In this document: piece by piece, positions 1-64,000 of the stretch
Position numbering within the stretch: the first letter of the stretch is position 1
How the letters are laid out: every line of letters starts with the position of its first letter
Assembly: GCA_037783545.1 (NCBI GenBank)
Contig: JBBELK010000067.1
Coordinates: 744,001-808,000, forward strand
Direction: 5' to 3'
Length of the DNA stretch: 64,000 nt
Source: Henricia sp. BOLD:AAB3569
Taxonomy: Eukaryota; Echinodermata; Asteroidea; Spinulosida; Echinasteridae
The notes under the pieces: model-generated
The model's input: only the letters and a program-made list of their open reading frames with translations
What the model was told of the DNA's origin: nothing
Database searches by the model: none
Program-made: the position numbers and the translations under genes

Positions 1-424
1 CGTTCACTTACCACGGATATCTATCGCATCGGCGAACTAATCTGTGGTCGATAACTGCCATGGCAGTTGCATGCATTCGTTTTGAACAGCGCCCTCATGC
101 GGAGAACACTGATTCGCCGCATGAGGATGCTGCTCTGAGCGCCCCCGGATAAAATGTTTAGCAGTGGAGAACACTGCTTGGGAAAAAATCATGTGGTGTT
201 TGTTACCATTGCAAACGACACGTTTAGTCTGGTTTTTCTTGTCAACTCATGAAGTAAAATTTAAAGGTAACTGCATCTAATGTTATTAAGCTTTCACTCC
301 TTAACTTTCTACTTTGACCTTCAAACAGATATATTACTCTTCATAATAATTAGAGAGACCCTATCGAGTCAAAACCATTGCATATGATAAGAGTTTTGGT
401 TACCAGAGGTTTTTGTCTTTTCAG
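1..424. other. intronic sequence upstream of the first visible GH31 exon
   Basis: No exon, RNA gene or clear transposon is recognised here. The last 15 bases form a pyrimidine-rich tract ending in TTTTCAG, the splice acceptor of the exon that follows. The gene's upstream exons must lie outside the window. Confidence 0.5.
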
Positions 425-627
425 ATACATATGAGACTGGAAACTACCTGTCATTGGCATTGACATCATCAGAAACGTGGTTGAACTCAACAGTAGAGCA
501 TGATGGGTATTCTGGATCACATGACCTGAGTGTCAAGCTCATCATTTTAACTAATGTGCCCCGTCAAGTTGGTCAAGTGAAAATCAACGGGACGAATGTT
601 GTCTTCGCTTTTAATGCAACCTTACAG
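425..627 (+). CDS. GH31 alpha-glucosidase, penultimate coding exon (partial gene)
   Basis: The exon is bounded by a polypyrimidine tract plus TTTTCAG before 425 and by CAG|GTAAGAG after 627. It begins with two bases of a split codon, then 67 full codons starting TYETGNYLSLALTSS and ending NVVFAFNATLQ, with no stop. The pattern of beta strands and the words LIILTNVPRQVGQVKINGT and VVFAFNATLQ resemble the distal C-terminal beta-sandwich of glycoside hydrolase family 31 (lysosomal acid alpha-glucosidase, maltase-glucoamylase, sucrase-isomaltase), where LxVLGVxxxPxxVxVNGxxV..FxY is typical. Such enzymes hydrolyse terminal alpha-1,4/1,6-glucosidic bonds in the lysosome or at the brush border. The catalytic barrel is not in the window, so substrate and location cannot be read here. 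Three NxT sequons suit a secreted or lysosomal protein. The family call is inferred from this tail plus the next exon. Confidence 0.62.
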
Positions 628-2581
628 GTAAGAGAAATATACCATGCCAAAGATCATAAATCAGGGCTCGAACATAACGGTGGTCCGGTGGCTAAATGCC
701 AGTCAAAACTCTCGCGGGCCAGTCAAAACACTGTTTAAAAAGTCCGGGTTGGCCATTCGCGATTCATAGTACATCATGTAACCCAAATATTTGATATTCA
801 CGCATGATTGACTGACGAATGACCGGGTTGTTTTCCTTCCTCCATTGATGTACAAAGTTTGTTTGTAAACATGCATGTTGCACGACGATCGAAGTGGAAT
901 AAAGCACGTGTTTCATAGATCACATGCAGTACGGTCATTGCACGGACAGTAGGCACTGAATGATTGCGCCGAGCTGAGGCGTAATTTGAAGACGGTACCA
1001 TTATAAATGCAGGGCCAGGGGTGCGCATTTGTGTCCTACACATACGACTGTGGCGGGCAGCAAGTTTATGACAGCAAGATTTCTGCATGCACCCATTTCC
1101 TAAAATTTTTTAGTGTAAATATTCGCCAAGATTCATCGGAACATGTACGTGTACGAACCGTCACGATCTTGCGATGAGCTCGCCAGCTGCACACACACCG
1201 TGCATGCCCGGCCTAGCTAGTCCCCTTCGCTTCCCTTTTTCAAGCCCAGACGGAGTTTGTAAAATGTAAATGAATTTGACTTGTTGCTAGTCGACGATCG
1301 AGTGAAAACAATTTTTAGTGTGATCGTCACAGTGCGTGCGTGGCCCGTGTGCTCGGCAAACGCTGAATCGACGTAAAATGAAATCTAACACAAGGCCGAT
1401 GCCATGCTGGTCTGTGCCACGCCGCGCACAGGACCACAAAAATTTGATTTACACGTGGCGCGGGGCACTGGGCAAGTAGCATGTTGTAAGCCTACTTATG
1501 CAGCGGGCACTATGAGGTGAATTTCAGTCTGTGTAGCACGTGCGTGCACGCAGACTGGGCGCGCCTCATGTCTGACATGCCTCTCACGACGTAATTTGTG
1601 TACAGCAGCCTCCGGGAGGAACATGTCAACCAGACACGAGGAGCGTCCAGGCTGCTAACTAAAATGGCTCCATTGCGTACTACGGAAGTCCCCGTAGTCT
1701 TGCGCCTACAGCGCGCGATACATGTACACCGCGTCCGTAAATAACTTTTTCGAGCTAATCAGGATGGAAGAACAGAAGACAAACGACACAAGTTAGAGTT
1801 TTTTAAAGTTTATTATTCAAATAGGTAACTCAACAATGTCGCAAACAATAGGGAAAAGATAAATGTTCATAGGCATTGCATCGCAATGCGTGATCCATTT
1901 TTAAATTTGGATTGCAAAATGGTGATCATGCGATACATAAGAAATTGCTCACTGACATATTCAATCTCGTGCAACATTACTGGCACGGCAAACAAGTCAC
2001 GCGGCCCCTTGGATGATTTTTCTCTAAATCCAGCAGCCGTGGGGGGTGAGTAACCTGTAAAAATTACATGTAAAAAATGGAGGACCACTTCAAGATGCCC
2101 GCGGACCAGTCAAGATGTGACCACAGTGGCCCGGGTGGCCAGTGTTAAACAAAGTTATGGGAAAGCCCTGTAAATGGGTCTTTCCAAAGTAAAGGGGGAA
2201 TTTTGGCAACACCAATGTGACTCGAGTGGAGTCCGAGTCAAGAAAATTGTGACTCGAGTCCGAGTCCTGGACTTCAGTCCTACAACACTGGAAATGACGT
2301 ACTAAAAATCACTGAATTCTAAAAATGCTTTCCGCTCAAGTCGATTCTGAGGTTTTCAGTGCGTCGTTTCACTCCAGAGTTTCTCTACACCATTTTTTTC
2401 TCAAAGCGATGAGCGTCGCGTTTACATGCAATAATGTGAATCCACCCTTAGAGAAACATGAGCATCACTCATTTAGTTGCCTAACTTCATCATGCAAACC
2501 TTGCGACATATGTAATAAACAAATAATTTCGGTCCCACGGAATAAGCTTGTGAAATCTCTTCTTTGAAATTTTTTTTTCAG
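628..2581 (+). other. last intron of the GH31 gene
   Basis: This 1,954-base intron begins GTAAGAG and ends in a T-rich tract (TTTTTTTTCAG). The phase is 0 on both sides. It holds repeat-like sequence: GACTCGAGTCCGAGTC-type words near 2215..2275, and a segment at 2176..2217 that recurs in diverged form at 2861..2902 beyond the gene. No other coding exon is seen in it. Confidence 0.5.
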
Positions 2582-2653
2582 ACTGTGTATATCCTGGACC
2601 TGAAAGTACCAATGCAGCATGATTTCTTCGTCAATTGGGAATATCTTTACTGA
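2582..2653 (+). CDS. GH31 alpha-glucosidase, terminal coding exon and stop
   Basis: After the acceptor TTTTTTTTTCAG, 23 codons read TVYILDLKVPMQHDFFVNWEYLY and end at TGA (2651..2653). Joined in phase 0 to 425..627, the tail becomes ...NATLQ followed by TVYILDLKVP. This matches the family ending, where a V/L-L-x-I/L strand and a final strand with xFxVxW close the C-terminal sheet (acid alpha-glucosidase ends close to such a VSW motif). Agreement of phase, splice signals and family ending makes this a convincing last exon despite its size. A possible polyadenylation signal AATAAA lies at 2937..2942, but it is inside repeat-like sequence. Confidence 0.62.
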   Translation, partial: TVYILDLKVPMQHDFFVNWEYLY

Positions 2654-3349
2654 CAAGTACTGATGAAGAAGTAGGAATATATCGGACGTTGCAGTACAAT
2701 GATTAAAAAATTAATGCTAGATCATACTTCACACGAAAGCAAACATGTAAATTTGAATTAGACATCACACAGTGATTTTCAGGGTGTATCTAAATTTGAA
2801 CGAAAAATTGCATGGTCCTCATGGGACCATATTATTTTTTTCTCTTGCCCCATATTTGGTGGGTTTTTCCACAGTAAAGGAGGCATTTTGGCAACACGGG
2901 CCATATTTTTGAGGAAATACCAATGTCTGGTCTTAAAATAAAAGAAATCAGTTTAAATTGTTCTGAATAGATAACCCCAAAAAGGGTTACAAATAGTGCG
3001 ACAACATGCCTTTAAAAACCCTTTGTACAAATTTCCAATATACGCTCGTAACCGGGACGGCCTAAAATGTAACACAAGTGTCCGTTAAGGCTGTGCCTAA
3101 CGAACCGAATATTCAAATATTTAGTCGTCCATCGAATATTCGAATTGCATTTTACCGAATCGAATATTCGGTATGTTTTTTACCACTCCAAACCAAACAT
3201 GTCTTTCAGCTAGGAAGAAGTAAAAAACCTTTTTCCTTTGCCGAAACGGCTGCTTTGACATGGTACCGATTACTTCGGCTGATACACTGCAAATCGCCAT
3301 TTAACCGAGTCTGTTTCGAAGTCAAGTTAACATGCGAGCGAGTTGCCTG
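2654..3349. other. 3' flank of GH31 gene, no gene recognised
   Basis: The segment at 2861..2902 is a diverged direct copy of 2176..2217 (both contain AGTAAAGG and TTTTGGCAACAC). Near 3105..3175 the word CGAATATTCG recurs, giving short palindromes. No supported exon is seen. Confidence 0.45.
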
Positions 3350-3712
3350 ATAATACGGTGCTCTGTGAGTGCCATCCTACTTGTTTAGATACCAAGATGT
3401 TGACTTATAGCGTGGGTTATGTCGACTTGGCGAGATATTAAGTCGACTTGGCGAGATAATTTATGTGGCAGAGTCGACCTCCTGAATTCAATGAGTTGAC
3501 ATGGTGAGATAATTTGTTGCCAACTCGAATTGACTTACATAATGATCTTGCCAAGTCGACTTATTGATTTCAGGAAGTCAACGACTTTAATATTTCAGGA
3601 AGACGACCAATATAAAATATCTTGCCAAATCGACTTATTCCACGTTATAAGTCAACTTGGTGAGTCTCGGTATCTAAGCAAGTGGAATGGCACTCGCAGA
3701 GCGCCGTATTAT
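3350..3712. mobile_element. TIR element with internal ~21-bp repeats (GTCGACTTGGCGAGATA)
   Basis: The left arm (3350..3420, starting ATAATACGGTGCTCTG) and right arm (about 3642..3712, reverse-complement start ATAATACGGCGCTCTG) are imperfect inverted repeats of about 70 bp. Between them GTCGACTTGGCGAGATA recurs at about 21 to 22 bp spacing in both orientations. There is no coding capacity. This is a non-autonomous DNA-transposon-like or fold-back element of unknown superfamily. Confidence 0.6.
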
Positions 3713-3811
3713 GGTACACTGTGTGATAATCGGGCAGTGTAACCACTGCATGTTTTTCTCGAAAGCGGCAGACAAAATTGGTTGACCAAATAAAAACGGC
3801 CGACTTACAAA

Positions 3812-3855
3812 ACAAACCCTAATTGATATTCATTCTCCCCGACGCAAGCTAAAAA
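3812..3855 (+). repeat. solo copy of the terminal repeat of the tRNA-Thr-like SINE family
   Basis: The words AAACCCTAATT..CATTCATTCTCCCCGACGCAAGCT match the direct terminal repeats that bound the tRNA-like cores at 18.5 kb and 50.6 kb. Here no tRNA-like core follows, so this is an isolated terminal unit. Confidence 0.55.
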
Positions 3856-3897
3856 AATCACATTCTCTGATGTGATTTTTTTTTACTTTCTACTTAA

Positions 3898-4691
3898 AGA
3901 GACATACCGGCTTCGTTGGGCTATTTTGGGCTCGAAATAGACCCATACATGATTCTGAAAGTCTTTCCGAAGAGAACCTGAAAAGAAACCACCAAATTTG
4001 GTTGTTTATGAGCACTTTTCAAAAAATCAAGGTCACATGATTTATCCGAAAAAGATTTCTGGTTCGGATAAATCACGTGGTCTTATTTCCAGCCATAGAA
4101 ACCAGCGCTAAGTGCGAGTTGCTTTTGTTATTTGTGGTTGGTTTCTCTTCTTGTTGGAAAATAATTTCCTACGAACACTAGGCCTATGTACATACCGTAT
4201 TTTCCAATTTGTACACAAATCTGCCAACAGATTTCATAAGAAGGGTTTCTGGGTATTGATATGGACGAGAGAATCTCTCAGATTTTCACGTCTTCGCTTC
4301 GAGGCGATAAATAATATCCGAAGAAAAAACAGCATATTGCAGACGTTGGAGAACCAACTAGTTGCGTTCGAGTTGCTTCCTCGAGTCAGCGCTGACCTGG
4401 GGGATCATGCAAGGTGTGATGAGTTGGGAAAAATGGGGAAAAGAGGTTTCAACACGTGTCGACTCATATCGAACGCCACCTTTATTTACAAACACATGAT
4501 GCATAATACATGTACATCGCGACGGCTGGTAAAGCGTATAATCTCTCATTTGGTCTCTTGTTAATTTTAAACATTACTAGTTAATTACATGACATTTTTA
4601 TAATTGCTTTTCACAACGACCATCGAAAAATTATTGTCAAGGATGCTAGATCGCTACATTATGTAAACAGTAAGCCGGTGTGTACGTCCCT
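3898..4691 (+). mobile_element. TTAA-flanked TIR element, family A (GGGACACACCGGCTT ends)
   Basis: TTAA lies on both sides (3894..3897 and 4692..4695). The left end starts AGAGACATACCGGCTTCG, and the right end reads in reverse complement as AGGGACGTACACACCGGC. A near full-length second copy is at 52227..52899 and reverse or partial copies are at 22443..22674, 31922..32689, 58850..58943 and 62417..62799. No intact ORF is present. TTAA duplication is typical of the piggyBac and Kolobok superfamilies. Which one applies is not determined. Confidence 0.65.
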
Positions 4692-4821
4692 TTAATGTTT
4701 TGCCACAAATTTCACTCCATAAAGGTGTTTTTTCTTCTTTAGTCGAGTTACAAAGCCATAGGCACTATTTTTGATATGGAGTTCTATACCTATAAAAATG
4801 TGAACCAATTGTTTTTTTTAT

Positions 4822-4962
4822 CAGTGAGGAGCAACTGCAATACCGTGATTCGAGACCACCAGTCTGCACATTAAGTATAGAAGGTCCATGGTTCGAATCC
4901 TGGTGGAGCCAAGTTGCTTTTCACTGCATCCAGATTTCCTAAACTCACGGACATTTGTATGT
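4822..4962 (+). repeat. tRNA-derived SINE (degenerate)
   Basis: A B-box-like GGTTCGAATCC is at 4890..4900, followed by a unit-specific body (AAGTTGCTTTTCACTGCATCC) shared with the SINE at 21021..21165. The A-box half is decayed. This is not a functional tRNA. Confidence 0.6.
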
Positions 4963-5053
4963 AAATACTTGTTACTTTTATAAATCTATAATTTATGGTT
5001 GTTGGTTTTATAATTTAAATTGCTTTCTATATGTTGTTACAGCAATAATTTAA

Positions 5054-5535
5054 AGGTTTAGTGTAATGAAAATTATCAATCAGCTGGTTTTATACACAAA
5101 TCAAAGGATCAAACTGCTGTAGACAAAGAAGCAAACTCAGATTTGTTTTTACTTCAGAAAGAAGCGACCTTTTCTCTACTTAAAAATATTCTTGACAGGC
5201 GAGGGCGCTGCTGGTCATGCAGGTAACCCACAGTTGAAAAACAGAAAGAACATTACATTTCAAACTGTAACAGTAGACCACTGATCTATTTTTAACTCAA
5301 ACAATCTCGTTAGGATTGTTGCAAATGACATACTAAACAAACTCAGTAAACTGTTACAGCTCATAATACCAAGAAGCCACTGAAAATGACACCAACTTTT
5401 GTACACAAATCTATGGATGATTTCTCTGTTGTCCTAAGATGACATCATAGCTTTGCTCATGAATATGGAAATTCATTAGCATAAAAATAGAAAACTTGCA
5501 ATTACACCAAAACGCAACTAGTAAATTCTATGAAA
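5054..5535 (+). repeat. ~480-bp dispersed repeat, inverted copy at 34.1-34.6 kb
   Basis: The order of words here (CAATCAGCTGGTT, CAAACTGCTG, GTAGACAAAGAAGCAAACTC, ACATTACATTTCAAACTG, TTGCAAATGACATACTAAAC, GATGACATCATAG) is found in reverse complement at about 34125..34556. Both copies start next to a TTAA. There is no coding potential, and the element class is unknown. Confidence 0.6.
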
Positions 5536-5569
5536 TTGATTTAAAGGTGCAAAACACATCGTCATCCTC

Positions 5570-6770
5570 TACTATTATTTTGTGTAATACAAATCCTATT
5601 TCATACTATTTTCGTACAGTAAACACAGCATGAACCAGCAGTATTCCTTCATTGCTTTGTACAAATTGTCGTTCTATTTTGAGAGTGCCTCAAGTAGTGC
5701 AAGTTTTAGCTAAAAAATAAAATATAAATTAACCAGAAATTCACAAATATCTGTATATTTTTGTAAAGTGCTTCCTCCATGTTTGTATACAAATAATAAA
5801 TGTTTATGAGTTCAATAGTATGTATACCATACACCCTCGCATTAATTCTTTATAATATGACATAACACCCCATAAAGTGTAAATATGGTCAAGAAACATG
5901 AATTAGCAGTGAGAACATTTAACGTTTTCCTTTAAAAACACTTAGAATTTGCTCCATAGACTTAGTGCATGGAGTTTCGACTGGCGAGGGTGTATGGTAT
6001 TTTTTTTCCCCCAAATAATTTCATGAGGTGGCGGATTTAATGTTGTCTTCTACGAGGCAAAGCCGAGTGGAATAGAACATTAAATCTGTCAACGAATAAA
6101 ATTATTCGTTCTATTGCACAAATTTTAAGCATTCATTATTTGTTTTATAAAACATCAGAATAAATTCCCGTTGAATCGCCCGGCATTGTTTCCGGTGAGC
6201 TCGCGATGAACGTGCCCGCTTCCACACGCAACTTGTAGTTATAACGAGAGGATAATGCACGGCAGCCCTCCATTCATTCTTTACAGTGTACAGTAGTTCT
6301 GGTGGATATTCCACGCGGGTCGTTGATACATATACAATGTACAACGAATAATAAACGATCGTGACCGACAACGCACCAATCAGATGACGGGGATTTATTC
6401 AGGTATTTTATAAAAGCAGTTAACACCGTTTGAATTGTACTGATACCATTTGTACTGATTTTATATTTAGTATTCTGATAATAAGGCCAAAAAAAAAATA
6501 TGTATAGCGTAAGTTGAAGTCTCCCAAAATGATGCGGTGATGCAGGTTTTTTTTTGCTTAAGTGGATTCCAAGCAATAAAGTCAAATTGACATGAAGCCA
6601 ACAGGCATGTTTTTAATCGAAACACTCAACAGATGGTGCGTGTCTGAGTAAAACCATTTTTACGTGCAGGGTTAAAAGTGACGCGCGCTAACGATATTGT
6701 TTTTGTGTGTGTTTGTAAAGAAAAAAAGCTTTGACGCGCAGAGTTGAAAGAGGCTAACGCTAAACATAGT
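5570..6770. other. gene-free interval
   Basis: No supported exon is seen. The fragment CTCCATAGACTTAGTGCATGG at 5952..5972 belongs to the repeat that also occurs at 15.86 kb and 19.1 kb. The only open frames are short and antisense, without family motifs. Confidence 0.4.
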
Positions 6771-6777
6771 TCTTTGT

Positions 6778-6808
<31 letters not shown>
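6778..6808 (+). repeat. poly(G) tract of 31, then (TG)n
   Basis: There are thirty-one consecutive G residues, followed by TGTGTGTGT. This is a homopolymer whose length is prone to sequencing or assembly error. Confidence 0.9.
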
Positions 6809-6809
<1 letters not shown>

Positions 6810-6821
6810 GTGTGTGTCCTA

Positions 6822-6938
6822 AGGCTGGATCCGAATTAGTGGCTGTGGCTGTTGCGATGCTGTTTCTAAGGACTGTCATTGTCTGCCCATAGCAACAGCC
6901 ATAGCCACTGCCAAAGCCACTAATTCGGTTCCAGCCTA
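6822..6938. mobile_element. hairpin MITE (AGGCTGGATCCGAATTAGTGG arms)
   Basis: The arms AATTAGTGGCTGTGGCTGTTGC and GCAACAGCCATAGCCACTG..CACTAATT fold back over nearly the whole 117 bp. A related but different hairpin is at 23843..23957. There is no coding capacity. Confidence 0.65.
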
Positions 6939-7027
6939 ATACTCGTACTTATTGTGTGAGATACAGCAAACAAGGTCAGTCTCAACTACATGTACATGCA
7001 TTACAGGGTAAATGTAAATGACTAATT

Positions 7028-7400
7028 TTTGAGCGGGCTAGTGAGTCGTACCCAAGACCTTGGTTAAATCTTCAGGTCTTGGGTTTAAAACCAGGCCTGC
7101 TCACGTCCATGGTGCGTGTGTCCTTGGGCAAGGCACTTTGTCATGTGTATGTGTTACCTCTCTCCACCCAGGAGCAAATGGGTACCTGTGAGGGCAGTGA
7201 AAGAAGATGTGTTTGATTAGCTCATGAGCGCCTAACATGTTGCCGGGGCTGCATACTCTCGAGGGAGTTGAGAAGACTTAAATATATGGAATGTTATTCG
7301 AGCCCAATGACCAGGGGTAATAATAATGTGAGCGCTCTGAGCATGGATACGTGCGCCATATACATTGGAAATATTATTATATTGTTATTAATATTAATGT
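7028..7400 (+). repeat. tRNA-derived SINE with CCTTGGGCAAGG body
   Basis: A decayed tRNA-like head (B-box remnant GGGTTTAAAACC near 7080) is followed by CCTTGGGCAAGGCACTTTGTC, then CTCTCCACCCAGGAG and AAATGGGTACCTGTGAGGG, and an A/T-rich tail with ATTATTATA units. From memory this body is that of a widespread SINE2-type family of marine invertebrates and fishes. A shorter relative is at 21235..21330. Confidence 0.65.
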
Positions 7401-7695
7401 TTGTCTAAGTTTTAGAAACGGGTGTATATTGGTGATGCATATATTTTCCTTTGAAATTACTAGCTGTAAGCCTGTAAACCTGGCGCACTAATTTTGATAT
7501 AAAGGGTTGGTAATTTTCTGTACTTTATCATGGTGGTTATTTTAAAATTACTTGGGTCTTTAATTTTATAGTTACTGCAAATCGTGTGTATTACCTCCAC
7601 CGGATTCCACTGTGGATTAAATGTATTATTATATTTGTTTAGCCCGTTTGTCAGTGTACATGTATGGAAGATGTCATGATCGTTCAGCTTCAAGT

Positions 7696-7896
7696 TTAAA
7701 GGATCCGTTACCAGATTTTTAAAAAAATGGATTTTGTTCTAACCCAACAATCAAATAAAATACCTGTATGGGCAGAAAATCGCGTGATTGTGTGATGATT
7801 GCATCACTTTGACCTATTTGGGCGCCGTCTGCTAGCGCTGTTGCGATTGGTCGCGGGTTCGGCTTGATTGACAGGTCGGAACTATGCATTGCAATA
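7696..7896. repeat. repeat, inverted copy at 14318..14441
   Basis: 7770..7896 (GCAGAAAATCGCGTGATTG ... GACAGGTCGGAACTATGCATT) recurs inverted at 14318..14441 on the other side of the DIRS element. 7696..7745 resembles one end of the TTAA element at 37.1, 59.2 and 61.2 kb (TGGATTTTGTTCTAACC). The two arms flank the DIRS insertion, but they do not mark its ends. Confidence 0.55.
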
Positions 7897-8030
7897 GAAA
7901 TCATTCTAACATGAATCTAGGCCGCAACATTCAATAAACAACATATTAAAAATCTAATTTCTTTTGAGTAGAAAGGTGTTTTTAAAGCTGCAGTTTTTGA
8001 AGACTAACATTAAGAGTCTACAGCGCTCAT

Positions 8031-8149
8031 CTTACCCGTAGAGCCACTACCTGTGCATATTTCCCTAGAGGGCGCAAATCATCCGCTAATGCTTTGTACA
8101 ATACCCACTGTGCCCTGCGCGCCCGCCATGACACTCTCCCCTTTTCTCT
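8031..8149 (+). repeat. DIRS left inverted terminal repeat
   Basis: The repeat starts CTTACCCGTAGAGCCACTAC and matches the reverse complement of 13382..13500 over about 119 bp with only a few differences. It contains the AGGGCGCAAATCATCCGC block. Confidence 0.85.
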
Positions 8150-8305
8150 TAGCGCGCCATGGTGAACGGACGTGTTTTCTGTCACCATCCTTCATCCGCT
8201 ACGAGTTTTGTCTTCACTCTTCTAGTGTAGAGTTCGCCTTCATCGTTAGTTCTTCAGTGGATTTTCAACGGTTTCTTCTCCGGGATTGCCTTCGTGCACT
8301 TCACT

Positions 8306-10250
8306 ATGGACAAATCTGCGAGGAAGAAATCTACCAAGGACATTGCGGTTCCCGCGACTGGACGCTCCACCGGACCGCCGTCTTTGTCGGAGGCTTTAGG
8401 TCAGGTGGCACCCCCCTCCCGTGAGCCTACCTCCGGCCGTGAATTTGCTGGGGTCACCTCCCCCGCTCTGCTCCCGGACACCCGAGCCCCTCCGTCGTGA
8501 CCACCGAGGAAAACCTTTCCTTCAAGGGCACGCCCCCCGCGCCATTGCCCTCTCGGCTCCCTGGATATGCTTACCGCTCCATGCACGCCGAGGATCTTCA
8601 CCAGGCCGCAGAACCAGTTCCAGTTTCGAGCTCTGTTCTTAGCGCCTCAGGTACCCGTGGGGTGCCTGGCCCGTCAGAGTTAGCCTATGGGACGTCTTTT
8701 TCTTTTGGCCCCCCGCCTTACTCCGCTCCACGGGCCAAACCTACGCCCACCGGTCCGCCCATTCTGGGTCTACCTGTGGGATCGCTGCAAAGGCCATTGA
8801 CCGCCCCGGGACCCTCGAGCCTGCCTTCCACTTCATAATGTTTTCCATGCTCCGGTGTTCCAGCTCCTCCATCCGCTCCCGATTCCTCTTCCGAAGATCG
8901 GTCCAGCCTCCGGACGAAGAAAGGTAAATCCCGCCGCAAGAGACACCATACATCCTCAGGATCGGAATCTCATTCCCATCGCCGAGCCAAACGCCGTGAA
9001 CGCTCGAACACTTTTTCTCCAGCTACCTTGATCCAAGCGTTTCAGGCCTTTTCAGCGATGTCAGCGGCAGGATTCCCCTCGCGGCAACTCGCCCCCTTCC
9101 CGGGCCAGTTCGCCCCTCAGGCCGGTTTGGCAGCCTCGGTCGGTGGACACGCTCCGAGCATCAGTCAGATCGCCCCCAGCGTCGCCCCATCTACTCGCGC
9201 TGACCAGCCTCCTCCGGCCCAGGCCGCGGGTCGCGCTCCTCCGTCTCCACCGGCCATTTCTGTTCGTCCGTCGTCATTTTTCTCCGGCTCAGACGCCGAA
9301 CTTGAGGATCGTCGCCTTGCGTTTCCGGACCCCCGCCACACATGCACGGTCCTCTCTGGTGGGTTCCTCCCCCCATTTACTCTCAGACCAAGATTCCTAT
9401 GATGAGAGTGATAACGCCTTGGATACACTGAATCTATCCCCTCTAGAAACCCGTCTAGTTCAGAGGGACATGATCCGGGTTCTGAACCTTCCAGATACAA
9501 CTGTACCGGAGCCGGACCCTGCTCCCCATCAGTCCTTCAAGCAGCGTACGGCTTTGGGTGAGCCGGCCGGCCGCACCGCTCTCTTCCCAGTGCTTCCGCT
9601 AGACCAGTTTTGCATCAAGCACATACAAAACGTCGCTTCTCGCAAGAAATGGATCGCCTTCGATAAACGGGTAAACAGTTATTTTCGTTTCCCCCAGAAT
9701 GAATTTGAGGATTTTCTGGCGGTTCCTCTCGTCCCGGACTCCGTCAAAGACAAACTGGCCGCAGATGGTTCGGCTTCGGGAACGTCCCGCAATCTTTTGG
9801 CCGACTCCGCCAGAAACGACCTGGAGATCGACCACTCTTAAGAAGGCCGACTGGGCCTCCAGGCTGGGCATCCGAGTCACGTCGTTCATGCTTCTCCTGT
9901 CCGAATATCTTGTCCGCGGCTGCGATGAAGATACATCTATTCCCGCCGGTAAATTCCAGGAAGCTATGGAAGCTCAGGCGAAACGCATCGAAGCTACAGA
10001 CAAGATTAATCTTCGAAAGTCAGCGAAGCCCGCCCCAGCCCAGGCGAAATCCTATAAACCTAAAGCTCGCCTGTCGTCGACCGGCCATCCGGGAACTTCC
10101 CGGGGCCGCTCCTTTCGCGGCCGTCCCTTTACCTCGTCATCCCGAGCGACGACACGCACTTCAAGCCAGCGCCAAGACCGGTCCTCTAACCTGGGTGGCC
10201 GACATTACAAGCCTCCGGCCTCCCGGTTCACCCGGGGCTGGCGCCAATGA
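8306..10250 (+). pseudogene. DIRS gag-like region, multiply frameshifted
   Basis: An ATG at 8306 begins MDKSARKKSTK. Frame then passes between all three phases: 8306..8500, 8497..8838 with a stop at 8836, continuing open to about 9400, then another phase to 9841 and a third to 10250. The product is Pro/Ser/Ala-rich at the N-terminus. Next comes a Lys/Arg/His/Ser stretch (KKGKSRRKRHH, near 8920), then a more globular part with FDKRVNSYFRFPQNEFEDFL (near 9660). It ends in an Arg/Ser/Gly-rich basic tail (GTSRGRSFRGRPF). This order is usual for DIRS gag. At least three frameshifts and one stop break it. Assignment rests on position and composition, not on a named domain. Confidence 0.6.
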
Positions 10251-10259
10251 CCCCGTCCA

Positions 10260-12149
10260 GCTCCAGCGGCCTCCTATAACCGGACCCGTGGGCGGCCGCC
10301 TTCAAGCCTTCATAGGGTCCTGGACCCGGACCGTCTCCGACCGATGGGTGCTCCAGACAATTCGACACGGTTACTCTCTGGAATTCACGAGCACCCCTCC
10401 GTGGAGGAGTGGCGGCCTATTCTCAACCTGAAAGCCCTGAACAGGTTTATCCGCCCAAAGCGTTTTCGCATGGACTCCCTTCGGACGATTCTCGACTCGA
10501 TTCCGGTCCCTGCATGGGCTACTTCGATCGACCTGAAGGACGCGTATCTCCATGTACCCATTCTCCAAAGCCATCGCAGATTCCTGCGGTTCCACTACAA
10601 GGGGACTGCTTACGAATTCACCGCACTTCCCTTCGGCCTATCAACTTTCCCTCGCGTGTTCACGAGGATCGTGAAATCAGTGGCTGCGTCCCTTCACAGA
10701 AACAACATCACGATATTCATGTACTTGGACGACTGGCTGATTGTAGGCCGCTCAAAGGCCGAAGCCAGTCGGGCATTGCAGGAGACGTTGTCCATGACCA
10801 CTCAACTTGGCTTCCTGGTCAACGAAAGGAAATCGCGGCTAATTCCCTCTCAGTCGCCGACGTTTCTGGGAGCTGTCCTCGACCTCAAGAGGAGCATTGC
10901 CTTTCCTTCGGCTCCTCGCATTTTCAATCTCCAGCAGTGCGTCCGCCTGTTTCTTGAGAGAGACTCGGCCCCTGCAGTAGCGTGGCTGAAACTGCTGTGG
11001 TTGATGGCAAGTTTGGTGGACCTGGTTCCGTTCTGCCGTCTGTACATGCGTCCACTCCAGCTCCATCTCCTTGCCCACTTCCGTCCGAAGATTTACTCCG
11101 CCCACCGCTCGGTCTCTATCCCTCCTTCTCTTCAGACAATCCTCCAGTGGTGGACGGAGCCTCGCCATATAGCCTGCGGGAAGCCCTTTCCCAGCCTTCG
11201 GCCGTCGAAGACTATTTTCACGGACGCTTCCCGCCTAGGCTGGGGGCCACACTTTACCCGCGCCAGGCGGCGGGGAAGTGGGACCCAAGTCAACAGTCTC
11301 CATATCAATGTTCTCGAGATGTTGGCAGTCTTCAACGCTCTACGACACTTCAGCTGTCTCATTCGGGACCGTGCTGTCCTTGTCAAGTCGGACAACTCCA
11401 CAGTCGTGGCCTACATCAACCGCGAGGGGGGCACCCGATCTCCTCGGCTCTGCCTCCTCGCGTGGGACATTTTTCACTGGTGCCTGGACCTCAACATCAC
11501 ACTGACGGCTTCCCATGTACCAGGCGCGGACAACTCGATAGCCGATGCCCTCTCCAGGGGAAGGATCCGGCCAACAGAGTGGACTCTGCAACCCAGTGTG
11601 GTCGAACAGATCTTCTTGACAGTCGACCGTCCACACATAGATCTGTTTGCGTCAGGAGCCAACGACCATCTCCCAGTCTTTTGCTCCAGGCATCCCGACC
11701 CTCGAGCGTGGCAAGTCGATGCCCTGTCGATTCCGTGGTCAGGAATGTTCGCCTACGCGTTCCCCCCGATATCTTTAATTCCTCGGGTTCTCTCGAAGAT
11801 AGAACAGGAACCCTGCAAGGTTCTCCTCGTGGGCCCGTTCTGGCCTCGGCAAGCCTGGTTCCCGCGTCTGGTCAACCTGTTGATCCACAACCCGATAGTT
11901 CTCCCTTATCGACCGGACATCCTGTTCCAACCGGGCTCGAACATTCTCCACCCAGCCCCCAAGGATCTTCACCTGACGTGCTGGGTATTGTCAAACAGTC
12001 CTTCCGCGCAGCAGGTCTTTCGTCAGAAGCTGCCTCGTTCGCGGCACACAGTCGTCGATCGTCCACCAGGAAGGTCTACAACAGCCGACTTCGACATTTC
12101 TATAAATGGTGCCGACGGAAAGCTGTTAATCCGACCCATTCTTCTCTGA
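10260..12149 (+). pseudogene. DIRS reverse transcriptase / RNase H ORF
   Basis: The main open frame runs from 10344 to 12149. Reverse transcriptase signatures appear in order: WRPILNLKALN, SIDLKDAYLHVPI, LPFGLSTFPRVFT and the catalytic YLDD at 10722..10733 (FMYLDDWLIVG). RNase H follows, with the catalytic FTDAS at about 11217..11231, LEMLAVFNAL, KSDNSTVVAYIN and GADNSIADALSRG. After it comes the conserved DIRS stretch with HIDLFASGAND and VDALSIPWSG. Some authors describe that stretch as methyltransferase-like, but I see no clear catalytic motif. The N-terminal part (GGRLQAFIGSW..WVLQTIRHGY, 10290..10370) lies in another frame. It joins directly to WRPILNL, so several tens of residues normally found between these blocks appear deleted around 10390..10405. 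The copy cannot make full-length protein. Confidence 0.85.
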
Positions 12150-13065
12150 CAGACATTGGCGATTTTCTGGTCTACTTATTTAATTCTGGCCTCAAGGTAG
12201 CCACCATCAAGAACTACCGAACAGCCATTGCCGCCATCCACGCGGGATTCCCCGACGGCTCTTCTATCTCTAATAATTACGCCTTGGGTCATATCCTCCG
12301 CGGGATGTTCATTGAGAAGCCTTCCACTCGTGAGTTACTCCCTTCCTGGGACCTTCCATTTGTTCTTGAGAGCCTTTCGCGTCCCCCGTTTGAACCCTTG
12401 GGACAGACGTCCTTGCTCAACCTCTCGATTAAGTTCGCCTTTCTCCTAGCGGTCGCGACCTCTCGACGCCGAAGCGAACTTCAGGCCTTGTCCATCGAAC
12501 CCGGCCATATTCGCTGGGAGCCCCATGGAGTTCGTCTGTTTCCCCGGACCTCCTTTCTAACGAAGAACCAATCGGACTCCTTCTCTCCTCCTGACATCTT
12601 CGTCCCAGACATTAAATCTTACTCGTCTGTTCTAGAAGATAGAAAGTGGTGCCCGGTCCGAGCCCTCAAATGGTACCTCAATAAGACCGAGCTAATCAGA
12701 GGTGCTACGACTCCTCTCTTCATCACGTCGACTCCTCTCATCGTCCAGCTTCACGAGAAACTATCGCTCGCTGGATTGTTACAGCCATTCGGTCCACCGA
12801 ACTAAACTGGCCGACGGCTTCAGAGCAGAACTCCCGAGTCAGAGCGCATGACGTCAGAGCCGTTTCGACCTCGTGGGCCTTCTTCAAGGGAGTTCCGCTT
12901 CCTGACATTATGCAGGCTGCGTGCTGGAAGTCATCCAACACTTTCACATCCTGCTACCTCCGGGACGTCCTCCAATCCGAGGGCCGCACCGGCAGATCAG
13001 CGTTGCTGTCAGCAAGGACCTCAGCTTCGACGGCTGCTCCACCCTGCATTCAGCAACCCCTCTAG
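11955..13065 (+). pseudogene. DIRS tyrosine recombinase, frameshifted
   Basis: The recombinase overlaps the end of the RT/RNase H frame. The N-terminal SAM-like half (STRKVYNSRLRHFYKWC, TIKNYRTAIAAIHAGF) and the catalytic Arg box (ATSRRRSELQAL, about 12456..12491) are in one frame, open to 12805. The HxxR box (AHDVRA, His codon at 12847) and the nucleophile Tyr (CYLRD, codon 12955..12957) are in the next frame, which ends at TAG 13063. One base was gained or lost near 12735..12741. The first 300 or so codons of the long frame opening at 10982 are only a shadow of RT. The recombinase family cuts and rejoins DNA through a 3'-phosphotyrosine and would insert the circular cDNA. Confidence 0.8.
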
Positions 13066-13252
13066 ACAAAAGGTGGGTTTCCTCTTTGGGTAAGCTTACG
13101 TTAATTTATTCAGCTTACCCTTAACCGCACACATCCGTTCTTTTTTTCTTGTTTTTGCTAGAACGCATGGTGCCTCTCCTTAACCCACTTTGATTCTGGT
13201 CTACTTCAGCTTCAACAACATCTCGCACCCACCCCCTGCATCGGTGCTAGTC

Positions 13253-13323
13253 TGCACAGGTAGTGGCTCTACGGGTAAGATGAAGTGTGGGAAGGGTCTA
13301 CTAGCGAATACTTACCCGTAGAG
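13253..13323 (+). repeat. DIRS internal complementary region (circle-junction sequence)
   Basis: 13253..13280 reads as the reverse complement of the left terminus (ending CTCTACGGGTAAGAT). It continues without a gap into 13282..13323, which is the reverse complement of 13488..13529 (GAAGTGTGGGAAGGGTC...). Thus both outer edges are represented side by side, as expected for the template used to complete the ends. Confidence 0.8.
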
Positions 13324-13381
13324 CATCCCGCCCTCCTCCCCACTCCGGAGCTCGAGGCATTCTCCTTTTATCTCGCCGCTT

Positions 13382-13500
13382 AGAGAAAAGGGGAGAGTGT
13401 CATGGCGGGCGCGCAGGGCACGGTGGGTATTGTACAAAACATTAGCGGATGATTTGCGCCCTCTAGAGAAATATGCACAGGTAGTGGCTCTACGGGTAAG
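13382..13500 (-). repeat. DIRS right inverted terminal repeat
   Basis: This is the near-exact reverse complement of 8031..8149. The extra outer segment 13501..13529 is the right extension copied in the internal complementary region. Confidence 0.85.
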
Positions 13501-13548
13501 TATTCGCTAGTAGACCCTTCCCACACTTCTGTGGGGAGGGAATTAAAA

Positions 13549-13732
13549 TTTAGTCTGGTAACGTTCCTCAGTCTGTATGTTTCGTAATAGTGGATGCGTA
13601 GTAATACGACCACTTCCAAGCAGACGACGACGTCTCAGAAATTAGTCTGGTAACGTACTCCAACCTACATGTTTCGCGACGGTAGGTGCATAGTAATCAC
13701 GACCACTTGCGAGCAGACGGCAGTGTCCAAAT
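13549..13732 (+). repeat. two tandem ~92-bp units
   Basis: Each unit contains TTAGTCTGGTAACGT, CATGTTTCG or TATGTTTCG, GCGTAGTAA or GCATAGTAA, ACGACCACTT and GAGCAGACG or AAGCAGACG. The units are about 80% alike. A related CAGACGACGGG word is at 14180. Confidence 0.7.
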
Positions 13733-13857
13733 CAGGTGCTCGCTTAAGAAAAACGCTCTTATTTCTATGAGGATGGCCGAAATTTTAGATTTATTTTTGT
13801 AATAAGCACATTTACAACACAAGAAGAACATGTGTTTTAACAAAAAAATGTGAAAAA

Positions 13858-14030
13858 ATCTAAGATATATTTGTCTTTGTTGTTTTTGGCATGGACCTTA
13901 TCACCATCTCCATATATATAATTTTTCTACATAACACTGTGCTAAGATATATTTGTCTTTGTTGTTTTTGGCATGGACCTTATCACCATCTCCATATTAT
14001 ATAATTTTTATAATATTATAACACTGCTAT
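13858..14030 (+). repeat. tandem duplication, ~80-bp unit
   Basis: Both units contain CTAAGATATATTTGTCTTTG and GGCATGGACCTTATCACCAT with almost no changes, so this is a recent local duplication. Confidence 0.85.
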
Positions 14031-14317
14031 TTTATCTACACAAGCAAAAATTAACAATTATTACAAACCAATTTACAAGAAGGAATAACAGGTAGGGCAG
14101 TTGTTTGAACACTAACTACGAAAAAAATTCCAAAATGTGAAAATAAAATGTCTGTTTCGTTTTATGCCTCATTTTTAGCAGACGACGGGAAATATTTCGT
14201 CTGCTACGAGTAGTCATGTTTCCCGAAGCTTGTTACATTGGCACGGATTCCTGATAGGTAACAGACGAATTAGCGCCCTCAATGTAATGATTAAAAAACT
14301 TACAACATTTACCGTGA

Positions 14318-14441
14318 ATGCATAGTTCCGACCTGTCAATCAAGCCGAACCTGCAGACCAATCACAACAGAGCTAGCAGACGGCGCCACGTAGGTCAAAG
14401 TGATGCAATCATCACACAATCACGCGATTTTCTGCCCATAC
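14318..14441 (-). repeat. inverted copy of 7770..7896
   Basis: Starting GCATAGTTCCGACCTGTC and ending CAATCACGCGATTTTCTGC, this matches the reverse complement of 7770..7896. A short further piece (GGAACTATGCATTG) recurs at 15187, so the element may span 14318..15200 with a second element nested in it. Confidence 0.6.
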
Positions 14442-14449
14442 AGTTTGTA

Positions 14450-14915
14450 TGTCGGGCTGCTTTCGAGCGCGGCACCAGGGATCCCTGGTGTTCCCTGGTG
14501 CTCGCCCGAAAGCGCGTTGGTGCACCTGCAGATGGTGGCACCAACTGCTCCCGACCTCCGAGTCGTCGGGACAACTGGGAGACATGCGCAGTTGCGCGTA
14601 CTCATGCATGACTCGGCGAAAATGGCTGGCGCGTCGTAGAATGATTCTGGAAATTTGGGTTGATATTTTGAATGTTCAAGCTTCCACATCGAATCCAAAT
14701 GTTGTAAATATTTGCATGATTTATTTTCATCAGATATCTGTGATTTATTTTGTGGAAAACCAATATTTGATTAGCGGGGATGTAATTTCTAATCCGTGGT
14801 GCACCAGGGATCCCTATAACGCTTTTGAGCGCGATCGTATGTACGCATGTGTGTGACGCAACGTTCCCAACGCCTGGGAGCACCAGGGACGAGCGCTCGA
14901 AAGCAGCCTCGTATG
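14450..14915. mobile_element. TIR element with CACCAGGGATCCCT words
   Basis: The left end GCTGCTTTCGAGCGCGGCACC and right end GGAGCACCAGGGACGAGCG..CGAAAGCAGC are inverted. CACCAGGGATCCCT occurs at both 14470 and 14803. It interrupts the 14318..15200 repeat. No coding capacity is seen. Confidence 0.5.
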
Positions 14916-15605
14916 CGCCAGTGACCGGGTGAATTTTGGTTTCAATGTCGGGCGATTCGCATTTTTATGAATATATGTCATCCCGGCATTGCTAGCCCTT
15001 CGCTCAGTGTGTGCTACGGTAACTGTCGACCCTAAAACATAAATACCTTTGAGTTTTCTCCAATGAATCTGTGCTTTCCATGCCGAGTCCCGTTGCTTTG
15101 TACGTTGTATCGCCATTTTTTTGCGATGGCTTGTGAGCACATAGCTGAGCAACAATATCTAAGGGGCGGGGTTAACTGGGCAATCTCGGAACTATGCATT
15201 GGCGTGAAATAAAAATCACATTTCCACTCATTAGAAAATATTATATTTTTAGTATAGGACTATACACCAGCCAGTGTTGTAATGCATTATATTGCAATTA
15301 ATTCTAGGTCAGGCACAATTTTCCCGTAAATTGACCGGACTATTAGGGGCCTATGCACGTAACTTTGTGAACTTTACTAACCGCTTCGCTGGCAAAAAGA
15401 CAAAGATCGCAAATTTCTAAAATGGTTCGTGTCAACTTAGTTGTGCCATTGTGAGTTTTATGGCCCTGCAATAATTAATTAGCCTTATTCACGAGTCGGC
15501 CATCTTTAATCCAGAGCGAGGCGAACCCTGTAGCAACGTTAAACAACTCCGTGACAACACGTACAAATTGTGCACAAAGTTAATTGTCAGCAGCCTTTTC
15601 AGCAA

Positions 15606-15748
15606 GAATTCGGCAGAAATACCTTGGTAGATCGGCAAAATATCATGTGGACAGTTGGAAGAGTACGTTCGCCAGCAAAAAACTGTGCGGAGAACTTCAG
15701 ACGGGGTTATTTGGAGGGATTTGTTCGCGATTTCGAGACGATCGGTGA
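15606..15748 (+). other. exon-like segment, unassigned
   Basis: A TTTTCAG-type acceptor (CAGCCTTTTCAG) precedes an open stretch that includes WTVGRVRSPAKNC and NFRRGYLEGFVRDFETIG, ending at ATCG|GTGAGTAC, a good donor. I recognise no family. It lies just upstream of the inverted repeat pair described at 15840 and may be part of a transposon gene. Nothing here shows it is expressed. Confidence 0.25.
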
Positions 15749-15839
15749 GTACTCCGTATACACGCACCGCGGCTTGCAGGCATGCGGCAACCTGCATAGC
15801 AGTAGCAGTGTCAATGCTGTTTGTGATTTATCCAAAGAA

Positions 15840-16640
15840 AAAAAAGTACCATAAAGGCTGGCCAGTTGAGACTCCATGCACATGTCTATGGAGCATCACA
15901 CAAAAATCCAGTGTTTTCAAAGAAAAATTTGAAATTTTCTCGCTGCTAAAATAATGTTTCTAAAACAAATTTAGGCCAACACAAGAGGTTTTTTTTGGCA
16001 TGTCATCACTCATGAATGTTGGAAGAATTAGTGGCAAACGTGTAGTATACCATTTTGCTACCCGTAGCACTCGTACATCATAATCATATTTTGCGAGTAC
16101 CTTGAGTAAGTTGCAGTGTATATTTCAGTTTTCTTGATTGTCAAACAAATATCAACAAATACCCATGACACATTCTACATGGAATAGACCTGTTCGGGGG
16201 TTTTCGCATACAATACAATTAGCATATTCATGTGTTTTGGTACAGCGACCCTTTGACATGTATAGACTGGTTCCCAATCCTATCGCTTATTACAGAATGC
16301 ATAATCGGGAACCAATCTGTACATGTCAAAGGTACCTGTACCAAAAATATATGAATATATGCTAATTCCATTGTGTGCGAAAAACGCCAAACGGGTCTAT
16401 AGTCAAGTTTATTGATTGCATGTGCACAAATAGAACATGCATACAGAACATTCAAGGTTTCTGGTTGCATTTTGAGTTGCCTTCGTAACCAGACTTGCAT
16501 GTAGTACAGCTATATATAGGCCTACTTATAAGTTAATGTTATTATTTTATTTTCCAGACTTTGCATGCACCAGCACATCATGAGGGCTTCACGTCAAAAG
16601 AAGAGTTTAACAACAAAGAAAATGACATTTGACAGAGCGT
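15840..16640 (+). repeat. inverted duplicate (arm 1) with exon-like core, interrupted by a hairpin element
   Basis: 15850..16022 (GGCTGGCCAGTTGAGACTCC ... ATGTCATCACTCATGAATG) and 16505..16640 (TTTTATTTTCCAGACTT ... TTTCTTCAACTCTC) match in reverse complement to 18975..19160 and 18830..18930. Between the two parts this arm carries about 480 bp of extra sequence, including the palindrome at 16189..16399. The shared core is preceded by a pyrimidine tract and CAG and could be a decayed exon. Confidence 0.6.
16189..16399. mobile_element. long-arm hairpin element
   Basis: Arms of about 95 bp, GACCTGTTCGGGGGTTTTCGC ... ACTGGTTCCCAAT and the reverse of GGGAACCAATCTGTACATG ... CGCCAAACGGGTC, face each other over a short loop. 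The outermost word GTGTGCGAAAAACGCC resembles sequence at about 61645..61670. Confidence 0.65.
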
Positions 16641-16736
16641 TTCTTCAACTCTCTACAATGCAGTACGGCGGCCCACAGTCATCAGTGGAAGTGCGACTTA
16701 AGGCACTGCTGCCTGTAATGAGTCAAGTGCGCACCA

Positions 16737-16755
16737 CCCCCCCCCCCCCCCCCCC
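16737..16755 (+). repeat. poly(C) tract
   Basis: A run of about 19 C is followed by ACCCCC. It is a low-complexity, length-unstable site. Confidence 0.85.
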
Positions 16756-16914
16756 CACCCCCATTACAAATAACCCTCTAAAAACTATTGTAAATTCTTT
16801 AAAATTGGGTTTTGTTTAAACGTTCAGCAAAACTGGTTTTTCATTTTGATGAGTCAACAATCTTAGGCTACAATCTTAGCCGCAGTCACAAAGGAAAATC
16901 ATGTTGTGTGTCCG

Positions 16915-17500
16915 TCGTGGGAAAGAATGGGCACTTTATCGTAGGTAAATCGTAGGAATGTCCTGCGATTGTCCTACGTTTGTCGTACAATGTTTTTTTC
17001 GTCGTGTGATTGTCACAAGACAAAACAACCATCATACGAGCATCGCTGGGCCATCGTACGACAATCGTACGTCAATCATAAGACGGTATCCTCTCGTATC
17101 CTCTCCGTAAATATGGCCATCCTGCATTTTACTTCAGCAACGTGGACAGCATTACTTGAAGCAATGTGTACTCTTCGATGCATTCAAGGAGCGATTTGTC
17201 CGGATACAGAAGATCTCTGCATTTATAGCCAGGGAGGTACATGTATACGTCTTGCAATCTCACGACTGTTTTGTGACTGTTGCACAATGATATTTTTGTC
17301 TTGCGATGTTCGCAGGATTATCGCAGGATAATCCTGCGATAATCCCATATCCCACGATAATCTTGCGATAACAGTAAGACTGTCCTACGACATGCGTACA
17401 ATATTATCATACCTTTTTGAGAGCCTCGGAAAACACTAAATTTGTACGATAATCGTACGCATGTGGTAGGGCAGTCGTAGGACAGTGGTTGTCGAAATTT
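16915..17500. mobile_element. fold-back element of degenerate CGTA repeats (type a: TCGTAcgacaa)
   Basis: The interior is filled with variants of TCGTAGGACA, TCGTACGACAA and CCTGCGATTGT spaced 10 to 11 bp and turning over in orientation, for example CGTAGGAATGTCCTGCGATTG near 16953 against CGTACGCATG..GTCGTAGGACAG near 17455..17485. The ends are not sharp. The open frames through it come from the repeat, not from a gene. Confidence 0.5.
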
Positions 17501-17559
17501 GTAATGTTTGAAAATTGAATAAGATATTGATAGTAGGAATACACCAAAGGGGGCCATTT

Positions 17560-18268
17560 GAAAACCCTAACATTGATCAAAATTTAGACTCAAGTCCCAA
17601 CGGGCCCCTAATAAGTTATTTGCCTCATTTCATTCAAAGGCCACTAAATATGACCTGTCAATAACAATCAATCTTTTCATTTGTGTATAGTGTTAATCAG
17701 TCTTACATTGGACACCTTACTGTTTATTATTTTGACTGGGTGAATTAAAGGAGAACTTTTTTTCAGAATCCAATGGTTTTGATTCATTTAATTTGTTGCA
17801 TAATTTAGTGCCTGTTTATGTCAACATTTCTTCTGAGACCACCCCTGCACAGTCTGTGACAACAAAAATACAATGTTAAAACTGCTAAATTTACTTTTAG
17901 CCATGGAAAAACTATAATTTATGAATATGCACTAATAATAATAACAATTTGAAGGAAAACAAATCACTTTTAATTTCCATCTAAATACGCTTCATGTAAG
18001 TCGCCATGTTTTCAGTTTTAAACATGGCGCTGCAGCACATAGTAATTCTTTTTCAGCCAACATGGCTATCATTACTATCAAAATTAATAGCGCTGGACAA
18101 TATGTAGGTTGGATTTTTTGTTAAATTTTTCTCTCCCTTTAACATGTTTAAGTCATAAAAGAAAATGGGTACAGGTTAGGCAAGTAACATGGGAGCCTGA
18201 ACACGGTTAGTTTGTGTAAATACACAGCTTTTTTTGTGTCATAGCACCAACTCCAGCGTAACTTAGAC
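17560..18268. other. gene-free interval
   Basis: This stretch is AT-rich, with no exon, RNA gene or clear terminal repeat recognised. Confidence 0.4.
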
Positions 18269-18372
18269 AGTTCCATAACTGTTAATTAGGGTTTGCCCTT
18301 ACCCGACGTATATTAATTAGCACTGTATACTCAGTGCTTTCCCGAGACCCCATGAAAAACTTCGATCATAGC

Positions 18373-18445
18373 GTGCTCAGGCGGGATTCGAACCCACGAC
18401 CTCCTGCAAACAAGGTAGACGTCTTAACCACTCGACCACCGAGCT
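18373..18445 (-). repeat. tRNA-Thr(TGT)-like core of SINE (minus copy)
   Basis: This is the reverse-complement counterpart of 18624..18696, with anticodon loop CTTGTTT and B box GGGTTCGAATCC. One arm position differs (CCTGAGC at the acceptor 3' strand). It is part of a SINE and is not considered a working tRNA gene. Confidence 0.6.
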
Positions 18446-18623
18446 AGCCGGTGTTAAATGGCCGGTTCGAATTAGTTAGCAACGGGGATCACAATTAATC
18501 AGTAATTAAATAATAGGGCAAACCCTAATTAACATTCATTCTCCCCGACGCAAGGTAAATCAATTACTGATTAATTGCGATCCCCGTTGCTAACTGATTC
18601 TAACCGGCCATTCAACACCGGCT

Positions 18624-18696
18624 AGCTCGGTGGTCGAGTGGTTAAGACGTCTGTCTTGTTTGCAGGAGGTCGTGGGTTCGAATCCCGCCCGAGCAC
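18624..18696 (+). repeat. tRNA-Thr(TGT)-like cloverleaf, core of SINE (plus copy)
   Basis: It folds well. The acceptor is AGCTCGG with CCGAGCA (six pairs), and the D stem is GTC/GAC around GAGTGGTTAA. The anticodon stem TCTGT/GCAGG carries loop CTTGTTT, so the anticodon is TGT. The T arm is GTGGG-TTCGAAT-CCCGC. The A and B boxes are intact. The repeated, dimeric and terminal-repeat context makes a SINE head more likely than a host tRNA gene. A tRNA finder would probably report it. Confidence 0.6.
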
Positions 18697-18816
18697 GCTA
18701 TGAAGTTTTTCATAGTGTCTCGGAAAAGCACTGAGTATACAGTGCTAATTAATATACGTCGGGTAAGGGCAAACCCTAATTAACATTCTCCCCGACGCAA
18801 GCTAAATCAATTACTG

Positions 18817-19175
18817 AGTTCCATAACTGTTTCACTGCATGGTGGAGAGTTGAAGAAACAATCCGCCAAATGTCATCTTCTTTTTGAGCTTCTGTCATGT
18901 ACTGGAACCGTGGATTTCCAAGTCTAGAAAATAAAATGAAAACATTAACTTTAATAATATACATGTACAAGCTAGCTTCCAACATTCATGAGTGATGACA
19001 TGCCAAAACAATTCTTGTGTTGGCCTAAATTTGTTTAGAAAACATTATTTTAGCAGCGAGAAAAATTAATTTTTCCCCCTTGAAAAGACTGGATTTTTGT
19101 ATCATGCTCCATAGACTTAATGCATGGAGTCTCAACTGGCCAGCCTGTATGATATTTTTTTCCGTTGGATGTACT
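18817..19175 (-). repeat. inverted duplicate (arm 2) with exon-like core
   Basis: Read on the minus strand, 19160..18975 equals 15850..16022 at about 88% by eye, and 18930..18830 equals 16555..16690. The core follows TTTTATTTTCTAG and reads LGNPRFQYMTEAQKEDDIWR in one frame. The plus-strand copy is too diverged in frame to support a conserved protein. The family is unrecognised. Confidence 0.55.
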
Positions 19176-19186
19176 AGTAGGCCGGC

Positions 19187-20420
19187 CGGGAGTCACTTGT
19201 GCTTCGGTGGCCCTCGACCGTCTCGCAGAGGTCCCGGACTCCGGCCTCCCGGTCCCCACGCATCGCCTGAAGCGCTTCGCGCCGCAGCTCCCTTTGCTGC
19301 CCGGCATTGCAGTTTCCCTGGGTATCACGCGGTCTTGCCTTCTCCGGAATGCACTTACCGGCAGCCTCCAAGATTAAGACGTGGGCTATGAAGGCCGACC
19401 ATATCATCTCCGGATGCATATCAGCAGCCATACCCTCAAGCGCCTCCCCCAGCCTGCTAGGCATAGGCCCAAGCCACGTGCTGGTCCCGCAGGGGGCCGA
19501 CGTCCAGCCTTTGGCCCTTCGTCGCCCATCTCGGACTTCAGACGCAGCTTCAGAGTTGATACCGGCACCCTGTGGTCAGTGCTGAAGAACTGGGCACTCG
19601 TGTACACCCGGCAGTTCTCGATCAGCCTCCAGCGCCATCAACAAGTACATGATCGATCTCCTTCCTGGCGACGCTGTTGTTGGAATACCAAGTCCAGCGC
19701 CGCCAATCCGGTCTCTGGAACCACGATCCAGATATCCTCAACCCGCGACTTACTGCAAAGTCAAGCAATATTGAGGAGCTTTCATCACGTGGTCCAGAGC
19801 CATGAGGACCGATACATGGCTCGTATCCGTCTCTGGATGTGCCAGCGGTAGCATTGAAGTCACTGAGAAGGACTAGCGTATCCCCCTTGGGTACCGCATC
19901 ACCACCGTGTGAAGTTGGGCATAGAATGCCTCCTTTGTGGAACGGTCACAATCCCTGGTCGGAGCCTACACTGCAACAAATGAGACAACGCCCACCGTAT
20001 GGGCAAGCCTCAGTCGCATCATACGCTCCGAGACTGACGTAACCTCCCTTACCATGTACCAGCGAAGCGAGCCGGTCAGCAACCGCCACTGGCCACGCCC
20101 TGTCGGCTGCACCGAAGTATGTATAACCACCTCCTCCAATCTCACCCGAGTGTGGCGTCCTCACCTCAGACAACGGCTATGTCGAGCTGGGCGAGCTCCA
20201 CCGATAAAGGCAGGCACGCAGGCGTACTCCTGAAGGGAGAGGATGTTCCAGGCGCCAAGCCGGACCGACCGCCTCAGGTTGAGCCGAGGGGGCCGAGGTC
20301 CAGTGAACGGCGCCTCAGCACCACCGCGCCGACTTGTACTGTTTACATGATCACGGTCAGCAGAGTCGACCACGTATGTGCCACCTCCGGAAGCAGAGGT
20401 AAGGCTACCACCTGAGTTAC
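19187..20420 (-). pseudogene. LINE ORF2 fragment: APE-type endonuclease
   Basis: On the minus strand the endonuclease blocks appear in the right order but in changing frames: VRLGAWNILSL (about 20250), the catalytic Glu block ALSEVRTPHSGE with GGYTYFG (about 20150..20190), VAVADRLASLV, then SDFNATAG (about 19865), IDHVLV (about 19650) and STDHRVP (about 19580). These are the Glu, Asp-x-Asn and terminal Asp-His signatures of apurinic-like endonucleases of non-LTR retrotransposons. Such enzymes nick the target DNA to prime reverse transcription. No reverse transcriptase domain follows before the sequence changes near 19187, so this is a truncated, frameshifted relic. Higher GC than the flanks also marks it as inserted. 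The exact LINE clade is not determined. Confidence 0.7.
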
Positions 20421-21020
20421 AGGCTGGCTTGTGGACATCAGTAAGTTGTAGCCTGCCCAGCCAGTATGGGATTTTGCTGGAATTCTGGTCCCTCTTTAGT
20501 CCAGGTGTTTCAGCGGACACTTTACAGGGATACCCTGCTTGTTGACCGGAAATGTATTTGTCCTTTTACTTGTTTGTGGTATGGTGTGACTGAAATACTT
20601 TTTGAATCCCCAATGGTCAGCATTGGAGCAATTCAGCTTTCTGGTACGCATACATCCACAATATTATTGTTCCACGAGTCGTACCATCCGCAAAATCAGT
20701 GTTGCCAGCAGCGGAATGGGGGTACATAGACGCCTTGAAATTGCTTAGTGTTTTCCACCACAGCATTGGCAAGAGCAGTTTCTAGGACCAGGGAGCGGCT
20801 ATGCGGGATGCAATAACCCATTGCATTGAGAAGCTTCATCGGCGCTTTGTTTCTTGTGTTAAAATGAACACTCAGAGCCAGTCCCAGGACTTGCCCAGCT
20901 TGCACCTATTTGGGTTTGGGGCATATCTTAGGTGATCTCAGGGAGGGGTGGTTATTTCATTGAAGGGTTTATCTCTCTGTTGGGCTTGCTCACGTGGTAG
21001 CCAATCACAATCACTGCACT

Positions 21021-21165
21021 GCCGTGATACGAAACCACCAGTTGGCTTCATAGCGCAATTAGTAGGGCGTCTGCACGTTGAGCAGAAGGTCCGCGGTTCG
21101 AATCCCGGTGGACACAAGTTGCTTTTCACTGCATCCAGATTGCCAAAACTCATGGAAATCTGTCC
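21021..21165 (+). repeat. tRNA-derived SINE
   Basis: A-box-like TAGCGCAATTAGTAGG and B-box GGTTCGAATCC lie at normal spacing. The putative anticodon loop ACGTTGA lacks the universal U33. The body AAGTTGCTTTTCACTGCATCC is shared with 4822..4962. Confidence 0.65.
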
Positions 21166-21234
21166 AAATTTGTATTTAAAATATATTTATGCTTTGTAAT
21201 GTAATTGATATAACAATGTAACCAACAATGGATT

Positions 21235-21330
21235 GTTTGTACGTAGTGTAGTCTAGTGGGGGAATCACAGGTTGAGGTTTCAAGACCCAACATGTTTGTG
21301 TCCCTGGGCAAGACACTTAATCCCATATGC
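21235..21330 (+). repeat. partial SINE of the CCTTGGGCAAGG type
   Basis: The words TAGTCTAGTGGGGGAATC and GTGTCCCTGGGCAAGACACTT resemble the body of the SINE at 7028..7400. It is truncated on the right. Confidence 0.5.
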
Positions 21331-21589
21331 CTCGCCAATACCTGTGCCTTTGACAATTTGTACCCTTTTGCTATTAACATAATTGCAAAACTGTAAGCTT
21401 GGTCGCAACAAAATGTGATTCTTGGTAACCTGGCAGTTAAATAGAGCGAAATCCCGACTTTCAGGGGGCAATTTTTGACAATCCCAGATGGCCGCCTTAC
21501 AGGCTTTCGGGAAAATGGAAACATGTGTTTTTTTCTGATTAGTTGGTCCATGGCGTTTTCAAAAATGTATAGTTTACCTAATCTCTAAA

Positions 21590-22435
21590 AAATACCCGTA
21601 TTTGCATCCGTAGCGGGCCGTACTTGTTCCCGTATCAAATTCGGGGCCAGACTTACCCGTACGGACTGATACGGGAGCATACGGGACGAGTTCGAAAATT
21701 TGCCGTATTTGTGTACCATACTGGACCATAAGGGACCTTACGGGGAGATATTTTCTGATACGGGCCTTACGGGTTGATACGTACTGATACGGGCCGATAC
21801 GGGTTGATACGGGGCAATTCGGGAAATAAAAATCTCCCGTATAGTCCCGAATTAGGCCCGTATCAACCCGTATCGGCCGGTATAAAATCTTCCCCGAAAT
21901 TAAAATAAATAAAAATGTAATTTGCCCCGTACATCCCTGTATCGCCCCGTACTGTCCCGTACTGTCCCCGTACTGTCCCGTGCTGAACCGTACTGTCCCA
22001 TACTTACTCGTACCGACCCGTACTGACCCGTATTTGCCCGTATCTGCCCGTGTCTGCCCGTATTGTACCCCGTACCTGCACGTATCCGCCCGTATCCGCC
22101 CGTATCCGCCCGTATCTGTGCGTAGCGGGCCGTACTGCCCCGTACCAGCCCCTTACCGGCCCGAACCGCCCCGAAGATGAGAGATGTAGAAAGGTTGAGA
22201 AATAGAGAGCTGAGAAAGTCATGTAAACAATTAAAATGGTGGTCGCAAAAAGGGGAACCGGAAATAAAATTTCGCGGGAAAGTGAAATACTGTTCAATAC
22301 GGGGCGACACGGGGCCATACTTTCTGATACGGGGCGATACGGCTCTGACTCCCGTATGGTCCCGATTTTGGCTCAAATTGCGCCGTATGGCCCTGAATTT
22401 GGTACGGGAACAAATACGGGACCATACTCGTATGT
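21590..22435. mobile_element. fold-back array of 10-bp CCCGTA repeats (type b)
   Basis: 21660..21840 carries TGATACGGGC-type units on the plus strand. 21925..22165 carries the reverse orientation, nCCCGTAyyn, with a strict 10-bp step and occasional 11, for over 20 units. 22290..22430 returns to the first orientation. A plain spacer (about 22170..22290) separates the last blocks. The open frames seen across it on both strands are repeat artefacts. The arms of tandem short units recall fold-back elements, such as those described in sea urchins. Confidence 0.7.
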
Positions 22436-22442
22436 GTGAGAA

Positions 22443-22674
22443 TGCAAAAGCAACTCACGCTGGTTTCTACGGCTGGAAATACAACTAACTCACAAGACCA
22501 CGTGACTTTTCGGAACCAGAATCTGAAATCTGAATTTTTGAAAAATGCTAAAAAACGGCCAAATTTGACGGCGACTTTTCAGGATATATCTAATTTACTC
22601 TGGAAAGCGCTTCAGAATAATGTATGGGTCTATTTCGAGCCCAAAATAGCCCAACGCAAAGCCGGTGTGTCCCT
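22443..22674 (-). mobile_element. family A element, partial, reverse orientation
   Basis: It ends GCCGGTGTGTCCCTTTAA at a TTAA (22675..22678). The left end is cut at the CGTA array. It shares CTCACAAGACCACGTGACTTT with 52.4 kb. Confidence 0.6.
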
Positions 22675-22976
22675 TTAATATATTTTGAGCAAGTTTCAAA
22701 ATGTCACACTTGCATCTAGAAGATCGGCACTAGTTCTCATGTTTTGGGTAATATCAACAGATAAAGGTGGTGTTCGATGCACGAGGCCATAATTCTTTAT
22801 ATGCCGAGAGTAAACGTTCTCTGAAGTCCGGAAATTATATAACAAAATCAACTCCAAATATGTCATAAATGGGGAGACACTGTCCGGTTTTCACGGAATG
22901 ACCCACGTACATGTATTACTAGAAAAATGTGGCGGAAATTTCTACAAGGCAGTTTCTCAACATTCTTTAGTTTTAC

Positions 22977-23021
22977 AGGCAGAGGCTCATCAGCAATGCG
23001 CGCACGCCAAATTTTGTTCGT
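22977..23021 (+). repeat. left-end fragment of family B hairpin
   Basis: GGCAGAGGCTCATCAGCAATG followed by CGCGCACGCCAAATTT matches one arm of the family B hairpins. No second arm follows. Confidence 0.5.
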
Positions 23022-23842
23022 AAGAATCAGGCAGCGTACCGCTGTGATGAGCCCAACGGTACGTCGGTAACCTTTGTGGTTTCAAGCCGAAGATGTACAG
23101 TTGCGTTCGCGGGTGGAAGCGATTTTACAGGTTTACGGTTTAATCTTGTTGAATTCAAAGCAAGGCGGTAAACACTGTTTACTATATAGCTGAACTTTCG
23201 TGGCCTGCATCATGTATGCTCCAATGTATTTTCTTAGGAAGCAGTAAGCGTGTTGCATACTTGGGGCACAGGTGAATTGGTGCACTGAATAACGATTGTA
23301 GCAATGCAGTATAAAGATGAATGCTTGAGCGCATTGGTCACTCAGGTTTTTCGCACGCCACAGACAGGAAGTACTAAATTTGCATTTAGTTTTATGTCAG
23401 TCTTTTCATATTTCTCGACAATTCATTCTAGAGAAAAAAGGTTTGTGAGGAGCTGAGCTGAGGTGAGGTAAGTGAGCCGGAGGGTTAAGCGGGCCTCCCG
23501 CTGTGCGATTTTTGCCACGAGTTGGGTGTGATTGGCTAAGATAGTGTGTAGAGCCTATAGGCAGTTCCGATAATCGTGCCATTGCGTAGGAGTTTCGTGG
23601 TAGGGATCGCACAGTGGAGGGCCTGCTTTAGTCTTCCAACTGACGCCTAACGCCTCCACGAAAGTCGACGTCCAAGTCCTGTCCTACTGCGGTACAGCCG
23701 AATTCCCAATCAAGTATAAAGTGTATTTTTACTGTTTTCTTCCACAGGTGCGCAGCGATGGTGCGCAGCGACGGCGCGTATAGGCGCGTTAGAAAATGAT
23801 TTATTCGCGTTTAAGCGCAGCTTATTAGAGAATATGGCTGTG

Positions 23843-23957
23843 TCCGAAACGGGCTTCCAGAGCTATGGCTAGGTCTATTGTCTTCGTGTCTCCGCCTACT
23901 TCCAATGGAGCAAAGACCTAGACCTAGCTCTAGACAATGGATTCGGATGCAGCCTAA
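23843..23957. mobile_element. hairpin MITE
   Basis: The arms GGCTGTGTCCGAA..CCAGAGCTATGGCTAGGTC and GACCTAGACCTAGCTCTAG..TTCGGATGCAGCC fold back over 115 bp. The outermost word resembles that of 6822..6938. Confidence 0.6.
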
Positions 23958-24092
23958 GTGTCAGTGGTGCCGCGCGAACGCACATGATACCAGGTCAAAG
24001 AACTTTTTATTGCGAGCGCGGTAATAAGTTTTACTTTTTGTTATGTTTACTATTCTTTTAAACGTTTAAACGAACGTTAAATTGACGTTTAA

Positions 24093-24224
24093 AGGCACAG
24101 GCTCGTCAGCAATGCACGCCCGCCAAATGTGTGCCACGCAATACGCAGCTCCATAGCAAAGGCATGGAGCTGCGTGTTTCAAGCACGAATTTGGCGGGCG
24201 CGCATTGCTGACGAGCCTGTGCCT
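24093..24224. mobile_element. TTAA-flanked hairpin MITE, family B (AGGCACAGGCTCGTCAGC)
   Basis: TTAA is present at 24089..24092 and 24225..24228. Arms of over 60 bp (AGGCACAGGCTCGTCAGCAA ... ATACGCAGCTCCAT) form an almost perfect hairpin. Four more copies lie at 33688, 49927, 50239 and 50395. Confidence 0.8.
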
Positions 24225-24239
24225 TTAAACGTTTAGAAA

Positions 24240-27200
24240 AATAAACGGTAACTCCCAGCGCTACTTTAATGCCGTGGTATTTAAAAGTTTTCCCAATTAT
24301 GCAACCCGCCTTTAAAGGCCCTATGTATCATTTTTTTTACAGATTCGTGGAATAAGAGTGTAACATATCCAAGAAAGAATGTCGGTAAAACTAGCCCTAA
24401 GAAATTTTAGCTAGTACTAAGATCCATCAATGCTTCCGGAAACCCTAAATCTATATATTGATTGTGTACAAGTGAATGGGACTTTTTATTTAGAAAACCA
24501 CCTTCGGTCGTCAATTTCCAGCATAAAATACTATTTGACGGAAATAAATTCATGTGGCGTTTGCTACCATTGCTGTCAACAAAGGTTTTTCTCGTCAACT
24601 CGTGAAAAACAAAATTGCAAATGATACAATGGGCCTTTAAAAGTCAAACGGTTCCAAGAACTTAAAAGGCTTGTAAGATTACACCTTTAATAATGCCATA
24701 CATGCTGTATGCTATGTCAAAGCCAACATAACATCAACCGACTGATGGAGTCTCACAGCCTCACTGTTTAACCAATATGGTGTACAGTAGCTAATATCGT
24801 ATGGGGCATCTTGTAACCATGCACGTCTTCAAGGAACAGAAAATGCCCCACAAGATGACAGCTGCATGCATTTGATATGGTCTGTAGTATATGCCAGAAG
24901 CAATGTCCAATTAATTTCGAAATGTTTTTTACTATGGACAAACGATTGTACATTTTCAAACATTCTCAGTGAGCATTTTCATTTAGATAATAGCTAATTT
25001 TATTAATTTCAAACTTGGCGATATACATGTAAATGTGTTCATTGTCGATTATTAAAGTATTGTACCGATTTGAAGAAATCAAATCCACTGCTAGAAATTA
25101 CTACCATAGGTTGCTAGTTCATTTGTTTTGCAACATTTACACAGGTTTACATAAAAACCAAAAGTTGAAAAAAATTAATATTGTTAAAGTTTTAATAACA
25201 TATTTTTTAAATGTCAATGCAAACTAACTACAGTATACAATGTAATAGCAAAAACGACTAACGTTAAATTACTACACATACTTTGTGACAACATCCTTCA
25301 AAATGCGATTAAAACATGCATTAGAGCCTTTGTACGGCGGCCATGACAGGGGGTAGTCACATCGTTGTCATGCACGAGTAGGTGCTTTGTGGTCCTATTG
25401 TTACATCATTTAAATAGGAAAAAACCTGCTCCCCGTCATGGCCGCTGGTGCAGAAGCTCTATACACTTACATGCACATCGAGCATAAACGTACATTTGAG
25501 TGGCACAGAGCAACATGTTAGGGGGCAAGATTTCTTATTTAAATGCGACAATATAGATCAACCAAGCACCTACTCGTATAGACCGTATCGAATAGCTGCC
25601 GTCTCGTAGGGCAGTTTGTTCCGCGAGGACATGCATGGTCGACCGATTTAAGCAACAAAATACTGTTTAGACACCATATTTATCAGTCTGCAAAGCGTCA
25701 TCAATTGTTTTTGTAGGATCTTGTCACATTTTATTTTAAAAAAACACTAGGACCCTGTTCACATTAGGAAAATTACTTTGTTCAAGGAAAATTTGACAAA
25801 GATTTCATAATGTGAAGGTTAGAATCTCCTCATTCGATTAAAGCAAAACAACTTCATTCGACGAGATTGCTTAATTTGACAAAACAAATTTCTAAAGAGT
25901 ACACTCCTTTTATTGATGAAGCGATTTGTCAAGTATGGTTACATGTGCATCTTGTCTGGCAAGCATTTATGTCACACCGTATGAAAACCAGACAAAGCAC
26001 TCACAGCATCAGATGCTTGATGCGCAAGGGCGACCAAGCCATCGTTGTTCAATTTGTTAAGTTAAATGTGAATGAAGCATTTTCCTTAAAGTCAACAGGG
26101 TCTAAAGACGGCCACAACTCGTCCTCACCAAAAGAAATTAAAAACATTAAACAGTTCTGTGGGGGAAAAAAATAAATACGAACAAATACTAAAATGGAAA
26201 TTACGGCCAAACAAAGAGGTATACCTGAATGCCTTAAGTGCCCCACAGCGTTTACTATTTTGGCACGTACATTCTATACATCTAAAATCATAGATTCCTC
26301 CCGTCTTGTCATGTGATGTGATCACCATTTATAAATACCACACACAAAAGTAGTAGTGGACATGTGCAGTGCGTGCAAAATTGCATTTTCACAAACAGCC
26401 ATTTGAGCTGTTCAATTTTGTTCACTAGACACGACAACTGCACTTGTCTCAAATACAATACTATTTTAAAAAGCTAAAATATGAGTAAGACATTTTGGTC
26501 TTGACTGCAGCGGAGTGCTCCTGGCATGCCACTTAAGGTCTACGACAATAAACAAAACAAATTTGAGTCCGTTGTCCGTGGTTACTGCTTACTGGGGGCC
26601 CTGATCGATCGTCACATCCACAGCCTCGTAAGTAAGAACCACAGGATGGCCACATTTTATCTGTAGTAACCACCGTTGGACTTAAAGGATCCCCACCTGT
26701 AGTATAAAGGAAACAGGTATGGAAAGTGTTACCCCCCAAACCATGGTTAACTGGTTTAGCTGATTGCACTGATAAAGTGTGCACCAGCAAAAGTTTAAGT
26801 TCAATGACATGCTCAGTTTGTATATTAATGCACTCCAACTGCAGGTGCAGACCACTGTTGGTATATACCCACGACATGGTGGGTGAAGACAAATCGTTTT
26901 TTAAAAACAAATATAACATCACATCAAACTAATTTACTTTCCATCATTAGAAACTATAAAACAAAATCGTTTGTGGCTCACTTTAGCAGACTGTTTATTT
27001 CTATAAAGCTAATTGATTCGTTTTCCCTTGAAAATCGGGTATAATTATTTGCGACCACACTCGAGTACATTAACCTGCATTAACAAAAATACACTTCGAC
27101 GTTTGTGTGATCAACTGCGTTCACTATTAAATTTTAAGCACCGGGAAAACACTTCGAACACCGTGCTAAATAAGGAACCTGGAAAACTCCATTAAAAAAA

Positions 27201-27780
27201 TATATGCAGCACGCTAGACACCCAACTAGCAGGCCTCGACATTAAGTGAGGCCGCCAGCGCCACTAGCCCTGCCGAGTTGGCCCCGATTCTTTTTTAAGA
27301 TATCCACTTTCCGAGGCCAACTTGCCTCATTTTCAAATTTCACGAGGCTTGTACGAACTACATAATAATCAATACACATTTTGGAACAATGTTGGCCTCG
27401 GTTATGTTTCTATAACATCAAGGCTCATGCAACAACCTATGGAACACATGAAATACACTAAAATGACCATCATTATTTGTAGTCCTACGAAGTGAAAGTT
27501 GTGGCACATATCCTTATGTAGAATAAATCTCAATATGCCATTAACTGATAAAAACCTCCTTTTGTGCAACAACATTATTTACAAAAATTGATTTTCAAAC
27601 CGATCGACTACATTGTAGCAGCTCCTTCTTCCCCTGGTTTTGGAAGTCGAGCTCTAAGAGCAGGTTTGGGTGGGCAACTATAGTTGACTAATCAATTAGG
27701 GGCCCTCGAATGATGCATAATTTATCGAGTGACTCGAGTCAATTCACCCCAGGGTTACTCTAAAACTTAAAGCAAGATCA
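24240..27780. other. gene-free interval downstream of the helicase
   Basis: Only weak repeat relics are seen. There is a palindromic pair GCGGCCATGACAGGGGG / CCCCGTCATGGCCGC at 25336..25446, and ATGGGGCATCTTGT / ATGCCCCACAAGATGACAGC at 24800..24862. The segment GACCGTATCGAATAGCTGCC at 25581 recurs at 60.75 kb. The helicase 3' UTR should lie between 27780 and perhaps 26994, where AATAAA occurs on the minus strand. The frame at 25867..26175 matches nothing I know. Confidence 0.4.
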
Positions 27781-47401
<19,621 letters not shown>

Positions 47402-47536
47402 TCAATGGTTTAATAAAACGAATTCTTCACACCGAAATTTCAACCGAGAGCGAGATATTTCCTCTACGTTTGCCAGTCGAGTCACGCAACGCAATGATGA
47501 AAATATGGCGATGTCGGCCGAATCACTACTGCGTTA

Positions 47537-47544
47537 TATTTATA
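47537..47544 (-). promoter_or_regulatory. TATA-like box of the helicase gene
   Basis: Minus-strand TATAAATA, continuing TATAA, lies about 140 bases before the ATG. A start site about 30 bases downstream (near 47510) would be usual. Confidence 0.45.
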
Positions 47545-47559
47545 CGTTCGCGTTCCGAA

Positions 47560-47567
47560 TGACGTCA
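47560..47567 (-). promoter_or_regulatory. CRE octamer TGACGTCA
   Basis: This is a perfect CREB/ATF consensus 16 bases upstream of the TATA-like box on the helicase strand. The TGACGT half also occurs in the intron 1 minisatellite. Function is inferred from position only. Confidence 0.45.
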
Positions 47568-47589
47568 CACGCTTTGTCTGATTCATTGC

Positions 47590-47855
47590 ATGTGATATGC
47601 ACATGGCGCGCCAGGCCACGCTATACCCAGCACGATATGTGGCAGAGGGACTCCCCCCTAACGCCCCTATACCTCAACACACTCTTTCCTTTTGTTAACG
47701 CACCAATCCCCACAAAAACTGAAAGGAATTCCTTGGAAATTCTTTGGATGTCTGAGACACAATAGGGGAACAATGGTACGGGGCATGCAGTCCGTTTGCC
47801 ACATATCGTGCTGCATATGGCCACGCGCCCACAACGTGGACCGCATCACGCCGGT
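47590..47855. mobile_element. loose palindromic element upstream of the helicase
   Basis: CAGCACGATATGTGGCAGAGG (47629) and CCACATATCGTGCTGCATATGG (47800) are inverted, with further matches outward (GGCGCGCC / GGGCGCGTGGCC). Open frames here arise from the arms. Confidence 0.5.
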
Positions 47856-47929
47856 GCTAATTGGATTTTCTATTGTATGTCAGAGTTCCTATTTGCATAG
47901 GTATGCAAGAGGTGTTGAGGTAATTTAAG

Positions 47930-49900
47930 GAAGGCGGGAAGGTCACTTGACCGTTTTCGACTACACGCATCGGACACCCCAATTTTTTTCTCCGCGGAAA
48001 TCTCTGAATGATATGTTAAGTTCACTTGATACCCCAAAGAAGATTCGCTAGGGACTGTTCAACCATAGAGCTATGGTTCAACGTACAGCAACAGCAACTT
48101 TGATGGGGCTAGTTGATCCGGCAACTGGATAAAGCCATGGTCAACTACTGAATTTTTGCCGTTTCCACGGAACAACCCATCGTATTACCTATGTACCGCG
48201 TAAGCTGCGTGGGACAAGAGAAGCGAGCGGAGGAATGCTAGGCTACATGCACACTGAGTTAAGTACGCAGAACAAAGAAACAGATTAGATAAAAGAAATT
48301 TTGTGCAGATTCAAGTACGGTAAAATGGAACTAAATATCCAGTATAAAATATTTTACGTCTTGGACGAATATGTTTTAATTCTTAAGAAATCGGCAATAC
48401 ACATTGCAGAGAAGAATTAAGCTGATACATGTATAATAGGGGATTTCAACATTCCAGATATTCAGCTTTTAAACGTGGTTCATGGTGCAGTACATGTTTT
48501 GGTCACAATTAGTTCGCCATTATGGCGAAAAAGAAAGGGCCGAGATATAAGCTGTAGTGGTAAGAATTTGGAAAATGACCATAAAAGTTATTCTTTAGAA
48601 TAACTAATCAAACTTGCCGGTGGGTGCAGAGTTGATGGAGGAACACTAATTGGCAGTGTGAAACATTTTCTTAGAAAACACTTGGAAAGGTTTCCATCAG
48701 TCTCATATGTTTTGTACACGAGGTTCTTTCGTTGAGGTTTCAAAAAATCATGATACTGGTTACTATGCCACTAATTTTGAGCGGATTTAGTCTTTTAACG
48801 TTTTCTATGTTTAATTAACGCAAAAACGAAGCCGGTTGTAGTGATATTTGTTTGGCGTATGGCCCCTGGAGTAGGGAATACATAAACGCTGAGCAAGCAA
48901 CTCCGGCTTCAAACAAGATGGCGGCGCCCAGTAGTCCAGTTACGCACGCAGTTCTGCTAAAACATTGAAGGTAAATTAAAAAGGTATGACAATGGCTTAC
49001 TTGCATTTTTTTTTCATTGGAAAGCGGGTGAAAGCGACTCTTTAAGATACGGTTGGCATGATTGGATTTCAAGCACATTATAATTTATTATGAAACAAAT
49101 ATTATTGTCGCCCTCGATCAAGTTGTTGGGAAGCATAAATCCCAGTAAGGCATAGTCAGATAGCACAGCCACAATTATTATCAAAGTGGGATTTTAATAG
49201 GCCTAATAGGGCCTACTTGACTCCGGGTTGTTTTCTGATTATGATTCGCATATTTCGAAATGGATTTACCCCGAAAGAAATGTTAGGTTATTTAAATTCA
49301 TTGCCCCAGTTCAGTTCTTTTGAGTATGAATCTGGCTGGTCGAGCCCATCATTGTCCAGATTTAAAACATACATTGAACTCCATAGTAACAATTTAGCAA
49401 TAGAATTAAGTACTCTGTTTGTATGTACAACGGCACTGACTGTCATCTTAATCCTACATACTATTTTAATATTTCCACAGGTTTTCGTACCATCCATTCC
49501 TGATGCAAGGAACGCGGATGTGTAACATATGGAGGATGAAGAGTCAAAACATGAGGTTTCACCAGGACTGGAATCATATGTTGAAGAGTTTCAATTGCAG
49601 AAAACTAACACCAGCATAGATAAGGGGTATCCCTTGCCATTAAAACATATCACTTACCGATACTGAAATGTGCTGACAATTGACAAACACAAATGCTTGA
49701 CGTTATAGCTGCTCCCCAAACGGTGTGTAATTTGTTGTTTCTCTCCACAGGTTGCGCGGGGTTGGAAATGGGAAGGGGGGACACAATAGAAAATATTTTT
49801 TGCCGTTTGAGCGGGGCGAATTAGGAAATAATGCCATATTCAATCGCGGCTTTGTGTGATCACGTGGTCAAAATTCCTTCCAGGAAAACTTTTAAAAAGA
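47930..49900. other. gene-free interval
   Basis: No assigned gene. A plus frame at 49217..49525 would encode a 102-residue product with one hydrophobic stretch, but it has no family match or coding signature that I can support. Confidence 0.4.
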
Positions 49901-49926
49901 GGAACTGGGGCCAGTTTCATAGATAA

Positions 49927-50061
49927 AGGCAGGAGCTCGTCAGCAATGCGCGCGCCAAATTTGTGCTACGAAATACGCAGCTATGTAGCAAAGGCACGGA
50001 GCGGAGCTGCGTATTTCGTGGCACGAATTTTGCGCGCGCGCATTGCTGACGATCTGTGCCT
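49927..50061. mobile_element. family B hairpin MITE (nested 1)
   Basis: Both arms (AGGCAGGAGCTCGTCAGCAA, GCTGACGATCTGTGCCT) are present. TTAA is on the right (50062..50065), while the left is ATAA. Confidence 0.8.
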
Positions 50062-50238
50062 TTAAGCAACTAAGCACGAAAACCTTGCTAAAAGCCTTGA
50101 TAAAATGGGGTTGTACCGGCAAAAATTGTATGCGATTGTCATGGTAATGAACAGTCCTCTTACACTGGTCATGCACTATTTCTAGCATTTCACTGGTAAT
50201 AACATTCTCTACTAAACAAGAGTTTTTTTTGTACTTAA

Positions 50239-50371
50239 AGGCAGAAGCTCGTCAATGCGCGCGTGAGGCCAAATTCGTGCCACGAAATACGCAGCTCCGT
50301 AGCAAAGGCACGGAGCTGCGTATTTCGTTGCACGAATTTGGCCTCACGCGTGCATTAACAAGCCTGTGCCT
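50239..50371. mobile_element. family B hairpin MITE (nested 2)
   Basis: TTAA is at 50235..50238 and 50372..50375. The arms show a small variation (GTGAGGCC replacing part of the usual CGCGC run) that is mirrored on both sides. Confidence 0.8.
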
Positions 50372-50394
50372 TTAAAGCAATTTTTTGTGCTTAA

Positions 50395-50526
50395 AGACGA
50401 GGCTCGTCAGCATTGCGCGCGCGCCAAATTAGTCCCACGATATACGCAGCTCCATGCCTTTGCTACATGGAGCTGTGTATTTCGTGGCACGAATTTGGCG
50501 TGCGCATTGCTGACGAGACTGTGCCT
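50395..50526. mobile_element. family B hairpin MITE (nested 3)
   Basis: TTAA is at 50391..50394 and 50527..50530. It has full arms with ACGAGGCTCGTCAGC and GCTGACGAGACTGTGCCT. Confidence 0.8.
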
Positions 50527-50583
50527 TTAAACACCTCTATGAAATTGGCCCCTGTTTTAGCAATACATAACTAAAGAATAATG

Positions 50584-50882
50584 TCAGAAGTTGATTTAGA
50601 CTTGCGTCGGGGAAATTGAATGTTAAGTAAGGGTGATTTTGCCCTTACCCGATGTAATTATTAACACTGTATACTCAGTGCTTTCCCGAGACACTATGAA
50701 CAACTTTATAGCGTGCTCGGGTGGGACTCGAACCCACGACCTCCTGCATAAAAGGCAGACGTCTTAACCACTCGACCACCGAGCTAGCAGGTGTTGAATG
50801 GCCGGTTCGAATCATTTCGCAACGGGGATTGCAATTAGTCAGAAGTTGATTTAGACTTGCGTCGGGGAAATTGAATGTTAAG
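50584..50882 (-). mobile_element. tRNA-like SINE with identical 44-bp direct terminal repeats
   Basis: Direct repeats 50584..50627 and 50839..50882 (starting TCAGAAGTTGATTTAGAC, containing CTTGCGTCGGGG) are identical. The unit is flanked by the 12-bp target duplication TAAAGAATAATG (50572..50583, 50883..50894). Between them on the minus strand lies a tRNA-like core plus TATACTCAGTGCTTTCCCG words shared with 18.3-18.7 kb. Confidence 0.75.
50713..50785 (-). repeat. tRNA-like core of the SINE, anticodon loop CTTTTAT
   Basis: This has the same acceptor, D and T arms as the core at 18624..18696 (B box GGGTTCGAGTCC), but its loop gives TTT in the anticodon position. It is SINE-borne and not considered a working tRNA gene. 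Confidence 0.55.
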
Positions 50883-50957
50883 TAAAGAATAATGATGATA
50901 AACCGCCTTGTAGAAATGTCAGCCACATAGATGCATGCAGTAATACTTCAGAAGACC

Positions 50958-51414
50958 TGAGGCGTGTTCAACAGCACAATACCGAAATACGTATGGCAGT
51001 GTCGGTATGCTGCAACCGAAACGGCTTGTTGAACGACTGCATCCCAAAACATACGATCAAACATGGCTACTGTAGACAACGTGGTTTGCAAAGCACTACG
51101 GTTGCACGCGTAACGCAAAGATTCTGACAATTAAATTGCAAATCAAAACTGCTAACTCAACCGGTAGTGGTCTTCTACAGTCGAAGAATAGACACGCTGA
51201 ATGTTGAATTCCTATGAAGCAAAATATTAACTTGAAACCCTGAGGCCGTAGTCACAATTTATCCGTCAGCCATCTTGGTATGGAAAGCGTACTACGTTCG
51301 AGTTGGAATTGTTGGGATGCAATACGTTTTGGGAATACCGTGCGTTCGGTTGCGTTCAACGTTTTCGGTATGCAATACCGGCGTACGTATTAGGCTATTG
51401 AACGCGCCCCTGAT
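50958..51414. mobile_element. TIR element (GAGGCGTGTTCAACAGC)
   Basis: The left end GAGGCGTGTTCAACAGCACAA..ACCGAAATACGTATG is inverted at GCGTACGTATTAGGCTATTG..AACGCGCCCC. There are further inverted words inside (GGTATGCTGCAACCG / CGGTATGCAATACC). No ORF. Confidence 0.55.
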
Positions 51415-51461
51415 TGGTAAAACAATTGTCTGCAGACAATTTTTTTAAAAACAACACCTGC

Positions 51462-51587
51462 AGCCGATTTCACGAAACTTTACGCAATTGCGCAAGTCCA
51501 TATACGCCATTACTTGCGCAATAACTTATGGCGTAAGTGGACTTGCGCAATTGCGTAAAGTTTCGTGAAATCGGCTGCTGCAGCAGT
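51462..51587. mobile_element. near-perfect hairpin MITE
   Basis: GCAGCCGATTTCACGAAACT..GCAATTGCGCAAGTCCA is mirrored exactly by TGGACTTGCGCAATTGC..AGTTTCGTGAAATCGGCTGC, with a loop near 51515..51530. Confidence 0.8.
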
Positions 51588-51680
51588 TGGCAATTTCTCC
51601 CACAAAGGTACCATTTTACAAATAATCATGTGTGATTTTTCTTGTCAGTTGCACATAGGCGTAGGAGACGGGTGAAAAGT

Positions 51681-52090
51681 TTAAGCATGCAAAGCCATGA
51701 AATGGTAAAGACAATAAAAATGGCGAGCGCGTAGCGCGAAGCCCTCAGGGCGTGGGGTCCGGGGCGCGTGTTTTTTATTTACACCGCAGCGAGGGGTACA
51801 CCCCAATTTTTCAACCCGAATAGAGTCTAAGTTTCCAATGACTGACACTTCTCGAGTGACAATCTTGGAAATAGTGACAACTCTTACTCTCACTATTAGA
51901 GAAAAAGAAGAAACCGAGAAATTTCGGAAAATCCCAAACATGCATAGATTCGAACCAGGGACCTTATGATTACAAGTCGAGCTCTCTTCTAACCAGACCA
52001 TGAAGCTGATTGCCAACCGACCGCATTCAAAACCCTAAATTCCTTTAAAATAACCAACCCTAAACCCCAACCCTGAACCCTAACCTATTA
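51681..52090 (-). repeat. tRNA-like repeat with degenerate telomere-like tract
   Basis: The minus strand has GGTCTGGTTAGAAGAGAGCTC, ACTTGTAATCATAAGG and GGTTCGAATCTATGC, a tRNA-like order. 52028..52085 carries imperfect CCCTAAA / CCCTAACC / CCCTGAACC words. No coding gene is supported by the open frame here. Confidence 0.45.
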
Positions 52091-52226
52091 TATAGTCTCC
52101 TCTCAAGACGCTAAAAAGGTACAAGCCCCATTGTTCTCCCCTCGCAGTGGTGTAAAAAAAAATTACGCGTCCGGGGCCCGCTTAAGGATTTTGGATTCCA
52201 GATGCACTGTGATGAGGGCAACACTG

Positions 52227-52899
52227 AGGGACACACCCGGCTTTGTTGGGCTATTATAGGCTATTTTGGGCTCGAAATAGACCCAATACATTATTCTGAA
52301 GCGCTTTCCAGAGTAAATTAGATATATCCTGAAAAGACGCTGTCAAATTTGGCCGTTTTTTAGCATTTTTCAAAAATTAAAGGTCACGTAACTTTTCGAA
52401 CCAGATTCTGGTTCCGAAAAGTCACGTGGTCTTGTGAGTTAGTTGTATTTCCAGCCGTTGGAAAATAAGAAGGGTTTCTGGGTGTTGATATGGACGAGAG
52501 AATCTCTCAGATTTTCGTGTCTTCGCTTCGCGTTCGCGGCGATAAATATATCCGAAGAAAAAACCCAGCATAGGGCTATTGAGGGCGCTAAAGACACAAC
52601 AAGGTTACGTTCGAGTTGCTTCCTCGAGTCAGGGCTGACCTGAGGGATCATGCAAGGTGTATGTGATGAGTCAGGGAAAACAAGGAATTGAGGTTAAACA
52701 CGTGTCGACCCATATCGAACGCCACTTTTATTTACAAACACATGATACATAAGACATCGCGACGGCTGGTAAAGCGTATAGCCCAACATTTGTCTCTTTT
52801 GTTAATGTTAAACATTTCTAGTTAATTACGACCATCGAAAAATGATTGTCAAGGATGCTAGATCGCTACATTATGTAAACAGTAAGCCGATGTGTCCCT
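52227..52899 (+). mobile_element. family A TIR element, near full length
   Basis: It starts AGGGACACACCCGGCTTTG and ends GTAAACAGTAAGCCGATGTG..CCCTTTAA. It aligns along its length with 3898..4691 (GGTTTCTGGGTGTTGATATGG, CGACGGCTGGTAAAGCG, GGATGCTAGATCGCTAC). GAACCAGATTCTGGTTC at 52400..52416 is palindromic. Confidence 0.7.
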
Positions 52900-53047
52900 T
52901 TAACAAGGAAATTGCAAAATACCTTGTATTATCATGAATAAAAATACTGGTCTCATCCAGATGTGGTTGTCAAGGTGAAATGTAGCATTATTATTGAAAA
53001 ATATTTGCCACAGCCAAATCACTAATAGACTGGTTCCCGTCCACATA

Positions 53048-53330
53048 GGAGAATATAATGACAAGTAAAGGGCGCTTCATTTTGATCTGTGATTGGCCGT
53101 CTTTGCGCGTGCGCATTGTGTGCTTTATATTTAAAAATTGGCGAAGCCCTTTGCTTCAGGCAATGTACTTTGTTTACATTTGGATATGTTTGACACGCAC
53201 GGCCGGGTTACAAATGTCGATGCAAAATATACGCAATTACCGAAAAAAATGTTTTGATAACCACGTGACAGATTTCTGCCCGTCATGGCCGCCCTTTACC
53301 GATCCTTATATTTTCGCAATAAGCGATAGG
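53048..53330. mobile_element. TIR-like element
   Basis: GAGAATATAATGACAAGTAAAGGGCGC and GGCCGCCCTTTACCGATCC..TATATTTTCGC are imperfectly inverted. The frame within lacks family motifs. Confidence 0.4.
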
Positions 53331-53536
53331 TGGGGGATGGGTGTGCATTATTGAAAATATAACCAAAAGCTGAATTGTAAATATTTGTCTTAATTCCATT
53401 AAGTTTCTAAAAGTTTGACATTTATATAATTCATAAAAGTTGAATTATGTCTTTCATTTCACAAGACACTATTGCATACACTCCAGCTGTACAACTCTAC
53501 ACCTGTAGAGGGCGCTATTCAAGGACATTGACCAAT

Positions 53537-54104
53537 ATGTGACCCGCTCTGCAAAAAAGGGTCTTAAGTCGCGCTGGCTAGTATTCTTTTTGCGGCCATC
53601 AAAAGAAATCCGCGGCAAATCCGCGCTCAATAAAATACCAAAACACAATGGAAATTCCTGGCGGTGCCCAGATACCGCCTGGAATGTCTGTGTTCCCCCT
53701 GGAATGTCTGCGTTACGCCTGGAATTTCTTTTGTGTTTAGGTATTTTAATGAGCGTAGAAATGCCACAGATTTCTTTTTATGGTCGCAAAAAGAATACTA
53801 GCCAGCGGGGCGGTCGGGTTGGCGTACGGGTTCTTTCCTCGCCTTTCACCTCTGACGTCCCGGGTTCGAATCCGGGGCGTGTATGTGGATTGGGTTTGCA
53901 GTCCCTACTTGACCGCGTGGGTTTTCCCCTGGGGCATTTCTCTGGGGGTTTTCCTCCCACTTCTAAAACTGCAACTCCTTCTTCGTCATCTCAAGTTGAT
54001 AATATAGTATACTTAAAGCTAAAACCGTATAGTTGATGGCATAAAATATACAACAACAACTAGCCAGCGCGACTTAAGACCTTTTTTTGCAGAGCGGGTC
54101 ACAT
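53537..54104. mobile_element. fold-back element split by a SINE
   Basis: The outer arms GACCCGCTCTGCAAAAAAGG..CTTAAGTCGCGCTGGCTAG (53538) and CTAGCCAGCGCGACTTAAG..GCAGAGCGGGTC (54059..54102) are inverted. The inner arm TAGTATTCTTTTTGCGGCC is inverted at 53780..53800. Removing the SINE restores the symmetry. Confidence 0.75.
53808..54060 (+). mobile_element. tRNA-derived SINE with 9-bp target duplication
   Basis: TAGCCAGCG flanks it at 53799..53807 and 54061..54069. It has a tRNA-like head with B box GGTTCGAATCC (about 53863), then body words GTGGGTTTTCCCCTGGGGC and GGGTTTTCCTCCCAC, and a CAACAACAACAAC tail. These are the classic features of a retroposed SINE. Confidence 0.85.
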
Positions 54105-54552
54105 ATGTGGTATTGAGCTGAAATTGTCTTTGATTGTAGTGTGGTACTCAAGGTGCACAGGCAAAAATGGATTCGTTACTAAAAGGGTTAATAAAGTCGT
54201 ATATTCATACATTTCGCGCGGTAACGACGGACACGCACTGCTCATTTGTCACAGATTGTTAGAAATTAAAAGCTATTTTCACTATCGGAAGGCTACGGCA
54301 ATTCATAATCTAAGAAGATTGACGATGGGAAAAGAATTATGTTCCAAATAATACATAAACCTTCTTAATTGAAAACACGAGGAGCAAGATCTCCAGCCAT
54401 GATGTCAGCCGACCGACCGCGGCCGATGAGACCATGGGACGGCCTGAGATTTGGCTGGTAGGCCTACGCGCGGTAAGTTTCGAAACATTGCAGTTGATCG
54501 ATTGATGGCGAGTTGGGCTTAGTGTGTATTTTTGATCGCATTTGTGTTGATT

Positions 54553-54823
54553 ATGGGCAAAACAAAGTAATCTCGTGACACCAATTGGAATGAAGCTGAG
54601 CTTCGAATTCTGATTGAGTTTGTCAGAGAAAAGGTACTCAGCTGTTCGGGATTAATTTAAAGGGAAAACGGTCACCCTCCCATATAGAAAAAGTAAAGAG
54701 GCTGTGTTGGCAGCGAGCTGTGACAACACTTAGCTGAAAGGGACTGGACCAAAGTCAGAAAAAGGTGGGGGGAGTGGGCTGCGAAAGCCAGAAAGTACAA
54801 GAGACGGGGAGAAGACAGGTAGG
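54553..54823 (+). pseudogene. Myb/SANT-like (Harbinger-type) DNA-binding protein relic
   Basis: ATG at 54553 opens MGKTK, then a stop, then SRDTNWNEAELRILIEFV and REK. In another frame comes AERDWTKVRKRWGEWAAKA followed by RKYKRRGEDR and a donor-like GTAGGC. The W..AEL..L......W..V.KRW..W..K.K pattern resembles the trihelix-like Myb domain of Harbinger transposon-encoded and NAIF1-like proteins. The stop and frame changes make it non-functional, and no transposase is seen nearby. Confidence 0.5.
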
Positions 54824-54829
54824 CACTCT

Positions 54830-57800
54830 GATATGTTCTTATTGTACATGTTGTATGCTAGAATCATGTTTCCTAACCAAAGTTACCCTTTTGGGGGCAT
54901 TATCATGTCGTATTACTCATGAGTTCGCCACTAATTAAGAATTAGCATGATTAGTAGCGAACGTGTATGGTATTTATTGAGACTTAAAAATCGGTGACGT
55001 CATCACGCCCGCACTAAGGGCGTGTTTGTTTCATGACAGATCCGAATCCAGATCCCGATCTGTTTTACCGCGCAGAAACAAACGAAACCGCTCTCAACTC
55101 GGATCTCAAATCACGTGATTGCAATTTATTTACAAAGTTTGTCAAATTTCTGTTACAAATTTCTCGCACGACATTCGTCGTAAATAAACAAGCATTCTTA
55201 ATTTGTTTAAGCAGTAAAACGCCGTTTTACTGCTTAAAAGAAACTGAGGAAATACAGGCCGTAAGTCGTGAGAACCTTTGATGCCGTCTAAAACGAACCT
55301 TAGTGAGTTGTTGTTTCAGTTATCCAGTTGACACGTGTAGCAAATTCACCAAAAATCCAACCTATATCATGCCATCTTCGTACTAATCACATGGCATTCG
55401 TCAGGAGTAAGAGCACACTCCCCATTTGTTGGGGAGTACCGAGAGCACACTCTCAATACACTTACCCGAGTGTCGTTATTCTTGCCGTTCGCGCGCGCAG
55501 GAGTATACTCGTGTTAACACGAGTACACGCCCGAACGCAGCCATAGACTATGTAAGTTGACCTCGCGAACGTACGAGACCGCGCGAGACCACTGTTATTT
55601 CCGGCCACAAGACCCTATCTCTTCAACGCACGTCGCGAGCGAAATTCTTGGATTATTCTGTTTACGCAGGTTTTTGTAAACCCAGACGGCCCAAAACGCG
55701 TATCTCTAAATAAAATTTTGCATTCCAATTGATGAAGTGGGGTATATTATATATATTGTATATTTTTTATTATATTATAATAAAAAATAAGCAATCGAAA
55801 TGTAAAAATTCACGATCTTTTCTGAGCCGACAAGTCAAAATTTGAAGATCGTAAACTACATGCAGCAAAAGGTATGCAACACGCACAGCAGCCGACGTAC
55901 GTAGGCCTACAGTGTACATACAGACCTCGCTAGCGATAGGCGAAACGCCATCTACCAAAAGTAGAGCTTGCAGACTTTTTTTTGTAGAGTGTCCAACTTC
56001 GAAGCATTCATTTTCACATGAATCCACACTTGGGTCATCCATTCCAAATTGGATGAAGAATATGCTAGCAGAGAAATTTATTCAGGTCAAGAAATTTTAA
56101 TAAATTTTTATTGTTTTTAGAGATAATTATGCATGTATTATATATTGTAAAAAAACATTTTAGTTACCCGAATCACTTTCGGCTCGGTTGTATACTTAAG
56201 ATTGGACAGAAAAATTCATATACAAAAAAAAAAATCTCGCCCGTGTTATAGGAATAGGCGTTTTAGTCGTGTTGTGCCCGGAAGCTCAGATTTGACCCTT
56301 GCCGCGAGACTTACATAGTCTATACATGTCCATTTCACAACGGATTACTGCCGTCTCTGAAGTTGCGCATCATGAGATATGCGCTCTAAAACATAATAAC
56401 ATTGTTCAATTAAAACTTTTAATAGATACTAAAAATAAACCATACTTTCTGACGATATGCATTTAAAAAAAAAGATGTTTAAGATTTATATTAGGGTGCA
56501 ACAAGATGTTTGTTTGATAGTGAGATTTCTGGTTTTAAAAAAAGGTGGTTGGTGTTGCAAGATAGATTTTTGAAACCGCTGACAGTTTGGAGAGATTGTC
56601 GTTTGTGTTTGTGCCAAATTTCATTGAAGAAAACATGTAATTTGCTTGTTTTTTAGCCCACAAAAATGATTAACGGCTCCTCTTTACGAATGGTCTTCAT
56701 TCCATTCGTAAATGCATACCATACACTTAGACCATAACGTTGTGCGCCCTCGTACTACAGGTATATTCCTGTTATTACGATGTGCCGAGGAACAAGATAA
56801 TTAGCGCCTGAATTAAAGACTAACCAAGCAAAAAATAATGAGCGACGCTAACGAGGGCGCTTTGCATCACATCGCAATTTTTGTAGCACTGGTGCATTCA
56901 CTTTCACTGACGATTCCTCTGGGAAACGGACGTATTTTAACCACCATTTACACAGCAACCGCTTGATCAATTTTTGCAAGCAAACTATTTTTGAAATATT
57001 TTGGACCTTGTCTGTAGCGTGAAAGTGGTTTGGAAATCTGATGACGTCTTCTTGTGTATGCACTGGGTAGTGTTTTCAAAGAACTTTTTTTTCAGTGCTG
57101 AAATCATGTTTTTAAACTGTCTGGGGCATAATGACATGTCATTGGCGAATGTGTATTTATTTCTAATATGACATGAAGTACAACTTGAGTAGATGACAAC
57201 CTTGCGCAACATCGAGCACAAAACAAGCACAGCCTAAACAAGTTACACTGTGCATAATTTAATGTTTAAATTGTTGACACTGTCCGTCTTCACCATTTTT
57301 TTTGTTTTTGTTGGGTCGTTGGTTTTAAAATAACACAGTTGCATGCCTGGTTAACGATTGAGCCGTTTTGATTTGGTTAAACCAATCCCAATCAAACAGA
57401 ATCAACTGAGCTAATGAACATTTTAATTTTTTTCACGAAACCGAAAAATATTGTATTACAGTGTCATGTACTGTACTTTAATTTATTGCGATAGTTTTAA
57501 AGGACAATTTACTGTCACGCTTGCTCTTGATCAACAGTAATTTCCTAATTTCTGAAATAAAACACGGTATTAACACTGGGGCCTGAAACATGTGTATGTT
57601 GTATACATACTGCAGAGGCCTATATTTTATATTATATTTTTCTGTGTTCATTATTTTAAGTGGTGGTGCACAACCACAGGCAGATGAGTTACTGGAGCGA
57701 GTGTTGGCACCGACGTCTGTATGGGAATCGATCCCTAAATACCCAACTACATTGTGAATGCAGGTACGTATACATGTAAGTTCTACATTTTGATTTGGAA

Positions 57801-58030
57801 TAATTATGTGGTTATTCATCAATTAGCCCGGTGGCCAAATACCAGTCAAAATTCACTTGAATCAGTTAAAACACTGTACAATTTGTCCAAGAGGACCAGT
57901 TAAGATAATAGAGCTTTTATTTGCACTGGACATGCATGGTTGCACATATTGTGCTTCCATTGTTAAACAGTTTAAAGGGCCTTATTTAGAATTTTTATTA
58001 ATGAAATCTATGCTTTAAAACCACTCTACT
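54830..58030. other. gene-free interval
   Basis: 55541..55563 (CATAGACTATGTAAGT..CTCGCG) is inverted at 56304..56325, perhaps the ends of an element of about 0.8 kb. AGAGCACACTC words recur near 55410..55460. 57835..57905 shares GGTGGC..AAATRCCAGTCAAAA with 685..725. No exon is recognised. Confidence 0.4.
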
Positions 58031-58037
58031 CAGTTAA

Positions 58038-58440
58038 AGTTGCATTGCCCGTGTTTCGGTGAAAGGATTAAAAACATGAATTTACACAAGCGAACGAATT
58101 TAGAAAGCTTACGTGTCTCTGTAACGAAAAATATCAAAAACTTAAATTTCCGACGTCGGGAATTGGAGATACAAGCCTTTTTCTTGAAACGTGCTTCACA
58201 TGTTGTACATGTGCGCGTACGCTCATATGTACATAGTATGTGTACAATGTACACATGTACGCGCACATGTACATTTACGTCATAACCCTGTCGATTAAAT
58301 GACCTGCCAGCCTTTTAATCATTTCTTGTTTTTAATCGACTGGCATTAATCCTTGACTGATTTTTACGTTCTTGGTACCAAATGAAAGCTGATAACTTTT
58401 TCTATTCTAGAAAAATACTTATTTAACTTAAAAAAAAAAA
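58038..58440 (-). mobile_element. family C element, reverse orientation, truncated
   Basis: TTAA is at 58034..58037, then AGTTGCATTGCCCGTGTTTC. It matches 42034 back to about 41640 at over 90%, and ends in poly(A) where the other TIR should follow. Confidence 0.7.
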
Positions 58441-58499
58441 AATTGTTTTACAATTGTAAGCCATGACAAAACTGGGGTACAAACTGCAGCAATTTGCCA

Positions 58500-58740
58500 C
58501 AAGTCCAACTTGAAGTCTTATGTTTTTCCTTAACTTTCCCCTCTGTCTTCCTTACGTGATGCACTCCAAACAGCGCCCTCTGTCTGTGATTTATGGCAAT
58601 GAAATCTTCAAAGTTGAAAAAGGCCACCTTTTATTGATTTTACATCCAAACGAACAATAGTATGTCTTGCTGAACAAGTAATCCGTCATTATGAAGCAAA
58701 GCTTAGACACAAAGTTGTTTAGCATGTAACAGGCCCTTTA
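58500..58740 (-). repeat. inverted relative of 44060..44260
   Basis: It shares CCAAACAGCGCCCTC, CTTCAAAGTTGAAAAA and GCAAGTAATCC-like words in reverse order. It ends at GGCCCTTTAA. Confidence 0.5.
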
Positions 58741-58849
58741 AGTAACAAAAGGTGCCCCACGGTCTATAGCGCCCTCTAATTTCATCATCGTCGAGAAAAT
58801 CCAGTCGCGAAATAGACGTTCGCGGCGGAAGGCCCTCTCGCGTTCTGCA

Positions 58850-58943
58850 AGTACCAGCATTAACGCAATTTTTTTCATGCTTTCAGAATCATGTACGGGT
58901 CTATTTCGAGCACAAAATAGCACAACAAAGCCGGTACGTCCCT
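58850..58943 (-). mobile_element. family A end fragment
   Basis: CAGAATCATGTACGGGTC, TATTTCGAGCACAAAATAGC and CAAAGCCGGTACGTCCCTTTAA mark the right end of a reverse family A copy. Confidence 0.55.
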
Positions 58944-58944
58944 T

Positions 58945-59620
58945 TAACTATTTCAGATTAATTAAATTTTACATAAAAATGCAATGAAATTTCGATAAGT
59001 CAAATTTTGATAAATATCATCTTATTGCACATCGCTGCTATTGTTTAAAGTAGGCCTACAGTTTTCTTGTTATTTTTTTAAATATCAAACACACCATGTA
59101 TTGCAGACTATTTGTGCTAAAATTCTTATAACAAAATGGTGCACTGTTGTTTAACTAATGCAAACGAACTAAAATTTATAATTACAGCTTACCATTAAAG
59201 GAGGTGTACAGATCACATTTTAAAACCTCTTTTCCCCCATGTGTAATGAGATTTTGATATCATGTAATTTGTCGTAATTATCTCATAACCAAATTTTGCC
59301 CTATCAATATGTATATTTTCAAGGACATCGTCAAAAAACACCGATATTTTGTAAATTGTAACTAATTTATCCGGCTCCATAAAATTTGCTTCCACGTCTA
59401 AATTGGAGATTGCAAATTTCTTTTCTTTCCATGGATAGGATTTTAGGGAGGTGTTTTATAGAACACAAATCTGAACAAGCTCCTTTAAAATGTAAGAATT
59501 TAGAAACGCTTGGTGGCAGCAAACTCACCGATCCCTTTTCATTTGTTCGCTCGTACCCACCGCCTTACATGTCAAAGGTCCGGACGGGGTTCCAATCAAG
59601 TGAATTCCATTGTGTGCAAT
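58945..59620 (+). repeat. direct duplication, copy 1
   Basis: It is colinear with 60978..61672 (ATTTTACATAAAAATGCAATG ... CTTGGTGGCAGCAAACTCACC ... GGTCCGGACGG). It includes a family D TTAA element. The shared end segment translates to LGGSKLTDPFSF in both, but base changes are not biased to third positions. Confidence 0.75.
59199..59484 (+). mobile_element. family D TTAA-flanked element (AGGAGGTGTACAGATCAC)
   Basis: TTAA is at 59195..59198 and 59485..59488, with short TIR AGGAG / CTCCT. It shares ATTTTCAAGGACATCGTCAA and TCTAAATTGGAGAT with copies at 61191 and 37098. Confidence 0.65.
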
Positions 59621-59834
59621 TATAATTGTGCAAACTAGCGATGCAGAGATTTCGTCCCCACATTTCACCCATAATGCACCGCGGTACACATTGCGTGACG
59701 TCATTATGTCAGAGGTCTATTAGGTGTACTCGCAAGTGAACGAATAAAATGAAGTGCATTTGTTGATGTCAGAAAGCTCAACAGCTTGTACCGCAGTTCT
59801 GTATGTTGAAAGATTGTTGGACGTAAATATATAT

Positions 59835-60005
59835 GGAAACATTGACTATAGACCATGATTGGTGGTCGAAATTATGCGCACGCATCCTATTTTGCATGAA
59901 TTTGGTTTGGTAATGATGCCGACCGAAAGTCACATAATTCCAACACGATTTGACATTTCCTAAACGAAATGTTTGCAAAATACGATGCGTGCGCATAATG
60001 CCGGG
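59835..60005. mobile_element. hairpin-like element
   Basis: AATTATGCGCACGCATCCTA..TTTTGCA and GCAAAATACGATGCGTGCGCATAATG are inverted. Confidence 0.5.
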
Positions 60006-60542
60006 CATGTTTTGGTTTGCTGTAACGTCAGAGGACACATCGTCTATACGCCGAAGTGAATACATCATCTTTTGTTGGTTGCCTAGGCAATGGCTCTACA
60101 CTAAAAGTTACTGAACCGTGTCCCTGTAATTTTGCAATGGTCCTTTTTTCTGACGGCCATGATGTTTAGAGCCAATTACCATGGTACACGTCACACTTTG
60201 GCTGTCTATATAGCTTCAGCTAAAAAATAATTTAATGCATATATTGACAATATAGGCCTCTTAAATGTGTGATTGGAGGAATATGCGTCGGATATGCATT
60301 TCATATACTCTACTTTTTAAAAAAGTTTCATCTGGAAATGATATACTGGGCCTTTAAAGGTGGCATATCTGTGCTAAAAAAAATATTTTGACTTTTTTTT
60401 TTTAGTTTGCAGAAGTTATACCTTTCAAATGAGTAGCAGTAGCGGTCACTTTAAGTGCATCTATTAAAATCTTTTTTTTAAACATTTAACAATGTTCTTT
60501 TTAAATTACACTTCTAATTTATAAACAACAATATACTGCAGT

Positions 60543-60724
60543 TTCACAGCTGTCACGGGTCACTTAATCCTCCTGTGTTTGTCTTCCAGATCGAGGAGAG
60601 AACAATAGAGCCACGTGGGGAAGCGCACGTGGCTGCTAGCAGAAAAGCAAGATGCTCTATTGTTCTCTTCCCTCCTGGAGGACAAACACGAGAGATGTTT
60701 AGTGACCCACGACAGCTGTGAAAC
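60543..60724. mobile_element. hairpin element
   Basis: CACAGCTGTCACGGGTCACT..GTTTGTC and GACAAACAC..AGTGACCCACGACAGCTGTG are inverted, with the inner arms GAGAACAATAGAGC / GCTCTATTGTTCTC and CCACGTGG / CCACGTGG-like at the loop. Confidence 0.65.
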
Positions 60725-60749
60725 CGCTCTATACACAGTTTGTTTATAG

Positions 60750-60885
60750 ACCGTATCGAAAAGCTGCAATCCTGTGGGGCAACGTTTGTTACTTAAATTA
60801 CTCAACAATGTAAGCACAAAATGTGCAACCATGCATACCCTAAAGAACAAAGAAATTGCCCCACAGGATGGCAGCTATTCAATAC
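60750..60885. repeat. TIR-like repeat (GACCGTATCGAAAAGCTGC)
   Basis: GACCGTATCGAAAAGCTGC..ATCCTGTGGGGCAA and TTGCCCCACAGGATGGCAGC..ATTCAATACG are inverted. Related arms occur at 24.8, 25.58 and 38.88 kb. Confidence 0.55.
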
Positions 60886-60977
60886 GTTATATTACATTAA
60901 AACGTTTTGAAAAACAACTATAAACGGCAAAAGCAAGCAATTAATACTACGCACGTACACATTTTCACGAAACTGTT

Positions 60978-61672
60978 CAATATTTCAGAAGAATTAAATT
61001 TTACATAAAAATGCAATGAAATTTCGATCAGTCAAACTTAAATAATTATTATCTTATTACACATCGTTGCTAATATTTAAAGTACAGTTTTACTAATTTT
61101 TGTATCGAATATTGCAGACTATTTGGGCTTTAAGTGATATATAACAAAATAGTGCATGGACTCAAATTTATAGTTACAACTTTCCATTAAAGGAGCGTGT
61201 CTAGATCACATTTTTCGGACTCCTCCTTTCCCAATGGGTAATGAGATTTTGATATCATGTCATTTGTCGTAATGTTACCAAATTTTGCGCTCCGAGTCTG
61301 TATATTTTCAAGGATATCGTCAAAAACACCAATGTTTTGTAAAATAATGTATCGAGCTCCATAAAGCAGTGCAGTGATTATGTGCACCAACCTTTTTGTT
61401 TCCACATCTAAATTGGAGATTATAAATTTCCTGTTTTCTTCCCATGAATAGTATTTTACGAAGTTATTTTATATGATTGTTAGGTTAGAGCAAAATCCAT
61501 TTTCTGGAAAAGAACAAAAATCTGAACAAGCTCCTTTAAAATGTAAGACTTTAGAAACGCTTGGTGGCAGCAAACTCACCGATCCCTTTTCATTTATTCG
61601 CTCGTACCCACCGCCCTACGTCAAAGGTCCGGACGGTGTTCCAATCATGTTAATTCCATTGCGTGCGAAAAA
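60978..61672 (+). repeat. direct duplication, copy 2
   Basis: This is the second copy of 58945..59620, about 2.03 kb downstream. The family D insert is longer here by about 60 bp. Confidence 0.75.
61191..61535 (+). mobile_element. family D TTAA-flanked element
   Basis: TTAA is at 61187..61190 and 61536..61539, and it starts AGGAGCGTGTCTAGATC. It retains CCATTTTCTGGAAAAG, the word also seen at 37.1 kb. Confidence 0.7.
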
Positions 61673-61888
61673 TCCCGAAAAGGTTTATTATATTTTATTT
61701 TAATCAAAATCTCGATAAATTGGATAATTCCAAAATCCTGACAACTATAATCTTTCACACGAAGCTGTGGTTTACTGGTGCTGCTTTTGAAATTCATTGT
61801 ATTGCAAGTTATTGAGACTATAAGTGCTCATTACAAATCGGTGCGCTGTTATTTAAAGGAACGTGTTCACATCACATTTTGACCCCCA

Positions 61889-62017
61889 ATGGACCTGAAA
61901 TATAATGACGTCACAGTTTGTTTACATACGTACTTTCTTTGTACCTGGAGACTCCCCCCATAGATTTGCGCGCATGTAAATAAACCGTGACGCCATTGTG
62001 TTTCAGGTCCATTTCCC
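61889..62017. mobile_element. hairpin MITE inside a family D end
   Basis: AATGGACCTGAAATATAATG..GTTTACATACG and CATGTAAATAAAC..TGTTTCAGGTCCATT are inverted. The left flank (TTAAAGGAACGTGTTCAC, 61855) is the start of another family D copy, continued after 62017. Confidence 0.65.
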
Positions 62018-62416
62018 CATTTTGATTCCATATCACGTGTCACATTTTCACATTTACCATTCTGAAATTTAGCCCTCCTGAAGGCCTATAGGAAAGTGCA
62101 CACATATAAAATAAAGCGTTACAGCATTGCGATGTATGTCTATAGGCCTTTCCCCATTAGAACAACCATTCCCAAAGCGAAATCCCACCGGGGCTGACCG
62201 TGGGGGTGACTCGCCTCCGAGTTCAACTCCACGTCAATTCAAACTCGCCCCGGCGCGAAATCAATCGCCCCGGAGAGATCGGCACCTGGTCACTCGCCCC
62301 TGCTCCTTTTCACATTACTGTTTCTTGCCCCGAGGAAAGCGTCTAACCCCGGTGCCAAAAGTTCTCCACCCTGGGGCCAATTTCATAGAACTGCTTAAGC
62401 ATCACAAATTGCTTAA

Positions 62417-62799
62417 AGTGAAAATAATATTTCGATGGTCGTTGTGATAACAAATTATCAAAATGTCACGTAATTAACTAGACATTTTTAAAATTAACAA
62501 AAGAGACAAATGTTGGGCTATACGCTTTACCAGCCGTCGCGATGAGAAACCAACCGCGAATGACAAAAGCAACTCGCACTTCGCGCTGGTTTCTACGGCT
62601 GGAAATACAACTAGCTTACAGGACTACGTGCTGGTTCCGAAAAGTCACGTGACATTGAATATTTGAACAATTCTCAAAAACGGCCAAATTTGACGGCGTT
62701 TTTTTCAGGATATATCTAATTTACTCTGGAAAGCGATTCAGAATAATGCATGGGTCTATTTCGAGCTCAAAATAGCCCAAACAAAGCCGGTGTGTCCCT
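62417..62799 (-). mobile_element. family A element, nested, reverse orientation
   Basis: TTAA is at 62413..62416 and 62800..62803. It ends AAAGCCGGTGTGTCCCT. The middle contains GGTTTCTACGGCTGGAAAT, shared with 22.46 kb. Confidence 0.7.
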
Positions 62800-62966
62800 T
62801 TAAGCATGAAAAACATTGCTTGATAAAATGAGCTTACCAGCAAAAATTTCGTGCGATTGTCATGGAAATGAAACAGTCATCTAACACTGGTCATACACTA
62901 TTTTTATCACATGATGATTTCACTTGCAACGTTCTCTACTATAGGCTAGAGTTTTTTTCTGCTTAA

Positions 62967-63899
62967 ACAGCTAGAATCCCCCCTTGACGAAAATCCAGCA
63001 TTTCGGCTTTTTTCGATAGTCCAAACATCCCTCTTGCCGACGTGGATTTTTATTATTTTTTAATTGTCGGTTTTAAGTGGATAAATTGCAAGCAAAAGTG
63101 CGCTTTTCGAAAATGAGATTTTCGCGATTTCTGAAACGCTCATTAGGTATTCATGATATGCACGGGACCCCGTGACGCAATCCTGAGAAAGAGAAGTCAA
63201 CACGATAGTTAGCTCCATACGTTTACACGCAAAAAACTTAGAAAACCGTCTCTTTTAGATGGTGTTTTTTGAAGAATTTTGTTGTTCCAAAAAGCCAGAG
63301 ATATGCCCAGTAGCTGCGTGGTTGCATGTTTTACCAGACACTATGAAAAAAAAGGAGCAGAAAGATTTTCTTTTCTATTACCAAGAGAGAGAAAAATTAG
63401 TCGCTCATTCTATAACTTGTACGGCCGATGTCCAAACACGTGGAAACTACGCCGCAGTGGACCGTACACAGACTGCTGTGAATGCCCTTCGTTCCGTGAC
63501 AAAACCACCGGTCGCAATGCACCAGTATTTACTTCAAAAGAGAGTCACTGTGAGCCACAATTAGATTGCTGTCATATTACATGAAGTGTTTTTCACGTTT
63601 GTATTTTGAATTACAAGGACAAAATAGGCATGATAAACATTTACTTCGTGTATTTTCCATTCAATACTGCACAGACCGTTTTGTATGTTTCTCAGGAAGA
63701 CGTCAACACCCTGTTGATAAACAAGCCGAGTGACCTCGAGCGTTTCAGAATTTGGGTGAAGAGGGTCGGAACTGCTTTACGTTTTAAGCAAAAGTCTGTC
63801 GATTTTTTGTGTAAAACAAGTTGTGATGGTGTTGTAGACACATACACCTCCATGATAAACAGAAAAACTAAAAAAATGTGGAAGGGGGATTCTAGCTGT
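62967..63899 (+). mobile_element. TTAA-flanked 933-bp element with THAP-like ORF
   Basis: TTAA is at 62963..62966 and 63900..63903, and the TIR is ACAGCTAGAATCCCCC with its inverse. The THAP-like start together with TTAA duplication suggests the Kolobok superfamily, but no DDE transposase core is seen, so it is probably a deletion derivative. Confidence 0.6.
63306..63584 (+). CDS. THAP-like zinc-finger ORF fragment in the TTAA element
   Basis: From the Met at 63306 the frame reads MPSSCVVACFTRHYEKKGAE then RFSFLLPRERK. A short Met-Pro-x-x-Cys-x(3)-Cys start followed by a Lys-rich turn and a hydrophobic F-x-F-x-x-P strand is the pattern of a THAP C2CH domain (DNA-binding domain of P-element, Kolobok and host THAP proteins). 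The downstream W, C and H of the domain are not convincing in this frame, which runs to 63584. A later frame (63606..63920) follows TTTCTCAG and reads KPSDLERFRIWVKRVG. It could be a second exon, which I cannot show. Confidence is low. Confidence 0.3.
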   Translation, partial: PSSCVVACFTRHYEKKGAERFSFLLPRERKISRSFYNLYGRCPNTWKLRRSGPYTDCCECPSFRDKTTGRNAPVFTSKESHCEPQLDCCHIT

Positions 63900-63943
63900 T
63901 TAAGCAAATTGTTGTGCTGAAACACCTATATGAAATTGGCCCC

Positions 63944-64000
63944 TGGTCACGAGCAGGGTTGAACTCGACCCGGGGAAAGAGCAATCTCGGGAGTGGCGCG
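63944..64000. other. right edge of window
   Basis: AGCAGGGTTGAACTCGACCC resumes sequence of the type seen before the nested stack (62210..62340, CGCCCCGG words), so the host element probably interrupted another GC-rich repeat. It is cut by the window edge. Confidence 0.35.

What the first reader, a model, noticed from the sequence alone, without database searches (positions are those of the whole stretch)
50572..50894. tRNA-like SINE bounded by identical 44-bp direct terminal repeats
The unit 50584..50882 has perfect 44-bp direct repeats at both ends and a 12-bp target duplication outside them, with a tRNA-like core between. Ordinary SINEs end in a tail and have no terminal repeats. The same terminal unit also flanks the tRNA core at 18.53..18.82 kb and occurs alone at 3812..3855, as a solo LTR would. 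This looks like a miniature, LTR-like or TRIM-like element built round a tRNA-Thr-type gene, or a SINE amplified through head-to-tail or circular intermediates. I know no standard family with this layout.
Basis: partly seen in the sequence, partly recalled or inferred. Interest (0 to 1): 0.72.

Follow-up and report, generated by a model that had tools for sequence, protein, structure and literature searches.

The report
tRNA-headed mobile element with Penelope-type ends
A tiny, gene-less jumping element built round a tRNA-like promoter appears to be copied in the tandem, two-ended way known from Penelope retroelements and ribozyme circles, and its apparent terminal repeats are just a tandem copy cut off partway.

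Summary
In detail: 50584-50882 has identical 44-bp direct repeats at its ends, a 12-bp target duplication and a tRNA-like core. The LTR/TRIM reading is not supported. The element is a 255-bp tandem unit and the window copy is 1.17 units; the "terminal repeats" are the overlap. Copies in the same genome include arrays of up to 4.9 units, 5'-truncated copies and head-to-head inverted copies. Copies end mostly at two sites, A (~u4) and B (~u43), about 39 nt apart. Of 18 inverted insertions with target duplications, all are head-to-head and 17 have one arm at A and the other at B, none A/A or B/B. Two RT start sites separated by an optional 30-40 nt "tail", head-to-head arms with the tail on one, and tandem copies are reported signs of Penelope-like elements. 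Best reading: a tRNA-headed, non-autonomous, SINE-like element inserted by Penelope-type machinery, resembling animal retrozymes but with no hammerhead found. GIY-YIG relics of the Penelope sort exist in the genome, but no partner sharing its sequence was found in the 14 loci tested. The 18.3-kb "pair" is one inverted insertion with a 15-bp duplication.

The parts
50572..50583 (.). left target-site duplication TAAAGAATAATG
   Evidence: read directly; repeat D4; automatic TSD call
50584..50882 (-). whole insertion, 1.17 units of a 255-bp tandem unit; sense (tRNA) strand is minus, u1 = 50882
50839..50882 (-). first (5') copy of the 44-bp repeat, u1-u44
50584..50627 (-). second (3') copy of the 44-bp repeat; read as the optional 'tail'; outer end is site B
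   Evidence: the tail reading is inferred
50713..50785 (-). tRNA-like core with intact A and B boxes (Pol III promoter, inferred)
   Evidence: ARAGORN; Rfam 60.9 bits; boxes read by eye against recalled consensus
50628..50647 (-). A/C-rich hairpin (u236-u255) just 5' of site A
   Evidence: fold of the consensus unit; region folds incl. this copy
50623..50624 (-). position of site A (about u4/u5), the other end site used by sister copies; not the 3' end of this copy
   Evidence: ends
50883..50894 (.). right target-site duplication TAAAGAATAATG
18269..18283 (.). left target duplication of the 18.3-kb insertion (AGTTCCATAACTGTT, 15 bp)
18284..18502 (-). left (inverted) arm of the 18.3-kb insertion, diverged copy; outer end at site A by eye; holds tRNA 18373-18445
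18515..18816 (+). right arm of the 18.3-kb insertion; outer end at site B; holds tRNA 18624-18696
18817..18831 (.). right target duplication of the 18.3-kb insertion (its first base is shared with the element's last)
3808..3855 (+). short diverged fragment of the tail region, origin uncertain

Best explanation
This is a non-autonomous, SINE-like retroelement with a tRNA-type internal promoter, inserted by machinery of the Penelope type. Proposed steps, with their basis. (1) RNA carrying one or more 255-nt units is made: multimer transcripts of arrays, and at least sometimes a single-unit template copied round and round (circle inferred). (2) A GIY-YIG reverse transcriptase opens AT-rich target DNA with a staggered cut of about 12 bp (8-17 bp duplications shown; the enzyme inferred). 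(3) Each DNA end primes reverse transcription internally on the RNA, one at site A next to an A/C-rich hairpin, the other at site B about 39 nt further 3' (end sites and the one-A-one-B rule shown; the enzymology inferred from the Penelope of Anolis). (4) If both ends are extended and joined, often at microhomology, a head-to-head inverted insertion results; if only one is, a direct copy with a variable 5' end results (inferred from the shapes of copies). (5) A direct copy that runs a little beyond one unit shows terminal direct repeats, as the window copy does (shown). The tRNA suggests Pol III transcription, but a T-run just after it means that a Pol III transcript not reading through would stop before both start sites, so a longer transcript is needed (inferred).
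For: Tandem arrays of the 255-bp unit, up to 4.87 units. Of 99 clusters of 60 bp or more, 10 flank duplicates and 45 without a duplication of 8 bp or more were dropped; of the 44 kept, 18 are inverted: 18 of 18 head-to-head, 17 of 18 one arm at A and one at B, 0 A/A, 0 B/B, 1 unassigned. Of the 26 direct ones, 24 have the 3' end at A (10) or B (14), with windows A u244-u14 and B u35-u51, together 17% of the unit. TSD calling: 42 of 83 real against 5 of 408 mismatched flank pairs. Both arms of inverted copies contain the same start region, which twin priming on one single-unit RNA would not give. Three arrays (L030, L043, L044) carry 19 variants shared by all their units and none private, as copying of one circular or single-unit template predicts. 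Unit RNA is more structured than shuffles (z -5.9 sense, -3.5 antisense). Penelope pattern of two adjacent internal RT starts, tail between them, both strands cut and extended, A/C-rich stem-loop: PMC11167929 (main text read). Tail optionally on one of the inverted pLTRs, TSDs of 8-10 bp: PMC3846280 (passages). Tandem 5'-truncated copies giving pLTRs: PMC8969392 (passages). Penelope-like GIY-YIG copies are in this genome: 151 matches with 150 of 631 candidates scored.
Against: No autonomous Penelope with the same start region was found: 3' flanks of 11 GIY-YIG copies plus three 8-kb loci gave only chance-level similarity (best E 0.14; 7 of 200 shuffled units hit 8 of those flanks at E <= 0.2). 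That the GIY-YIG copies are Penelope rests on recall; no reverse transcriptase was read beside them. 45 of 89 non-duplicate clusters had no called TSD; among these some end outside A and B (for example L010 at u80 and L019 at u64, one search list). Most arrays have more private than shared variants (63 shared, 203 private over 28 arrays), so single circles cannot explain all arrays. The Anolis study saw no difference in start site between strands, whereas here each assigned inverted insertion uses one of each. Ends were set by alignment to a consensus and by the TSD, so single positions are good to a few bases only. A pair of likely duplicates (L027, L036) remained in the 44.
Confidence: 0.7

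Rival explanations
1. An animal non-LTR retrozyme relative whose hammerhead has been lost or replaced by the tRNA: small self-paired RNA circles drive spread, and the tRNA ends (RNase P and Z) or another ribozyme make the unit-length RNA. It overlaps with the best explanation and differs mainly in how the template is made, so the two odds are not exclusive.
For: Unit size 255 bp, tandem dimers to multimers, TSDs longer than 4 bp and strong self-pairing match published animal retrozymes (170-400 nt). GC 47% is below the 50% reported. Arrays with only shared variants: L030, L043, L044.
Against: No hammerhead core CTGANGA..GAAA in the consensus or in the element copies of 54 loci, both strands (the 40 tail-pattern loci were not scanned). 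No ribozyme family at E <= 5 in a five-unit array. Most arrays have private variants.
Confidence: 0.4
2. A TRIM or tRNA-bearing miniature LTR element (Helenus type): the 44-bp repeats are true LTRs.
For: Perfect direct terminal repeats and a TSD in the window copy; tRNA inside the element; 4 of 34 core-query loci have the repeat at both ends.
Against: TSD 8-17 bp against 4-5 bp reported for Helenus; tRNA lies between, not in, the repeats; left ends vary; 14 of 34 core-query loci are inverted and all 18 inverted copies with a TSD are head-to-head.
Confidence: 0.03
3. An ordinary LINE-mobilised tRNA SINE with occasional tandem insertion and twin-primed inversion.
For: tRNA head with A and B boxes; recurrent 3' end sites; 5' truncation; TSDs of LINE-like length; microhomology at several inversion junctions.
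Against: Two alternative 3' ends about 39 nt apart; arms of inverted copies overlap in sequence and end one at A and one at B in 17 of 18; arrays of several units; a T-run of 4 or more just after the tRNA in 50 of 55 units would stop a Pol III SINE transcript before the 3' sites. LINE 3' ends of this genome were not searched.
Confidence: 0.15
4. A tRNA-gene-derived satellite spread by DNA-level recombination or extrachromosomal circles.
For: Tandem arrays, three of them with uniform units.
Against: Dispersed copies with TSDs in 42 of 83 against 5 of 408 controls, recurrent ends, head-to-head inversions.
Confidence: 0.05

Closest known systems
Penelope-like elements (Penelope/Poseidon clade, tandem pLTR structure and 'tail')
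   Same: Tandem and partial-tandem copies, head-to-head inverted arms, optional tail at one of two adjacent 3' sites, TSDs of similar length, AT-rich targets (71% A+T in TSDs; window 58%), A/C-rich hairpin beside a start site
   Different: No long reading frame, 255-bp unit, tRNA core instead of an RT-EN frame, no hammerhead found; no shared sequence with a Penelope found here
Animal non-LTR retrozymes (Cervera and de la Pena 2020, PMC7229834; review PMC7761336)
   Same: Small tandem unit, strong self-pairing, multimers, TSDs larger than 4 bp, proposed Penelope help
   Different: Lacks a detectable hammerhead, which defines them, and carries a tRNA-type promoter, whereas retrozymes are said not to seem to have promoters
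tRNA-derived SINEs
   Same: Gene-less, tRNA-like Pol III boxes, dispersed copies with TSDs, 5' truncation
   Different: tRNA is in the middle of the copied unit, two end sites, tandem units, head-to-head arms (comparison from general knowledge)
Helenus TRIMs (PMC10886601, abstract) and biv-TRIM (PMC6934838, passages)
   Same: Short direct repeats around a core, tRNA-like sequence, tandem forms (biv-TRIM)
   Different: Longer TSDs than Helenus, no constant LTR ends, inverted copies; whether biv-TRIM, which has no clear primer site, is of the present kind is an untested thought

Membership tests
Penelope-like element | single frame with RT and GIY-YIG endonuclease | tested here: not met
   unit is 255 bp; no ORF of 150 aa or more listed in the element; so it is not itself a Penelope
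Penelope-type insertion (non-autonomous) | two adjacent 3' ends with optional 30-40 nt tail | tested here: met
   24 of 26 direct copies with a TSD end at A or B
Penelope-type insertion (non-autonomous) | head-to-head inverted arms, tail on one arm | tested here: met
   18 of 18 head-to-head; 17 of 18 one A, one B
Penelope-type insertion (non-autonomous) | tandem or partial-tandem copies, 5' truncation | tested here: met
Penelope-type insertion (non-autonomous) | sequence shared with an autonomous Penelope of the same genome | tested here: inconclusive
   no significant match in 3' flanks of 11 GIY-YIG matches (of 151 found) plus L071-L073
Animal non-LTR retrozyme | type I hammerhead ribozyme | tested here: not met
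   0 cores in consensus and in 54 loci; no Rfam ribozyme at E <= 5 in L044
Animal non-LTR retrozyme | accumulates as small circular RNA | not testable with these tools
   no RNA data
tRNA SINE | tRNA-like Pol III promoter | tested here: met
   Rfam tRNA 60.9 bits; boxes read by eye; promoter activity not tested
tRNA SINE | 3' end shared with a LINE or ending in a simple or A tail | tested here: inconclusive
   copies end at two sites; no A tail seen in the ends printed; LINE 3' ends not searched
TRIM / Helenus | constant LTR ends, TSD 4-5 bp | tested here: not met
   TSDs 8-17 bp in the 44 rows kept, variable left ends; the caller only accepts 8 bp or more, so shorter TSDs in the other 45 are not excluded
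TRIM / Helenus | primer-binding site and polypurine tract | not tested
   not searched

The most novel reading that the evidence does not exclude
A class of Penelope-mobilised SINEs exists: a tRNA promoter replaces the hammerhead of retrozymes, a circular or multimeric tRNA-bearing RNA is the template, and every two-ended insertion uses one copy of each start site (A on one DNA strand, B on the other). That would mean two reverse transcriptase units act asymmetrically, one per strand, on the same RNA domain.
Probability: 0.35. Interest if true: 0.8.

Novelty: new variant of a known kind. Interest (0 to 1): 0.6.

Why it matters
How Penelope elements insert is not settled (PMC11167929 says further steps are yet to be validated), and no tRNA-headed SINE using them was seen in the listings of seven library searches (an open-licence collection, so not proof of absence). 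A 255-bp substrate with many young copies gives a readable record of start-site choice: one A and one B per inverted insertion. It could be used to test a two-strand, two-start model directly, and it would link SINEs with retrozyme-type RNA circles.

Tried and rejected
TRIM/LTR reading: not supported on TSD length, variable left ends and inverted copies. Solo LTR at 3.8 kb: a short, diverged fragment, no clear TSD by eye. Hammerhead remnant at u41-u68 (CTGA, stem, GAAA): rejected, catalytic core not intact and GAAA not kept in the 18-kb copy (by eye; scans). Partner Penelope by shared sequence: the 29-nt match of L127 to u241-u14 is at chance level. An apparent TSD in L057 and L099 is the element's own repeat: L057 was filtered out, L099 is still among the 44 rows as a direct copy with its 3' end outside A and B. 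Left ends at site A: 6 of 15 direct copies in the repeat-core-repeat sample, a sample that favours them; in the full core-query set 3 of 9 direct copies with a TSD have the left end at A and 1 of 9 at B, in the tail sample 1 of 7 (L099 left out). A real excess at A is thus possible but not shown. An earlier count from the 18 newly fetched core loci alone was biased, because core hits already held had been left out; one search replaces it. Pol III as sole source of template: doubtful, since a run of 4 or more T lies about 9 nt after the tRNA in 50 of 55 units.

Copy numbers are lower bounds (2355 and 2058 first-look candidates, 40 scored each). Of the 100 places listed of 128 tail-pattern matches, 40 stretches were read, in list order, skipping loci already held and one other. 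No empty-site comparison was made.

Full report
Check of the observation. The insertion at 50584-50882 is as described: identical direct repeats of 44 bp (48 nt in register), a 12-bp target duplication, and a minus-strand tRNA-like core at 50713-50785 that scores 60.9 bits against the Rfam tRNA family. The A box and B box read intact by eye. The pattern CCCCGACGCAAGNNNAAATCAAYTWCTGA from the repeat occurs 128 times in the 740.7-Mb genome that holds the window; its reversed control occurs 0 times.

What it is. Searching the own genome with the insertion gave 100 matches with 40 of 2355 candidates scored, among them clear tandem arrays. Read in tRNA sense, the repeated thing is a 255-bp unit (u1 to u255, u1 set at the left end of the window copy). 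The window copy is u1-255 followed by u1-44, that is 1.17 units. The "terminal repeats" are therefore whatever part of a tandem unit is present twice. Copies from about 0.3 to 4.9 units were read, besides shorter scraps.

Samples. Three sets of stretches were read: 38 from the repeat-core-repeat query, 18 new ones from a core-only query (19 further core hits were already held), and 40 round tail-pattern matches, plus the two window loci. In one search these gave 99 clusters of at least 60 bp; 10 were duplicates of others by flank, 45 had no target duplication of 8 bp or more, and 44 were kept. One of the 44 (L099) is an artefact, since its duplication is the element's own repeat, and one likely duplicate pair, L027 and L036, was not caught by the filter. 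The target duplications are 8-17 bp (median 12; the caller does not accept shorter ones), 71% A+T (window 58%). The calling rule fires in 42 of 83 real flank pairs and in 5 of 408 mismatched pairs.

Ends. Of the 26 direct copies kept, 24 have the 3' end at site A (10; u252-u5) or site B (14; u42-u44); the two others are L099 and L115. The 5' end varies. For the whole core-query set, 37 loci less 3 duplicates, 14 of 34 are inverted, 1 ambiguous, 19 direct, and 4 of 34 have the repeat or nearly all of it at both ends. Of the 18 inverted copies with a duplication, 18 are head-to-head and 17 have one outer end at A (u249-u14) and the other at B (u35-u44); the eighteenth (L091) has a broken left arm that could not be assigned. 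With free and equal choice, 17 of 17 mixed pairs has a chance of about 8 in a million; this treats copies as independent. Some clusters without a called duplication end elsewhere (list). The second window locus, about 18284-18816, fits the same rule: it is one head-to-head insertion of a diverged copy with a 15-bp duplication, left end at A, right end at B (ends read by eye), and was not in the 18.

How it most likely works. Both arms of inverted copies contain the same start region, so they are not two halves of one single-unit RNA as in LINE twin priming; each DNA end appears to have primed its own cDNA at an internal site. That is the scheme reported for a Penelope of Anolis: cleavage and extension of both strands, internal starts at two adjacent sites, the stretch between them being the known "tail", and an A/C-rich stem-loop at the start (PMC11167929, main text read). 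Passages of PMC3846280 describe inverted pLTRs, an optional 31-bp tail on one of the inverted pLTRs and 8-10 bp duplications in rotifer Penelopes. In the present element a hairpin TAAGG-(A/C-rich loop)-CCTTA lies directly 5' of site A and is enclosed by a CGTCGGG/CCCGACG stem in the consensus fold and in the commonest sequence of the region (part of whose output was cut). The 18-kb copy keeps a hairpin there with other bases (AGGG-CAAA-CCCT), a modest sign that the shape is kept. No covariation test was run.

Template. The 255-nt RNA is unusually structured (circular fold -90.5 kcal/mol against a shuffle mean of -60.0, z -5.9 in tRNA sense; z -3.5 antisense; z -3.2 with the tRNA cut out; 150 shuffles each). 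In three arrays all variants are shared by all units (L030: 5, L043: 6, L044: 8; none private), as copying a single-unit circle would give, or later spread within the array. Over all 28 arrays the sums are 63 shared and 203 private, so this is not general. No hammerhead core was found in the consensus or in 54 loci, and no ribozyme family matched the five-unit array L044 at E up to 5. A run of 4 or more T about 9 nt after the tRNA occurs in 50 of 55 units; Pol III transcripts would thus be expected to end before sites A and B, so the source of long template RNA is open.

Partner. GIY-YIG domains of a Penelope-like kind are common here: 4 by profile, then 151 matches by protein (150 of 631 candidates scored). 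3' flanks of 11 of them, and three 8-kb loci, share no significant sequence with the unit. The assignment of these domains to Penelope is from recall, and no reverse transcriptase was read beside them. The autonomous helper is therefore not identified, and this is the main gap.

Known kinds. It is not a Penelope by its own coding, and not a retrozyme by definition since no hammerhead was found, but it looks to work like both: tandem 170-400 nt units, strong self-pairing and duplications longer than 4 bp are what animal retrozymes show (PMC7229834, abstract and passages; PMC7761336 sections 8 and 9), and the authors name Penelopes as likely helpers. Helenus, the tRNA-bearing TRIM (PMC10886601, abstract), differs in duplication length and in placing the tRNA in the LTR. 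Searches of the open-licence library for a Penelope-borne tRNA SINE listed none by title or abstract; most hits were seen as listings only.

Verdict. Observation confirmed; LTR reading not supported; head-to-tail or circular reading supported in part. A new variant of a known kind: a tRNA-headed SINE-like element with Penelope-type insertion marks. Interest 0.6.

Noticed in passing
window 9143-12805: DIRS-like retroelement relics (name by recall): a frame with reverse transcriptase and RNase H-like matches (Pfam RVT_1, RVT_3) and an overlapping frame with a below-cut-off phage-integrase N-terminal match.
   Followed up: partly
window 50300-50520: Foldback repeat with arms of 40-43 nt, repeated in direct and inverted order at about 155-nt spacing, just left of the insertion.
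   Followed up: no
L104 1019-1091, L105, L106: A different SINE-like sequence fused to u12-u45 of this element and ending at site B; three near-identical loci on one contig. Looks like a template switch during an insertion started at site B.
   Followed up: partly
L068 1483-2964 and L074 3702-5180 (same place, G000 C23): Open 493-aa frame with an N-terminal part without Pfam match, joined to a GIY-YIG domain about 51% identical to the mobile one; a second match in a 511-aa frame about 7.5 kb away. Possible domesticated endonuclease.
   Followed up: no
G000 contigs C615, C291: GIY-YIG fragments with the same stop recur at many places per contig, often 17-23 kb apart, as if a large segment were tandemly amplified.
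   Followed up: no
L085 490-1126: Inverted copy with a perfect palindromic centre in the tail region.
   Followed up: no
window 21044-21116: Another tRNA-like match (33.7 bits); not among the matches to this family.
   Followed up: no
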